DNA of 64,000 bases from Sporichthya polymorpha DSM 43042 (GTDB lineage Bacteria > Actinomycetota > Actinomycetes > Sporichthyales > Sporichthyaceae). Made by a program: the position numbers and the translations under genes. The stretch is from assembly GCF_000384115.1 (NCBI RefSeq), contig NZ_KB913029.1, positions 3,757,057 through 3,821,056 on the forward strand. The letters run 5' to 3'. Numbering within the stretch: the stretch's first letter is position 1; every line of letters begins with the position of its first letter. Shown in pieces: positions 1 through 64,000 of this stretch. The notes beneath the pieces are model-generated. The model made no database searches. It was not told where the DNA came from and worked only from the letters and a program-made list of their open reading frames with translations.

Positions 1-117
1 GAGCCCGTCCTCGCCGCACGCGGTCGTCAGCGCGAGCGCAGCGGTCAGCAGCGCCGCGGTGCCCGCGGAGCGGGTTCGGGACGGCGCCGGCCGCGTCAGA
101 GATTGACGACGGGGCAC
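1..117 (-). CDS. Lipoprotein N-terminus (partial), DUF3515-like by position
   Basis: The reverse strand reads from a GTG at 117-115 to the window edge and gives 39 residues: a basic start, a hydrophobic Ala/Leu stretch and a lipobox-like L-T-T-A-C near residue 34, followed by acidic and Gly residues. This is the form of a secreted lipoprotein anchored outside the membrane. It overlaps the 3' end of the upstream Lrp-type gene by 22 bases, so the two are probably co-transcribed. In Streptomyces a DUF3515 membrane or lipoprotein gene lies beside thiL; assigning that family here rests on position only. No clear Shine-Dalgarno sequence is visible, so the start is uncertain. Confidence 0.5.
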   Translation of the reverse strand, partial: MPRRQSLTRPAPSRTRSAGTAALLTAALALTTACGEDGL

Positions 118-329
118 GTGAGCGTGCGGGTGATGCCGGACACCGACTGCACCTTGGCGACGACGAGCTTGCCGAGCTCGTCGACCGACGACGCCTCGGC
201 GCGGACGATCACGTCGTAGGGTCCGGTGACGTCCTCGGACGAGGTGACGCCGGCAATGCCGGAGATCTGTTGCGCCACCACGGCGGCCTTGCCCACCTCG
301 GTCTGGATGAGGATGTAGGCGTGAATCAT
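96..329 (-). CDS. Stand-alone Lrp/AsnC ligand-binding (RAM) domain protein
   Basis: The 77-residue product begins MIHAYILIQTEVGKA and fits the alpha/beta RAM fold that forms the C-terminal effector-binding half of Lrp/AsnC regulators. There is no helix-turn-helix, so it should not bind DNA itself. Such mini-Lrp proteins are known to assemble into oligomers and bind amino acids. The motif G-P-Y-D near residue 47 and the final CPVVNL are usual for actinobacterial members. A strong GGAGG lies just upstream of the ATG at 329. It is divergent from thiL, with the two starts about 38 bases apart, so the short gap carries both translation signals. Confidence 0.85.
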   Translation of the reverse strand: MIHAYILIQTEVGKAAVVAQQISGIAGVTSSEDVTGPYDVIVRAEASSVDELGKLVVAKVQSVSGITRTLTCPVVNL

Positions 330-367
330 GGTCGACCTCCGTGCGGGGTGGCGGGGGCTGTGCCGTG

Positions 368-1338
368 ATGGCGAACTTATCGGAAGGACCAGGCTTGGGC
401 ACGCCGTCGGTGGGCGACCTCGGGGAGTTCGGACTCATCGCCGCCCTCATTGCACGCCTGCCGCAGGGATCGGGTGTGCTCTTCGGACCGGGTGACGACG
501 CGGCGGTCGTCGCGGCGCCCGACGGTCGCGTCGTCGCGACCACCGATCTGCTCGTGGCCGGCCGTCACTTCCGTCGCGACTGGTCGGCACCGCACGACGT
601 CGGCCGCAAGGCGGCCGCGGCCAACCTCGCCGACGTCGCGGCGATGGGCGCGGTGCCGACGGCCTTGCTCGTCGGGTTCGCGGCGCCTGCCGACCTCCCC
701 GCGGCCTGGGCCGAGGAGTTCGCTGCGGGCCTCGCGGCGGAGTGCGCGACCGTCGGGGCCTCGGTCGTCGGCGGCGACGTCGTGCGCGCCGAGCAATTGC
801 TGGTGGCGATCACGGCCCTCGGCGACCTCGGCGGTGTCCCCGCGGTGACGCGTGACGGCGCGCGGGACGGCGACGTCGTCGCGGTGTGCGGGACGCTCGG
901 CGCCTCGGCGGCGGGCCTCGCGGTCCTCTCCGCGGGCGTGAGGGGTCATCAGAGTCTTGTGCAGGCCCACCGGGCGCCCACCCCGCCGTACGCCGCCGGG
1001 CCCGCCGCGGCGCGACTCGGGGCGCACGCCCTCATCGACGTCAGCGACGGACTGCTCGCCGACCTCGGTCACGTCGCCGAGCGCAGCGGCGTCGCCGTCG
1101 ACCTCGACCTGAGCGCCTTCGTACCCTCGGAGGAGCTGCGGGCCGCCGCCGACGAGCTCGGCGCGTCCGCGACGCAGTGGATGCTGACCGGGGGAGAGGA
1201 CCACGCCTTGGCCGGATGCTTCGCACCCGACGTCGACCTGCCCGACGGGTGGGTGCGCGTCGGTCGCGTCCACGCCGGGACCGGCGTCACCGTCGACGGC
1301 TCCGCGCCGACCGGCGTCGCGGGTTGGGACCACTTCCG

Positions 1339-1342
<4 letters not shown>
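368..1342 (+). CDS. thiL: Thiamine-monophosphate kinase
   Basis: ThiL phosphorylates thiamine monophosphate to thiamine pyrophosphate, the last step of cofactor synthesis in the cytoplasm. The 324-aa product has the family motifs in order: GPGDDAAVV at residues 40-48 (metal and ATP binding), [11 protein letters not shown] near 58, the [10 protein letters not shown] helix near 85, VVGGDVVR near 135, [12 protein letters not shown] near 225 and TGGEDH near 275. The ATG at 368 is preferred because GGCGGGGGC at 350-358 is well spaced; a GTG at 365 is also in frame. The stop overlaps the GTG of thiD, so the two thiamine genes are translationally coupled. Confidence 0.95.
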
Positions 1343-2148
<806 letters not shown>

Positions 2149-2191
2149 CGCTGCCGTCTGCGGGGCTGCGGTCGGGGCCGCCGGCGGGCTT

Positions 2192-2263
2192 GCCTGCGCC
2201 GAGTGCGCAGTTGAGCCCCGGTTCGGCCGCGCCGGGCGGTGCTGATCTGCGCACTCGGGTGAG
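2192..2263. repeat. 56-bp inverted-repeat element, copy 1 (72 bp with identical flanks)
   Basis: The core 2201-2256 begins GAGTGCGCAG and ends with the exact reverse complement CTGCGCACTC. The arms remain partly complementary inward (TTGAGCCCCGG against the complement of GGTGCTGATC). The 72-bp unit recurs identically at 2609-2680 and, inverted and diverged, at 10904-10959. It lies in non-coding DNA and has no coding capacity. Confidence 0.85.
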
Positions 2264-2300
2264 GTGGGCACGGGGCTCGCCTGTGCCGCGCTGCCTGTGA

Positions 2301-2416
2301 TGGAGATGTCATCTTCAGTGCGGGGCGTGGAATGCGGTGGAGATGACATCTCCAGTGCAGGCCGGTGGAGATGACATCTCCAGTGCAGCCCGGTGGAGAT
2401 GGCATCTCCAGTGCAG
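2301..2416. repeat. Array of four palindromes, core GGAGATGNCATCTCC
   Basis: Four units carry the dyad GGAGATG-N-CATCTCC followed by AGTGC: 2301-2320 (imperfect, centre T), 2338-2360 (centre A), 2366-2388 (centre A) and 2394-2416 (centre G). The last three are spaced exactly 28 bp apart and the first 37 bp before the second. The central base changes while the 7-bp arms are kept, which suggests that symmetry is under selection, as in dimer-binding sites or a repeated hairpin. Confidence 0.8.
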
Positions 2417-2608
2417 GGGCGTTGCGGGTGACGGGGCGGCTGCGGTCGGGGTGTCCTCCGTCGCTGCCTCCCGGACGCGCGGGAGTCGGGGGTGGGTGGC
2501 TGCGGCGGTGCGGCCGCGCGTCCTGCTCGCGCGTCCTTCGGCCGCGCGGGTCGGCTTGACGCTCCTTGAGGACACCCCGACCTCCGCCGCCGGGCCCCGG
2601 GCGAGCTC

Positions 2609-2680
2609 GCCTGCGCCGAGTGCGCAGTTGAGCCCCGGTTCGGCCGCGCCGGGCGGTGCTGATCTGCGCACTCGGGTGAG
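2609..2680. repeat. 56-bp inverted-repeat element, copy 2
   Basis: The core lies at 2618-2673 with the same ends GAGTGCGCAG and CTGCGCACTC. By eye it is identical to copy 1 over 72 bp and in the same orientation. The perfect identity within one intergenic region suggests recent duplication or gene conversion. Confidence 0.85.
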
Positions 2681-2700
2681 TTGGTTCTCCCGCGCGGCCG

Positions 2701-2748
2701 AGTGGGGGTGACACCCTTTTTGGCGCCACAAAGGGTGTCACCCCCACT
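2701..2748. terminator. Perfect 19-bp-arm stem-loop, bidirectional terminator
   Basis: The arms AGTGGGGGTGACACCCTTT (2701-2719) and AAAGGGTGTCACCCCCACT (2730-2748) are exact reverse complements around a 10-base loop that itself contains TGGCGCCA. The A/T runs face the loop rather than the outside, unlike a classical terminator, but its place between convergent thiD and rpmB and its shared core with the hairpins at 45167 and 51456 support a role in ending transcription. Confidence 0.65.
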
Positions 2749-2784
2749 GGTGCTGGTGGGGCGGCTGCGGTCAGGGCCGGACGA

Positions 2785-2816
2785 ACGAAAACCGCCCGGC
2801 GGGAGCGCCGGGCGGT
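2785..2816 (-). terminator. Rho-independent terminator of rpmB
   Basis: On the reverse strand the arms ACCGCCCGGC and GCCGGGCGGT (2791-2800 and 2807-2816, loop of 6) are followed by TTTTCGTTCGT. This is a standard intrinsic terminator about 20 bases after the rpmB stop. Confidence 0.8.
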
Positions 2817-2838
2817 CTCGGGAAGTGCGGGGTCGCGC

Positions 2839-3024
2839 TTAGCGGACGACCTTGCCGGCCTTGATGCAGGACGTGCAGGCGTTGATCCGCTTGCGGGTGT
2901 TGCCGATCATGGCGCGGACCGGCTGGATGTTCGGGTTCCAGCGGCGCGAGGTGCGGCGGTGCGAGTGGGAGATGCTGTTCCCGAAGCCCGGGCCCTTGCC
3001 GCAGACGTCACAGTTGGCAGCCAC
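2839..3024 (-). CDS. rpmB: 50S ribosomal protein L28
   Basis: L28 is a small basic protein of the large ribosomal subunit. The 61-aa product contains [28 protein letters not shown] and [10 protein letters not shown]; the two C-x2-C pairs show it is the zinc-binding form. The GTG at 3024 is preferred over the ATG at 3030 because AGGAG lies 8 bases before the GTG but touches the ATG. It is divergent from recG and followed by an intrinsic terminator. In many actinomycetes rpmB stands alone next to thiD or recG, as here. Confidence 0.95.
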
Positions 3025-3190
3025 GGTCATGCTCCTGACAGCTGGTGCGGACGATCGAAGTCGGGCCCGGAGACCCGGACCGAGGAGACAGGGTAGTCGA
3101 GCGCCCGCGGGCGACGCCAATCGGCCCGTTCGCGCGTACCGCCCGGGCGTCGTGGGGGCGTCGTCGGAGGGCCGCACTACGGTTTGGGCC

Positions 3191-5476
3191 GTGGCGCTGA
3201 ACGCACACTCCCCGCTCTCGGAGTCCCTGCACCGGGTGGTGGCCGACGGCACGGCGAAGAAGCTGGCCAAACACCTCGACCTCCACACGGTCGGGGACCT
3301 GCTGCGGCACTACCCCCGCCGGTACGAGAAGCGGGGTGAGCTGACGCGGCTGCGGGACCTCGACGAGGGCGCGAACGTCACCGTCCAGGCTGAGGTGAAG
3401 GCCGCGTCGACGCGGCGGATGAAGAACCGGCCCGGGGTCATCCGGGAGGTCACGGTCACCGACGGGCGGGACGACCTCAAGCTCACGTTCTTCGGCAAGG
3501 GCTCCTGGACGACCGGCGACAAGCTCCTCCCGGGCATGCGCGGGCTCTTCTCCGGGACTGTCAGCACGTTCCAGCGCAAGCGCCAGCTCACGCAGCCCGC
3601 CTACGTCCTGCTCGACGCCGACCCCGACGACGAGGACGCGGCCTCGGCGTTCACCGACGAGCTGATCCCGATGTACCCGGCGACCGGCGCGGTGCCGAGC
3701 TGGCAGATCGTGAAGGTGGTCCACGCTGCCCTGAAGGCGCTCGACGACCTGCCCGGACCGGTGCCTGACCCGCTCCCGGAGTGCGTGCGCACGCTGAACC
3801 GCCTGCTGCCGCTGGGGGAGGCGCTGCGCCTGATTCACCGGCCGCGCAGCTACGAGCAGGTGCAGCTCGCCCGCACCCGGCTCACGTGGGACGAGGCCTT
3901 CGTCCTGCAGATCGCGCTCGCGCGGCGCCGGGCCGCCGCCAAGGCGCTGCCCGCGGTGCGCCGGGTCGCGCGCTCCGGCGGCCTCCTGGCCGAGTTCGAC
4001 GCGGCGCTGCCGTTCACCCTGACCGCCGGGCAGCGCGAGATCGGCAACGAGATCTTCATGGACCTCGCCCGCGAGCACCCGATGCACCGCCTGCTCCAGG
4101 GCGAGGTCGGCTCCGGCAAGACGCTCGTGGCGCTGCGGGCCATGCTCGCGGTCGTCGACGCCGGCGGCCAGGCGGCGCTGCTCGCCCCGACCGAGGTCCT
4201 CGCCCAGCAGCACCACCGCTCGCTGACCGCGATGCTCGGCCCCCTCGCCGAGGCCGGCCAGCTCGGCGGCGCCGACCAAGGCACGCAGATCGCCCTGCTC
4301 ACCGGCTCGATGTCCGCGGCGGCGCGCAAACGTGCGCTGCTCGACGCCGCCTCCGGCACCGCCGGGATCGTCGTCGGCACGCACGCCCTGCTGGAGGACA
4401 AGGTCGACTTCTTCGACCTCGGGCTGGTCGTCGTCGACGAGCAGCACCGCTTCGGCGTCGAGCAGCGCGATGCCCTCCGTGCGAAGGGCGCGACGCCGCC
4501 GCACGTGCTCGTCATGACCGCGACCCCCATCCCGCGCACCGTGGCGATGACGGTGTTCGGGGACCTCGACGTCTCCACGCTGTCCGAGCTCCCGGCCGGC
4601 CGCTCGCCGATCACGACGCACCTGGTGCCGGCGGACAACGAGAAGTATCTCAAGCGCACCTGGGCGCGGATTCAGGAGGAGGTCGCGAACGGCCATCAGG
4701 CCTACGTCGTGTGCCCCCGGATCGGGGGCGACGACCCCGACGAGGCCGCGGACCTCGGCCTGGTCGCACCCCGGCCGAGTGCATCGGGGGCGAAGCCGGA
4801 CGACGCCGAGGACCTGGACCTCGACGACCCGCCCCCGCCTTCGGAGGGGAACGGGGACCGCCGCCCGTCCGCGGCGGTCGCGCTGGTCACCCCGCTGCTC
4901 GCGGAGGGGCCGCTGGCCGGGTTGAAGGTCGCGCAGCTGCACGGCCGGATGCCGCCGGACGAGAAGGACGCGGTGATGTCGGCCTTCGCGAAGGGCGACC
5001 TCGACGTCCTCGTCGCGACCACCGTCATCGAGGTCGGCGTCGACGTCCCGAACGCGACGGTGATGGCCGTCCTCGACGCCGACCGCTTCGGGATCTCCCA
5101 GCTGCACCAGCTCCGCGGCCGGGTGGGCCGGGGGAGCGCGCCCGGTCTGTGCCTGCTCGTCACCTTCGCGCCGGAGGGCAGCCCGGCCCGGGAGCGCCTG
5201 ACCGCGGTCGCCTCGACCAACGACGGCTTCGAGCTCTCCCAGCTCGACCTCGAGGCCCGCCGGGAGGGTGACGTCCTGGGCACGTCCCAGTCCGGCAAGC
5301 GTTCCAGCCTGCGGATGCTGCGGGTCGTGAAGGACGCCGACGTCATCGCCGACGCTCGTCTCGCGGCGACCGCGGTGATCGACGAGGACCCCGAGCTGAC
5401 CCGCCACCCCGCCCTGGCGTCGGCGCTGGCCGACTTCCTCGACGACGAGCGCGCCGGGTACCTGGAGAAGGCGTGA
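3191..5476 (+). CDS. recG: ATP-dependent DNA helicase RecG
   Basis: RecG remodels stalled replication forks and Holliday junctions. The 761-aa product has an N-terminal wedge/OB domain (about residues 55-170), then superfamily 2 helicase motifs: GEVGSGKT near 303-310, DEQHRFG near 416, TATPIPRT near 443, a second RecA-like domain with [14 protein letters not shown] near 616 and QLRGRVGRG near 645. An acidic, proline-rich insert of roughly 45 residues (about 510-560) interrupts the second helicase domain and looks disordered. The GTG at 3191 is chosen because homology begins there; upstream codons are the rpmB promoter region. The stop overlaps the start of rsmD. Confidence 0.95.
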
Positions 5477-6066
5477 CCCGGATCGTCGGCGGCACCGCCG
5501 GCGGGCGGCGCCTGGCGGTCCCACCCGGGCGCGGGACGCGGCCGACCTCCGACCGGGCCCGGGAGGCGCTGTTCTCCGCGCTGGAGGCCCGCACCGGCGG
5601 TCTGACGGGGTGCCGCGTCCTCGACCTGTACGCCGGCAGCGGGGCGGTCGGCCTCGAGGCGCTCTCGCGGGGCGCGGCCGCCGCGGTGCTCGTCGAGTCC
5701 GACGCCGGCGCGCTGCGGGTGCTGCGGGAGAACGTCGCGGCGCTGCGCCTGCCCGGGGCGACCGTCCTCGGCCGGTCCGTCGCCGCGGTGCTCGCCGAGT
5801 CCGCCCCGGAGCCGTTCGACATCGTCTTCGCGGACCCGCCCTACGTGCTGCCGGGCCCGGACCTGGCGGCGCTGCTGGCCGGCGCGATCGAGCGCGGCTG
5901 GGTCGGCGAGGACGCCGTCGTCGTCGTCGAACGGGCGACCCGGGACCCCGCGTGGGAGTGGCCGACGGGCATCGAACCGGACCGCGATCGGAAGTACGGC
6001 GAGGCCACGCTCTGGTACGGCCGAGCGACCCCGATTCGGCGGTCAGGCCAACGGGGGGCAGACTGA
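5473..6066 (+). CDS. rsmD: 16S rRNA (guanine966-N2)-methyltransferase
   Basis: RsmD methylates G966 of 16S rRNA during 30S assembly using S-adenosylmethionine. The 197-aa product opens with [18 protein letters not shown], then the SAM-binding motif LDLYAGSGAVGLEALSRGA near residue 50 and the catalytic DPPY near 120. The sequence RPTSDRAREALFSAL near 24-38 is typical of the family. The GTG start overlaps the recG stop by four bases (GTGA), so it is translationally coupled. Four bases separate its stop from coaD, an rsmD-coaD order found widely in bacteria. Confidence 0.95.
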   Translation: MTRIVGGTAGGRRLAVPPGRGTRPTSDRAREALFSALEARTGGLTGCRVLDLYAGSGAVGLEALSRGAAAAVLVESDAGALRVLRENVAALRLPGATVLGRSVAAVLAESAPEPFDIVFADPPYVLPGPDLAALLAGAIERGWVGEDAVVVVERATRDPAWEWPTGIEPDRDRKYGEATLWYGRATPIRRSGQRGAD

Positions 6067-6070
6067 GGGC

Positions 6071-6568
6071 GTGCGCAGCTGCATCTGCCCGGGTTCCTTC
6101 GACCCGGTGACCAACGGCCACCTCGACGTCATCACGCGAGCGGCCAAGCTCGCCGACGAGGTCGTCGTCGGCGTCCTCGTCAACCGCAACAAGCAGGGCC
6201 TCTTCACGCTCGAGGAGCGGATGGAGCTGCTGCGTCTGGCGCTCAAGGACTACCCGAACGTCCGGATCGACAGTTTCGACGGCCTCCTCGTCGACTACTG
6301 CAAGAACCACAACATCCCGGCGATCGTGAAGGGCCTGCGCGTGGTCGGCGACTTCGACTACGAGATCCAGATGGCGCAGATGAACCACTCGCTCACCGAC
6401 GTCGAGACGCTCCTGGTGGCGACCAACCCGTCGTTCAGCTTCCTGTCCTCCTCGCTGGTCAAGGAGGTCGCGAACAACGGCGCCGACATCACCGGGTTCG
6501 TCCCGGACGTGGTCGTCGACCCGCTCCTGCAGCGCCTGGCCGAGCGCCGGGCGGAGCAGGGTCGCTAG
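6071..6568 (+). CDS. coaD: Phosphopantetheine adenylyltransferase
   Basis: CoaD transfers AMP from ATP to 4'-phosphopantetheine, the penultimate step to coenzyme A. The 165-aa length is standard. The nucleotidyltransferase motif PGSFDPVTNGHLDVI lies at residues 7-21, with TNGH at 14-17. The later motifs KGLRVVGDFDYEIQMAQMN near 88 and SSSLVKEVANNG near 131 complete the active site. It starts with GTG right after rsmD and precedes a DivIVA-like gene, as in mycobacteria and streptomycetes. Confidence 0.96.
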   Translation: MRSCICPGSFDPVTNGHLDVITRAAKLADEVVVGVLVNRNKQGLFTLEERMELLRLALKDYPNVRIDSFDGLLVDYCKNHNIPAIVKGLRVVGDFDYEIQMAQMNHSLTDVETLLVATNPSFSFLSSSLVKEVANNGADITGFVPDVVVDPLLQRLAERRAEQGR

Positions 6569-6582
6569 GGGACCGGAGCGCC

Positions 6583-7251
6583 ATGGCCTCGCGGGGCAAA
6601 CCGGTCGACGTGCACGCCAAGCTCGCCGAGCTTCAGACGCTGGTGGCGGACGCGCGTGCCATGCCCCTGTCCGCATCGTGCCTGGTCAACCGGGCGGACG
6701 TGCTCGCGCGGATCGCCGAGATCGAGGGCGCCCTGCCGCGGCAGCTCTCGGAGGCCGAGAGCGTCCTCGCGGACGTCGACGCCGTGATCGCCGAGGCCCA
6801 GGAGCAGGCCGTCGCGGTGCTGGCCGAGGCCGCCGTCGAACGTGACCGGCGGCTGGAGCTGACCCCCGAGGGTTCCGAGGCCGTCGCCTGGGCCGCCCAG
6901 GTGCGCGCCGAGGCCGAGGCCGACGCCACCGCCCGGATCACCGAGGCCGACGAGTACGTCGACTCCCGCCTCGCCCACTTCGAGGTGATCCTGGAGAAGA
7001 CCCTCGAGCTGGCCCGGCGGGCCCCCGAGGACGCCGTCGCGGACCCGGTCGCCCACCTCACCGAGCTCACCGCGTCGTTGGACCGCACGCTGACGGCCGT
7101 GCGCCGCGGCCGGGACCGCCTGGCCGGCAAGCACCACATGGAGGAACTCGGCGAGCACCTGCGGGCCCTCGAAGACGATCCGACCGCCGATCCGACCGCC
7201 GACCCGTTCGCCGACCCGGACCCCCTGACCGAGCCGCTCCCGGAACGCTGA
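6583..7251 (+). CDS. DivIVA-like coiled-coil protein, SepIVA-type by position
   Basis: The 222-aa product is rich in Ala, Glu and Arg, with heptad-like helices through residues 50-190 and almost no predicted sheet. It begins VDVHAKLAELQTLVADARAMP, a segment conserved in actinobacterial relatives. It lies between coaD and the DUF177 gene, exactly where mycobacteria encode SepIVA, a coiled-coil septum and polar growth factor. The septal role is inferred from that synteny. The C-terminus holds short acidic repeats of A-D-P-T and A-D-P-F type (about 200-215) that look disordered. No transmembrane segment is visible. Confidence 0.75.
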   Translation: MASRGKPVDVHAKLAELQTLVADARAMPLSASCLVNRADVLARIAEIEGALPRQLSEAESVLADVDAVIAEAQEQAVAVLAEAAVERDRRLELTPEGSEAVAWAAQVRAEAEADATARITEADEYVDSRLAHFEVILEKTLELARRAPEDAVADPVAHLTELTASLDRTLTAVRRGRDRLAGKHHMEELGEHLRALEDDPTADPTADPFADPDPLTEPLPER

Positions 7252-7287
7252 CCCGGAGGCGATGGGCCCGTCCGGCCCGGTGGCGGT

Positions 7288-7317
7288 TTGGGGTCACACC
7301 CTGTGCTCGGGTAACCT
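7288..7317 (+). promoter_or_regulatory. Possible sigma-70-type promoter for the DUF177-rpmF genes
   Basis: TTGGGG at 7288-7293 and TAACCT at 7312-7317 are separated by 18 bases and lie about 30 bases before the DUF177 ATG. The -35 half is weak, so this is tentative. Confidence 0.35.
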
Positions 7318-7347
7318 TCCGGACGGTCTTGACGACCACGATGCGCC

Positions 7348-7935
7348 ATGCCCGAAGAGAATCAGAAGACTGAGCTGAAGAATCAGCACCTCGACCCGCA
7401 CGATCCGTTCGTGCTCGACGCCCACCGGCTCGCCCGGCGGCCGGGGTCGATGCTCAAGGTCGTCCGAACTGTTCCGGCACCGGCGGATCTCGGTCTAGAG
7501 GTCATCGGCGTGCCCGAGGGTGCCGACGTCGAGCTGAACCTGAAGCTCGAAGCGGTGGTCGAGGGCGTGCTCGTGTCGGGAACGGCACGGGCGCCGCTGG
7601 CGGGTGAATGCGTGCGCTGCCTGGACCCCCTCACCGACGAGGTGGAGGTGGACTTCGCGGAGCTGTTCGTGGCACCCGGCAGTGCTCAGGAGACTGACGG
7701 CGATGACGAGACCCGCTGGCTGCAGGACGATCTGATCGACCTGGAGCCGGTGGTACGGGACGCGGTGGTGCTCACGCTGCCGCTCCAGCCGTTGTGCGAG
7801 GAGGACTGCCCCGGCTTGTGCGCCCAGTGCGGCGCCGTGCTGCGGGACGACCCCGATCACGACCACAGCGAGGTCGACCCCCGGTGGGCAGCGCTGGAAG
7901 GGCTCGTCAGCAAGGACGAGCAGCCGGGCGACTGA
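7348..7935 (+). CDS. yceD: DUF177 (YceD) family protein
   Basis: The 195-aa protein has the DUF177 pattern: a central [18 protein letters not shown] segment near residue 80-97 with a C-x2-C pair, and a C-terminal [16 protein letters not shown] near 150-165 with four cysteines that may bind metal. The family is encoded next to rpmF in most bacteria, and plant and bacterial members are linked to 23S rRNA and large-subunit biogenesis. Here rpmF follows after 76 bases. The exact molecular activity is not established. A candidate promoter lies just upstream, which would separate it from the coaD transcript. Confidence 0.88.
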
Positions 7936-8011
7936 CGACCGGCATGCAGGACCGAACACGCAGGACCGAAAGAGCACGGCCCGGTAAGCAGGACTGGACA
8001 GGAGCAGGACA

Positions 8012-8188
8012 GTGGCGGTTCCCAAGCGCAAGATGTCGCGCAGCAACACGCGCAGCCGGCGCGCGAACTGGAAGGCCACGGCTCCGACGCTGGTCTCCTG
8101 CGAGCGTTGCCGCGAGCCGAAGCTCCCGCACACCGCGTGCCACGCGTGTGGCACCTACAACCGCCGACAGGTCCGGTTCGCCGACTGA
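8012..8188 (+). CDS. rpmF: 50S ribosomal protein L32
   Basis: The 58-aa basic product reads [20 protein letters not shown] and contains CERC and CHAC, two C-x2-C pairs typical of the zinc form of L32. It is part of the large ribosomal subunit near the peptidyl transferase exit. The GTG at 8012 follows GGAGCAGGACA, a reasonable ribosome binding site. It lies between DUF177 and rnc, the usual actinobacterial order. The 76-base leader contains four GCAGGAC repeats (7946, 7960, 7988, 8004). Confidence 0.95.
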
Positions 8189-8210
8189 CACCCTCAGGAG
8201 CCCCCGAGCG

Positions 8211-8963
8211 ATGAGCGCAGCCCCGGCGGTGCCGGACCCCGGTACGTCCGCGCAGGCGCTGCCGGAGCGACTCGGGGTCCCGCTCTCGGAGGGGCTCCTG
8301 ACGCGGGCGCTCACGCACCGCTCGTACGCCTACGAGAACGGCGGGCTGCCCACCAACGAGCGCCTGGAGTTCCTCGGGGACTCCGTGCTCGGCCTGGTCG
8401 TCACCGACGCGCTGTACCACCGCCACCCGGACCTGCCCGAGGGCCAGCTCGCGAAGCTGCGCGCGGCGGTGGTGAACATGCGCGCGCTCGCGGACGTCGG
8501 GCGCAGCCTGCAGCTGGGGGAGTTCCTCCGCCTGGGCCGGGGTGAGGAGGGGACCGGCGGCCGCGACAAGTCGTCGATCCTCGCGGACACCCTCGAGGCC
8601 CTGATCGGCGCCGTCTACCTGGACCGTGGCCTCGACGAGGCCTCCGAGCTCGTCCACCGGCTGTTCGACCCGCTCATCGAGACGTCCTCGCACCTCGGGG
8701 CCGGTCTCGACTGGAAGACCAGCCTCCAGGAGCTCACGGCCACCATCGGGCTGGGCGTCCCCGAGTACGTCGTCACCGAGAGCGGCCCGGACCACGAGAA
8801 GACCTTCGAGGCCACCGCCCGCGTCGGCGGGGCCGACTACGGGACCGGGTCCGGCCGCAGCAAGAAAGAGGCCGAGCAGCAGGCCGCCGAGGCCGCCTGG
8901 ACCTACCTGAGCAAGGCCTACGCCGAGCAGCTCGCCGGCGACCAGTCCGCCGCCTCCGCCTGA
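8211..8963 (+). CDS. rnc: Ribonuclease III
   Basis: RNase III cleaves double-stranded RNA in rRNA maturation and mRNA decay. The 250-aa product has the catalytic signature [14 protein letters not shown] at residues 49-62 with acidic residues E53 and D57, a second acidic helix [13 protein letters not shown] near 125, and a C-terminal double-stranded RNA-binding domain (about 165-235) ending [18 protein letters not shown]. In Streptomyces the orthologue (AbsB) influences antibiotic regulation. The ATG at 8211 is preceded by AGGAG at a spacing of about 10 bases. It is followed by mutM after 21 bases. Confidence 0.95.
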
Positions 8964-8984
8964 CCCGTCCGACCCTGCCCGCAC

Positions 8985-9854
8985 GTGCCCGAACTTCCTG
9001 AGGTCGAGGTCGTCCGTCGTGGCACCGCGAACTTCGCCGTCGGCCGCACGATCGCGGCCGTCGAGGTCCTGCACCCGCGTGCGGTGCGCCGCCACGCCGC
9101 CGGGGGAGCGGACCTCGCGGCGCGCCTGACCGGCGTCACCGTCACCGGCGCCGAGCGCCGCGGCAAGTTCCTCTGGCTGCCGCTGGACTCGGGCGAGGCG
9201 CTGCTGGTCCACCTCGGCATGAGCGGTCAGCTGCGCGTGCAGCCGCCGACCGCGCCGCCGGAGAAGCATCTGCGGGTGCGCCTCGCGTTCGCCGACCACG
9301 GTTCCGACCTGCGCTTCGTCGACCAGCGCACCTTCGGCGGCGTGTCCGTCGAGCCCCTCGTTCCCGGCCGCGGCGACCGGACCGTGCCGGCCTCGGTCGC
9401 CCACATCGCCCTCGACCCGCTGGAGCCGGAGTTCGACGCCGGCGCCGTGCGCACGGCGATGCGCGCCAAGCGCACCGGGCTCAAGCGCGCCCTGCTGGAC
9501 CAGACGCTGGTCAGCGGCATCGGGAACATCTACGCCGACGAGGCGCTCTGGCGGGCTCAGCTGCACTACGCCCGGCCGACCGAGACGCTCCGCGCGTCCG
9601 AGGTCGACCGCGTCCTGGCCGCGGCCACCGCGGTGATGACCGCCGCGCTCGCCGCCGGCGGGACCTCCTTCGACAGCCTCTACGTGAACGTCAACGGCGA
9701 GAGCGGGTACTTCGACCGCTCGCTCGACGTCTACGGCCGCGAGGGACGCGAGTGCAGCCGCTGCGGGTCGGCGATCCGGCGCGACGCGTTCATGAACCGG
9801 TCCTCGTTCTCGTGTCCCCGCTGCCAGCCCCGGCCCCGCCGCGCGCACTGGTGA
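8985..9854 (+). CDS. mutM: Formamidopyrimidine-DNA glycosylase
   Basis: MutM (Fpg) excises 8-oxoguanine and formamidopyrimidines and cleaves the abasic site. The 289-aa product begins [12 protein letters not shown] after the initiator, giving the catalytic N-terminal proline and the conserved glutamate. The lysine in RGKFLWL near residue 60, the helix-two-turn-helix [13 protein letters not shown] near 182 and a C-terminal zinc finger CSRCG...CPRCQ near 254-278 are all present. It starts with GTG and ends the coaD-rnc-mutM group; a hairpin follows at 9875. Confidence 0.95.
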
Positions 9855-9874
9855 CCGGGGCACCCGTCCGTTCG

Positions 9875-9914
9875 GTGGGGAAATGAGGTTGTGACGACCC
9901 GGTCGTCCATTTCC
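9875..9914 (+). terminator. Terminator-like hairpin after mutM
   Basis: The outer arms GGGGAAATG (9875-9883) and CATTTCCCC (9906-9914) enclose inner arms GACGACC and GGTCGTC, with a 7-base bulge on the left. There is no long T run after it, so a rho-independent function is likely but not certain. Confidence 0.5.
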
Positions 9915-9978
9915 CCTTGCGCCCTTCGCGGCGCTCGGTCATGATCGCCGCATCAAGCCGTCCCCCGGCGCGATGCAC

Positions 9979-9992
9979 GGGACTTCAGTCCC
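9979..9992. promoter_or_regulatory. DosR/DevR-like operator GGGACTTCAGTCCC
   Basis: The mycobacterial DosR box has the core GGGACTWWAGTCCC. The sequence here matches 13 of 14 positions and is a perfect dyad outside the central two bases. It lies 191 bases before the start of the 64-aa gene. Control by a DosR-like hypoxia/redox response regulator is an inference from motif similarity only. Confidence 0.5.
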
Positions 9993-10182
9993 CCCGGCTC
10001 AGGTCCTCTGACCTGCAGTGACGCGCCGCTCGGGTCGACCGGCACCGATGGCTTGACCTCAAGAGGCTCTGGTGCGACCCTAGAGACACCCCGCCCTGCT
10101 CTGGCCCTACACCATGGTGCTCGGACGTCGGCGGATGTATCTGTCGGTTACTAGCTGGTTTCTCAGCGTGGAGGACCCCACG

Positions 10183-10377
10183 ATGGCAAAAGCGCTCTTC
10201 GGAAACGTAGGCGGTCCGGACCCGCGCATGCTGAACGAGATGCGGCGGATGCAGCGACGCATCGACGAACTCGAGGCAGAGCTGCTGCGCGTGCGTGCCG
10301 AGAACGACGCCCTGGCGGCGGAACTGAACCGGGACGAGCTGCTCACCGTCTCGCTGCAGGAGCCGGCTCTGACCTGA
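10183..10377 (+). CDS. Small conserved coiled-coil protein
   Basis: The 64-aa product starts MAKALFGNVGGPDPRMLNEM and continues with a heptad-rich helix R-R-M-Q-R-R-I-D-E-L-E-A-E-L-L (residues 21-35 region), ending in QEPALT. A similar short protein is, to my recollection, encoded near smc in streptomycetes; its function is unknown to me. The ATG at 10183 has a good GGAGG 8 bases upstream, while the longer in-frame extension to 10114 has no such signal. The coiled coil suggests a dimer or a partner protein. A run of terminator hairpins follows directly, so it is a monocistronic gene. Confidence 0.75.
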   Translation: MAKALFGNVGGPDPRMLNEMRRMQRRIDELEAELLRVRAENDALAAELNRDELLTVSLQEPALT

Positions 10378-10395
10378 GCTCCTTGGTTCTACTTC

Positions 10396-10425
10396 GGGGG
10401 CGCCGCGAGGCGTCCCCCTCTTTTT
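10396..10425 (+). terminator. Intrinsic terminator of the small coiled-coil gene
   Basis: GGGGGCGCC and GGCGTCCCCC pair around GCGA with one bulge and are followed by TCTTTTT. It lies 18 bases after the stop codon of the gene at 10183. Confidence 0.85.
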
Positions 10426-10510
10426 GGCCCCGGCCCGCGCCGGGGCCTGTTCTTTGGCCCGAGCCCCCGGCGACCCGCCGGGGGCTCCGGCTTTTGTTCG
10501 GCCGAACAAA
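10426..10510 (+). terminator. Two further terminator hairpins and an 18-bp palindrome
   Basis: The first hairpin pairs GGCCCCGG with CCGGGGCC (10426-10447) and is followed by TGTTCTTT. The second pairs GAGCCCCCGGC with GCCGGGGGCTC (10461-10487) and is followed by CGGCTTTTGTT. The perfect palindrome TTTGTTCGGCCGAACAAA covers 10493-10510. Three stacked terminator-like structures behind one small gene are unusual. Confidence 0.65.
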
Positions 10511-10767
10511 TTCTGACGAGTTCGCCGTCGGCCGCGAAATCTCGCGTGACCTATTCGACGGTCACTCGTTGAGAGCAGCAGAGGGGAGTTGATGGCCACC
10601 ACGGCATCGACTGCTCACGGTGGAGGACCTCGGTTCTGGTTCTGCCCCCAATCGCGCTGGCGGGCGCGCGGGGAACAGGGCACCACCGCGAACCTCTCAC
10701 GCGGCACCCGTCTCCGGACGGGGGTCGCCCCGGGTGGTCGGTCGGCGGGCCTGACCACCCCCAAAGC

Positions 10768-10807
10768 GCGACGGGGTGCTCGCAGGCGGGCGCGAGCACC
10801 CCGTCGC
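10768..10807 (+). terminator. Strong orphan terminator hairpin
   Basis: The arms GCGACGGGGTGCTCGC (10768-10783) and GCGAGCACCCCGTCGC (10792-10807) are perfect 16-bp complements with an 8-base loop, followed by TCATTGTTT. No accepted gene lies immediately upstream, so it may end an uncharacterised transcript from around 10540-10590. Confidence 0.7.
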
Positions 10808-10903
10808 TCATTGTTTAACTGCGACCTCCGGCCGCGTCGCGCTGGGTCAACGGCGGCCGCCGGCCCGCGGGCGTCGCAGGTGCGCGCAGTGCTCACGTCA
10901 CCC

Positions 10904-10959
10904 GAGTGCGCAGATCAGCCCCGGTGGGAGCCGCAGAACCGGGGCTCAACTGCGCACTC
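10904..10959. repeat. 56-bp inverted-repeat element, copy 3 (inverted)
   Basis: It has the same terminal 10-mers GAGTGCGCAG and CTGCGCACTC and the same length of 56 bp as copies 1 and 2, but lies in the opposite orientation. The arms are better matched here (GAGTGCGCAGATCAGCCCCG against the complement of CGGGGCTCAACTGCGCACTC, two mismatches). The middle sequence differs. Confidence 0.8.
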
Positions 10960-11035
10960 AGCGCAGCTGGGCCCGGGCCGCCGGGCCGCGGGCCCTCGGC
11001 AAAATTTTCTGGGCCCCGCGACCGCTTTCCGCCGC

Positions 11036-11120
11036 CTGTCCACAAGGGGGTGGGGGCGACGCCCCGGGTTGTCTACAGGGTGGGAGCCTGGGTTTCGGCG
11101 TGCTCCACAGGCTGTCCACC
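11036..11120 (+). promoter_or_regulatory. Cluster of DnaA-box-like motifs upstream of smc
   Basis: CTGTCCACA (11036-11044), TTGTCTACA (11069-11077), TGCTCCACA (11101-11109) and CTGTCCACC (11112-11120) lie on one strand. The actinobacterial DnaA box is TTGTCCACA; these have one to two mismatches each. Function is unproven, and TCCACAGG words can occur by chance in such DNA. Confidence 0.35.
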
Positions 11121-11244
11121 GGGTGTCCCCAGGCCCGCCGTCGAGACCTCAACCGCCCCATGTGTATCGGGGCCGCGCGGCGTGCGAAACGGTGGGGGAT
11201 CGGCGCTATCGTCGCGGGGAATCCGGAGCCCTGGGGGACGAGCG

Positions 11245-14200
11245 TTGTACCTGAAAACCCTGACGATCAAAGGCTTCAAGTCCTTTGCGTCGGCCACGAC
11301 GCTCCGACTCGAGCCGGGCATCACGTGCGTCGTCGGGCCGAACGGGTCGGGCAAGTCGAACGTCGTCGACGCGCTGTCCTGGGTCATGGGGGAGCAGGGC
11401 GCGAAGTCGCTGCGCGGCGGCAAGATGGAGGACGTCATCTTCGCCGGGACGTCGGGGCGGCCGCCGCTCGGCCGCGCCGAGGTCGCGCTGACGATCGACA
11501 ACAGCGACGGTGCCCTGCCGATCGACTACACCGAGGTGACGATCTCGCGGACGCTGTTCCGCAACGGCGGTTCCGAGTACGCCATCAACGGCGACTCCTG
11601 CCGGCTCCTCGACATCCAGGAACTGCTCTCGGACTCCGGCATCGGCCGCGAGATGCACGTCATCGTCGGGCAGGGCCAGCTCGACGCCGTGCTCAGCGCG
11701 GACGCGGAGGCCCGGCGCGGGTTCATCGAGGAGGCCGCCGGCGTTCTCAAGCACCGCAAGCGCAAGGAGAAGGCGCTGCGGAAGCTGGAGGCGATGCAGG
11801 CGAACCTCACCCGCGTCTCCGACCTGATCACCGAGCTGCGCCGCCAGCTCAAGCCGCTGGGCAAGCAGGCCGAGGTCGCGCGCCGGGCCGCGGTCGTCCA
11901 GGCCGACCTGCGTGACGCCCGGCTGCGGCTGCTGGCCGACGACCTGATCACGCTCCGCAGCTCGCTGGAGGCCGAGGTCGCGGACGAGACCGCGCTGCGG
12001 GCGCGGCAGGCCGAGGTCGAGGAGGCGCTGAGCACCGGCCGCGCCGAGGAGGCGCGCCTGGAGACCGCGCTGGCCGAGGCGGCGCCGGCGTTCACCCGGG
12101 CCCAGGAGACCTGGTACCGCCTCTCCGCGTTGCGCGAGCGCCTGCGCGGCACCGCCGGCCTCGCCGCCGAGCGGGCGCGCCACCTCGCCGCCGAGCCGGA
12201 GGAGGCCCGCGGCGGCCGCGACCCCGAGGACCTCGAGCGCGAGGCCGCGCAGGTCCGGGCCCAGGAGGCCGAGCTCCGCGACCACGTCGAGGCCGCCCGG
12301 CAGACCCTCGCCCAGTCCGTGGCGACGCGGCAGGAGCACGAGCAGGCGCTGGCGACCGAGGAGAAGCGGCTCGCCGCCGTCGTGCGCGCCGCGGCCGACC
12401 GCCGCGAGGGCCTGGCGCGCCTGCAGGGCAAGGTCAACGCGATCCGCAGCCGCGCGAGCGCCGCGGAGGCCGAGCTCGGCCGGCTCGCCGAGGCGCTCGA
12501 AGGCGCCCGGGCGCGCGCCGAGACGGCCCGGGCCGAACTCACCTCGCTGGAGCAGGCCGCGGCCGGGCTCGACGAGGGCGAGGTCGGGCTCGACGAGGCC
12601 TACGAGGCTGCCGCGGACGCCCTGGCCGCCGCCGAGGAGCAGGTCACCGCGCTCCAGGCCCGCGAACGCGAGGTCGAGCGCGAGCGGACCGGGCTGGTTG
12701 CCCGTAAGGAGACGCTCGAACTGGGCCTGGCCCGGCGCGACGGCGCCGCGGTCGTCCTCGGCGCGGACGGTCTGCCCGGCGTCCTGGGTTCGGTGGCCGC
12801 GCTGCTGACGGTCGAGGCCGGCTACGAGACCGCGGTCGCCGCGGCGCTGGCCGGGGTCGCCGACGCCGTCGCCGTCGAGTCGGTCGACGCCGCGGTCGCT
12901 GCGTTGCAGCACCTCAAGGAGGCCGACGGCGGCCAGGCCGACTTCGTCGTCGGGGGAGCGCCGGCCGACTCGCTCGAGCGGCCGGCCCTGCCGGCGGGCG
13001 CGCGCTACGTCCTCGACGTGATCCGCGCCCCGGAGGCCCTGGCGGGCGCCCTGGTCGGGATGGTCGGGACCTGCGTCGCGGTCGACACGCTGGAGGACGC
13101 CCGCGCCCTGGTCGCGGCCCACCCGCGGCTGCGCGCGGTCACCCGTTCCGGCGACACCCTCGGTGCCGACCGCGCCCGCGGCGGCTCCGCGAGCGCCCCG
13201 AGTCTGCTGGAGATCCAGGCCGCGGTCGACGCGTTGGCGCAACAGATCGAGGAACTCGACCGGGCCGCCGCCCAGCTCGGCACCGATCTGGCTGCCGCCC
13301 GCGAGGCGAAGACAGCCGCGGCGGCGGCCGAGCAGGCCGCGCTCTCGCGACTGCACGAGTCCGACGCGAGCATGGCGGCGGTCGCCGAGCAGCTCGGCCA
13401 GCTCGGGGCGGCCGTGCGCAGCGCCGAGGCCGAGGCCGAGCGCCTCGCCGCCTCGATCCGCAAGGCCGAGGAGTCCCGCGACGCCGACCAGGCCGGCCTC
13501 GCCGAGCTCGAGGCGCGCCTGGCCGAGGCCGAGCGCGAGCCCGACGAGGGCGACGACGACCCCACCGAGCGGGAGCGGCTCGCCGCGGCCTGCACCACGG
13601 CCCGCCAGGCCGAGATGGACTCCCGGCTGGCCCTGCGGACCGGCGAGGAGCGTCAGCGCGCGCTGTCCGGCCGGGCCGAGTCGCTGGCCCGCGCGGCGCA
13701 GCAGGAGCGCGCGGCCCGGGAGCGGGCCGAGCGCCGCCGCGTCGAGCGTGAGCGTGGGGCCCGCGTCGCCCGGGCCGTGATGATCGCCGCCGAGCACAGC
13801 CTGGCGATGCTGGAGACCTCGCTGACCGCGGCCGGCGCCGAGCGGGACGCCGCTGACCGGCGCCGCACGGCCGCCGAGACCGCGCTCGCGGCCCAGCGAG
13901 GGTCGATCCGCGAGCTCGCGACCGAGCTGGAGCGCCTGACCGACTCCGTGCACCGCGACGAGGTCGCCCGCGCGGAGCACCGCATGCGCATCGAGGTGCT
14001 GGAGAACCGGGCGCTGGAGGAGTTGGGCGTCGCTCCCGACATCCTCGTGGCCGAGTACGGGCCGGACCAGTCCGTCCCCGTCTTCCCGGAGCCGGGCCCG
14101 GACGGCCAGCTGCCGCCGATGGACGAGAACACGCCGCTGCAGACGATCCCGTACGTCCGCGAGGAGCAGGAGAAGCGGCTGCGCGCCGCCGAGCGCGCGC

Positions 14201-14817
14201 TGGCCCTGCTCGGCAAGGTCAACCCGCTGGCGCTCGAGGAGTTCGCGGCGCTGGAGGAGCGCCACCAGTTCCTCTCCGAACAGCTCGAGGACCTCAAGAA
14301 CAGCCGTCGCGACCTCCTCACGGTGATCAAGGAGGTCGACGACCGCGTCCAGCAGGTCTTCGCCGAGGCGTACGCGGACGTCGCCCGCGAGTTCGAGGGC
14401 GTCTTCTCCCGGCTGTTCCCGGGGGGCGAGGGCCGACTGCTCCTCACCGACCCCGACGACATGCTCACCACCGGCGTCGAGGTCGAGGCCCGGCCGCCCG
14501 GCAAGAAGGTCAAGCGGCTCTCGTTGCTCTCCGGCGGCGAGCGGTCGCTGGTGGCCGTCGCGTTGCTGGTGTCGATCTTCAAGGCCCGGCCGAGCCCGTT
14601 CTACGTGCTCGACGAGGTCGAGGCCGCGCTCGACGACACCAACCTCGGGCGGCTCATCCAGATCATGGAGGAGCTGCGCGACAACAGCCAGCTCATCGTC
14701 ATCACCCACCAGAAGCGCACGATGGAGGTCGCCGACGCGCTCTACGGCGTCTCCATGCGCGGCGACGGCGTGACGACGGTGATCAGTCAGCGGCTGCGCG
14801 AGGAGCAGCCCGCCTGA
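11245..14817 (+). CDS. smc: Chromosome segregation ATPase SMC
   Basis: SMC forms the condensin ring with ScpA and ScpB and organises the chromosome. The 1190-aa product has Walker A GPNGSGKSN at residues 31-39, a long coiled coil, a Gly-rich hinge near 510-640 (LPGVLGSVAALLTVEAGYE at its start), a second coiled coil and the C-terminal head with signature LSLLSGGERSLVAVALL near 1092 and Walker B FYVLDEVEAALDD near 1118. The TTG at 11245 follows GGGGGACG and matches the conserved MYLKTLTIKGFKSF start. The stop overlaps the HAD gene by one base. The long upstream region suggests its own promoter. Confidence 0.96.
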   Translation: MYLKTLTIKGFKSFASATTLRLEPGITCVVGPNGSGKSNVVDALSWVMGEQGAKSLRGGKMEDVIFAGTSGRPPLGRAEVALTIDNSDGALPIDYTEVTISRTLFRNGGSEYAINGDSCRLLDIQELLSDSGIGREMHVIVGQGQLDAVLSADAEARRGFIEEAAGVLKHRKRKEKALRKLEAMQANLTRVSDLITELRRQLKPLGKQAEVARRAAVVQADLRDARLRLLADDLITLRSSLEAEVADETALRARQAEVEEALSTGRAEEARLETALAEAAPAFTRAQETWYRLSALRERLRGTAGLAAERARHLAAEPEEARGGRDPEDLEREAAQVRAQEAELRDHVEAARQTLAQSVATRQEHEQALATEEKRLAAVVRAAADRREGLARLQGKVNAIRSRASAAEAELGRLAEALEGARARAETARAELTSLEQAAAGLDEGEVGLDEAYEAAADALAAAEEQVTALQAREREVERERTGLVARKETLELGLARRDGAAVVLGADGLPGVLGSVAALLTVEAGYETAVAAALAGVADAVAVESVDAAVAALQHLKEADGGQADFVVGGAPADSLERPALPAGARYVLDVIRAPEALAGALVGMVGTCVAVDTLEDARALVAAHPRLRAVTRSGDTLGADRARGGSASAPSLLEIQAAVDALAQQIEELDRAAAQLGTDLAAAREAKTAAAAAEQAALSRLHESDASMAAVAEQLGQLGAAVRSAEAEAERLAASIRKAEESRDADQAGLAELEARLAEAEREPDEGDDDPTERERLAAACTTARQAEMDSRLALRTGEERQRALSGRAESLARAAQQERAARERAERRRVERERGARVARAVMIAAEHSLAMLETSLTAAGAERDAADRRRTAAETALAAQRGSIRELATELERLTDSVHRDEVARAEHRMRIEVLENRALEELGVAPDILVAEYGPDQSVPVFPEPGPDGQLPPMDENTPLQTIPYVREEQEKRLRAAERALALLGKVNPLALEEFAALEERHQFLSEQLEDLKNSRRDLLTVIKEVDDRVQQVFAEAYADVAREFEGVFSRLFPGGEGRLLLTDPDDMLTTGVEVEARPPGKKVKRLSLLSGGERSLVAVALLVSIFKARPSPFYVLDEVEAALDDTNLGRLIQIMEELRDNSQLIVITHQKRTMEVADALYGVSMRGDGVTTVISQRLREEQPA

Positions 14818-15407
14818 TGCCGGGGGAGCCCACCGCGGCGTACCTGTTCGACCTCGACGGCGTGCTCCGGGTCCGGGAGCACGAACCACCGGCGCGGCTG
14901 ACCGAACTCGCCTACGACCTCGACCGGTACGGCCCGGCGCTGCTCGGCGAGATCAGCGACGACCAGTGGCGCTTCTCGGTGGCGGGCGCGCTGATCGCGG
15001 AGGGCCTCGCCTCCGACGCGGCGGTGCAGGCGGTGCTGGACTGGAGCGAGCCGATGGGCCGCGTAGACCGCGAGGTCCTCGCCGTGGTCGAGGAGATCCG
15101 CGCGGGCGGCCGGCAGGTCGCGCTCGTGGTCAACGCCACCGACCGCCTCGAGCGCGAGCTCGTCGCGCTCGGGCTGGACGAGTCGTTCGACACGATCGTG
15201 AACTCCGCGCGCACGGGCATCGCGCTGCCCGACGCCGCGATGTACGAGATCGCGGCCGGCATCCTCGCCGTGCCCGTGCCCCGGTGCGCGTACGTCGGTC
15301 GACGGCCCGAGCTCGTCGCGGGCGCGGAGCGGATCGGTATGACCGGGCACCTGTTCGACTCCGCCGCGGCGTTGCGCTCCGTGGTCGCGGAGTTGTCCGC
15401 GGGTTAG
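14817..15407 (+). CDS. HAD-like hydrolase
   Basis: The 196-aa product begins with the HAD motif I YLFDLDGVLR at residues 8-17, which carries the nucleophile aspartate and the acid/base aspartate. VVNATD near 103 is a variant motif II, and the C-terminal AYVGRRPELVAGAERIGM near 159-176 stands for motif IV, where the usual acidic pair is poorly kept. The substrate is unknown. The ATG overlaps the smc stop (TGATG), so it is translated together with smc. The altered motifs leave open whether it is catalytically active. Confidence 0.75.
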   Translation: MPGEPTAAYLFDLDGVLRVREHEPPARLTELAYDLDRYGPALLGEISDDQWRFSVAGALIAEGLASDAAVQAVLDWSEPMGRVDREVLAVVEEIRAGGRQVALVVNATDRLERELVALGLDESFDTIVNSARTGIALPDAAMYEIAAGILAVPVPRCAYVGRRPELVAGAERIGMTGHLFDSAAALRSVVAELSAG

Positions 15408-15494
15408 ACCCGCTCCACCCCGCACGGGTGGGACAGGAGAAACTACGCGGAGCGGCGCCGCCTGCGCCGACGTCCGCCGATCCCGGGGTGTGAA

Positions 15495-16673
15495 GTGGAA
15501 GTCCTGATCGTCACGACCGTGGTCGTGCTGCTGGTCTGTGCGGCCATCGCCGGCCTGGTGGTCCCGGCGCTCAAGCGCCAGGCCCCGCCGCGCAAGCCCG
15601 AGGTGCCGCCGCCCGGCACGATCGCGGCCCCCGCGCCCCCGGACACCGTCGAGGCGCCGGAGGAGACCGCCCAGGCCCCACCGGCCGAGGCTCCGGTCGC
15701 CGAGCCGGTCGAGGCTCCGGTCGAGGCGCCGGCCCTGGAGGTCCCGGAGCCGACCGCCGGCCGCCTGACGCGCCTGCGCGCGCGGCTGGCCCGCTCGCAG
15801 TCCGGCCTGGGCAAGGGCCTGCTGACGCTGCTGTCCCGCGACACCCTCGACGAGGAGACGTGGGAGGAGATCGAGGAGACGCTGCTCGGCGCCGACCTCG
15901 GCGTCGGGCCGACGCAGGAGCTGGTCGAGCGCCTGCGCACCGAGGTCCGGGTCCAGGGCTCCCGCACGCCCGACGAGGTCCGGACCCTGCTCCGGACCGA
16001 GCTGATCAACCTCATCGGCGCCGACACCGACCGCAGCCTGCACGCGGTCCGGCAGCCGGACGAGCGTCCGTCCGTGACCCTCGTCGTCGGCGTCAACGGC
16101 ACCGGCAAGACCACGACGACCGGCAAGCTCGCGCGCGTGCTCGTCGCCGACGGCCGCTCCGTGCTGCTCGGCGCGGCGGACACCTTCCGCGCCGCGGCGG
16201 CCGACCAGCTCCAGACCTGGGGCGAGCGCGTCGGCGCCCGCACGGTCCGCGGCCCCGAGGGCGGTGACCCCGCGAGCGTGGCGTTCGACGCGGTCAAGCA
16301 GGCCGCCGGGGACGACGTCGACGCCGTCCTCATCGACACCGCGGGTCGGTTGCACACGAAGACCGGCCTGATGGACGAGCTCGGCAAGGTCAAGCGCGTC
16401 ATCGAGAAGCAGACCCCGGTGCACGAGGTGCTGCTCGTCCTCGACGCCACGACCGGTCAGAACGGGCTCATGCAGGCCCGCGTCTTCGCCGAGGTCGTGG
16501 ACGTCACCGGCATCGTCCTGAGCAAGCTCGACGGCACCGCCAAGGGCGGCATCGTCGTGGCCGTCCAGCGCGAGCTCGGCGTGCCCGTCAAGCTCGTCGG
16601 CCTCGGCGAGGGACCCGACGACCTGGCGCCGTTCGACCCCGCCCAGTTCGTCGACGCGCTGCTCGCCGACTGA
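15495..16673 (+). CDS. ftsY: Signal recognition particle receptor FtsY
   Basis: FtsY is the membrane receptor that docks the SRP-ribosome complex at SecYEG through paired GTPase domains. The 392-aa protein has an N-terminal membrane segment (about residues 4-24), a Pro/Ala/Glu-rich linker (25-90), the helical N domain and the GTPase G domain with [15 protein letters not shown] near 198, [11 protein letters not shown] near 230, DTAGRLHTK near 280 and [10 protein letters not shown] near 342. A true N-terminal anchor is typical for actinobacteria. Its partner Ffh lies at 23100. A strong terminator follows at 16685. Confidence 0.95.
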
Positions 16674-16684
16674 CCTCCGCGCCG

Positions 16685-16726
16685 CGATCAGAGCCCCCGC
16701 CGGGAACCCGACGGGGGCTCTGATCG
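16685..16726 (+). terminator. Terminator after ftsY
   Basis: CGATCAGAGCCCCCG and CGGGGGCTCTGATCG are perfect 15-bp arms around a 12-base loop, starting 12 bases after the ftsY stop. The T tract is short (GTTGATCTT), but the stem is long and GC-rich. Confidence 0.75.
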
Positions 16727-16814
16727 TTGATCTTGGTCGCGATCGGGCGGGTTGACGGCGTCTTGCGTCCGTCGTCCGGATGCGCCCGATCGGGTAGATC
16801 GAGTTCACCGAGAC

Positions 16815-16872
16815 GTAACACCGGTGCGCCATCGGTGATCCGGGGGAAACACGTGCTGCCCCCGGGCGAAAC
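16815..16872 (+). promoter_or_regulatory. GlnR-type operator upstream of amt1 (partly degenerate)
   Basis: GTAAC at 16815-16819 and GAAAC at 16846-16850 and 16868-16872 stand at the same distances as in the amt2 promoter. The half-sites at 16826 (GCGCC) and 16857 (TGCCC) are degenerate. GlnR of actinomycetes binds GTnAC-n6-GAAAC repeats to activate ammonium uptake genes under nitrogen limitation. The whole block ends 78 bases before the amt1 ATG. Confidence 0.65.
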
Positions 16873-16949
16873 GCGCTCTCGGAACCCTTCCGTCCAGGAC
16901 GCGGACCGTGGCGGTCCCGCCGCGGTACAGGAAGGGAGGCACCACCCAG

Positions 16950-18673
<1,724 letters not shown>

Positions 18674-18699
18674 GGGCACAGGCAAGGCACGACGTGGGA

Positions 18700-18733
18700 G
18701 GGGCCCGATCCGCGCGGCGGATCGGGCCCCTTT
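18700..18733 (+). terminator. Intrinsic terminator after the first glnK
   Basis: GGGGCCCGATCCGC (18700-18713) and GCGGATCGGGCCCC (18717-18730) are perfect 14-bp arms with a 3-base loop and a TTT tail. It separates the first amt-glnK module from the second module, which has its own GlnR operator. Confidence 0.85.
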
Positions 18734-18778
18734 CGCGCGCCGGTGGGGGAGTGGCCGGGAGGACCACGCAACACAGAC

Positions 18779-18836
18779 GTAACACGCGCGCAACATTGGT
18801 GATGATCCGGAAACGCTTGCGTCACGCGGTCGAAAC
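18779..18836 (+). promoter_or_regulatory. GlnR operator upstream of amt2
   Basis: The half-sites GTAAC (18779-18783) and GCAAC (18790-18794) are 6 bases apart, and GAAAC (18810-18814), GTCAC (18821-18825) and GAAAC (18832-18836) are each 6 bases apart. This matches the actinomycete GlnR consensus GTnAC-n6-GAAAC closely. The block ends 71 bases before the amt2 ATG, so nitrogen limitation should induce the second module. Confidence 0.8.
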
Positions 18837-18907
18837 CGCGTCCCGGAACCGTCGCGCCGACCGTGTCCCCACGGTCGGCGCAGGACCGCGGACGCGAAGG
18901 GTCGACG

Positions 18908-20242
18908 ATGACGGAGATCAACGGGGCGGACACCGCCTGGCTGCTCGCCAGCACCGCAATGGTGGTGGTGATGACGTTCGGTCTGGCCACCTTCTACGGC
19001 GGCATGGTCCGGGCGAAGAACGTCATGAACACGATGATGATGGTCGTCGCGACCATCGCCGTGCTGACCGTGGTCTGGTTCGGCTGGGGCTACAGCCTGA
19101 TCTTCGGCGGCGACAACGGCGGCGTCATCGGGAACTTCTCCTACGTCGGCATGACCGACGCGATGGACGAGGTCTCCGGCACCGTCCCGACGCTGCTGTT
19201 CGCGACCTTCCAGCTCACGTTCGCGCTCATCACCTGCGGCCTGGTGTGCGGCTCGATCGTCGACCGGGCGCGGTTCAGTGCGTGGTGCGTGTTCATCGTC
19301 GCCTGGGCGACGTTCGTCTACGCCCCGATGGCGCACTGGATCTTCTTCTTCGGCTCGGACACCGACGAGCCCGGGTGGATGGTCGACTTCGGTGTCCTGG
19401 ACTTCGCCGGCGGCACGGTGGTCGAGATCAACTCGGGTGCGTCCGGTCTGGCGCTGGCGCTCGTCATCGGCGTCCGGATGGGGTGGAAGCGCGACCCGAT
19501 GCGTCCGCACAACCTCACGATGGTCATGCTCGGCGCCGGTCTGCTCTGGTTCGGCTGGTTCGGCTTCAACGCGGGCTCGGCGCTGTCGGCCAACGCGCAG
19601 GCCGCGCTCGTCCTGTGCAACACGATGATCGCCGGAGCGGTCGCCATCTGCGGCTGGATGGTCGTGGAGCGCATCCGCGACAAGAGCTTCACCTCGTTCG
19701 GTGCGGCGTCCGGCGCCGTCTCCGGCCTCGTCGCGATCACGCCCTCCTGTGCGGCGGTCACCCCGATCGGGGCGGCCGCGATCGGGGCGGCCGCGATCGG
19801 GTTCCTGGCCGGCGCGATCTGTGCGCTCGCGATCGCCTGGAAGTACAAGCTGGGCTACGACGACTCGCTCGACGTGGTCGGTGTCCACTTCGTCGGCGGT
19901 GTGGTCGGCATGATCGGCATCGGCCTGTTCGCCAGCGCGCAGGCGACCGGCATCCTCACCGCGGACGACCCGACCGACGGCATCGACGGACTCTTCTACG
20001 GCGGCGGCCTCGACCAGTTGGGCAAGCAGTTGGTCGGTGTTGGCGCGGCGACGCTGTACGCGTTCGCGGTCACCTTCATCATTGGCTGGGTGATCCACAA
20101 GACGATGGGCTTCCGGGCCGACCCCGAGGCCGAGCTGAGCGGCCTCGACCAGGCGATGCACGCCGAGACCGCCTACGAGCTCGGCGCGACGGTCTCCTCG
20201 ACCGGCCGCATGGCCGGGTCGTCCAGCGCCGACGGCGCCTGA
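18908..20242 (+). CDS. amtB: Ammonium transporter, copy 2
   Basis: The 444-aa product is a second Amt/MEP channel with the same motifs as copy 1: FGLATFYGGMVRAKNV near residues 24-39, DFAGGTVVEINSGASGLALAL near 165-185, GAGLLWFGWFGFNAGSA near 205-221 and DDSLDVVGVHFVGGVVG near 318-334. In the stretch where copy 1 has VHINS, copy 2 has VEINS, a histidine-to-glutamate change. A Gly/Ala repeat (GAAAIGAAAIG near 282) looks like a small in-frame duplication in the DNA. The ATG at 18908 follows GAAGGG. It is followed by glnK copy 2 after 33 bases. Confidence 0.94.
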   Translation: MTEINGADTAWLLASTAMVVVMTFGLATFYGGMVRAKNVMNTMMMVVATIAVLTVVWFGWGYSLIFGGDNGGVIGNFSYVGMTDAMDEVSGTVPTLLFATFQLTFALITCGLVCGSIVDRARFSAWCVFIVAWATFVYAPMAHWIFFFGSDTDEPGWMVDFGVLDFAGGTVVEINSGASGLALALVIGVRMGWKRDPMRPHNLTMVMLGAGLLWFGWFGFNAGSALSANAQAALVLCNTMIAGAVAICGWMVVERIRDKSFTSFGAASGAVSGLVAITPSCAAVTPIGAAAIGAAAIGFLAGAICALAIAWKYKLGYDDSLDVVGVHFVGGVVGMIGIGLFASAQATGILTADDPTDGIDGLFYGGGLDQLGKQLVGVGAATLYAFAVTFIIGWVIHKTMGFRADPEAELSGLDQAMHAETAYELGATVSSTGRMAGSSSADGA

Positions 20243-20614
<372 letters not shown>

Positions 20615-20645
20615 TCCGCATGGCCGACCTGGGTTCCCGCACGCG

Positions 20646-22964
20646 GTGACGTACGCGCAGGAGCGGGCCGCGCTGCTGGCCCGGAACACGCCCTTCGGGC
20701 CGGACCGCCGGACGGCGCTCTCCGACGCCGCCGACGCCTGGCTCGGCGAGCTGCTCCGGGCCGCGTCCGGGGGTGACGAGAGCGGGCTCGCCCTCGTCGC
20801 CGTCGGCGGCTACGGCCGACGCGAGATGGTCGCGGGCAGCGACCTCGACGTCCTCCTCCTGCACGCCCGTAGGCGCGGCCTGGCCGAGGTCGCGGACCAG
20901 GTCTGGTACCCGATCTGGGACGCCGGGGTGAAGCTCGACCACTCCGTGCGCACCGTCGCCGAGGCGCGCGCGGTGGCGGGGGAGGACCTCAAGGCGCTGC
21001 TCGGGCTGCTCGACATGCGCCACGTCGCCGGCGACGTGGGCCTCACCGAGCAGCTTCGGAGCACCGTGCTCGCGGACTGGCGGTCAGCCGCGACCAAGCG
21101 TCTGCCCGAACTGCGCGCCTCCGCCCACGAGCGGGACCAGAGCAACGGGGAACTGGCCTTCCTCCTCGAGCCCGACCTGAAGGAGAGCCGCGGCGGCCTG
21201 CGCGACCTGGTGACGCTGCGTGCGGTTCAGGCCTCCTGGGTGGCCGACGTGCCGCACTCCCGGATCGGCCCGGCCCACGACCGGCTCCTCGACGTCCGCG
21301 ACGCCCTGCACACCGTCACCGGCCGCAGCACCGACCGGCTGGTGCTGCAGGAGCAGGAGAACGTCGCGAGCGCGCTCGGCCTGCTCGACGCGATCGCGCT
21401 GATGCGCTCGCTCGCCGAGGTCGGCCGCACGATCGCCTACGCCTCGGACATCACCTGGCGCCGCGTCGACCAGGTGCTGGAGTCGCGCACCCGGCGCTTC
21501 CGCATCCGCGGCAACGCCGGCAAGCCGGCGCCGCGCACGCCGCTCGCCGACGGCGTCGTGCAGTCCGACGGCGAAGCGGTGCTCGCCCGGGACGCCGACC
21601 CCGCGCGCGACCCGATCCTCGTGCTCCGCGCGGCCGCCGCGGCCGCGCAGGCGGGCATCCCGCTCTCGCCCGGCACCGTCGACCGGTTGGCCGCGACCGC
21701 GAAGCGGCTGCCGGAACCGTGGCCGGACGCGGCCCGCGAGGAACTGGTCCGCCTGCTCGGTGCCGGCCGCCCCGCCGTCGCGGTCTGGGAGGCGCTCGAC
21801 CTCGCCGGCGTCATGACGACCCTGATCCCGGACTGGGCCCGCGTCAGCTGCCGTCCGCAGCGCAACGCGGTGCACCGGTTCACCGTCGACCGGCACCTGG
21901 TCGAGGCCGCCGCCAACGCCGCGGCGTTGACCCGCCGGGTCGCCCGGCCCGACCTGCTGCTGGTGGGCTGCCTGCTCCACGACATCGGCAAGGGCTGGCC
22001 CGGCGACCACAGCGTCGTCGGCGCGACCATCGTGCGCGACCTCGCGCCGCGGCTCGGGTTCCCGGAGCCGGACGTCGACGTCCTCGTTCTGCTCGTGACC
22101 CACCACCTGCTGCTCCCGGACGTCGCGACCCGGCGCGACCTCGACGACCCGAAGACGATCGAGGCCGTCGCGAACGCGGTCGGGACCGTCGAGAACCTCG
22201 ACCTCCTGCACGCGCTCACCGAGGCCGACGCCCTCGCGACCGGTGAGGCCGCCTGGACGCCGTGGCGCGTGAACCTCATCAACACTCTGGTCGAGAAGAC
22301 CCGCGCGACGCTGTCGGGCAAGCCGGTGCCGGTCTCCTCGGGTCTGACCGAGGACCAACGCGCGCTCGCCCGCGCCGGCGTCATCGACGTCCACATCGGG
22401 GGAGCCGACTCCGGTGACTCCGGCACGATCGTCACCGTCGTCTCGCCCGACCGGCTCGGACTGCTCGCGACCGTCGCCGGGGTCTTCGGCGTGCACCGGC
22501 TCGGGGTCCGGTCGGCCGTGACCGAGACGATCGACTCCGCCGCGGTGACCGTCTGGACCGTGCAGCCCGACTTCGGCGCGCCGCCGGACGCTGCCGTCCT
22601 GCGGGGCGACATCGTCCGCGCGCTCGACGGGGCGCTCGACGTGAGTGCACGGCTCGCGCGCCGGGAGCAGGCCCAGGTGCAGAAGCCGGGGATCGCGGTC
22701 CCGCCGCCGAGCGTGCACGTCGTGGCGGACGCCTCCGACACGGCGACCGTGTTGGAGGTCCGGGCCCACGACCGCCCCGGCCTGCTGTACCGCGTCGGCC
22801 GGGCGCTGTCCGCGGCCGAGGTCGACATCCGGTCCGCCAAGGTGAGCACCTGGGGCGCCGAGGCCGTCGACGTCTTCTACGTCGTCGACCCCGCGACCGG
22901 CCGGGCCCTCGACGACGGCCGCGCCGAGGCCGTCCGTAAGTCCGTCCTCGACGCTCTGGACTGA
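20646..22964 (+). CDS. glnD: PII nucleotidyltransferase GlnD
   Basis: GlnD modifies and demodifies PII at Tyr51 in response to glutamine. In Streptomyces and Corynebacterium it transfers AMP rather than UMP. The 772-aa protein has a nucleotidyltransferase domain with GGYGRREMVAGSDLDVLLL near residues 55-73, a PII-uridylyltransferase middle domain, an HD hydrolase domain with LLHDIGKGWPGDHS near 443 and two C-terminal ACT domains (about 595-675 and 695-772) that sense glutamine. The GTG at 20646 is the only in-frame start near the homology. It lies 31 bases after glnK copy 2. Confidence 0.95.
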   Translation: MTYAQERAALLARNTPFGPDRRTALSDAADAWLGELLRAASGGDESGLALVAVGGYGRREMVAGSDLDVLLLHARRRGLAEVADQVWYPIWDAGVKLDHSVRTVAEARAVAGEDLKALLGLLDMRHVAGDVGLTEQLRSTVLADWRSAATKRLPELRASAHERDQSNGELAFLLEPDLKESRGGLRDLVTLRAVQASWVADVPHSRIGPAHDRLLDVRDALHTVTGRSTDRLVLQEQENVASALGLLDAIALMRSLAEVGRTIAYASDITWRRVDQVLESRTRRFRIRGNAGKPAPRTPLADGVVQSDGEAVLARDADPARDPILVLRAAAAAAQAGIPLSPGTVDRLAATAKRLPEPWPDAAREELVRLLGAGRPAVAVWEALDLAGVMTTLIPDWARVSCRPQRNAVHRFTVDRHLVEAAANAAALTRRVARPDLLLVGCLLHDIGKGWPGDHSVVGATIVRDLAPRLGFPEPDVDVLVLLVTHHLLLPDVATRRDLDDPKTIEAVANAVGTVENLDLLHALTEADALATGEAAWTPWRVNLINTLVEKTRATLSGKPVPVSSGLTEDQRALARAGVIDVHIGGADSGDSGTIVTVVSPDRLGLLATVAGVFGVHRLGVRSAVTETIDSAAVTVWTVQPDFGAPPDAAVLRGDIVRALDGALDVSARLARREQAQVQKPGIAVPPPSVHVVADASDTATVLEVRAHDRPGLLYRVGRALSAAEVDIRSAKVSTWGAEAVDVFYVVDPATGRALDDGRAEAVRKSVLDALD

Positions 22965-22965
22965 C

Positions 22966-23050
22966 TCCTGCGGGATGACGTCCCGCAGACCCCCCGTGTC
23001 AGCCCCCAGGTGGGCTGACACGCGTCCACCAGGGACGTCATCCCGCAGGA
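22966..23050 (+). terminator. Nested double inverted repeat between glnD and ffh
   Basis: The outer arms TCCTGCGGGATGACGTCCC (22966-22984) and GGGACGTCATCCCGCAGGA (23032-23050) are exact 19-bp complements. The inner arms GTGTCAGCCC (22996-23005) and GGGCTGACAC (23012-23021) are exact 10-bp complements. The outer left arm can also fold alone with the next bases (CTGCGGGA-TGACG-TCCCGCAG). It starts right after the glnD stop and probably ends that transcript. Confidence 0.65.
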
Positions 23051-23099
23051 CATAGGCTGGGGGGAGCCCCGAGCCAGCTCAGAAGAGGATCCGTTTCTC

Positions 23100-24674
23100 G
23101 TGTTCGACACTCTTTCCGACCGCCTCGCAGCGACGTTCAAGAACCTGCGGGGCAAGGGCCGGCTCTCCGACGCCGACATCGACGCCACCGCGCGCGAGAT
23201 CCGGATCGCCCTGCTCGAGGCGGACGTCGCGCTGCCCGTGGTCAAGGACTTCATCGCCTCGGTCCGGGAGCGGGCCCGCGGGGCGGAGGTCAGCCAGGCG
23301 CTGAACCCGGCGCAGCAGGTCATCAAGATCGTCAACGAGGAACTGGTCGGGATCCTTGGCGGCGAGACCCGCCGGCTCCGGTACGCGAAGACCGCGCCGA
23401 CCGTGATCATGCTCTGCGGTCTGCAGGGTGCCGGTAAGACGACCCTCGCGGGCAAGCTCGCGAAGTGGCTGGCGAAGAACGGCCACCAGCCGATGCTCGT
23501 CGCCGCGGACCTCCAGCGGCCGAACGCGGTCCAGCAGCTGCAGGTGGTCGGCGAGCGCGCGGGCGTCGTCGTCTATGCGCCCGAGCCCGGCAGCGGCGTG
23601 GGCGACCCGGTGAAGGTCGCGAAGGACTCCATCGAGGAGGCCCGCCGCCGGCAGCACGACATCGTCATCGTCGACACCGCCGGCCGCCTCGGCGTCGACG
23701 CCGAGATGATGCAGCAGGCCGCGGACATCCGCGACGCGGTCTCGCCCGACGAGATCCTCTTCGTCGTCGACGCGATGATCGGTCAGGACGCGGTCACCAC
23801 CGCGCAGGCCTTCCTCGACGGCGTCGGGTTCGACGGTGTCGTGCTCACCAAGCTCGACGGTGACGCCCGCGGTGGTGCGGCGCTCTCGGTCGCGAAGGTG
23901 ACCGGCCGTCAGATCATGTTCGCGAGCAACGGCGAGAAGCTCGACGACTTCGACGCCTTCCACCCGGACCGGATGGCGTCCCGCATCCTCGGCATGGGTG
24001 ACGTCCTCACCCTGATCGAGCAGGCCGAGCAGCACTTCGAGGCCGAGCAGACGGCCAAGATGGCCGAGAAGCTGCTCAAGGGCGGCAAGGGCAACGAGTT
24101 CACGCTCGAGGACTTCAAGCAGCAGATGCTGCAGGTCCGGAAGATGGGCTCGCTCGGCAAGATCCTCAAGATGCTCCCCGGCATGGGGGAGATGAAGGAC
24201 CAGATCGACTCGATCGACGACAAGGAACTCGACCGCGTCGTCGCGATCATCAACGGCATGACGCCCGCGGAGCGCGAGGACCCGAAGATCATCAACGGTT
24301 CGCGCCGCGCCCGCATCGCGAAGGGTTCCGGTGTCGAGGTCGGCGAGATCAACCAGCTGGTCGACCGCTTCTTCGAGGCCCGCAAGGTCATGAAGCAGAT
24401 GGCGGGCGGCCTCGGCGGGATGAAGGGCGGCATGCCCGGCATGGGCGGCTTCCCCGGTCTCGGCGGCGGCGGCAAGAAATCGCGCGGCAAGGCGCAGCAG
24501 ACCCGGCCCGGCAAGTCGAAGGGCAAGCAGCGCTCCGGCAACCCCGCCAAGCGGGCGCAGGAGGAGGCCGCCGCCGAGGCCCGGGCGGCCGCCGGCGCGG
24601 ACGCCGCGTTCGACCCGGCCAACTTCGAGCTGCCGGCCGAGCTCAAGGGCCTGCTGCCGCCCGACCAGAAGTGA
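23100..24674 (+). CDS. ffh: Signal recognition particle protein Ffh
   Basis: Ffh binds signal sequences and the SRP RNA and pairs with FtsY. The 524-aa product has an N domain, the GTPase domain with LCGLQGAGKTTLAGKLA near residues 103-119, DLQRPNAVQQL near 138, DTAGRLG near 190 and TKLDGDARGGAA near 248, and the Met-rich M domain (about 325-440) with MKQMAGGLGGMKGGMPGMGG. The C-terminal tail is Lys/Arg/Ala-rich, as in actinobacteria. The GTG at 23100 follows AGAAGAGGA at 8 bases. The SRP RNA gene is not in this window. Confidence 0.96.
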   Translation: MFDTLSDRLAATFKNLRGKGRLSDADIDATAREIRIALLEADVALPVVKDFIASVRERARGAEVSQALNPAQQVIKIVNEELVGILGGETRRLRYAKTAPTVIMLCGLQGAGKTTLAGKLAKWLAKNGHQPMLVAADLQRPNAVQQLQVVGERAGVVVYAPEPGSGVGDPVKVAKDSIEEARRRQHDIVIVDTAGRLGVDAEMMQQAADIRDAVSPDEILFVVDAMIGQDAVTTAQAFLDGVGFDGVVLTKLDGDARGGAALSVAKVTGRQIMFASNGEKLDDFDAFHPDRMASRILGMGDVLTLIEQAEQHFEAEQTAKMAEKLLKGGKGNEFTLEDFKQQMLQVRKMGSLGKILKMLPGMGEMKDQIDSIDDKELDRVVAIINGMTPAEREDPKIINGSRRARIAKGSGVEVGEINQLVDRFFEARKVMKQMAGGLGGMKGGMPGMGGFPGLGGGGKKSRGKAQQTRPGKSKGKQRSGNPAKRAQEEAAAEARAAAGADAAFDPANFELPAELKGLLPPDQK

Positions 24675-24683
24675 CCCGCGGCC

Positions 24684-25772
24684 GTGAGTGAAGCCCCGAC
24701 AGAAGCGCTGCACGTCCGGGGCGTGCGCCTGCCGGACGAGACCTCCGTCGACCTCTGGATCACCGGCGGCGTCGTCACCTACGAACCGGTGCCGGACGCG
24801 GTCACGATCGGGACGGGTTGGATCACGCCCGGCCTGGTCGACATGCACTGCCACATCGGGCTGGCCGCGAGCGGCGAGACCGACCGCGAGGCCACCGAGG
24901 CCCAGGCGGTCCGGGACCGCGACTCCGGCGTGCTGCTCGCACGTGACTGCGGCACGCCCGCCGACACCCGCTGGATCGACGACCGCGAGGACCTTCCGCG
25001 CATCGTCCGCGCCGGCCGCCACGTCGCCCGGCCGAAGCGGTACATGCGGGACGTCAGCGTCGACGTCGAGCCGCCGGAGCTTCCCGCCGCCGTCGCCGAG
25101 CAGGCGAAGCGCGGCGACGGCTGGGTGAAGATCGTGGGGGACTGGATCGACCGCGACGCCGGCGACCTCACCCCGCTCTGGCCCGTGGCCGCGCTGACCG
25201 ACGCCGTCGCCGCCGCCCACGCCGCGGGGGCCCGCGCGACGACCCACGTCTTCGGCCGGGCGGCGCTCGCCGAGGCGCTGGAGGCCGGGTTCGACTGCAT
25301 CGAGCACGGCACCGGCCTCGACGACGAGCTCACCGCGCGCATGGCCGCGGCGGGGACGGCCCTGGTCCCGACGCTGCTCAACGTCGTCGAGAACTTCCCC
25401 GGCATCGCCGACTCCGGCGCGGCCAAGTTCCCGGCCTACGCCGACCACATGCGTCGGCTGTGGGAGACCGCCCCGGCCCGCATCGCCGCCGCCTACGAGG
25501 CGGGGGTGCCGATCTTCGTCGGGACCGACGCCGGCGGGGTGATCGCCCACGGCCGGATCGTCGACGAGATCGCCACGTTGACCCGGGCGGGCCTGCCGCT
25601 GGACTACGTGCTCGGCGGGGCGTCCTGGCGGGCCCGGGAGTTCCTCGGCCGCCCCGGACTGGCCGAGGGCGACCCGGCCGACCTGGTGATCTTCGACGCG
25701 GACCCGCGCGCCGACCTCGCGACGCTCGCCGCCCCCGCCCGGATCGTCCTGCGGGGCCGCGTGATCGCCTGA
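24684..25772 (+). CDS. Metal-dependent amidohydrolase family protein
   Basis: The 362-aa TIM-barrel enzyme has the amidohydrolase metal motif DMHCHIGL near residue 53, a lysine in GWVKIVGD near 151, THVFG near 185 and EHGTGLDDE near 204, and an aspartate in FVGTDAGG near 278. The ALSO-type end with FLGRPGLAEGDPADLVIFDADP is typical of imidazolonepropionase- and prolidase-like hydrolases. The substrate cannot be told from sequence. It starts 9 bases after ffh, between ffh and the rpsP operon, where some Streptomyces also carry an amidohydrolase. No signal peptide is seen. Confidence 0.8.
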   Translation: MSEAPTEALHVRGVRLPDETSVDLWITGGVVTYEPVPDAVTIGTGWITPGLVDMHCHIGLAASGETDREATEAQAVRDRDSGVLLARDCGTPADTRWIDDREDLPRIVRAGRHVARPKRYMRDVSVDVEPPELPAAVAEQAKRGDGWVKIVGDWIDRDAGDLTPLWPVAALTDAVAAAHAAGARATTHVFGRAALAEALEAGFDCIEHGTGLDDELTARMAAAGTALVPTLLNVVENFPGIADSGAAKFPAYADHMRRLWETAPARIAAAYEAGVPIFVGTDAGGVIAHGRIVDEIATLTRAGLPLDYVLGGASWRAREFLGRPGLAEGDPADLVIFDADPRADLATLAAPARIVLRGRVIA

Positions 25773-25898
25773 CCCCGTCCCCTTCCCCCGCCCCGTCCCC
25801 GTCCCCGTCCCCGCCGGGGGACCGCCCGATTCGGCCGAACGTGCTCCAGGTGGCATAATCGGCCGCTGCATTCGATGACCTCAGGAGAGACCAGGCTC

Positions 25899-26372
25899 GT
25901 GGCCGTCAAGATCAAGCTCAAGCGGATGGGCAAGATCCGCTCCCCGCACTACCGCGTCGTCGTCGCGGACTCCCGGACCAAGCGGGACGGCCGCGCCATC
26001 GAGGAGATCGGGAAGTACCACCCGACCTACGAGCCCTCGGTCATCGAGATCGACTCCGAGCGTGCGCAGCACTGGCTGAAGGTCGGCGCGCAGCCCACCG
26101 AGGCCGTTCTCGCGCTGTTCAAGATCACCGGCGACTGGCAGAAGTTCAAGGGCCTGCCGGGCGCCGAGGGCACACTGAAGGTCGCCGAGAAGGTCGACAA
26201 GCAGGCGGGCAACGAGTTCGTCGCCACCGGCCTGGACGCCAACGCCGGCGCGAAGGCCCGCGAGGCCAAGGCCGAGTCGGCCCCGGCCGAGGCCCCCGCG
26301 GCCGCGGCTGCTGCTGAGGCGCCCGCGGCCGAGGAGCCCGCCGCCGAGGCACCGGCCACCGAGGAGAGCTGA
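25899..26372 (+). CDS. rpsP: 30S ribosomal protein S16
   Basis: S16 is an early-binding protein of the small subunit. The product begins [24 protein letters not shown], the conserved N-terminus, and [13 protein letters not shown] follows near residue 35. At 157 aa it is longer than the usual 80-100: a C-terminal tail of about 55 residues is rich in Ala, Glu and Pro, a pattern known from actinobacteria. The GTG at 25899 is preferred over an upstream in-frame ATG because homology begins there; AGGAGAG at 25883 serves as binding site. It heads the rpsP-khpA-rimM-trmD-rplS operon. Confidence 0.95.
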
Positions 26373-26374
26373 CG

Positions 26375-26611
26375 GTGCTCGAGGACGCCCTCGACCACCT
26401 CGTGCGCGGCATCGTCGAGCACCCCGACGACGTGCGCGTCCGCGAGCGCAACCAGCGCAACGGCAAGGTCCTCGAGGTCCGGGTCCACCCCGACGACCTC
26501 GGCAAGGTGATCGGCCGCTCCGGCCGCACCGCGACCGCCCTGCGCACCGTCATCTCCGCCCTCGGCGGCCGCAACATCCGCGTCGATCTGGTCGATCAGC
26601 GCGGTCGGTAA
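26375..26611 (+). CDS. khpA: KH-domain RNA-binding protein KhpA
   Basis: The 78-aa protein is almost entirely a type II KH domain with the GRSG (GxxG) loop at residues 47-50 followed by RTATALRTVISALGG. KhpA binds RNA, often as a heterodimer with KhpB (Jag). It is encoded two bases after rpsP and directly before rimM, a position conserved across Gram-positive bacteria. The GTG start at 26375 is in the only frame with the motif. Its tight packing suggests coexpression with ribosome-biogenesis genes. Confidence 0.93.
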   Translation: MLEDALDHLVRGIVEHPDDVRVRERNQRNGKVLEVRVHPDDLGKVIGRSGRTATALRTVISALGGRNIRVDLVDQRGR

Positions 26612-26614
26612 GGC

Positions 26615-27136
26615 ATGCAGCTCGTCGTCGGGCGCATCGGGCGCCCGCACGGCGTGCGCGGTGAGCTCACCGTCGAGGTCCGCACCGACTCCCCGGAACG
26701 GCGTTTCGCGCCGGGGAGTTCGCTGTTGACCGACCCGGAGTCCGCGGGCCCGCTGAAGGTCACCGGCGCCCGCTGGCACAGCGGGCGCCTGCTGCTCACG
26801 TTCGCCGGCGTCGGGGACCGCACCGAGGCCGGGAGGCTGCGTAACGTCCGGCTCGTGGTCGAGATCCCGGACGACGAGACGCCCGAGGACCCCGAGGACT
26901 TCTACGACCACCAGCTCGTCGGGCTGGGCGTGGTCGACGACGCCGGGACCGACCTGGGCACGGTCACCGAGGTGCTGCACCTGCCCTCGCAGGAGCTCCT
27001 CGCCGTCCGCACCCCGGACGGCCGTGAGGTGCTGGTGCCGTTCGTTCTCGAGATCGTCCCCGAGGTCGACCTCGCGGCGAAGCGGGTGCGCGTGACCCCG
27101 CCGCCCGGGCTGTTCGCCGACGTGCCGGAGGACTGA
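26615..27136 (+). CDS. rimM: 16S rRNA processing protein RimM
   Basis: RimM assists maturation of the 30S head by binding S19. The 173-aa product starts [20 protein letters not shown], the RimM N-domain motif, and has the PRC-barrel C-domain with [15 protein letters not shown] near residue 94 and a hydrophobic [13 protein letters not shown] near 138. The ATG lies four bases after khpA, and the stop overlaps the trmD start (TGATG). The rimM-trmD pairing is universal. Confidence 0.95.
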
Positions 27137-27948
27137 TGCGCGTCGACGTGATCGGCATCTTCCCCGAGTACCTGGCTCCCCTGGACCTCTCGATCGTCGG
27201 ACGCGCGCGGACGGCCGGCCTGCTCGACGTCGTCGCCCACGACCTGCGGGACTGGACGCACGACGTGCACCGCACCGTCGACGACACGCCGTACGGCGGT
27301 GGTGCCGGCATGGTGATGAAGCCCGAGCCGTGGGGCGAGGCCCTCGACGCCGTGCTGGCCGGCGGTCCGCCCGACGCCCGCGCCCGGCTCGTGGTGCCGA
27401 CGCCCGGCGGCCGGCCGTTCACGCAGGAGCTCGCGGAGTCCTACGCGGCCCTGCCCTGGCTGGTGTTCGCCTGCGGCCGCTACGAGGGCATCGACGCCCG
27501 GGTGGCGGCGCACGCCGCGGACCGGGTCGAGGTCGACGCCGTCGACGAGGTCTCGCTCGGTGACTACGTCCTCGCGGGCGGTGAGGTCGCTGTCCTGGTG
27601 ATCGTCGAGGCGGTGGCCCGCCTCCTGCCGGGTGTCCTCGGTAACCCGGCCTCGCTGGCGGAGGAGTCCCACACCGGCGGGCTGCTGGAGTACCCCGTGT
27701 TCACCAAGCCGCCGGCGTGGCGGGGCCGGGAGGTCCCGGAGATTCTGCGCTCGGGCGATCACGGGCGCATCGCCCGCTGGCGCCGGGACTCCGCGCTGCG
27801 CCGGACCGCTGCGGTCCGGCCCGACCTGATCCGGGCGCTGGAACCGGTTACCCTCGACCGCGCCGACCTGGCCACGCTCGCGGAGGCGGGCTGGGAACCG
27901 GGGGAGGACGGCCGGTTTCGTCCGTCGACCCCTGGTGTGTCAGACTGA
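27136..27948 (+). CDS. trmD: tRNA (guanine37-N1)-methyltransferase
   Basis: TrmD methylates G37 next to the anticodon and prevents frameshifting. The 270-aa SPOUT enzyme starts [13 protein letters not shown] and shows the knot motifs [17 protein letters not shown] near residue 50-66, [12 protein letters not shown] near 112, [15 protein letters not shown] near 138 and the C-terminal helices with [14 protein letters not shown] near 184. One-base overlap with rimM indicates coupling. The 66-base gap before rplS contains no clear terminator. Confidence 0.96.
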
Positions 27949-28014
27949 CCGCTGGATTTTCACGCCCCGCCGCGGGCGATCTGTACGCCTGCTGGCCGAA
28001 GGAAGCGACCGATC

Positions 28015-28374
28015 ATGCACACGCTCGATGACGTCGATGCCGCCTACCTGCGCTCCGACATCCCCGACTTCCGACCCGGCGACACCCTGAAGGTGTCCGT
28101 CCGCGTCGTCGAGGGCAACCGGTCCCGCATCCAGGTGTTCCAGGGCGTCGTGATCCGCCGCCAGGGCAGCGGCCTGCGGGAGAGCTTCACCGTCCGCAAG
28201 CTCAGCTTCGGCGTGGGCGTCGAGCGCACGTTCCCGGTCAACACCCCGTCGATCGACAAGATCGAGGTCGTCACCCGCGGTGACGTCCGGCGCGCGAAGC
28301 TGTACTACCTCCGCGATCTGCGTGGCAAGGCCGCGAAGATCAAGGAGAAGCGCGACGCCGTTCCCGCCAAGTAG
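28015..28374 (+). CDS. rplS: 50S ribosomal protein L19
   Basis: L19 sits at the 30S-50S interface. The 119-aa product has [20 protein letters not shown] near residues 21-40, [14 protein letters not shown] near 40-53 and [20 protein letters not shown] near 70-89, all typical. GAAGGAAGC gives a strong ribosome binding site 9 bases before the ATG. It closes the rpsP operon; a GC-rich hairpin follows at 28393. Confidence 0.96.
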
Positions 28375-28392
28375 CTCGCCGCGCCGGCCTCG

Positions 28393-28418
28393 CCGGCCGA
28401 TCCCGACGGATCGGCCGG
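28393..28418 (+). terminator. Hairpin after rplS
   Basis: CCGGCCGATCC and GGATCGGCCGG are perfect 11-bp arms with a CGAC loop, 19 bases after the rplS stop. There is no T tract, so it could be an attenuating or 3'-stabilising structure rather than a full terminator. Confidence 0.5.
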
Positions 28419-28453
28419 GGTACTCAGGGCGCGCGGTTACCCTCGACCGGACG

Positions 28454-29308
28454 ATGGACACGGACAGCGACACCGACCGCGACGACGACCGCCCGGCGGA
28501 CGCTGACGTGGACGCGTTGACCGCGGTCCGCAGCCGGCCCACCTCGCACCGCCGCGCCGCCCCGCCGCGGCGTGCGCCGGCGGGGTCACGGTCCTCCCGA
28601 CGGGCCGGCCCCGAGCCGGAGCCTCCGCTCGGGCGCGCCGAGCTGCGGGCGGCCCGCCGGCGCCAGCTCCGCCGGGTCCAGGCGGCGGTCGTCGTCGGCC
28701 TGCTGGTGCTGATGACGACGGTCCGGGGCTTCCTGTTCCAGGCCTTCTCGATCCCGTCGGTGTCGATGGAGCCGACGCTGCACGTCGGTGACCGGGTCCT
28801 GGTCAACAAGCTCTCCTACGACGTGGGGTCCGTGCAGCGCGGCCAGGTGGTCGTGTTCGACGGCGCCGGCAGCTTCGTCCCCGAGCGGGACGACCCGGGC
28901 TTCTTCGGCCGCATCCTCGGCGCGCTCGGCCTGAACAACGGCCAGGACGACTACGTCAAGCGAGTGATCGGGCTGCCGGGGGACCGGGTCGCGTGCTGCG
29001 ACGCGCAGGGCCGGCTGACGATCAACGGCATTTCGCTCGACGAGCCCTACCTGTTCCCGATGGACCTTCCGTCCCGGGACAAGTTCGATGTCCTGGTTCC
29101 GCCCGGGCGCGTCTGGGTGATGGGTGACCATCGGAGCCGCTCCGCTGACTCACGTGCCCACCTTGCGGACCCCGGCGGCGGTACTGTTCCCATCGACAAG
29201 ATCGTGGGACGCGCCGTGGCGATCGTCTGGCCTCTCGGCCGGGCGGGGTGGTTACCCGTTCCCGAGAGCTTCGAAGGGCTGACGAATGGAGGGGCCGCCG
29301 GTGACTGA
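28454..29308 (+). CDS. lepB: Type I signal peptidase, copy 1
   Basis: Signal peptidase I cleaves Sec and Tat signal peptides at the membrane outer face. The 284-aa product has a basic N-terminal cytoplasmic part (1-75), one membrane segment (about 78-97) and the catalytic SVSMEPTLHVGDRVLVNK with Ser104 and YVKRVIGLPGD with Lys169. The GDHRSRSADSR motif near 220 completes the family. Unlike the next two copies it lacks a C-terminal membrane anchor. The ATG at 28454 has no good Shine-Dalgarno sequence. Its 3' end overlaps the second copy by eight bases. Confidence 0.93.
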   Translation: MDTDSDTDRDDDRPADADVDALTAVRSRPTSHRRAAPPRRAPAGSRSSRRAGPEPEPPLGRAELRAARRRQLRRVQAAVVVGLLVLMTTVRGFLFQAFSIPSVSMEPTLHVGDRVLVNKLSYDVGSVQRGQVVVFDGAGSFVPERDDPGFFGRILGALGLNNGQDDYVKRVIGLPGDRVACCDAQGRLTINGISLDEPYLFPMDLPSRDKFDVLVPPGRVWVMGDHRSRSADSRAHLADPGGGTVPIDKIVGRAVAIVWPLGRAGWLPVPESFEGLTNGGAAGD

Positions 29309-30305
29309 GCCGGTCGATCCGGGCAGGCCCGGCGACCCGACCGGCCGCCCGGGCGGGAACGAGCCGGTCGAGGGCGTGGAGCCCATGGGCACTGCGTCCG
29401 AGGGTGTGTCCGACGGTGCCGCTGCCGGTGACGGCGATGCGCTCCCGCCGCCGCCGAGCCGGGCCGCCCGCCGGGCGGGGGACGGTGCCGACGACGGCAC
29501 CGAGCCGACCGCCGGCCGTCGCGTCGGGCAGTCCTCCAGCCTGATGCGCGAGCTGCCGATCCTGGTCTTCGTGGCGCTGGCGCTCGCCCTGCTCATCAAG
29601 ACGTTCCTCGTGCAGGCGTTCTTCATCCCGTCGGACTCGATGGAGAACACCCTGCTGCAGGGGGACCGGGTCCTGGTGAACAAGTTCGCGTCACACTTCG
29701 GCGACGTGAAGCGGGGCGAGGTCGTCGTGTTCCGCGACCCCGGCGGCTGGCTGCCCGCCGGCGCGGAGGACGAGGGTGGCAACCCGATCCTCAAGGGCAT
29801 CAAGGACGTCTTCGTCTTCGTCGGCCTCCTCCCCTCCAGCAGCGAGAAGGACCTGATCAAGCGGGTGGTCGGCGTGCCGGGCGACAAGGTCGCCTGTTGC
29901 ACGAACGGGAAGATCACGGTCAACGGGATCCCGATCGACGAGCCGTACATCTATCCGGGCGACAAACCGTCGGACCGTCAGTTCAGCGTGACGGTCCCGC
30001 CGAACCGGCTCTGGGTGATGGGCGACCACCGCTCGCTCTCCGCCGACTCGCGCGTCCACATGTCCGACCCCGGCAACGGCACGATCCCCGCGGACAACGT
30101 GGTCGGCCGTGCGTTCGTCCTCGTCTGGCCGCTGGACCGTTGGTCGACCCTCGGGGTGCCCGACACGTTCAAGCGCAAGGAGCTCGACGACGCCGCGGTC
30201 GCGGTCTCCTCGCTCGGGCTCGTGACGCTGGTACCGCTGGCGCTGGTCCGCCGGCGCCGGGTGGGACGCCCGGATCGAGTGACCCATGACGTCGACGCCG
30301 CCTGA
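29301..30305 (+). CDS. lepB: Type I signal peptidase, copy 2
   Basis: The 334-aa protein has a Gly/Asp/Pro-rich cytoplasmic start (1-80), a membrane segment (about 88-107), the catalytic SDSMENTLLQGDRVLVNK with Ser113, and LIKRVVGVPGDKVACC with Lys187. A second hydrophobic stretch VAVSSLGLVTLVPLALV near 302-320 followed by RRRR suggests a C-terminal anchor. The GTG at 29301 is preferred to the ATG at 29286 because GGAGGGG lies between them, 7 bases before the GTG. It overlaps both neighbouring lepB genes, so all three are co-translated. Confidence 0.92.
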   Translation: MTEPVDPGRPGDPTGRPGGNEPVEGVEPMGTASEGVSDGAAAGDGDALPPPPSRAARRAGDGADDGTEPTAGRRVGQSSSLMRELPILVFVALALALLIKTFLVQAFFIPSDSMENTLLQGDRVLVNKFASHFGDVKRGEVVVFRDPGGWLPAGAEDEGGNPILKGIKDVFVFVGLLPSSSEKDLIKRVVGVPGDKVACCTNGKITVNGIPIDEPYIYPGDKPSDRQFSVTVPPNRLWVMGDHRSLSADSRVHMSDPGNGTIPADNVVGRAFVLVWPLDRWSTLGVPDTFKRKELDDAAVAVSSLGLVTLVPLALVRRRRVGRPDRVTHDVDAA

Positions 30306-31449
30306 CGGGGGCGAGCACCCGAACCCTGGCACCGACCCCGCCACCCCGGGGCCGGACCGCGGTACGCCCGCGCCCAGCATCTTCGGGGCGGGCGACCCGA
30401 ACTCCGAGTACGTCCCGATCCCGCCGGTGCCGAACCTGCCTCCGCCGAACGTCCCGCCGACGGCCCTGCCGCCGGTGGTCCCGGCGCCGCAGTACGCCGC
30501 CCCACCGGACCCGCCGCCGGCCTCGCGGTACGCGGTGCCCCCGCCGGCTGCCCCGCCGGCTGCCCCGCCGGCGTACCCGGGCGACGACATGCCGCGCCGG
30601 CCCACGCAGCGCCGGGCGGTGCGCCGTGCCCCGGAGGAGCCGCTGCCGGAGCCGGTCGAGCACGGTCCCGAGGTGGGCCGCCCGTCCGCGTGGCTGCGCG
30701 AGATCCCGATCCTCGTCGCCGTCGCCCTCGGCATCGCGCTGCTGGTGAAGACGTTCCTGGTGCAGGCGTTCTTCATCCCGTCGGAGTCGATGGAGAACAC
30801 CCTGCTGACCGGCGACCGCGTGCTGGTGAACAAGTTCGCCGACCGCTTCGGCGGGGACGTGAAGCGCGGGCAGGTCGTCGTCTTCAAGGACCCGGGCGGC
30901 TGGCTGGACTCCGGCCAGGACGAGACCACGGGCAACCCGATCGTGCGCGGGCTCAAGGACGTGTTCTCGTTCGTCGGACTGCTGCCCTCGCAGAGCGAGA
31001 AGGACCTCATCAAACGCGTCATCGGCGTCCCGGGTGACAAGGTCGCGTGCTGTGACTCCGAGGGCCGGGTCACCGTCAACGGCGTGCCGCTCGAGGAGCC
31101 GTACCTGTACCCGGGGGACCGGCCCTCGGACCGGGAGTTCTCGGTGACCGTGCCGCCGAACCGGCTCTGGGTGATGGGCGACCACCGCTCGGACTCCGCC
31201 GACTCGCGCTCGCACATGGACGGCCCCGGCAACGGCACGATCCCCACCGAGAACGTCGTGGGCCGCGCGTTCGTGCTCGTGTGGCCGATCAACCGCTGGG
31301 ACGTGCTCAGCGTCCCGTCGACGTTTCAGCGGCCCGAGATCGACGACGCCGGCCTCGCCACCTCGGCCGTCGGCCTCGCCGTCCTCGGCCCGCTGGCGTT
31401 CGCCCGCCGACGACGCCCGGCGGTGGACGAAGATCGGGGCGGGAGCTGA
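30286..31449 (+). CDS. lepB: Type I signal peptidase, copy 3
   Basis: At 387 aa this is the longest of the three. A proline-rich cytoplasmic domain of about 125 residues (P-P-x repeats, about 45-100) precedes the membrane segment (about 140-160). The catalytic SESMENTLLTGDRVLVNK carries Ser168, and LIKRVIGVPGDKVACC carries Lys243. A C-terminal hydrophobic segment near 352-372 ends in RRRR, like copy 2. It shares long identical stretches with copy 2 (KTFLVQAFFIPS, VTVPPNRLWVMGDHRS), which shows tandem duplication. Streptomyces has four such genes here. Confidence 0.92.
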   Translation: MTSTPPDGGEHPNPGTDPATPGPDRGTPAPSIFGAGDPNSEYVPIPPVPNLPPPNVPPTALPPVVPAPQYAAPPDPPPASRYAVPPPAAPPAAPPAYPGDDMPRRPTQRRAVRRAPEEPLPEPVEHGPEVGRPSAWLREIPILVAVALGIALLVKTFLVQAFFIPSESMENTLLTGDRVLVNKFADRFGGDVKRGQVVVFKDPGGWLDSGQDETTGNPIVRGLKDVFSFVGLLPSQSEKDLIKRVIGVPGDKVACCDSEGRVTVNGVPLEEPYLYPGDRPSDREFSVTVPPNRLWVMGDHRSDSADSRSHMDGPGNGTIPTENVVGRAFVLVWPINRWDVLSVPSTFQRPEIDDAGLATSAVGLAVLGPLAFARRRRPAVDEDRGGS

Positions 31450-31451
31450 TC

Positions 31452-32168
31452 GTGCTCCCGCGAGGAACCGCGGTCCGGAGGGACTCCGGGCTCTACGGCT
31501 ACGAACGCGCGCTGGCCCGCTGCGGCCTCGCGCCGGTCGCCGGTGCCGACGAGGCCGGGCGGGGCGCCTGCGCGGGGCCGCTGGTCGCGGCGGCCGTGAT
31601 CCTGCCCGAGGGCAAGCGCGGCGAGGTTCCCGGCCTGGCCGACTCGAAGCTGCTGCGTCCGGCGGCCCGCGAGAAGGTCTACGAGCAGGTGCGGCGTCGC
31701 GCCGCCGCGGTGAGCGTCGTCGTCATCCCGCCGGACGAGATCGACCGGGTCGGGCTGCACCGGTCCAACGTCGCGGCGCTGCGCCGCGCGCTGGCCAGGT
31801 TGACGCTCCCGGCCGGCTACGTGCTGACCGACGGGTTCCCGGTCGCCGGGCTCGGCGTCCCCGGTCTCGCGGTCTGGAAGGGCGACCGGGTCGCCGCGTG
31901 CATCGCCGCGGCGTCGGTGGTGGCGAAGGTGACACGCGACCGGATGATGGCGGAGCTGCACGAGCAGTACCCGCAGTACGGGTTCGACGAGCACAAGGGC
32001 TACTGCACCGCCGAGCACAACGCGGCGCTCGCGGCCCACGGGCCCTGTGCGCACCACCGGTTCTCGTACGTGAACGTCCGGACCGCGGCGGGCCTGCGGG
32101 TGACCGCCGGGACGGTCGACGACAATGCGCTGATCGCCGAGGAGATGGGGGAGGGGGAGTACCGATGA
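31452..32168 (+). CDS. rnhB: Ribonuclease HII
   Basis: RNase HII cuts at ribonucleotides embedded in DNA. The 238-aa product has the metal-binding motif GADEAGRGACAGPLVAAAVIL near residue 31, DSKLL near 66, the second acidic pair around VLTDGFPV near 129 and AASVVAKVTRDRMM near 155-168. The GTG at 31452 lies two bases after lepB copy 3, with GGGAGCTGATC as binding site; longer upstream readings lie inside lepB. Its stop overlaps DUF2469 (ATGA). Confidence 0.94.
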   Translation: MLPRGTAVRRDSGLYGYERALARCGLAPVAGADEAGRGACAGPLVAAAVILPEGKRGEVPGLADSKLLRPAAREKVYEQVRRRAAAVSVVVIPPDEIDRVGLHRSNVAALRRALARLTLPAGYVLTDGFPVAGLGVPGLAVWKGDRVAACIAAASVVAKVTRDRMMAELHEQYPQYGFDEHKGYCTAEHNAALAAHGPCAHHRFSYVNVRTAAGLRVTAGTVDDNALIAEEMGEGEYR

Positions 32169-32473
32169 GCGCCGAGGATCTCGAGAAGTACGAGACCGAG
32201 ATGGAACTCCAGCTCTACAAGGAGTACCGCGACGTCGTCGGGCTATTCGCCTACGTCGTCGAGACCGAGCGCCGGTTCTACCTGACCAACCACGTCGACC
32301 TGCAGGTCCGCGCGGACGCCGGGGAGACCTACTTCGAGGTGTCGATGACCGACGCCTGGGTCTGGGACATGTACCGCCCGGCGCGGTTCGTGAAGAACGT
32401 CAAGGTCGTCACCTTCAAGGACGTCAACGTGGAGGAGCTCGCCAAGGCCGAGCTCGAACTGCCGAAGGACTGA
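32165..32473 (+). CDS. DUF2469 family protein
   Basis: The 102-aa acidic protein begins MSAEDLEKYETEMELQLYKEYRDVV and has FAYVVETERRFYLTN and DAWVWDMYRPARFVKNVKV, the conserved parts of this actinobacterial family. Its function is unknown. It is always found beside rnhB in actinomycetes, and here it overlaps rnhB by four bases. The high conservation and lack of a signal or membrane segment suggest a basic cytoplasmic role. Confidence 0.92.
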   Translation: MSAEDLEKYETEMELQLYKEYRDVVGLFAYVVETERRFYLTNHVDLQVRADAGETYFEVSMTDAWVWDMYRPARFVKNVKVVTFKDVNVEELAKAELELPKD

Positions 32474-32481
32474 GCACGTCC

Positions 32482-33069
32482 GTGACCGCTCCGATCGACT
32501 ACGCCCGCGTCGCCGCCGCCGAGCGGTTCGTCATCGCCCAGCGCTTCACCGCGATGGTGAACCGTTACGACGTCTCGCTGCCGGGGCCGGACGGGATGAG
32601 CCCGGGCGAGCCGGTCTGCTTCGTCGAGCAGAAGCGGCTCGCGTTCCGGGAGCAGGTCGACTTCCGGCTGCCCGACGGGCAGACCTCGCTGTTCCGCTTT
32701 CAGGCGCGCTCGGTCGTCGACCTCGGTGCGACCTACGACGTCACCGCCGCGGACGGGACGCCGATCGGGACGTTCAAGAAGGAGGGGATGAAGTCCCTCC
32801 TGCGCTCCACCTGGCGGCTCTCGCAGCCCGGCCAGCCCGACGTGATCGGTCAGGAGCGCAGCATGCCGATCGCGCTCCTGCGGCGGGCCCAGGACCTGAT
32901 CCCGCTGCCGTTCCACTTCGACTTCACCGCGAACGGGCAGCCGATCCTCACCGTCGAGCGCCAGCGCACCCTGCGGGACCGCTACCTCGTCCGAATCCAT
33001 GTCCCCGGCCTCGACCGCCGCCTCGCGATCGCGATGGGCGTCGCCCTCGACGCGCTGCAGCAGCGCTGA
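32482..33069 (+). CDS. LURP-one-related (scramblase-like fold) protein
   Basis: The 195-aa product fits the LURP-one-related/Tubby-like beta-barrel family: FVIAQRFTAMVNRYDVSLP at the start, VCFVEQKRLAFREQVDF near 46, DVTAADGTPIGTFKKEGMKSLLRSTWRL near 85-112 with a typical turn, and a C-terminal amphipathic helix RLAIAMGVALDALQ. Its biochemical role in bacteria is not known. It starts with GTG eight bases after DUF2469 and probably belongs to that transcript. No secretion signal is present. Confidence 0.75.
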   Translation: MTAPIDYARVAAAERFVIAQRFTAMVNRYDVSLPGPDGMSPGEPVCFVEQKRLAFREQVDFRLPDGQTSLFRFQARSVVDLGATYDVTAADGTPIGTFKKEGMKSLLRSTWRLSQPGQPDVIGQERSMPIALLRRAQDLIPLPFHFDFTANGQPILTVERQRTLRDRYLVRIHVPGLDRRLAIAMGVALDALQQR

Positions 33070-33163
33070 TCGGCCTCACCCGTTCGGCTGATTCCGGGTG
33101 GAGACCGTCGCGGAACGGAACCACGCTGGGACGGGGGCCGTCCGACCCCACGGGTCATATCGC

Positions 33164-33180
33164 CCGAACGGGGCGTTCGG
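33164..33180. promoter_or_regulatory. Dyad CCGAACG-GGG-CGTTCGG upstream of the heparinase-like gene
   Basis: Perfect 7-bp arms lie 22 bases before the GTG at 33202. It could be an operator. It resembles a LexA site (GAAC-n4-GTTC), but the spacing is five bases, not four, so LexA is not proposed. Confidence 0.3.
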
Positions 33181-33201
33181 CGTACGCACGGGGGGCACGG
33201 A

Positions 33202-35061
33202 GTGAGGTTTCGGCGCGGGGCAGTGGCCGGCACGGTGGCGCTGGCGCTGCTGGGAGGCCTGGCCGTCTCCGAGCCGGCGGTGGCCGACGACAAGCCGGTC
33301 AACATCCTCGCTGAGGACCCGGTCACCGTCTTCGGTGCCGACGTGCTCGGCTGCGAGGACGACGTCGACAGCAAGCCCGGCGCGGCCGACCGGCTGCTGA
33401 ACGGGACGCTGCACCTGTCCCCGTTCGGACCCGTGTCCGTGCGCAAGGACGGCAACTTCAACTGGGCTCTCGACCCGTTCGACCACCCGTCGTGGGCCTC
33501 GCGCTACCGCAGCCTGCGCTGGGTGGAGCCGCTGATCGACGAGTCGCTGAACCCGGAGCGCTCCGCGGCCGAGCGGTCACGCTTCCGGGAGCACGCGCAG
33601 AAGATCATTCAGGACTGGGTGAAGGACAACCCGCCGAACGCGAAGCAGAAGGTTCGGTTTCTCTGGGACGACCCGACCGCGGTGGCGCTGCGCAGCGCCT
33701 TCCTGCTGTGCGCGAAGCGGTCCCTGGGTGGCTCGGCCTGGTTGCACAAGACGATCGACGACCACGCCACCTTCCTGCGCAAGCACTGGTCCGGGGCCTG
33801 GAACCACGGGACGATGGAGGCGCTCGCGCTCTACCGGATCGGGTGCCTGGAGTCGAACCGCGAGGCGCTGCGGATCGGGCGCTCGCGCCTGGTCGGCTCG
33901 TTCGAGAGCAGGAACAACCGCTTCGGGCCCGCCCTCGACAACCAGGGTGTGACCAACGAGCAGGCCGTCGGGTACGCCGAGTTCACCTACCAGCTCTGGC
34001 ACGAGGTGATGCGGACGTTCCGCACCTGCGGCGACAGCGTCCCGAAGGTGATGCGGACGCGCGTCGCGAAGGCGGAGGCGTTCGTCACCGCCGCCATCCA
34101 GCCGGACGGGAACCTCGTCCAGCTCGGTGACACGTTCGCGCGGCCCGTCGAGATCGAGCCGGGCACGACGATCGAGTACGCCGCGACGCTCGGCGCCAAG
34201 GGCCCGCGTCCGACCAAGCTCGTCTCGGTGTTCAAGCGGGGTTACGTCTTCGGCCGCAGCGGGTGGGGGACCACGCGCCCGTTCACGCAGGAGTCGTTCT
34301 ACAGCCTGCGCTTCGGCCCGGACCTGCAGGTGCACGGGCACCTCGACCACACCTCGATGACCTACTTCGCCCGCGGCCTGCCGATGCTCGTCGACTCCGG
34401 GCACAACGGCTACAAGGCGGGCGCGCAGCGGTCGTTCCTGCGGTCGCCGGCGGCGCACAACGTGCTCGAGGTCGCCGGGGTGCAGGCCCGGGACGTCGCC
34501 ACCGCGCTCACCCGCAAGGTCGTCCGCACGCGCTGGCAGTCGTACACGATGACCGACCGGGCGTTTGGGTTCTCCCGGACCCGCAACGTGTTGTTCACCC
34601 AGGGGCCGGACATCGCGGTCGTGCACGACAGCACCGGGGCGGCGGACCGTTCGCGGACCTTCCGGCAGCTCTGGCACCTGGCTCCGACCATGGACGTCCG
34701 GCGCGCCCGGAACGGCGTCGCCAAGGCCACCCCGCGCAACGGCACGGACGCGCGGCTGTGGCTGATCCCGGTCCGCCTCGGCAGTGGCGGGAAGACTCAG
34801 GTCGTCAAGGGCCGCACCCGCCCGCGCCAGGGCTGGGTCTCGGAGCAGGTGCTCCAGGCCCGCAAGGCCCCGGTCGTGGAGATGACGTCGAAGGGCCGCT
34901 CGGCACGGATGCTGACCGTGATCGTTCCCGCCGCGAAGTCGGCGAAGGTCAGGACGTCCGTGAAGAACCTCGGCAAGGGCGCGAAGCTCCTGACCGTCCG
35001 CATCGACGGCAAGGCCTACACGTTCCGCGTCGCCTCCAGCGGGGCCCTCACCCGGGTCTGA
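33202..35061 (+). CDS. Secreted heparinase II/III-like protein
   Basis: The 619-aa protein has a Sec signal peptide (residues 1-28, cleavage after PAVA) and an (alpha/alpha) toroid domain with [19 protein letters not shown] near 198-216 and [24 protein letters not shown] near 245, then a beta-sandwich Hep_II_III domain with [15 protein letters not shown] near 379 and [11 protein letters not shown] near 398. These are the folds of polysaccharide lyases acting on uronic acid polymers. The His/Tyr set of this family is present in part, but the substrate is unknown. It stands alone between the DUF2469 operon and yraN, where Streptomyces has no such gene to my knowledge. Confidence 0.82.
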
Positions 35062-35066
35062 CCGGG

Positions 35067-35102
35067 TTGTCCACAGGTCGAACACGTCCGAAGTTGTCCA
35101 CA
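35067..35102 (+). promoter_or_regulatory. Two perfect DnaA boxes TTGTCCACA
   Basis: TTGTCCACA at 35067-35075 and again at 35094-35102, same strand, start-to-start 27 bp. This is the preferred DnaA box of Streptomyces and mycobacteria. They lie in the short gap between the heparinase-like gene and yraN. Binding is not shown. Confidence 0.5.
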
Positions 35103-35167
35103 GATTCGGGCTCCTCCGAAATCTGACGCTCCGTCATGGCAGAAGCTGCCGGGCGGAGGTGGTCGCG

Positions 35168-35524
35168 GTGCGGGCGAAGGACGCGTTGGGGCGGTACGGG
35201 GAGGACGTGGCCTCCCGGTACCTGACCGAGGCCGGGCTGGTGGTGCTGGAGCGCAACTGGCGCTGCCCGGCGGGGGAGATCGACATCGTCGCGCGGGACG
35301 GCGGGGCGCTCGTCGTGTGCGAGGTGAAGACGCGGCGAAACGACCTGTTCGGCGGTCCCTACGCCGGCATCACCCCGGCGAAGTTGCAGCGGCTGCGGCG
35401 GCTGGCCGCGACGTACGTCCGTGCGCTCGGCGTGCACGTGCCCGAGATCCGCGTCGACGTCGTCGCGGTGTGGGCCTCGGGGCGCGGCGCCGCCCGCGTC
35501 GAACACCTGCGGGGCGTCCAGTGA
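35168..35524 (+). CDS. yraN: UPF0102 (YraN) endonuclease-like protein
   Basis: The 118-aa product has the restriction endonuclease-like fold of UPF0102: [16 protein letters not shown] near residues 9-24, [27 protein letters not shown] near 31-57 with the D...ExK catalytic pattern, and [13 protein letters not shown] near 72. The family is linked to dprA and comM and may act on DNA in uptake or repair. The GTG at 35168 is preferred over 35159 because GGAGG lies 9 bases before it. The stop overlaps comM. Confidence 0.88.
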
Positions 35525-37068
35525 CCCGCGGGCTCGCCCGGGGGTGGTCGGTCGCCCTGGTCGGGGTCACCGGGCAGTTGGTGAGCATCGAGGCCGACAT
35601 CGGTTTCGGGTTGCCGAAGTTCTCGCTGCTGGGACTGCCGGACGCCGCGCTCAACGAGTCGCGGGACCGCGTGCGGGCCGCGGTGATCAACAGTGGTGAG
35701 CCGTGGCCGGAGCACAAGGTCACCGTCTCGATGTCGCCCGCCGACCTGCCGAAGCGCGGGTCCCGATTCGACCTCGCGCTGGCCACGATCGTGCTCGCGG
35801 CGTCCGGTGAGGTACCGGCCGAGGGGCTGGCCGACCGCGTGCTGCTGGGGGAGCTGGGCCTCGACGGCGGGCTCCGCCCGCTGCGCGGTGTGCTCCCGGC
35901 CGTCACCGCCGCGGTCCGGAGCGGGATCAAGCGCGTGGTGGTGCCCGAGCCCAACGCGGAGGAGGCGGCGCTCGTCGACGACGTCGAGGTGCTCGGGATC
36001 CGCTCACTGGCGCAGTTCCTGGCGTTCCTCCGCGGTGACGAGATCCCGGACGCGCCGCCCGTGCCCGGCGTCGAGCCGCCGCCGGGACCCGGCCCTGCCG
36101 AGGTGCTGGACCTGATCGACGTCCGGGGCCAGTCCGAGGCCCGGCGGGCCCTCGAGGTCGCCGCGGCCGGCGGTCACCATCTCCTGCTGCACGGCGCGCC
36201 GGGTTCGGGCAAGACGATGCTGGCGAGTCGCCTGCCCGGCCTGCTGCCGCGGCTGGAGGGCCGACGGGCGCTCGAGGTCAGCGAGATCCACTCGGTGGCC
36301 GGTCTGCTCCCGCCCGGCGCCCCGCTCGTCGAGCAGCCGCCGTACTGCCAGCCGCACCACTCCGCCTCGCTCGCGGCGATGGTCGGGGGCGGCGCGGCCA
36401 AGGACCTCCGGCCGGGGGCGGCGTCCGTCGCGCACCACGGCGTCCTGTTCCTCGACGAGGTGGCCGAGTTCAAGCCGTCGGTGCTCGACGCGCTCCGCCA
36501 GCCCCTGGAGGGCGGGGAGGTCGTCCTCTCCCGGTCCGGGGTGACGGCGCGCTTCCCCGCCCGTTTCCTGCTCGTGATGGCGGCCAACCCGTGCCCGTGC
36601 GGCTCCCCGTCCGGCCCGCGGAGCTGCACGTGCTCGTCCGAGGCCCGGCGCCGGTACGCGGCCCGGCTCTCCGGGCCACTGCTCGACCGGATCGACATCC
36701 AGGTGATGGTCGACCGGCCGAGCCGGCACGAGCTCGTCAACGCCCCGGACGGGGAGGGCACCGAGGTGGTGGCCGACCGGGTGGCCCTGGCCCGGGAGCG
36801 CGCGGCCCACCGGCTGCGGGACACCCCGTGGTCGCTGAACACCTCGGTGTCGGCCCGTGCAATGCGGACGCGGTTCGCGCCCGCCGCCGACGCGATGGCG
36901 CTGGTGGAGGCGGCGCTCGACCGCGGTGCCCTGTCCGCCCGCGGCCTCGCGAAGGTGCTCCGGCTCGCCTGGACGCTGACCGACCTGGCCGGCCACGACC
37001 GGCCCGGGCTCGACGAGGTCGGTCAGGCGCTCGCCCTGCGGGCCGGCGCCGGGGGGAGCTGGGCATGA
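35521..37068 (+). CDS. comM: Mg-chelatase-like AAA ATPase ComM (YifB)
   Basis: ComM/YifB is a hexameric helicase that promotes branch migration during integration of transforming DNA in naturally competent species. The 515-aa product has a Lon-like N-terminal fold starting [23 protein letters not shown], the Walker [21 protein letters not shown] near residue 224, Walker [12 protein letters not shown] near 307, a zinc-like CPCGSP...CTCS segment near 358-370, and the C-terminal Mg-chelatase domain. The GTG overlaps yraN (GTGA) and the stop overlaps dprA (ATGA). Confidence 0.93.
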
Positions 37069-38204
37069 GCGCGCAACTGAACTTCCCGGTGGGCCCGGAG
37101 CAGGAGGCGCTGGCCGCGCTGCTCGCCGCCGCCGAGCCCGGCGACGCCCGGCTGGGGACCGAGCTGGACCGGTGGGGGCCGGCCGAGCTGGTCCATCGGG
37201 TCCGGAGCGGGTGCGGCGGATTCCCCGGCGCCTCGGCGCTGCGCCGGCGGCTGGAGACCGTCGACGGCGCCGAGCAGCTCGGCCGGGCGGGGGCACTGGA
37301 CGCCGTCCTCGTCGCCCGCGGCGACCCGGACTGGCCGACGCAGCTCGACGACCTGGGGGACAGCCGCCCGCTCGCACTGTGGCTGCGGGGCTCGGCCGCG
37401 CTGCGCCCGGCGCTGCTGCGCTCCGCGGCGGTGGTGGGCTCGCGCACCGCGTCGGCCTACGGGTTGCGCGTCGCCGCCGACCTCGGCTCGGACCTCGCCG
37501 AGCACGGCTGGACGGTCGTGTCCGGCGCGGCGCTCGGCATCGACGGCGCGGCGCACCGCGGGGCGCTCGCCGGGGGTGGGCCGACGGTCGCCGTCCTGGC
37601 CGGCGGTCTCGACGTGCCGTACCCCGTCGCGCACGCCCGGTTGCTCGACCAGATCGCGGAGGAGGGGATCGTGATCAGCGAGTCCGGGCTCGGGGCGGCG
37701 CCAATGCGGCACCGGTTCCTCACGCGCAACCGCCTGATCGCGGCGTTGACCCGGGGGACGGTCGTCGTCGAGGCCGCGATGCGCAGCGGGGCGCTGAGCA
37801 CCGCCCGCTACGCGGCCGACCTGAACCGGCCGGTGCTGGCGGTCCCCGGGCCGGTCACCTCGACCGTCTCCGCCGGGTCGAACGACCTGCTGCGTACCCG
37901 CGGGGCGGTCCCGGTGACCTGCGCCGGGGAGGTGATCGAGGACCTGGGCCGGATCGGGGCGGACCTGCTGCCCACGCGGCCCGCCGAGCAGCGACCGCAC
38001 GACGCGCTCTCCCGGCGGCAGGCGGAGGTCATCGGGGCCTTGCCGGCCCGGCGGCCGGTCGCGGTCGACGAGGTCGCCCGCCGCTGCGGGCTCGACCCGG
38101 CCGCCGCGAGCGCGGAACTCGGGCAGCTCGCCCTGCTCGGGATGGTCGAGCGCATCGACGGCGGGTGGCGGCCCACCCGCCGGGGGCGGGGACGCGCGAG
38201 CTGA
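37065..38204 (+). CDS. dprA: DNA processing protein DprA
   Basis: DprA loads RecA on incoming single-stranded DNA. The 379-aa product has an N-terminal SAM-like part (1-110), the Rossmann DprA domain with VVGSRTASAYGLRVAADL near residue 124, VSGAALGIDGAAHRGAL near 152, GGLDVPYPVAHARL near 180 and SESGLGAAPMRHRFLTRNRLIA near 200-221, and a C-terminal winged helix (about 315-378). It overlaps comM by four bases. Together yraN-comM-dprA form the usual set found even in actinomycetes without known competence. Confidence 0.94.
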   Translation: MSAQLNFPVGPEQEALAALLAAAEPGDARLGTELDRWGPAELVHRVRSGCGGFPGASALRRRLETVDGAEQLGRAGALDAVLVARGDPDWPTQLDDLGDSRPLALWLRGSAALRPALLRSAAVVGSRTASAYGLRVAADLGSDLAEHGWTVVSGAALGIDGAAHRGALAGGGPTVAVLAGGLDVPYPVAHARLLDQIAEEGIVISESGLGAAPMRHRFLTRNRLIAALTRGTVVVEAAMRSGALSTARYAADLNRPVLAVPGPVTSTVSAGSNDLLRTRGAVPVTCAGEVIEDLGRIGADLLPTRPAEQRPHDALSRRQAEVIGALPARRPVAVDEVARRCGLDPAAASAELGQLALLGMVERIDGGWRPTRRGRGRAS

Positions 38205-38297
38205 GCGGCGCAACGGCATACCCACACGTGGGGACTTCCACACCCGTTCGGCGCGCCGGTGCTTGCGCCACGCCCGCCGGGGCGGAACCGTGGCTGC

Positions 38298-39254
38298 ATG
38301 GGCGATCGGGGGGTGGCTGCGGCACCGGCGCACGCGCCCGTGCCCGATCAGCTGCCGCCCGCCCTCGACGACGCCCTCGCGGCGTTCGAGACCTACCTGC
38401 GCGACGAACGGGCGTTCTCCGCCCACACCGTCCGTGCCTACCTCGGGGACGTGACCCGGCTGCTGCGGCACGCGGCGCGCTCGGGGGTCCGCGAGCCCGA
38501 CGGCATCACGCTGCCGATCCTGCGCAGCTGGCTGGCGCTCGAGCGCACCACGCGCCATGCGGACTCCACGCTCGCGCGCCGCGCGGCGGCCGCGCGCGCC
38601 TTCACCGCCCACGCGCTGCGGACCGGTCGCGCGAGCACCGACCCCGGGGCCGGGCTGGCCAGCCCCAAGGTGCGCCGCGCCCTGCCGGGCGTGCTGACCG
38701 AGGACCAGGCCGCGACGCTGATGGCGGTCCCGGACCCGGAGGCGGGCCCCGTCGGCCTGCGCGACCGCGCGGTGCTCGAGGTCCTCTACGCGACCGGCCT
38801 GCGGGTGGGTGAGCTCGTCGGGCTCGACATCGACGACCTGGACCGGAGCCGACGCCTCGTGCGCGCCGTCGGCAAGGGCAACAAGGAACGCAGTGTCCCG
38901 CTCGGCCGGCCGGCGATGGACGCCGTCGACGCCTGGCTGACCCGTGGCCGGCCGGCGCTGACGACCCCGACCTCGGGCCCCGCGCTGTTCCTCGGCGCCC
39001 GCGGCGGCCGGCTCGACCAGCGCGCGGTCCGCACGATGGTGACCCGGTACCTGGGCGACGTCGCCGGCGCGGCGGCCCTCGGTCCGCACGGTCTGCGGCA
39101 CAGTGCGGCCACCCACCTACTTGCGGGCGGAGCAGATTTGCGTAGCGTGCAGGAGTTGCTCGGTCACGCAACGCTCACCACGACCCAGATCTACACGCAC
39201 GTATCCGTCGAGAGACTCAGGGCCTCCTATGAGCGAGCGCACCCGCGAGCCTGA
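38298..39254 (+). CDS. xerC: Tyrosine recombinase XerC-like
   Basis: XerC/D enzymes resolve chromosome dimers at dif with FtsK. The 318-aa product has an N-terminal SAM-like core-binding domain (about 30-115) and the catalytic domain with LYATGLRVGELVGL near residue 163 (first Arg), GKGNKERSVPLG near 193, HGLRHSAATHLLAGG near 264 (His and second Arg) and LGHATLTTTQIYTHV near 291 with the nucleophile Tyr. The ATG at 38298 is preferred; a GTG at 38340 is possible. Its 3' end overlaps the start of whiG by 26 bases. Confidence 0.9.
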   Translation: MGDRGVAAAPAHAPVPDQLPPALDDALAAFETYLRDERAFSAHTVRAYLGDVTRLLRHAARSGVREPDGITLPILRSWLALERTTRHADSTLARRAAAARAFTAHALRTGRASTDPGAGLASPKVRRALPGVLTEDQAATLMAVPDPEAGPVGLRDRAVLEVLYATGLRVGELVGLDIDDLDRSRRLVRAVGKGNKERSVPLGRPAMDAVDAWLTRGRPALTTPTSGPALFLGARGGRLDQRAVRTMVTRYLGDVAGAAALGPHGLRHSAATHLLAGGADLRSVQELLGHATLTTTQIYTHVSVERLRASYERAHPRA

Positions 39255-40125
39255 CGCCGCCGCGGCGGCGGACACGCTCGGGCCCGTGCCGTCCGTGGTG
39301 GTGGAGCACCCGACGGCGGGCACGGTCGCGCACGTCCCGGCGCAGGGTCGGGACGGGCACCCGGGCCCGACGGACGAGCTGCCGGCGCTGTGGCGGCGCT
39401 ACCGCGAGGCTCGGGACGAGGCGACCCGCGAGCGGCTGATCCTGCACTACTCGCCGCTGGTCCGGCACGTGGCCGGCCGCGTCGCGGTGGGCCTGCCGCC
39501 CAACGTCGACATGGGCGACTGCGCGTCCTACGGGATGTTCGGGCTGATCGACGCGATCGAGAAGTACGACCCCGACCGCGGAGTGCGCTTCGAGCCGTAC
39601 GCGATGAGCCGCATCCGCGGGGCGATCCTCGACGAGCTGCGGGCCCTGGACTGGATCCCGCGCTCGGTGCGCGCCAAGGCCCGCTCGGTGGAGCGCGGCT
39701 ACCAGGCGCTCGAGGCGCGACTGCACCGCAGCCCGACCGAGGCCGAGCTCGCGGGCGAGCTCGGGATCAGCGTCGAGGACCTGCAGCAGACGTTCAGCCA
39801 GATCTCCGTCGTGAACGTCCTCGCCCTCGACGAGCTGCTCGCGGCCACCGACGAGCCGGGGGAGATGAACTTCGGTGACACCCTCGCCGACCTCACCGCC
39901 GACGACCCCGTCGCCGTGTTCGAGGACCAGGAGACGCGCGCGCTGCTGCTGAACGCGATCGCCGAGCTCACCGAGCGTGAGCGTCGCGTGATCCACCTGT
40001 ACTACGTCGAGGGCATGACGCTGGCCGAGGTCGGCGAGCACGTCGGCGTCTCCGAGAGCCGGGTGTGCCAGATCCACTCCAAGGCGATGCTCGCCCTGCG
40101 CACCAAGCTGGCCGGCCGGCGCTGA
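39229..40125 (+). CDS. whiG: RNA polymerase sigma factor of the WhiG/FliA family
   Basis: WhiG starts sporulation septation in aerial hyphae of Streptomyces, and FliA directs late flagellar genes. The 298-aa product has sigma region 2 ([20 protein letters not shown] near 66, [19 protein letters not shown] near 106-124, [19 protein letters not shown] near 137-155), region 3 with [14 protein letters not shown] near 169 and region 4 [28 protein letters not shown] near 265-292 with the helix-turn-helix. Position between dprA/xerC and rpsB is that of whiG. The ATG at 39229 lies inside the xerC end and has a weak binding site. Which role it has depends on the organism. Confidence 0.9.
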
Positions 40126-40654
40126 CCCGCCCGGCGCGGTCGTCGAGCGGCAGCAGCCGCGCCGACCCGGATGGCGGGGCCAGCAGCGTCATCGGGTCCC
40201 GGTACTCCGTCCCCGCGCGCAGGCCCCAGTGCAGGCACGCCCGCGGGCAGTGCGAGGACCGCTCCAGGCGGCCCAGGTCCGCCCCGCGGGTCACCGCGTC
40301 GCCCGCGTGCACGTCCGCCCGCACCGGTTCGTAGGTCGTCCGGAGGCCACCGGCGTGCAGGACGACCACCACCCCGCGTCCGGCCACCGGGCCCGCGAAG
40401 GTCACCACACCGGCGCCGGCCGCCCGCACCCCGGTCCCGGGCCCGGCCGCCAGGTCGGCCCCGCGGTGCCCCGGGGCGTACGGGCCGGCGGGGGCGTCGA
40501 ACGGGCGCACGACGCTCACCGGACCGGCCAACGGAGCGGTCCAGGGGCCCGCCGACGGACCCGGGTCCGGGCCCGGGTCCGGGCCGGGGGAGACGGCGAG
40601 GGATGCCACCAGGGTGAGCGCGGTCGGGAGCGGGACAAGGGCGAAGATCGGCAC
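39968..40654 (-). CDS. Secreted M23/LytM-type peptidoglycan peptidase
   Basis: The 228-aa product starts [20 protein letters not shown], a signal-peptide-like segment, then a short repeat of P-G-P-D-P and the LytM domain (about 50-160) with [20 protein letters not shown] and CLHWGLRAG, which supply the zinc ligands His, Asp and His. Such enzymes cut peptide cross-links or act as regulators. After the domain ends near 40140 the frame runs 158 bases antisense through the whiG 3' end, giving an Arg-rich tail that is probably a stop-codon loss. The GTG at 40654 lacks a clear binding site. A M23 gene at this position is usual in Streptomyces. Confidence 0.75.
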
Positions 40655-40996
40655 CCGGGCATCGTCGCCGGGTCCGGGCGGGGCGGACGGCCGCCTGTGG
40701 ACGAGGCGCAGGGTGCCTGGCCTGTGGATATCCCGGCGTCGGCCCACGCCGCGCGCCAGGTAGACTGCCCGGCGGCGACCCCCCCGGGGTCGTACTTCGC
40801 ACGTCCTCCGGCGACTCCAGCGCGTCAGCGTTCGGAAACCCGGTGCGCGCACTCTCGGTCGGCCGTCTCGAAGAACGTCGAGTCCAGACAGCCGTTCGGT
40901 GCGCCCAGGACGTCAGGGCGTCGGCCGACCGGCCGGCGCAACAAACCGAGTGAAGCACGGCCGCGTTCGGCGGCCGGGCGAAGGAGAGAACCACCC
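40655..40996. other. 342-bp region upstream of rpsB
   Basis: This gap between the divergent M23 and rpsB genes should hold the rpsB-tsf promoter. TAGACT at about 40762 could be a -10 element, but no good -35 stands 16-18 bases before it. Two inverted DnaA-box-like words occur at 40696-40704 (complement TCGTCCACA) and 40723-40731 (complement ATATCCACA). The roughly 200-base untranslated leader may contain S2 autoregulatory structure; nothing specific was recognised. Confidence 0.5.
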
Positions 40997-41863
40997 ATGG
41001 CCGTCGTCACGATGCGCCAGCTGCTCGAGAGCGGTGTCCACTTCGGGCACCAGACGCGCCGCTGGAACCCGAAGATGAAGCGCTACATCTTCACCGAGCG
41101 CAACGGCATCTACATCATCGATCTGCAGCAGTCGCTCTCCTACATCGACCGCGCGTTCGAGTTCGTCAAGGCCACCGTCGCCCACGGCGGCACGGTGATG
41201 TTCATCGGCACGAAGAAGCAGGCCCAGGAGGCCATCGCCGAGCAGGCGACCCGCGTCGGGATGCCGTACGTCAACCAGCGTTGGCTCGGCGGCATGCTGA
41301 CCAACTTCTCCACCGTCTACAAGCGGCTGCAGCGTCTGAAGGAGCTCGAGGAGCTCGACTTCGACGACGTCGCCGGCTCGGGCATGACCAAGAAGGAACT
41401 GCTCGGTCTGCAGCGGGAGAAGGAGAAGCTGGAGAAGACCCTGGGCGGTATCCGGGACATGTCCCGTGTGCCGAGCGCGGTGTGGATCGTCGACACCAAG
41501 AAGGAGCACATCGCCGTCGGCGAGGCCCGCAAGCTGGGCATCCCGGTCGTCGCGATCCTCGACACCAACTGCGACCCCGACGAGGTCGACTACAAGATCC
41601 CGGGCAACGACGACGCGATCCGGTCGATCAGCCTGCTCACCCGCGTCGTGGCCGACGCCGTCGCCGAGGGCCTGATGGCCCGCTCCGGCGCGCGCGCCGG
41701 CGACGAGAAGCCCGCGGACGGTCAGCTGGCCACCGACGAGCCGCTCGCGGAGTGGGAGCGCGAGCTGCTCGCGACCCAGGCGGCCGGTGCCGAGGCTCCG
41801 GCCGAGGCCCCCGCCGAGGCCCCGGTTGCGGACGCGGCTCCGGCGGCTCCGGCGGCCGAGTAG
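40997..41863 (+). CDS. rpsB: 30S ribosomal protein S2
   Basis: S2 is needed for joining S1 and mRNA to the small subunit. The 288-aa product starts [20 protein letters not shown] and has [20 protein letters not shown] near 20-39, [12 protein letters not shown] near 72, [13 protein letters not shown] near 93-105 and [25 protein letters not shown] near 182. A C-terminal Ala/Pro/Glu tail (about 240-288) is usual in actinobacteria. AAGGAGAG gives an excellent binding site before the ATG at 40997. It is followed by tsf after a 155-base gap. Confidence 0.96.
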
Positions 41864-42018
41864 GACCCGCCGCCGCGCGGCGGCCGGGTGTCCGGGGTCC
41901 CTCGGGAACCGCGGGAACCCGCCGGAATCAGAAGGCCGCCGCGCGCGTTGGGCCGACCCCCCAGGGGGTGCGCCCCCGAACGAACACACCACTTCGAAGG
42001 AACGGACGGCACAACGAG

Positions 42019-43691
<1,673 letters not shown>

Positions 43692-43727
43692 TCGGCCCCC
43701 GCTGCGAAACGGGATAGGAGCACGCAC

Positions 43728-44285
43728 ATGATCGACGACACCCTGCTCGAGGCCGAGGAGAAGATGGAGAAGGCCGTCGAGGTCGCCAAGGAGGACTTCT
43801 CCGCGATCCGCACCGGCCGTGCCAACCCGGCGATGTTCTCCAAGATCATGGTCGACTACTACGGCGCCCTGACTCCGGTGAACCAGCTCGCCTCGTTCAC
43901 CACGCCCGAGGCGCGCATGGTGATCGTGAGCCCCTACGACAAGGGCTCGCTGGCCGCCATCGAGAAGGCGATCCGTGACTCCGACCTCGGCGTGAACCCG
44001 AGCAACGACGGCTCGATCATCCGCGTCGTCCTGCCGCAGCTCACCGAGGAGCGGCGTAAGGAGTACATCAAGGTCGCCAAGGGCAAGGCCGAGGACGCGC
44101 GCATCTCCATCCGCAACATCCGTCGCCACGCGATGGAGGCCCTGCACAAGATGCAGAAGGACGGCGACGCGGGCGAGGACGACGTCCGCCGCGCGGAGAA
44201 GCACCTCGAGGACGTCACCCACAAGTACGTCGGCACCGTCGACGAGCTGCTCAAGCACAAGGAAGCCGAGCTCCTCGAGGTCTGA
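43728..44285 (+). CDS. frr: Ribosome recycling factor
   Basis: RRF with EF-G splits the ribosome after termination. The 185-aa product has the three-helix bundle with [22 protein letters not shown] at the start, [11 protein letters not shown] near 26-36, [14 protein letters not shown] near 43 and [27 protein letters not shown] near 107-133. The length is standard. GATAGGAGCAC provides the binding site. The pyrH-frr-cdsA order is conserved in most bacteria. Confidence 0.96.
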
Positions 44286-44294
44286 GGACTTCCG

Positions 44295-45140
44295 GTGACC
44301 GCTGCGACCGAGGAGCCCAGGAAGAGCCGGGCCGGGCGCAATCTGCCCGCCGCCATCGGCGTGGGCGTCGGCATGGGCTCGATCGCCACGGCCTCGCTGA
44401 TCTTCGAGCCCGCGGTCTTCGTCGGCGTCGTGGCCGTCGCGATCCTCATCGCGCTCTGGGAGTTCGGCAACGCCCTCGCCACCACGGGGGTGCGGATCCC
44501 GCTCGTGCCGCTCGGCATCGGCACGGTCGCGATGCTCGCAGCCGCCTACGAGGCCGGCACCGAGTCCCTCATGGTCGGCCTGCTGCTGACCGTGCTGGGC
44601 GTCATCGGCTGGCGGATCGCCGAGGGTCCCGACGGCTTCGTCCGGGACGTCACCGCCGGCGTCTTCACCAGCGTCTACCTGCCCTTCCTCGCCGGCTTCG
44701 CGATCCTCATGGTCGCGGCGCCGAACGACGGCGCCGAGCGGGTGGCGACGTTCATCCTCGTCGTCGTCTGCAACGACGTCGGCGGCTACGCCGCCGGGGT
44801 GCTGTTCGGCAAGCACCCGATGGCGCCGCGCATCAGCCCGAAGAAGTCGTGGGAGGGCATGGCCGGCTCCCTCGTCGCCTGCGCCACGGGCGGCGCGATC
44901 TGCATGGCGACGCTGATGGACGACGCGGCCTGGAAGGGCGTCGTGCTCGGCCTCGCGCTCGCCGTCGCGGCGACCGTCGGGGACCTCGGCGAGTCGGTGC
45001 TCAAGCGCGACATCGGCGTCAAGGACATGGGGACCCTGCTCCCCGGCCACGGCGGCATCATGGACCGCCTCGACTCGCTGCTGATCGCCGCCCCGATCTG
45101 CTGGCTGCTGCTCTCGTTCTTCGTCGACCCGACGCCCTGA
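44295..45140 (+). CDS. cdsA: Phosphatidate cytidylyltransferase
   Basis: CdsA makes CDP-diacylglycerol from phosphatidic acid and CTP in the membrane. The 281-aa product has about eight hydrophobic helices and the C-terminal family signature ESVLKRDIGVKDMGTLLPGH...DRLDS near 236-265, with the conserved S, K-R, K-D, P-G-H-G-G and D-R-x-D residues. Another conserved stretch KKSWEGMAGSLVA lies near 182. The GTG start lies nine bases after frr. It converges on the glyA operon across a perfect 50-bp palindrome. Confidence 0.94.
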   Translation: MTAATEEPRKSRAGRNLPAAIGVGVGMGSIATASLIFEPAVFVGVVAVAILIALWEFGNALATTGVRIPLVPLGIGTVAMLAAAYEAGTESLMVGLLLTVLGVIGWRIAEGPDGFVRDVTAGVFTSVYLPFLAGFAILMVAAPNDGAERVATFILVVVCNDVGGYAAGVLFGKHPMAPRISPKKSWEGMAGSLVACATGGAICMATLMDDAAWKGVVLGLALAVAATVGDLGESVLKRDIGVKDMGTLLPGHGGIMDRLDSLLIAAPICWLLLSFFVDPTP

Positions 45141-45166
45141 CGCCGCGGCCCCCTCGGACTCTCGTC

Positions 45167-45216
45167 AAAAAAGGGTGACACCCCTTACTCGCGAGTAAGG
45201 GGTGTCACCCTTTTTT
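45167..45216. terminator. Perfect 50-bp palindrome, bidirectional terminator
   Basis: The sequence from AAAAAAGGGTGACACCCC to GGGGTGTCACCCTTTTTT is its own reverse complement over all 50 bases, centred on ACTCGCGAGT. In each direction it gives a long GC stem followed by six T, so it can end transcription of cdsA and of the opposing glyA unit. The core is shared with hairpins at 2701 and 51456. Confidence 0.9.
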
Positions 45217-45225
45217 GCACAGCGG

Positions 45226-45506
45226 TCAGGCGTCGAGGAGTTCGCGGAGTTCGGCGGCCTCGGCGCGGTACTTCGCCTGCTGCTCGGGGTGCAGGACGCG
45301 CAGGTTGAACAGGACCTGCTCGGCGGCGGCGTCGCTGCAGTCGAGCAGGGTGCGGACCTGGGTCCGCAACTCCGGCGCGCCGGACCGGACGAGGGCGAGG
45401 ACGGCGTCGGTCTGGTCGCCGAGGGCGATCAGCGCCTCGAAGATCTCCGCCCGCAGGGCGAGCGCCTCCCGCTCCTCGGCGGTGCGAGGAGCCGGTGTGC
45501 CCGTCA

Positions 45507-45507
<1 letters not shown>
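45226..45507 (-). CDS. Small protein resembling the GyrA coiled-coil segment
   Basis: The 93-aa product has no assigned function that I recognise. By eye, AEIFEALIALGDQTDAVLAL (residues 20-39), VRTLLDCSDAAAEQVLFNLR (51-70) and KYRAEAAELRELL follow the pattern of the GyrA/ParC coiled-coil region just after the breakage-reunion core, without the DNA-cleaving tyrosine part. The ATG at 45507 overlaps the glyA stop by one base, so it is translated with glyA. It ends next to the 50-bp terminator palindrome. The similarity is weak and needs a profile search. Confidence 0.6.
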
Positions 45508-46763
<1,256 letters not shown>

Positions 46764-46802
46764 GGGTCCTCCTGTGCCGTACGGCACACCTCGGTGGTCA
46801 CG
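46764..46802 (-). promoter_or_regulatory. Expression platform hairpin next to the glyA ribosome binding site
   Basis: On the reverse strand the perfect 16-bp palindrome TGTGCCGTACGGCACA (46773-46788) is followed directly by GGAGGACCC and the GTG; its last A also starts the AGGAGG. A switch in pairing here could mask or free the ribosome binding site or stop transcription. Its place between the riboswitch core and the start codon suits an expression platform. Confidence 0.55.
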
Positions 46803-46803
46803 G

Positions 46804-46882
46804 AGCCCAGGCGCACGGCCCCGCACTGCAAGCTCCCCGGCGGTGAACTCCGCCTGTGAACGCGCCAGTCGCAGGTCCCAAA
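46804..46882 (-). ncRNA. ZTP riboswitch (pfl motif) in the glyA leader
   Basis: The reverse strand has the three conserved parts of the ZTP/ZMP riboswitch in order: GGGACCTGCGACTGGCGC, CACCGCCGGGGAGC and, after a variable stem, GCCGTGCGCCTGGGC. These match the known ZTP aptamer words (CGACTGGCG, CCGGGGAGC, CGCCTGGGC). The class is known to precede glyA, purH, folD and fhs, and glyA is a common target in actinobacteria. The identification is by eye from motif order and gene context; a covariance search was not run. Confidence 0.82.
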
Positions 46883-46931
46883 GTACCGCCTGGAGCCGAC
46901 GCCTCCCGGATCGGCTGCGAGAATGGGCGCA

Positions 46932-48074
46932 ATGCCTGCACCCGGTGAGCTCACCCTCGTCGCCCCGCGCCGCGCGAAGCCGCCGCGGCACCTGGCCGAC
47001 CTCGCTCCCGGCGAGCGCAAGGCCGCCGTCGAGGAGCTCGGGCACAAAGGCTTCCGCGCGAAGCAGCTCGCGACGCACTACTTCACCCACCACAACGCGG
47101 ACCCGGAGACGTGGACCGACGTCCCCGCGAAGGACCGCGAGGCGCTCGCGGGCGCGCTGTTCCCGCCGCTGCTCACCCCCGTCCGCGACATCACCTGCGA
47201 CGAGGGCACCACGCGCAAGACCCTGTGGCGGCTGTTCGACGGCGCGCTGGTCGAGAGCGTCCTGATGCGTTACCCCGACCGGGTGACGGTCTGCGTCTCG
47301 TCCCAGGCCGGTTGCGGCATGAACTGCCCGTTCTGCGCGACGGGCCAGGGCGGGCTGACCCGGAACATGTCGACGGCCGAGATCGTCGATCAGGTCGTGG
47401 CGGCGGCGCGGGCCCTCGACCGCGGCGAGGTGGCGGGTGGGCCCGGCCGCGTCTCGAATGTCGTGTTCATGGGCATGGGGGAGCCGCTCGCGAACTACGC
47501 CGCCACCTCCGCCGCGGTCGCCCGGCTGATCGACCCGACGCCGGACGGGCTGGGCCTGTCCCGGCGCTCGGTGACGGTCTCGACGGTGGGCCTGGTGCCC
47601 GGCATCGCCAAGCTGGCGAACTCGGGGCTCGGCGTGACGCTCGCGCTCTCGCTGCACGCCCCCGACGACGAGCTGCGGGACACGCTCGTCCCGATCAACA
47701 CGCGGTACCCGGTGGCGGAGGTCGTGGGCACCGCGCACGACTACTTCGTCACGACGGGGCGCCGGGTCTCGATCGAGTACGCGCTGATCCGCGACATCAA
47801 CGACCAGGCGTGGCGGGCGGACGAACTGGCCCGGGTGCTCGCGTTCGCGGGGCCCGGCGCCTGGGCGCACGTGAACCTCATCCCGCTCAACCCGACGCCG
47901 GGCTCGAAGTGGACGGCCTCCCGGGCCAAGGACGAGCGGACGTTCGTGCGCCGGCTGGAGGCCGCCGGCGTCCCGGTCACGGTGCGGGACACCCGGGGCC
48001 GGGAGATCGACGGCGCCTGCGGCCAGCTCGCGGCGGCCGACCTGGAGGCGATCGCCGAGGAGGCGGGGGCGTGA
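46932..48074 (+). CDS. rlmN: Dual-specificity 23S rRNA/tRNA adenine C2-methyltransferase
   Basis: RlmN is a radical SAM enzyme that methylates A2503 of 23S rRNA and A37 of some tRNAs. The 380-aa product starts [21 protein letters not shown]; the radical SAM motif [16 protein letters not shown] near 122-137 carries the three cysteines of C-x3-C-x2-[15 protein letters not shown] near 177 and [17 protein letters not shown] near 237-253 are also typical. The ATG at 46932 is preferred over 46923 by homology. It is divergent from glyA. The stop overlaps the next gene (GTGA). Confidence 0.93.
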
Positions 48075-48652
48075 AGACGCCGAACGAACTGATCGGCAAG
48101 CACTACACCGACTACTTCGGTCGTGGGCACTCGATCTTCGAGATGGATCCGCCGGCCGAGGCGACCGACCGCGTCCCCGGGCTGCGGATGCTGGAGGCGA
48201 CGGCCGGCAAGCGCGTCGACGTCGTCAGCTACTTCACCCTCGGCTGCTGGGAGGCGGTGCAGAGCCTCGGCGTCGGGGCCGAGTTCGTCCTGTCCGCGCG
48301 GGAGCCGAACGAGGCGCACCTGAAGTCCCTCGCCGCGGCGGCGATCGCGCACTGCGGCACCCCGGACAGCCGGCTCGACCGGGGCTCGGTCGTGCAGCTC
48401 GACCGGCCGTGGCTGCCGGGGTCGGAGTGCGACCGACTGCTCGTCACGTTGCCCTACCCGTACGGGCCCGAGCTCGAGTACTGCCGCTGGAAGGTCCGCG
48501 GTCAGAACTGCACCGCGCGTGTGCTGTGGCTGATGCCGATCACCGCGGCCGAGGCCGCGATGGTCGCCCTCGACGGGGTCGAGGCGCTCGAGGCCCGGTT
48601 TGAGGAGGTTGGCGTCAATTTCGCCGATCCCGCTCGCTCCTCAGCGGTCTGA
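48071..48652 (+). CDS. Suppressor of fused (SUFU) domain protein
   Basis: The 193-aa product fits the bacterial SUFU family: [16 protein letters not shown] near residues 11-26, [18 protein letters not shown] near 50-67, [19 protein letters not shown] near 71-89, [30 protein letters not shown] near 107-136 and [11 protein letters not shown] at the end. Animal SUFU regulates Hedgehog signalling; the bacterial proteins have no settled function, and some occur as immunity-type proteins next to toxins. No toxin neighbour is seen here. The GTG overlaps rlmN by four bases, so it is co-translated with an rRNA methyltransferase. Confidence 0.8.
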
Positions 48653-48715
48653 GCCCGCGGAATGATTGCGTAAAGCCGCGCATCGCCGCCTTCGGCGTCC
48701 TCCGACACTGCGAGG

Positions 48716-50167
48716 ATGCGGTCCGTCCTCCACCTCCTCCGCCGGACGACGTTCGGGATCACCCCCGAACTGCTCGTCGACGTCGAGGACGCGGGCGGCG
48801 CGACGGCCTGGCTGGAGCAGCAGCTCGATCCCGGCTCGATCGACGACGGCACCTGTGCCGCGGCCCTGGCCGCCTGGCCGTTCGCGACCACCGACCCGCA
48901 GGTCAACCACGCCACGATGGGCGCGGGCAACGCGACGTCCATGGAGGACCTGGTCCGCGCGACCCTCGCCCGCCAGATCTGGTCACGGCGTCAGTTGTTC
49001 GAGGTGATGGTCGACTTCTGGTCGAACCACCTGAACATCACCTGCCCGAGCGGGACGGTCTGGGCCACCAAGGCCTGGGACGACGTCCACGTCGTCCGCG
49101 CTCATGCGCTCGGCCGGTTCGAGGACATGCTGCAGGCGTCGGTCACGTCGCCGGCGATGCTGCTCTACCTGAACAACGCGCAGTCGCGCGGCGACGCGGT
49201 GAACGAGAACTACGCCCGCGAACTGCTGGAGCTGCACACCGTCGGCCTCGACGCGGGATACTCCCGCCGCGACATCGTGAACGCCGCCCGCGCCCTGAGC
49301 GGCCTGTCGGTGTGGGAGCGCAGCGACAAGGCCGCGGCGATCTCGCTCGGCACCTTCCGCTACCGGGCGGACTGGCACTACGTCGGTCCGGTCTCGGTCC
49401 TGGGCTGGTCGCACCCCAACGGCGACGCCGCCGGGGGAGTCGAGGTCGCGCGGTCCCTGATCACGTACCTCGCCCGCCACCCGGCGACCGCCGAGCGGAT
49501 CGCCCGCAAGCTCGCGGTCCGCTTCGTCCGCGACAAGCCGCCCGCGGCGCTGGTGCGCCGCCTGGCCCGGGTGTACCTCGACTCCGACACCGAGATCGTG
49601 CCGGTGCTGCGCGCGTTGTTCACCTCGGACGAGTTCGCCGGCTCGGTCGGGGCGAAGGTGCGCCGGCCCGCGGAGATCGTGATCGCCGGCTGGCGCGCGC
49701 TCGGGGCGCAGCCGATCCCGGGCTGGCTCAATCGCAACAATGCCGTCGCGCAGCTGCGTTGGACGCTGTCGGAGATGGGCAACGCCCCGCTGGGGTGGCC
49801 GGCACCCGACGGCTACCCGGACGTCGCCGCCGCCTGGAAGGGCGCGGGTCTGACGCTGACCGCGTGGAACGCGCATCTCACCGCCGCCTCGCACCGCCTG
49901 AACAACGGCGTGCTGTGGCCGGACCTCGTCACGCACTTGCTCGACGGCGCCGTCCCGACGAGCTGGGGTGGCCTCGTCGACACTCTGACGGCCCGTCTGC
50001 TACCCGGTCAGCGGGTGACTCCCGCGCACCGGGCGGCGTTCCTGGCCTTCCTCGCGGACGCCGCCGACGCCGCGGACCCCGCCGCGCTGCGCCCGCAGGA
50101 CCTGAAGGCACTGCTGCCGGTCCTGGTCGCGCTCGTGCTCGACAGCCCGTACTGGAGCGTGCGATGA
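48716..50167 (+). CDS. DUF1800 family protein
   Basis: The 483-aa product follows the DUF1800 pattern: VLHLLRRTTFGITPELL near residues 4-20, FWSNHLNIT near 100, NENYARELLELHTVGLDAGYSRRDIVNAARALSG near 164-197, YHVG-type end with FVRDKPPAALVRRLA near 271 and RRPAEIVIAGWRALGAQP near 317-334. Function is unknown; the family is nearly always paired with DUF1501, as here, and often found in large numbers in soil bacteria. It has no visible signal peptide, unlike its partner. Its stop overlaps the DUF1501 start. Confidence 0.88.
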   Translation: MRSVLHLLRRTTFGITPELLVDVEDAGGATAWLEQQLDPGSIDDGTCAAALAAWPFATTDPQVNHATMGAGNATSMEDLVRATLARQIWSRRQLFEVMVDFWSNHLNITCPSGTVWATKAWDDVHVVRAHALGRFEDMLQASVTSPAMLLYLNNAQSRGDAVNENYARELLELHTVGLDAGYSRRDIVNAARALSGLSVWERSDKAAAISLGTFRYRADWHYVGPVSVLGWSHPNGDAAGGVEVARSLITYLARHPATAERIARKLAVRFVRDKPPAALVRRLARVYLDSDTEIVPVLRALFTSDEFAGSVGAKVRRPAEIVIAGWRALGAQPIPGWLNRNNAVAQLRWTLSEMGNAPLGWPAPDGYPDVAAAWKGAGLTLTAWNAHLTAASHRLNNGVLWPDLVTHLLDGAVPTSWGGLVDTLTARLLPGQRVTPAHRAAFLAFLADAADAADPAALRPQDLKALLPVLVALVLDSPYWSVR

Positions 50168-51441
50168 CGGACGAGTGCCCGGAGTGCACCGGCGCCCGGC
50201 CGGTGAGCCGACGTCGCTTCCTGCAGGCGATCGGGGTGACCGGCGCGGCGGTGGCGGCACCGTCGATGTTCTCGGCCCAGGCGGCCTTCGCCGCCGGACC
50301 GCACCGCGGGCCGGTGCTGGTCGTGATCTCCCTGCGCGGCGGGATGGACGGGCTCTCGCTCGTCCCGCCGGTCGGCGACCCGGACTACGCCAAGCTGCGG
50401 CCGTCCATCGCCGTCCCGCAGCGGACCGCGATCCCGACCGGTGACCCGCGCTTCGGCCTGCACCCGGCGCTCGCGCCGCTCCGTCCGCTCTGGGACTCCG
50501 GCCGGCTCTCGTTCGTCCACGCCGTCGCGTCCGCGGACACCTCGCGCAGCCACTTCAACGCCACCGCCGAACTCGAGCGGTCGGCGCCCTGGACGAACGT
50601 GCACTCGGGCTGGCTGGACCGCGTGCTGCGCGTCAACGGCCGCACCTCGTCGTTCGAGGGGGTTGCCCTCGGGACCGGCGGCCGTCCCGGCCACCTCGTC
50701 GGGGAGAGCGACGTCCTGACGATGCGTTCGCTGTCGAGCTTCACGCTCGCCGGTCCGGAGGCCCTCCGCCCGGGGATGATCCGGGCGCTGCGCGCCCTGC
50801 ACAGCGACCCGAAGGCACCGCAGACCGCCGGCGCGGTCGCGACGCTGAAGGCGCTCGACACCGTCGGAACCATCAACGCCCAGCGGGCCGAGGCGGGCGC
50901 CCCCGCGACCGCCTACCCGGCGAACAGCGCCCTGGGTGCGGCGCTCGCCGACGCCGCCGCGCTGATCCGGGCGGACGTCGGACTGGCCGCGCTGGCGGTC
51001 GAGATCGGCGGTTGGGACATGCACATCGCGCTCGGCAACGCCGGCGAGGGCCAGTTCGCGGCCCTGGCCGGGCAGGTCGCCGCCGCGATCGCCGCGTTCG
51101 GCGCCGACCTGGGCAAGGACTTCGACCGCGTCAACGTCGTGACGATGAGCGAGTTCGGTCGCCGCGCCGGCCAGAACGGCAGCGGCGGCGTCGACCACGG
51201 CCACGGCAACGCGATGCTCCTTGCCGGCGGCGGACTCGTCGGCCGCAAGGTCCACGGCCGGTGGCCGGGGCTCGGCCAGGACGACCTCGACCAGGGCGAC
51301 CTCGCCGCGACGACCGACTACCGCGACGTGCTCGCCGAGTTCCTCGTCCGGCGCGCCGGCCTCGGCCGCGACGCGGTGTCGGTGGTCTTTCCCAACTACC
51401 GGCCCCGCCCGGTCGGCGCCTTCCGCCGCCCGACCGGCTGA
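50164..51441 (+). CDS. DUF1501 family protein with Tat signal
   Basis: The 425-aa product has a twin-arginine signal (SRRRFLQAIGVTGAAVAAPS, residues 15-34, then an A-F-A-A cleavage region) and the alkaline-phosphatase-like DUF1501 core with VVISLRGGMDGLSLVPP near 54-70, SHFNATAELERSAP near 130-143, VEIGGWDMH near 279, NVVTMSEFGRRAGQNG near 322 and DHGHGNAMLLAGG near 342-354, whose Asp/His residues resemble metal ligands. The natural substrate is unknown. It overlaps DUF1800 by four bases. Export as a folded metalloprotein is inferred from the Tat motif. Confidence 0.88.
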   Translation: MTDECPECTGARPVSRRRFLQAIGVTGAAVAAPSMFSAQAAFAAGPHRGPVLVVISLRGGMDGLSLVPPVGDPDYAKLRPSIAVPQRTAIPTGDPRFGLHPALAPLRPLWDSGRLSFVHAVASADTSRSHFNATAELERSAPWTNVHSGWLDRVLRVNGRTSSFEGVALGTGGRPGHLVGESDVLTMRSLSSFTLAGPEALRPGMIRALRALHSDPKAPQTAGAVATLKALDTVGTINAQRAEAGAPATAYPANSALGAALADAAALIRADVGLAALAVEIGGWDMHIALGNAGEGQFAALAGQVAAAIAAFGADLGKDFDRVNVVTMSEFGRRAGQNGSGGVDHGHGNAMLLAGGGLVGRKVHGRWPGLGQDDLDQGDLAATTDYRDVLAEFLVRRAGLGRDAVSVVFPNYRPRPVGAFRRPTG

Positions 51442-51455
51442 ACCGACCGTTCGGT

Positions 51456-51481
51456 CGTCAAGAAAGGGTGTCACCCTTTCT
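51456..51481. terminator. Left half of a terminator hairpin disrupted by the IS
   Basis: GTCAAGAAAGGGTGTCACCCTTTCT is followed by the IS. Joined to TTGAC beyond the right target repeat (52916-52920) it would form GTCAAGAAAGGGTG-T-CACCCTTTCTTGAC, a perfect 29-bp palindrome between the convergent DUF1501 and acyl-CoA synthetase genes. A shorter hairpin (AGAAAGGGTG-T-CACCCTTTCT) still forms at the left end. Confidence 0.75.
51474..51481. repeat. Left target site duplication CCCTTTCT
   Basis: The 8-bp repeat CCCTTTCT flanks the insertion sequence here and at 52910-52917. Eight bases is the usual duplication length for ISL3-family elements. Confidence 0.9.
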
Positions 51482-51510
51482 GGCTCCACTGACGCTTCCG
51501 TGGGTCGTTG
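51482..51510 (+). repeat. Left terminal inverted repeat of the ISL3 element
   Basis: It starts GGCTCCACTGACGC and runs into CCGTGGGTCGTTG; it pairs with the right repeat at 52881-52909. Confidence 0.85.
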
Positions 51511-51593
51511 ATCGCCCTGAAACGGCCACACGCCGTTCCCAGCCTTAGGTTTCTGGCTTGTCGAAGGTCAGAAACTGCAGAGCGGAGAACGGC

Positions 51594-52886
51594 GTGCGGA
51601 ACGCCAGCGTATGGCGCACCTTGCTGAGCGTCGAGAACACGGTGATCGAGGACGTCGAGTTCGACGAAGATGCCGAGGTTGTGGTGGCTCATGTCCGGCC
51701 GCGACGGGCTGGGCGTGGACGGTGCGGGCGCTGCGGGGACAGGGCTCCCTGGTTCGATCGCGGCGAAGGGCGACGCAGGTGGCGAGCGCTCGACATGGGG
51801 ACGGTGCCGGTCTTCATCGAAGCTGACGCGCCCCGGGTGAACTGTGCCGTCCACGGACCGACGGTGCGGCAGGTCCCGTGGGCGCGCCACAGCGCCGGGC
51901 ACACGTACGTGTTCGACCAGCAAGTCGCCTGGCTGGCCACCCAGTGCTCCAAGACCGCGATCACCGAGTTGATGCGGATCGCTTGGCGCACCGTGGGCGC
52001 GATCATCGCCCGGGTCTGGGCCGACACAGCTGCTGGCGTGGACGCGTTCGCCGGGCTGCGGCGGATCGGGATCGATGAGATCTCCTACAAGCGGCACCAC
52101 AAGTACCTGACCGTCGTGGTCGATCACGACTCGGGCCGTTTGGTGTGGGCCAGTCCCGGACGAGAACGCGCGACCGTCCACGCCTTCTTCGACGCACTCG
52201 AGGCATCCGGCGAAGGCAGATGCGCCCAGATCACCCACGTCAGCGCCGATGGCGCCGAGTGGATTGCCGAGGTAGTCAGCACACGATGCCCCAACGCGGT
52301 GCGCTGCGCTGACCCCTTCCACGTGGTCGGCTGGGCCACCGATGCCCTCGACGCGGTACGCCGCGAGGCGTGGAACGAGGCTCGTCGGGCCGGCAACACC
52401 AGGAACCACGGCTGGGCCGAAGGGCGCCGTGTCACCGTCGCGACCGGCCCCGCCCGTGCGCTCAAGCACGCGCGGTTCGCGCTGTGGAAGAACCCGGAGA
52501 ACCTCACCGACCGCCAGCGGGTCAAGCTCGAATGGATCGCCAAGACCGATCCGCGGCTCTACCGGGCCTACCTGCTCAAGGAGGGCCTGCGGACCGTGTT
52601 CAAGCTGCCGGCCGACCAGGCCGCCGAAGCGCTCGACCGGTGGGTCTCCTGGGCACGCAGGTCCCGCATCGAATCGTTCGTCCGGCTCCAGAGCCGGATC
52701 GTGCGCTACCGAGCCGAGATCCTCGCCTCGATCGAGCACGGACTGTCCAACGGCCTCATCGAGTCGGTCAACACCAAGATCCGACTCATCACCCGCATGG
52801 CCTTCGGGTTCGCCGGCCCCGACGCTCTCATCGCACTCGCGATGCTCAACCTCGGCGGCCACCGCCCCGCTCTGCCTGGCCGATGA
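51594..52886 (+). CDS. ISL3-family transposase
   Basis: The 430-aa DDE transposase starts VRNASVWRTLLSVENTVIED, has an N-terminal zinc-like finger (CGRCGDRAPWFDRGEGRRRWR near 46-66, with further Cys/His in VNCAVHGPTV near 83), a helix-turn-helix near 110-140, and the catalytic region with GIDEISYKRHHKYLTVVVD near 159-177, DGAEWIAEVV near 214 and the glutamate of NGLIESVNTKIR near 391-402. The GTG at 51594 has CGGAGAA before it; an earlier TTG at 51558 is less likely. It fills nearly the whole element and has no frameshift. Confidence 0.92.
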   Translation: MRNASVWRTLLSVENTVIEDVEFDEDAEVVVAHVRPRRAGRGRCGRCGDRAPWFDRGEGRRRWRALDMGTVPVFIEADAPRVNCAVHGPTVRQVPWARHSAGHTYVFDQQVAWLATQCSKTAITELMRIAWRTVGAIIARVWADTAAGVDAFAGLRRIGIDEISYKRHHKYLTVVVDHDSGRLVWASPGRERATVHAFFDALEASGEGRCAQITHVSADGAEWIAEVVSTRCPNAVRCADPFHVVGWATDALDAVRREAWNEARRAGNTRNHGWAEGRRVTVATGPARALKHARFALWKNPENLTDRQRVKLEWIAKTDPRLYRAYLLKEGLRTVFKLPADQAAEALDRWVSWARRSRIESFVRLQSRIVRYRAEILASIEHGLSNGLIESVNTKIRLITRMAFGFAGPDALIALAMLNLGGHRPALPGR

Positions 52887-52909
52887 CCCACGGATCAGTC
52901 AGGAGAGCC
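52881..52909 (-). repeat. Right terminal inverted repeat of the ISL3 element
   Basis: On the reverse strand it reads GGCTCTCCTGACTG followed by ATCCGTGGGTCATCG, matching the left end at about 22 of 29 bases. It overlaps the last bases of the transposase gene. Confidence 0.85.
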
Positions 52910-52917
52910 CCCTTTCT
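52910..52917. repeat. Right target site duplication CCCTTTCT
   Basis: Identical to the left copy at 51474-51481; it lies five bases before the stop codon of the acyl-CoA synthetase gene on the reverse strand. Confidence 0.9.
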
Positions 52918-52922
52918 TGACA

Positions 52923-54632
52923 TCAGTCCTCGGCGTAGAGGGCCTCGATCGCGTCGGCGTACTTCTCCGCGATCGGCTTGCGGCGGAGCTTCATGGTCGG
53001 CGTGAGCTCGTCGCCGCCGGGGAGCCAGTCGACGTCGAGCAGGTGCCACTTCTTGATCTGCTCGACGCGGGAGAGCTTCTCGTTCGCGGACGCGACGGCG
53101 GCCCCGACGATCTGCTGCACCTGGGGGTCGGCGGCGAGGGTCCGGGCCGAGGAGTCGGGCAGGCCGGCCTGCTTCGCGTAGGCCGCGGCGGCGTCGGGGT
53201 CGATGACGAGCAGCGCGACGTTGTAGCGCCGCCCGTCGCCGATGCAGACCGCCTGCCCGATCAGGGCGTGGGAGGCCTTGAGCCGCTGCTCGATGTTGGC
53301 CGGCGACATGTTCTTGCCGGCCGCGTTGATGATCAGTTCCTTCTTGCGGTCGACGATGCGGAGAAACCCGTCCTCGACGACGCCGACGTCGCCGGTGTGC
53401 AGCCACCCCTCGTCGTCGATCGCCTCGGCGGTGCGCTCGGGGTCGTTGCGGTACCCCTTCATCAGCAGCGGACCGCGGACCAGGATCTCGCCGTCGTCGG
53501 CGAGCGCCATCTCGGAGCCCGGGATCGGTTGACCCACCGTGCCGGGACGGATGTCGTCGGCCGGCACGCACGTCATGCAGCACGAGGTCTCGGACATGCC
53601 GTAGACCTCCTGGACCGGCAGCCCGAGGTCACCGAAGTACTTGAGCGTCTCGACCGCGATCGGGGCGGCGCCGACGATCGACCACACGACCCGGTCGAGA
53701 CCGATCTTCGCCCGCGCCCCGGCGCGGACCTCCGCGGGCAGCGCGGCCGGGTCCGTCAGACCGCCGGCCTGCAGCGCGGCCATGATCTTCTCGTAGACGC
53801 GCGGTACGCCGCCCCAGAACGTCGGGCGGGCGCTGACCAGTGCCGGGATCAGCTGGGTCTGGTCCGCGACCGTCGTGACGGTGGCCCCGAACGTCGCGGA
53901 GCAGTGGTAGTGGTGGCTCCACCGGTCGGCGATGTGCGCCGACGGCAGGTAGGACACGATCGACCCGCCGACCGGGGTCGGGGTCATCGCCGACATGCCG
54001 CGGATCTGGGCCATCATGCTGGCGTGCGTGAGCTGGGCGCCCTTGGGCGGGCCGGTGGTGCCGGAGGTGTAGATCAGCGTCAGGACGTCGTCCGGCTGGA
54101 CCGCGCGCCAGGCGGCGTCGAAGTCGAAGTCGTCCGAGCCACGGGCGATGAGCTCGTCGAGGGTGGAGGTGCTCGCGTCGCCGCCGTCGATGCAGACGAC
54201 GTGCGCGACCGCGGTGCCCGCCTTGCGGACGGTCTCCAGGAAGGCCTGTTCGCACACCACGACGCGGTTGCCGGCGTTGGAGAACAGGTACTCGACCTGC
54301 TCCGGCGACGAGGTGTTGTAGATCGAGAAGGGCACGGCACCCAGGTGCAGCGCGGCCATGTCGACCAGGTTCATCTCGGGCCGGTTGCGCATCATCAGCG
54401 CGACGGTGTCACCGTGGCCGACCCCGAGAGCGGCGAGGCCGGCGGCGATCTTCCGCACCTGTTCGGCGTACTGGGCGAACGTCAGGCTGATCGAGTCGTC
54501 GGGAGTGCGGAGGGCCACGCGGTCGGTGTGTTCGGCCGCGGTCAGCTGAAACGCCTCGCAGATCGTCGCGGCGCGCAACGCGGGCACGCCCTCCTGAATG
54601 GGACGGTTGCTGCTGGGGATGAGCTGAACCAT
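52923..54632 (-). CDS. fadD: Long-chain fatty acid-CoA ligase (AMP-binding)
   Basis: The 569-aa product is an adenylate-forming acyl-CoA synthetase of the FadD/ACSL type. It has the AMP motif LIYTSGTTGPPKGAQLTHA near residue 178, the family motif VYGMSETSCC near 316-325, DEGWLHTGDVGVVEDGFL near 384-401 and DRKKELIINAAGKNMSP near 405-421, then the C-terminal LTPTMKLRRKPI. The fatty acid chain length is not fixed by these motifs. The ATG at 54632 follows GGAGAACGGC; a second ATG at 54644 lies 12 bases upstream. The ISL3 element sits just after its stop, so its terminator is altered. Confidence 0.88.
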   Translation of the reverse strand: MVQLIPSSNRPIQEGVPALRAATICEAFQLTAAEHTDRVALRTPDDSISLTFAQYAEQVRKIAAGLAALGVGHGDTVALMMRNRPEMNLVDMAALHLGAVPFSIYNTSSPEQVEYLFSNAGNRVVVCEQAFLETVRKAGTAVAHVVCIDGGDASTSTLDELIARGSDDFDFDAAWRAVQPDDVLTLIYTSGTTGPPKGAQLTHASMMAQIRGMSAMTPTPVGGSIVSYLPSAHIADRWSHHYHCSATFGATVTTVADQTQLIPALVSARPTFWGGVPRVYEKIMAALQAGGLTDPAALPAEVRAGARAKIGLDRVVWSIVGAAPIAVETLKYFGDLGLPVQEVYGMSETSCCMTCVPADDIRPGTVGQPIPGSEMALADDGEILVRGPLLMKGYRNDPERTAEAIDDEGWLHTGDVGVVEDGFLRIVDRKKELIINAAGKNMSPANIEQRLKASHALIGQAVCIGDGRRYNVALLVIDPDAAAAYAKQAGLPDSSARTLAADPQVQQIVGAAVASANEKLSRVEQIKKWHLLDVDWLPGGDELTPTMKLRRKPIAEKYADAIEALYAED

Positions 54633-54763
54633 GCCGTTCTCCATCGTCAGGGGCTCGCATGCCGGGACTCGGGGCAGCCAATCAGGTCGCACCCGGTTTG
54701 TCAGGCCCTCCAACGGTTGGGACGGGGCTGGCCGTTCCCGCACGTGGAAGACAGGATGAGCCC

Positions 54764-56644
54764 ATGGGTGCCTACTCCGACGCGTTCCGCCGCAGTATCG
54801 AAGACCCGACCGGCTTCTGGGCCGAGGCCGCGCAGGCCGTGGACTGGACCCGGGCACCGACGACGGTGCTCGACGACAGTCGGGCCCCGTTCGTGCGCTG
54901 GTTCCCTGACGGAGAGCTGAACACCTGTCACAACGCGTTGGACCGGCACGTGGACGGCGGCCGCGCCGACCAGACCGCGCTGATCTACGACAGCCCCATG
55001 ACCGGCCGTCAGGCGCGCTTCACCTACGCCGAGCTCCGCGACCAGGTCGCCCGCTTCGGCGGCGTGCTCCGCAGGCTCGGCGTCGAGAAGGGCGACCGGG
55101 TCGTGATCTACATGCCGATGGTCCCCGAGGCCGTGGTCGCGATGCTGGCCTGCGCGCGGATCGGGGCGGTCCACTCGGTGGTTTTCGGCGGCTTCGCGCC
55201 CCGCGAGCTCGCGGCCCGGATCGACGACGCCCAGCCCAAGGTCATCGTCGCCGCCTCGTGCGGTCTCGAGCCGACGCGGGTCGTCGAGTACAAGCCGATG
55301 ATCGCCGCGGCCATCGAGATCGCCGCGCACAAGCCCGAGACGTGCGTGGTGCTCCAGCGTGAGCAGGCGCGGGCCGAGCTGGGTCCGGACGACGTCGACT
55401 GGACCGAGGCCATGGCGGCCGCCGAGCCGGTCGAGTGCGTCCCCGTCGGGGCGAACGACCCGCTCTACATCCTCTACACGTCGGGCACGACCGGGAAGCC
55501 GAAGGGCATCGTCCGCGACAACGGGGGTCACGCCGTCGCGCTGCTGTGGTCGATCCGTAACGTCTTCGGTCTCGAGCCGGGCGAGGTGTGGTGGACCGCG
55601 TCCGACGTCGGCTGGGTCGTCGGCCACTCCTACATCGTCTACGCCCCGCTGCTGCTCGGCGCGACGACGATCCTCTACGAGGGCAAGCCGGTCGGAACCC
55701 CCGACGCGGGCGCGTTCTGGCGGGTCATCGCCGAGCACGGCGCGGTCACGCTCTTCACCGCCCCGACGGTGTTCCGCGCGATCAAGAAGGAGGACCCGGA
55801 CGCGAAGCTGCTGGCGCAGTACGACATCTCCAAACTGCGCGCGCTGTTCCTCGCGGGGGAGCGGCTCGACCCCGACACCTACCACTGGGCGACCGAGAAG
55901 TCCGGGGTGCCGGTCATCGACCACTGGTGGCAGACCGAGACGGGCTGGCCGATCTGCGCGAACCTCCGCGGCCTGGAGCCGATGCCGATCAAGCCGGGCT
56001 CGCCGTCGGTGCCCGTGCCGGGGTGGGACGTCCAGGTCCTCGACCCCGAGGGCAACCGGGTCGGCCCGAACACCGAGGGCGCGATCTGCATCAAGCTCCC
56101 GCTCCCGCCCGGGGCCCTGCCGACGCTGTGGAACGACGACGACCGCTTCGTCGCGAGCTACCTGTCGGCGTTCGACGGCTACTACCTCTCCGGCGACGGC
56201 GGGTACGTCGACGAGGACGGTTACGTCTACGTGCTCGGGCGGACCGACGACGTCATCAACGTCGCCGGCCACCGACTCTCGACCGGCTCGATGGAGGCCG
56301 TGCTCGCCGCGCACCCGGCCGTCGCCGAGTGCGCGGTGATCGGCGTCCACGACTCGCTCAAGGGCCAGGTCCCGCGCGGGTTCGTCGTGCTCAAGGCCGG
56401 CATGGACGTCGACCCCGAGGCGCTCTCCGCCGAACTGGTCGCCGCGGTGCGCAACGAGATCGGCGCGGTCGCGGCGTTCAAGCGGGCGGACGTCGTCCCG
56501 GCGCTGCCGAAGACCCGCTCGGGCAAGATCCTGCGCCGCACCATGCGCGGGATCGCCGACGGTCGCGACGAGCCCGTGCCCTCGACGATCGAGGACGCGA
56601 GCGTGCTCGACAAGCTGCGCCCGATCCTGACGAAGGAGTCCTGA
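54764..56644 (+). CDS. Short-chain acyl-CoA synthetase (PrpE/AcsA-like)
   Basis: The 626-aa product belongs to the acetyl/propionyl-CoA synthetase group: an N-terminal ACAS domain (YSDAFRRSIEDPTGFWAEAA), LYILYTSGTTGKPKGIVRDNGG near 236-257, VIDHWWQTETGWPICAN near 384-400 and the C-terminal KTRSGKILRRTMRGIA near 585-600, whose lysine is the reversible acetylation site in this family. The residue pattern DNGGH after the AMP motif resembles propionyl-CoA synthetase PrpE more than Acs. The ATG at 54764 is chosen by homology. It is divergent from fadD and converges on the CACHE gene after 29 bases. Confidence 0.85.
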   Translation: MGAYSDAFRRSIEDPTGFWAEAAQAVDWTRAPTTVLDDSRAPFVRWFPDGELNTCHNALDRHVDGGRADQTALIYDSPMTGRQARFTYAELRDQVARFGGVLRRLGVEKGDRVVIYMPMVPEAVVAMLACARIGAVHSVVFGGFAPRELAARIDDAQPKVIVAASCGLEPTRVVEYKPMIAAAIEIAAHKPETCVVLQREQARAELGPDDVDWTEAMAAAEPVECVPVGANDPLYILYTSGTTGKPKGIVRDNGGHAVALLWSIRNVFGLEPGEVWWTASDVGWVVGHSYIVYAPLLLGATTILYEGKPVGTPDAGAFWRVIAEHGAVTLFTAPTVFRAIKKEDPDAKLLAQYDISKLRALFLAGERLDPDTYHWATEKSGVPVIDHWWQTETGWPICANLRGLEPMPIKPGSPSVPVPGWDVQVLDPEGNRVGPNTEGAICIKLPLPPGALPTLWNDDDRFVASYLSAFDGYYLSGDGGYVDEDGYVYVLGRTDDVINVAGHRLSTGSMEAVLAAHPAVAECAVIGVHDSLKGQVPRGFVVLKAGMDVDPEALSAELVAAVRNEIGAVAAFKRADVVPALPKTRSGKILRRTMRGIADGRDEPVPSTIEDASVLDKLRPILTKES

Positions 56645-56673
56645 TCCCCTGACCGAGCGGGCCTGACGGGACG

Positions 56674-57441
56674 TCAGGCGACCAGGCGGTCCCCGACGAG
56701 CAGGACCATCGGGACGTCGCCGCAGCGCTGCAGGGTCAGCCCCTGCCGGCTGCTGGTCGCCTCGCCGCCGGCGACGAAGCCGGCGAGGTCGAGTCGGCGG
56801 ACCAGGGAGCCGGTGACGAGTCGGGCCGTGTTGGACACGATCACGCGGCCCTGGGTGTTCACCAGGGCAGCGGCGCTCGGGAGCGACCGCAGCGGCGGGA
56901 GCACGAGCGACTCGTAGCGGTTGACGAAGACGTCCGCGCCGGCGACGCCGACGAAGGTCCCGCCGACGAAGATCGGCTCGGTGAAGGTGAGCGCGTACTC
57001 GTCGCTGCACACGTAGTCGACGTACGGGCCGGTGACGTGGCGGCGGCCGGTCGCCGCGGGGACGGCGAACCAGGGGAGGGGCACGTAGTCGTAGAAGCGG
57101 TCCCGGCTCGGGTCGAGTTCGACGACCAGTCGCGACGCGGTGCCGTTGCGGCCCTGCTGCCACCACTGCAGCCAGCGCGGGGCGTCGCTCAGCGTGTTCG
57201 GGGCGGCGATGAAGCCGGCGCCGGGGATGATGCCGTCGACCTCGCCGAGCATGCCGATCGCGATGGCGTCGATGGCGGCCAGGTCCGCGACTCCGACCGG
57301 GCGGCCGTCGCGGTGCGCCTCGGCGAAGAGGTTCTCGGTGGTGCGGCGCAGGTTCGAGACCAGCTCGAAGACGGCTTCGGCGGCCGTCGCGACGTGCTGG
57401 CCCACCGACTCGGAGGTCTCGATCATCTGGTGCAGCGCCAC
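56674..57441 (-). CDS. Stand-alone CACHE/PDC-like sensor domain protein
   Basis: The 255-aa product resembles a PDC/CACHE ligand-binding fold: RFYDYVPLPWFAVPAATGRRHVTGPYVDYVCSDEYALTFTEPIF (about 114-157) followed by VGGTFVGVAGADVFVNRYESLV (158-179) and ALVNTQGRVIVSNTARL. Such domains usually sense amines, amino acids or carboxylates outside the membrane. Here there is no membrane segment, no signal peptide and no output domain, so it seems cytoplasmic. The GTG at 57441 lies after the GntR gene stop by about 56 bases on the same strand, suggesting one unit with the regulator. Role is inferred. Confidence 0.65.
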   Translation of the reverse strand: MALHQMIETSESVGQHVATAAEAVFELVSNLRRTTENLFAEAHRDGRPVGVADLAAIDAIAIGMLGEVDGIIPGAGFIAAPNTLSDAPRWLQWWQQGRNGTASRLVVELDPSRDRFYDYVPLPWFAVPAATGRRHVTGPYVDYVCSDEYALTFTEPIFVGGTFVGVAGADVFVNRYESLVLPPLRSLPSAAALVNTQGRVIVSNTARLVTGSLVRRLDLAGFVAGGEATSSRQGLTLQRCGDVPMVLLVGDRLVA

Positions 57442-57497
57442 GGCAGCCCCCGTGATTGCCCGGTTGGGGCGCCCAACGTACTACGCGCCTATTTCGA

Positions 57498-58268
57498 TCA
57501 GGTCAGCAAATTCAGTCGCAGTTCGGTCACTCTTTCCGCCGCCGCGCGCACGTGGGCCTCGACCAGATCGCGGGCCAGCGGGCCGTCGCCGTCGGCGATG
57601 GCGGCGATAATTTCGCGGTGCTGCGCGGCCGCGCGTCGTTGCACGGCCTCGCCCTCGAACGGCGCCCAGAGCAGGGCGCCGAGCTCGCTCTGCAGCGCGA
57701 GCTCCTCGCGCGCGAGCCGGGCGGACTGCGCCGCCGCCGCGATCTCGAGGTGGAAGTAGCCCTCCGCGCGGCGGCGGGCGCCGGCGTCCGTCGCCGCGGC
57801 GAGCTGGTCGGCCGCCCGTTCCAGCCGTTCGATGTCCTCGGCTGAGGCTCGCTCAGCGGCGAGCCGGCCGGCGGTGCCGCCCACGGCGGCGTAGTGGTCG
57901 AACAGGTCGCGGAGTTCGATGAGCGAGATCCGGGCCAGGCGCTCGCGGAGTTCCGCGGCCGTGGGGTCGGCCGGGGCTCGGACGAAGCTGCCGCCGCCCC
58001 GGCCCCGGCGGGTCTCGACCAGGCCGCGCTCGCGCAGGACGGTGAGGGCCTCGCGCACGGTCACGGTGGAGACGGCGAGCTGGGCGGCGAGGTCGGCCTC
58101 GCTCGGCAGCTGCTCCTCGTCGGCGAGCAGGCCGAGCACGATCGCGTCGGCCAGTCGCCCCGCGACGAGCTCGGTACGGCTGAGGGTGTCGAGCGGCGCG
58201 AACACGGCGGCCCGGGCGTCCGGTGCCCACCGATGCATCGCGTCCGCCCTATCCGGATGAAGGTCCAT
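57498..58268 (-). CDS. GntR-family (FadR/FCD) transcriptional regulator
   Basis: The 256-aa product has an N-terminal winged helix (about 28-97) with LPSEADLAAQLAVSTVTVREALTVLRERG near 54-82 and GGGSFVRAP near 90, and a C-terminal all-helical FCD domain (about 105-250) that binds small carboxylates. His residues in DHYAAVGG, YFHLEIA and AQHREII are the likely metal ligands. It is divergent from the aminotransferase-ABC operon with 85 bases between starts, the normal setting of a local repressor. The effector could be an amine breakdown product. Confidence 0.88.
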   Translation of the reverse strand: MDLHPDRADAMHRWAPDARAAVFAPLDTLSRTELVAGRLADAIVLGLLADEEQLPSEADLAAQLAVSTVTVREALTVLRERGLVETRRGRGGGSFVRAPADPTAAELRERLARISLIELRDLFDHYAAVGGTAGRLAAERASAEDIERLERAADQLAAATDAGARRRAEGYFHLEIAAAAQSARLAREELALQSELGALLWAPFEGEAVQRRAAAQHREIIAAIADGDGPLARDLVEAHVRAAAERVTELRLNLLT

Positions 58269-58274
58269 CAGTCG

Positions 58275-58303
58275 TTGACCTTAAACATCTGAACTCATAG
58301 GTT
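58275..58303 (+). promoter_or_regulatory. Sigma-70-type promoter of the aminotransferase-pot operon
   Basis: TTGACC at 58275-58280 and TAGGTT at 58298-58303 are separated by exactly 17 bases, about 50 bases before the aminotransferase ATG. The spacer contains AT-rich AAACATCTGAACTCATAGGTT, in which AAC and GTT form a short dyad, a possible site for the divergent GntR protein. Confidence 0.65.
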
Positions 58304-58353
58304 ATCTCTCATTCCGGCGGGTTCGCACAAGTCTCGACCACCAGGGAGCGCCG

Positions 58354-59640
58354 ATGGCTTCGGGGATGACCTCGGGTCCGACCTCGCACCTGTCGGACGT
58401 GTGGTTCTCCGTGACGGACCTCGAGGTGGTCTCCGGTTCGGGCTGTGTGGTGACCACCGGGGACGGCACCGAGTACCTCGATTTCTCCAGCGGCATCGCC
58501 GTGACCAGCACCGGCCACTGCCACCCGAAGGTCGTCGCGGCGATCGCCGATCAGGCGGGGCGCTTTCTCCACGCCCAGGCGAACGTCTACCGCCACAACC
58601 TGATGAATCCCTTGGCGGATCGGCTGGCCGAGATCACCCCGGACCCGATCGAGGTCTTCTTCCTCGCGAACTCCGGCGCCGAGGCCACCGAAGGCGGGGT
58701 GAAGCTGGCCCGGCAGGCGACCGGGCGGCAGAACGTCATCGTCTTCGAGGGCAGCTTCCACGGCCGCTCGATGCTCGCGATGGCGATGACCACGTCCAAG
58801 TCCGGCTACCGGGCGGGCTATCAGCCGCTGCCCGCCGGCATCTTTGTGGCGCCGTTCCCCACCGCGCTGAAGTTCGGCGGCGACATCGAGGCCGCCACCG
58901 ACCACTGCCTGGCGGCGCTGCGGCATCTGTTGGTCAGTCAGACCGCGCCGGCCGAGACCGCCGCGATCGTGCTCGAGCCCGTCCTCGGTGAGGGTGGCTA
59001 CTACGCGGCCCCGCCGCGCTTCCTGCGCGGGGTCGAGGAGATCTGCCGCGACCACGGCATCCTCTTCGTCGCGGACGAGATCCAGACCGGGTTCGCCCGC
59101 ACCGGCCGGATGTTCGCCGTCGAGCACGCCGGCGTCCGCCCCGACATCCTGCTGATGGCCAAGGGCATCGCGTCCGGCTTCCCGATCTCGGCGATCGGCG
59201 CCTCGGCCGAGGTCATGAGCCGCTGGCCGCGTGGGTCCCACGGGGGGACCTACGGCGGCAACCCGATCGGCTGCGCGGCCGCGCTCGCCACGATCGACGT
59301 CCTCACCGAGCCCGGCTTCCTCGACCACGTCGAGGCGCGCGGGCAGCAGCTGCGCGCCGGACTGGAGAAGGCCGCCGCCGACGACGCCGGGGTGGCCGAG
59401 GTTCGTGGCCTCGGGCTGATGGTGGCGGTCGAACTCGTCGACCCGGCAACGGGCCGACCGGACGGGGCACGGGTGAGCGCGGTACTGCGCTCCTGTCTGG
59501 AGGAGGGCCAACTGATCCTCATGGGGGCCGGCAGCTACGGGAACATCGTCCGCTTCATGCCACCGCTGATCGTCTCCGAGGCCGAGGTGGACCGCGCGGT
59601 CGACGCCTTCGCCGCCGCCCTGCGGAAGACGCGCGGCTGA
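58354..59640 (+). CDS. Class III PLP aminotransferase (GABA/putrescine type)
   Basis: The 428-aa omega-aminotransferase has FFLANSGAEATEGGVKLARQATGR near residues 108-130, VFEGSFHGRSMLAMAMT near 130-146, EPVLGEGGYYAAPPRFL near 209-225, ILFVADEIQTGFARTGRMFA near 236-255 and the PLP lysine K270 in LLMAKGIASG. It probably transfers the amino group of GABA, putrescine or a related diamine. The setting with a Pot-type transporter and an aldehyde dehydrogenase supports amine catabolism; the exact substrate is open. It overlaps potA by one base. Confidence 0.88.
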   Translation: MASGMTSGPTSHLSDVWFSVTDLEVVSGSGCVVTTGDGTEYLDFSSGIAVTSTGHCHPKVVAAIADQAGRFLHAQANVYRHNLMNPLADRLAEITPDPIEVFFLANSGAEATEGGVKLARQATGRQNVIVFEGSFHGRSMLAMAMTTSKSGYRAGYQPLPAGIFVAPFPTALKFGGDIEAATDHCLAALRHLLVSQTAPAETAAIVLEPVLGEGGYYAAPPRFLRGVEEICRDHGILFVADEIQTGFARTGRMFAVEHAGVRPDILLMAKGIASGFPISAIGASAEVMSRWPRGSHGGTYGGNPIGCAAALATIDVLTEPGFLDHVEARGQQLRAGLEKAAADDAGVAEVRGLGLMVAVELVDPATGRPDGARVSAVLRSCLEEGQLILMGAGSYGNIVRFMPPLIVSEAEVDRAVDAFAAALRKTRG

Positions 59641-60668
59641 TGGGAGCGGCGGTCCGGCTCGAGGGAATCGGCAAGCGCTACGGCGACGTCGACGTGCTCA
59701 CCGGCGTGGACCTCGAGGTCGACGAGGGCGAGTTCTTCTCGATGCTCGGACCGTCGGGGTCCGGCAAGACGACCTGCCTGCGGATCGTCGCCGGCCTCGT
59801 CGAGCCGAGTTGGGGCCGGGTGCTCCTGCACGGCGAGGACGTCACCGCCCGGCCGCCGTACCAGCGGGACGTCAACACGGTCTTCCAGGACTACGCGCTG
59901 TTCCCGCACATGTCGGTCGGGGACAACGTGGCCTACGGCCTCATGGTCGAGAAGGTGCCGAAGGCGGAGCGCCGCCGGCGGGCCTCCGAGGCGCTGGCCA
60001 TGGTGCGACTGGAGGGTTACGAGAAGCGGCGCCCGACGCAGTTGTCGGGCGGTCAGCGCCAGCGCGTGGCGCTCGCCCGCGCGCTGGTGAAGCGCCCGCG
60101 GGTGCTGCTTCTGGACGAGCCGCTCGGTGCGCTCGACCTCAAGCTGCGCGAGCAGATGCAGAAGGAACTGAAGGCCATTCAGGCCGAGGTGGGCATCACG
60201 TTCATCTTCGTCACCCACGACCAGGCCGAGGCCCTGTCGATGAGTGACCGGATCGCGGTGTTCAACGAGGGTCGGATCGTCCAGGTGGCGCCGCCGGCCG
60301 AGCTCTACGAGAACCCGGCGGACGCCTTCGTCGCCGGGTTCGTCGGCACGTCGAACCTCCTCGGGCCGGAGTCGGCCCGCAAGATCCTCGGGCGCGAAGG
60401 CACGTTCACCGTGCGCCCGGAGAAGATCCGCCTCGTCGACATCGACGGTCCGGGCGCCGGTGACGGGGAGTGCAGCGCCACCGGCGTCGTCACCGACGTG
60501 TCCTACCTGGGGGCGGAGACCCGCTACACCGTGACGCTCGACGCCGGCGACGAGCTGGTGGTCACCGAGCAGAACCTCGCAACGAAGTCCACCGACGCGC
60601 TGGCCGCCCGGGACCGGCCGGTGCGCCTCATCTGGGGGGAGCAGCACAACCGGCTGCTCCCCGGCTGA
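59640..60668 (+). CDS. potA: Polyamine-type ABC transporter ATP-binding protein
   Basis: The 342-aa ATPase drives uptake through the PotBC-like pair. It has Walker A LGPSGSGKTTCL at residues 36-47, the Q-loop in TVFQDYALFPHMSVGDNVAYGL near 79-100, the signature LSGGQRQRVALARALV near 136-151, Walker B RVLLLDEPLGALDLKLR near 154-170 and the switch His in IFVTHDQAEAL near 190. A C-terminal TOBE domain (about 255-340) is typical of spermidine/putrescine and related carriers. The ATG overlaps the aminotransferase stop. Confidence 0.92.
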   Translation: MGAAVRLEGIGKRYGDVDVLTGVDLEVDEGEFFSMLGPSGSGKTTCLRIVAGLVEPSWGRVLLHGEDVTARPPYQRDVNTVFQDYALFPHMSVGDNVAYGLMVEKVPKAERRRRASEALAMVRLEGYEKRRPTQLSGGQRQRVALARALVKRPRVLLLDEPLGALDLKLREQMQKELKAIQAEVGITFIFVTHDQAEALSMSDRIAVFNEGRIVQVAPPAELYENPADAFVAGFVGTSNLLGPESARKILGREGTFTVRPEKIRLVDIDGPGAGDGECSATGVVTDVSYLGAETRYTVTLDAGDELVVTEQNLATKSTDALAARDRPVRLIWGEQHNRLLPG

Positions 60669-60695
60669 CACCCCCACCCCTTGGAAGGACACACA

Positions 60696-61916
60696 ATGTG
60701 GATGCGGTATCGCCGAACGGCGCTGGCGGGGGTTGCGACCCTGGCCCTGGTACTCGCCGGCTGCGGTGGAGATGACGACGACGACGTCGCGCAGGCGACT
60801 CCGGGCGCCGGCGCCACCACGGGCACGGGCACCGGCACGGAAGGCATGGCCACGTCGCTCGGGGAGGGCGAGGGCAAGCTGAACCTGGTCGCCTGGGCCG
60901 GCTACGTCGAGGACGGCTCCACCGACCCCAAGGTCGACTGGGTGTCCGACTTCGAGAAGAAGACCGGCTGCAACGTGAACGTGACGTTGGGCAACACGTC
61001 CGACGAGATGGTCACGCTCATGAAGAGCGGCAAGTACGACGGTGTCTCCGCCTCCGGCGACGCCTCCCTGCGGCTCATCGGGGCCGGCGACGTGTCCCCG
61101 GTCAACGTCGACCTGATCCCCAACTACAAGGACATCTTCGACGGGCTGAAGGACAAGCCGCACAACACCGTCGACGGCGTGCACTACGGCATCCCGCACG
61201 GCCGCGGCGCGAACCTGCTGATGTTCAACACCGAGAAGGTCAAGCCGGCGCCCGACAGCTGGAGCGTCGTCTGGGACACCAACTCGCCGTACAAGGGCAA
61301 GATCACGGCCTACGACAGCCCGATCTACATCGCAGACGCCGCGCTCTACCTCAAGGCCACCAAGCCCGAGCTGAACATCACGAACGTCTACGAGCTCGAC
61401 GACGCCCAGTTCACCGCGGCCGTCGACCTGCTCAAGCAGCAGCGCGGCATCATCGGTGAGTACTGGTCGGACTACACCAAGGAGATCGACGCCTTCGCGA
61501 AGGGCAACTCGGTCGCGGGCACGACGTGGCAGGTCATCGCCAACGTCCTGAAGGCCGACAAGGCGCCGATCAAGGCGATCCTGCCCAAGGAGGGTTCGAC
61601 CGGCTGGTCCGACACCTGGATGCTCTCGTCCCAGGCGAAGAACCCGAACTGCATGTACATGTGGATGGACCACATCGCCTCGCCCAAGGCGAACGCGGCC
61701 GCGACCGAGTACTTCGGCGAGGCGCCGTCCAACCGCAAGGCGTGCAACTTCACCGCCGACAAGAAGCACTGCGACACCTACCACGCCACCGACGAGGCCT
61801 ACTTCGAGCAGGTCGCGTACTGGACGACCCCGGTGAAGGACTGCGGCGACGCCCGCGGTGAGGTCTGCAAGGACTACTCGGAATGGGTCAAGGCCTGGAC
61901 CGAGATCAAGGGCTGA
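60696..61916 (+). CDS. potD: Polyamine-type ABC transporter substrate-binding lipoprotein
   Basis: The 406-aa lipoprotein has a basic start, a hydrophobic stretch and the lipobox LAGC at residues 20-23, followed by an acidic run D-D-D-D-D and a Gly/Thr linker (about 30-58). The mature part fits the PotD/SBP family: KLNLVAWAGYVEDGS near 63, NTSDEMVTLMKSGKYDGVSASGDASLRLI near 105-133, YGIPHGRGANLLMFNTEKV near 165-183 and WMDHIASPKANAAATEYFGEAPSN near 325-348. Ligand choice cannot be read directly. The ATG at 60696 follows GGAAGGA. It lies between potA and potB. Confidence 0.9.
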   Translation: MWMRYRRTALAGVATLALVLAGCGGDDDDDVAQATPGAGATTGTGTGTEGMATSLGEGEGKLNLVAWAGYVEDGSTDPKVDWVSDFEKKTGCNVNVTLGNTSDEMVTLMKSGKYDGVSASGDASLRLIGAGDVSPVNVDLIPNYKDIFDGLKDKPHNTVDGVHYGIPHGRGANLLMFNTEKVKPAPDSWSVVWDTNSPYKGKITAYDSPIYIADAALYLKATKPELNITNVYELDDAQFTAAVDLLKQQRGIIGEYWSDYTKEIDAFAKGNSVAGTTWQVIANVLKADKAPIKAILPKEGSTGWSDTWMLSSQAKNPNCMYMWMDHIASPKANAAATEYFGEAPSNRKACNFTADKKHCDTYHATDEAYFEQVAYWTTPVKDCGDARGEVCKDYSEWVKAWTEIKG

Positions 61917-61945
61917 GACGCAGGACCGAGAAGCAGGACTGAACG

Positions 61946-62869
61946 GTGATCGACACCGGCGCCTCCGCGGGGACGGCCACGCGCACCCGGACCGATTGGG
62001 TTCTCGACCCGATCGCCCGGGTGCTGCGTGGGCGCCGGTGGCTCCAGGTCTCGCTGCTGCTGGCCGCGCCCGTGGCATGGCTGGTGGTGGCGTACCTGGG
62101 CGCCCTGGCCGTGATGCTCTTCAACGGCCTGTGGCGTTTCGACCTGGGCAACCAGGTCGTGATCGAGGACATCAGCACGGAGAACTTCCGTGAACTGCTG
62201 ACCAGTGACACCTACTGGACGATCACGCTGCGCACGGTGGGCATGGCCTTCGCGGTCACGCTCACCTGCGCGGTGCTCGCCTTCCCCATCGCGTTCACGA
62301 TGGCGAAGGTCGCGACGCCGCGGCAGCGTCGGCTGCTGCTCGTCGCGGTCCTGCTGCCGCTGTGGGCCAGCTACGTCGTCAAGGTCTACGCCTGGCGGAC
62401 CATCCTCGCCGAGGAGGGCGTCCTCAACTGGATGCTCGACCCGTTCGGGATGTCCGGCCCGGGGACCGGCGGCAACGGTCTGATCGGGATCTGGCTGACC
62501 TTCACCTACCTGTGGCTGCCGTTCATGATCCTGCCGATCTACGCCGGGCTGGAGCGGATCCCCGACTCGCTGTTCGACGCCTCGTCAGATCTTGGGGCGT
62601 CGCCGGTGACGACGTTCCGCAAGGTGATCCTGCCGATGGCGTTCCCCTCGGTCGTGGCCGGCTCGATCTTCACGTTCTCGCTGACGATGGGGGACTACAT
62701 CACCCCGCGGCTCGTCTCCTCGAGCCAGTTCATCGGGAACGTCATCTACGACAACCTCGGCGTGGCCGGGAACCTGCCGTTCGCCGCCGCCTACGCCTCC
62801 TTCCCGTTGGTCGTCATGACGGCCTACCTGTTGGTCGCGCGTCGCCTCGGCGCCTTCGAGAACCTGTGA
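61946..62869 (+). CDS. potB: ABC transporter permease PotB-like
   Basis: The 307-aa membrane protein has six hydrophobic helices and the EAA loop FDASSDLGASPVTTFRKVILPMAFPSVVAGS near 211-241, the site of contact with the ATPase. WASYVVKVYAWRTILAEEGVLN near 137-158 and YIVTPRL-type GDYITPRLVSSSQFIGNVI near 250-268 match the PotB family. The GTG start follows GCAGGACTGAACG, which gives a short AGGA binding site. It overlaps no neighbour and precedes potC by 10 bases. Confidence 0.9.
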   Translation: MIDTGASAGTATRTRTDWVLDPIARVLRGRRWLQVSLLLAAPVAWLVVAYLGALAVMLFNGLWRFDLGNQVVIEDISTENFRELLTSDTYWTITLRTVGMAFAVTLTCAVLAFPIAFTMAKVATPRQRRLLLVAVLLPLWASYVVKVYAWRTILAEEGVLNWMLDPFGMSGPGTGGNGLIGIWLTFTYLWLPFMILPIYAGLERIPDSLFDASSDLGASPVTTFRKVILPMAFPSVVAGSIFTFSLTMGDYITPRLVSSSQFIGNVIYDNLGVAGNLPFAAAYASFPLVVMTAYLLVARRLGAFENL

Positions 62870-62879
62870 GGGGGTCGCG

Positions 62880-63719
62880 TTGAACTTCTCCCGGCGCGCC
62901 CGCGCACTGCACTGGTCCGGCACGGCGATCACCCTCGCGTTCATCTACTTCCCGCTCGCGATCATCGCGCTGTACGCGTTCAACTCCTCGCGGGTCCAGC
63001 GCTGGCCGATCGACGGCCTGTCGACGAAGTGGGTCGACGCGGCGCTGCACAACCCGGGCGCACGGGAGGCCCTCACCACGTCGGTCAAGGTGGCGCTGAT
63101 GGCCACCGGCGTCGCATTGGTCCTCGGGTCGTTGGCGGCGTTCGCGGTCGCGCGCTACAGCTTCTTCGGCCGGAACACCATCTCGTTCCTGGTCGTCATC
63201 CCCATCGCGATGCCGGGCATCGTCACCGGCATGGCGCTGAACTCCGCGTTCCGGGAGGCGCCGCTCATCGGGGGCGTCAATCTCGGCCTGCTGACCATCG
63301 TCATCAGCCACGCGACGTTCTGCATCGTGCTCGTCTACAACAACGTCATCGCCCGGCTGCGGCGGATGTCGGGCCACCTGGAGGAGGCGTCGGCGGACCT
63401 CGGGGCGCACCCGCTCCAGACCTTCCGTTACGTCACCTTCCCGACGATCCGGTCCGCGCTGCTCGCGGGCGGCCTGCTCGCCTTCGCGCTCTCCTTCGAC
63501 GAGATCATCGTCACGATCTTCACCGCCGGATCGACGCAGACGCTGCCGATCTGGATCCTCCAGAACTACTCGCGGCCCAACCAGGGACCGATCGTCAACG
63601 CGGTGGGGTTGTTCGCGATCCTCCTGTCGATCATCCCCGTCTATCTCGCGCAGCGACTGACCGAGGGTGAGGACATCGCCCGGTCGTCCACCGCCGCGGC
63701 GCCGGCTGCTGCGAACTGA
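62880..63719 (+). CDS. potC: ABC transporter permease PotC-like
   Basis: The 279-aa product is the second permease, with about six helices and the EAA loop LEEASADLGAHPLQTFRYVTFPTIRSALLAGGLLAF near 164-199. YFPLAIIALYAFNSSRVQRWPIDGLSTKW near 23-51 is typical of the PotC N-terminus, and FDEIIVTIFTAG.TQTLPIWI near 204-224 of its C-terminus. The TTG at 62880 after GAGGGGG is the best start. With PotA, PotB and PotD it makes a complete importer. Confidence 0.9.
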   Translation: MNFSRRARALHWSGTAITLAFIYFPLAIIALYAFNSSRVQRWPIDGLSTKWVDAALHNPGAREALTTSVKVALMATGVALVLGSLAAFAVARYSFFGRNTISFLVVIPIAMPGIVTGMALNSAFREAPLIGGVNLGLLTIVISHATFCIVLVYNNVIARLRRMSGHLEEASADLGAHPLQTFRYVTFPTIRSALLAGGLLAFALSFDEIIVTIFTAGSTQTLPIWILQNYSRPNQGPIVNAVGLFAILLSIIPVYLAQRLTEGEDIARSSTAAAPAAAN

Positions 63720-63774
63720 CGCCCTTTCATTCGTATCTCTCACCCACCCGAACCGATCGCAAGCGAGGTGGAAC

Positions 63775-64000
63775 GTGCCGAACCTGACGTCTCTCCCGGT
63801 CGACCTGCCGGCTCAGAACTGGATCGACGGGGCCTGGGTCGACCCGGAGTCCGGCCGACTGGACGACGTGTACGCCCCCGCGACCGGTGACGTGCTGTTC
63901 CGCGCCGCCTCCTCCGGGACGGCGGACGTCGACCGGGCGGTGCAAGCGGCCGCGAAGGCCTTCGAGTCGTGGTCGGTGACCACGCCGCGCGAGCGCTCGG
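63775..64000 (+). CDS. Aldehyde dehydrogenase family protein (partial, 5' end)
   Basis: The first 75 residues are in the window: VPNLTSLPVDLPAQNWIDGA, then WVDPESGRLDDVYAPATGDVLF and VDRAVQAAAKAFESWSVTTPRERS, the usual N-terminus of NAD-dependent aldehyde dehydrogenases (xxI-D-G-x-W...P-A-T-G). GAGGTGGAAC gives a good binding site before the GTG. The catalytic Cys and Glu lie outside the window. After an amine aminotransferase and a Pot transporter, a role as aminoaldehyde (for example gamma-aminobutyraldehyde) or succinate-semialdehyde dehydrogenase is likely. Confidence 0.8.
   Translation, partial: MPNLTSLPVDLPAQNWIDGAWVDPESGRLDDVYAPATGDVLFRAASSGTADVDRAVQAAAKAFESWSVTTPRERS

Follow-up and report, generated by a model that had tools for sequence, protein, structure and literature searches.

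An ISL3-family insertion sequence of Sporichthya polymorpha that probably targets a symmetric site in a dispersed palindromic repeat

A 64,000-nucleotide stretch of the Sporichthya polymorpha genome (hereafter, the window) carries an ISL3-family insertion sequence (IS), which, taken as a whole, is probably a recently active element with an unusually sharp target choice. The best overall explanation, which we consider likely, is that this element targets the symmetric site TGTCA-N8-TGACA supplied by a dispersed palindromic repeat.

Structure of the Insertion Sequence

The IS is intact, 1,428 bp long, and located on the plus strand at window positions 51482-52909. End-to-end comparison of its termini gave inverted repeats identical at 21 of 28 positions, the left one (51482-51509, +) beginning with GGCTCCACTGACGCTTCCGTGGGTC... 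and the right one (52882-52909, -) with GGCTCTCCTGACTGATCCGTGGGTC..., and comparison of the flanks revealed the 8-bp target duplication CCCTTTCT abutting both ends (51474-51481 and 52910-52917), the match not extending to 9 or 10 bp. The boundaries and the imperfect terminal repeats of about 29 bp described in an earlier note on this DNA were thereby reproduced. The open reading frame at 51558-52886 (+), which starts with TTG, encodes a 442-residue transposase that matched PF01610 (232 bits, 9.6e-69), PF13542, and PF14690, all above the cut-off; these three domains represent a DDE transposase with a zinc ribbon and an HTH. Both the 8-bp target duplication and terminal repeats beginning with GGCTC are common to its relatives, and in its anatomy the element is an ordinary ISL3 member. 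A second, identical copy is present in the same genome (G000:C1:4026477-4027904, locus L031).

The Split Palindrome and Its Empty Counterpart

The IS separates two convergent genes, of which the upstream one (50164-51441, +), supported by a gene call and a congener match, encodes a DUF1501-type protein as named in the earlier note, and the downstream one (52923-54857, -) encodes an AMP-binding, fadD-like enzyme (PF00501, 1.2e-71). When the IS and one duplication are removed, the flanks join as GTCAAGAAAGGGTG-T-CACCCTTTCTTGAC, which is the perfect 29-bp palindrome that had been claimed for this site. The further claim that a terminator-like palindrome was split agrees with the folding of the flanks: the left part (51457-51481), on the DUF1501 side, retains a complete short hairpin, AGAAAGGGTG-T-CACCCTTTCT, and the right part (52910-52921), after fadD, is a half arm, CCCTTTCTTGAC, that forms no hairpin. 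Transcripts of fadD may possibly read through into the IS, antisense to the transposase gene.

The earlier note had proposed a search of related genomes for the empty site with an intact palindrome, and such a site was seen on contig C44 of a congener (G002), where the same convergent fadD/DUF1501 pair without the IS reads GTGACGAAAGGGTGTCACCCTTTCTTCAC. The claim thus withstood the refuting condition set in the note, namely an IS-free relative in which the 29-bp palindrome is missing. G002 is about 95% identical to the window at the IS locus, and its orthologues of fadD and the DUF1501-type protein share 95% and 93% amino-acid identity, respectively.

Copies and Forms of the Palindromic Repeat

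The window palindrome did not arise by chance, because the 5.50-Mb genome (G000) contains 59 occurrences of its 14-base arm GTCAAGAAAGGGTG and 0 of the reversed control. It belongs to a repeat of more than 100 copies in this genome, which the earlier note had missed. A shorter arm pattern, AAAGGGTGWCACC, was found 221 times in G000 and 261 times in G002, with 0 occurrences of its reversed control. This pattern is absent genome-wide from the third congener (G001) and from two family members, and occurs 0 to 2 times per genome in more distant genomes of the same class. No palindrome of comparable abundance was found in the 368 kb of G001 examined; loci L259 and L260 of that genome hold other short intergenic repeats, around ATTCGTGGAGCGAAATGGAGTCAAC. 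The repeat was not found in the viral contigs or plasmids searched, and Rfam gave no real match to it, one sub-threshold miRNA match being ascribed to chance.

The majority of the copies have the long form, GTCARRAAAGGGTGACACCCCTTACTGCGCAGTAAGGGGTGTCACCCTTTYTTGAC, of a repeat of about 56 bp, and the window palindrome is its short form, which is devoid of the inner 27 bp. A 44-bp core is kept as an exact sequence whose main variable place is a 4-base tip, and orthologous sites in G002 keep the repeat though the neighboring intergenic DNA often differs. At one locus, G000 has the 29-bp short form (L006, G000 972593) and G002 has the long form (L234); judged from this pair, the two forms interconvert, probably through loss of the inner part. 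The repeat is short, extragenic, palindromic, and present in high copy number, which are the features of a REP element.

Within the window, repeat matching and gene calls placed an intact long-form copy at 45164-45219, between convergent genes at 44295-45140 (+) and 45226-45507 (-), and sequence comparison gave a divergent relative (GTGGGGGTGACACCC...GGGTGTCACCCCCAC) at 2702-2747, also between convergent genes. A second dispersed palindrome, TGGAGATGWCATCTCCAGTGCA, is clustered at window positions 2300-2420 and was counted 32 times in 800 kb of G002 (loci L219-L258); it often lies near the putative terminator repeat described above and is also mostly 3' of genes. Furthermore, a ZMP/ZTP riboswitch above the Rfam gathering score was located at 46798-46882 (-), upstream of the gene at 45507-46763 (-).

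Target Sites of the IS Copies

GTCA was found directly outside the 8-mer at all 12 IS ends of G000 and G002 (as TGTCA at 11 of them), and 11 of the 12 ends lie in a repeat arm at one register, TGTCA[ANAAAGGG]TGACA. Most copies of the IS are thus inserted at one position in one dispersed extragenic palindrome, as is the case for REP-targeting elements. The earlier note had suggested mapping the other copies to similar hairpins, and they indeed occupy the same kind of site. The L031 copy interrupts another repeat, as GTCA[AAAAAGGG]TGACACC, and its full hairpin is retained in the right flank, whereas the window site has retained one only in the left. Eight IS ends of G002 were detected at contig edges, seven of them in repeat arms at the same register. 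The eighth, on C57 (L178), reads TTGTCA[AGAATTCC] and is the sole insertion outside the repeat, with one flank seen; its orthologous site was sought in G000 and not found. The ends C10/C52 and C46/C56 pair by their duplications, and C47 and C48, which have different duplications, map within about 1 kb in G000 (G000:C1:3941569-3942801), so that a single rearranged insertion, seen from both sides, or recombination between two IS copies may account for them. At least seven insertions are represented, of which G000 accounts for two and G002 for at least five, giving a sample of 7 to 8 from two closely related species. Four of the insertion sites are empty and carry the repeat in the other species, namely the window site (empty in G002) and those of C10/C52, C48, and C51 (empty in G000). 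The pattern TGTCA-N8-TGACA was counted 52 times in G000, 76 times in G002, and 0 times in G001, its reversed form occurring 0 times in all three, and nearly all of the sites listed for G000 and G002 are repeat arms.

In the mechanism that we favor, the transposase would insert at an 8-bp site between inverted TGTCA and TGACA (consensus TGTCA-ANAAAGGG-TGACA), and nearly all such sites in both species would be provided by repeat arms just 3' of genes. An 8-bp staggered cut would duplicate ANAAAGGG, the A/T-rich edge of the arm, and would therefore leave one flank with a complete hairpin and the other with a half arm, and insertion at these sites would strike no coding sequence.

A simpler explanation would be that the element shows no more than the preference for short A/T runs that is usual in ISL3. 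A G+C-rich genome would offer few intergenic A/T runs where an insertion does no harm, the A-tracts of the repeat being among them, and the surviving insertions would therefore be found there. Streptomyces-type ISL3 relatives, whose transposases are about 60-64% identical, indeed exhibit duplications of the form NNWWWWNN with no flanking motif (46 flanks), and the repeat arms do carry an A-tract. The window contains 206 8-mers with an A/T run of four, of which 130 are intergenic, and repeat arms constitute about 2% of the intergenic A/T-run 8-mers genome-wide. The chance of finding seven of eight insertions in repeat arms, given intergenic survival, was accordingly evaluated as about 1e-11 (C47 and C48 being counted separately; six of seven gives the same conclusion), and an A/T preference alone was rejected as sufficient. 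Moreover, the register is identical at every repeat insertion, the duplications ANAAAGGG have no central A/T block such as that of the relatives, and the C57 copy outside the repeat still has TTGTCA, which together make this simpler explanation very improbable.

The closest named relatives, 80% identical, are those of Mycobacterium aquaticum and Mycolicibacterium llatzerense, each with one copy located at a GTCA...TGAC palindrome. The GTCA flank is absent in the other ISL3 relatives compared, which are those of G033 (three copies), Intrasporangium, and Streptomyces. The M. aquaticum and M. llatzerense cases, two in number, suggest that the GTCA...TGAC preference may be older than the dispersed repeat.

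The earlier note had also suggested that hairpin DNA can be a target for this family, in which case the transposase would recognize a hairpin or cruciform extruded by the palindrome. In favor of this idea, a long palindrome is indeed what is targeted, and a hairpin loop is the site of the M. llatzerense relative. However, the insertions occur in the arm, far from the axis, and long and short forms were hit at the same arm register despite their different hairpins. In addition, the repeat does not contain the C57 insertion, and no palindrome surrounds most of the ISL3 relatives. Recognition of the hairpin itself is hence unlikely, the evidence favoring the sequence TGTCA-N8-TGACA, which lies in one arm and away from the hairpin axis. 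We infer that what the transposase reads is this TGTCA...TGACA sequence, and not the shape of a hairpin or a protein bound there. Each IS junction has TGTCA 8 bp outside the cut and TGAC 8 bp inside. A speculative extension, to which we give rather little weight, is that TGAC is read by one and the same surface of the transposase, in the IS ends as well as in the target, and that such an evolved, end-like symmetric target code would make the terminator repeats a renewable safe harbor.

Gene Context and Putative Terminator Role of the Repeat

The gene context was evaluated for 64 sampled copies of the repeat, using genes called by a home-made codon-usage caller. Convergent genes flanked 45 copies, 17 followed a gene on the same strand (in nearly all cases no more than about 60 bp from the stop codon), 0 were between divergent genes, and 2 were apparently genic; the median position was about 20 bp after stop codons. 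Located at gene 3' ends, the repeat has a G+C stem with an A-tract before it and a T-tract after it, which is the structure of a bidirectional intrinsic terminator, and its fold energy was about -44 kcal/mol for the long form and, in the DUF1501 direction, about -22 kcal/mol for the short form. Because of this position and layout, the repeat is probably a family of bidirectional intrinsic terminators. It was not flagged by a simple terminator scan that requires the stem to be followed by unpaired T.

It is also conceivable, though less probable, that the repeat acts mainly in a REP-like manner, as a mobile or protein-binding element, and that its 3' location is a by-product. The exact conservation of the 44-bp core is consistent with such a role, as is the pairing of the outer arms, which was no better than that of shuffled columns and exhibited no covariation; in the core, covariation is uninformative because the sequence is nearly invariant. 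Furthermore, its distribution, present in two of the three congeners but absent elsewhere, resembles a lineage-specific repeat burst. One seemingly compensatory change, at the window site, is no more than anecdotal. Against a purely REP-like role, the tract-stem-tract arrangement has the look of an intrinsic terminator whichever strand is read, the copies follow stop codons closely and never separate divergent genes, and the little variation in the core is mainly confined to its tip. The terminator and REP-like roles are not mutually exclusive.

Comparison with Known Systems

REP-targeting is known for elements of the IS3, IS110, IS4, IS256, and IS5 families, with IS1397, ISKpn1, IS621, ISPsy8, ISPa11, ISPpu9/10, ISRm22, and ISRm19 as examples, and ISL3 is not among these families (PMC1525189). 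The open-licence papers that name ISL3 together with repetitive extragenic palindromes yielded no such targeting; the window IS is, by its behavior, a new case of repeat-targeting whose precedence is not certain. It adds an ISL3 element to the ISs that land in dispersed palindromes, and its symmetric target, TGTCA-N8-TGACA, is defined well enough for direct testing. A second outcome is a set of near-identical terminators, probably bidirectional, that number more than 100 and are restricted to the genus. Elements that aim at terminators spare coding sequence and could become gentle insertion tools.

In the REP-targeting ISs (PMC1525189), as in the window IS, a single register of a dispersed extragenic palindrome holds all or nearly all copies, but the window IS belongs to ISL3, uses a different repeat, and enters the arm instead of the axis. 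It resembles the ISL3 family in its three Pfam domains, 8-bp duplication, terminal repeats of about 28 bp, and size of about 1.4 kb, whereas the Streptomyces-type relatives use any short A/T run and not TGTCA-N8-TGACA. The repeat, for its part, resembles REP/BIME repeats in that each genome has more than 100 copies of a short extragenic palindrome, which are lineage-specific and often separate convergent genes, and differs from them in being a 56-bp near-perfect palindrome with A/T-tract edges. With bidirectional intrinsic terminators it has in common a G+C-rich stem that is bordered by an A-tract and a T-tract and lies between convergent genes, but near-identity at more than 100 places in a genome, as in this dispersed repeat, is not a property of ordinary terminators.
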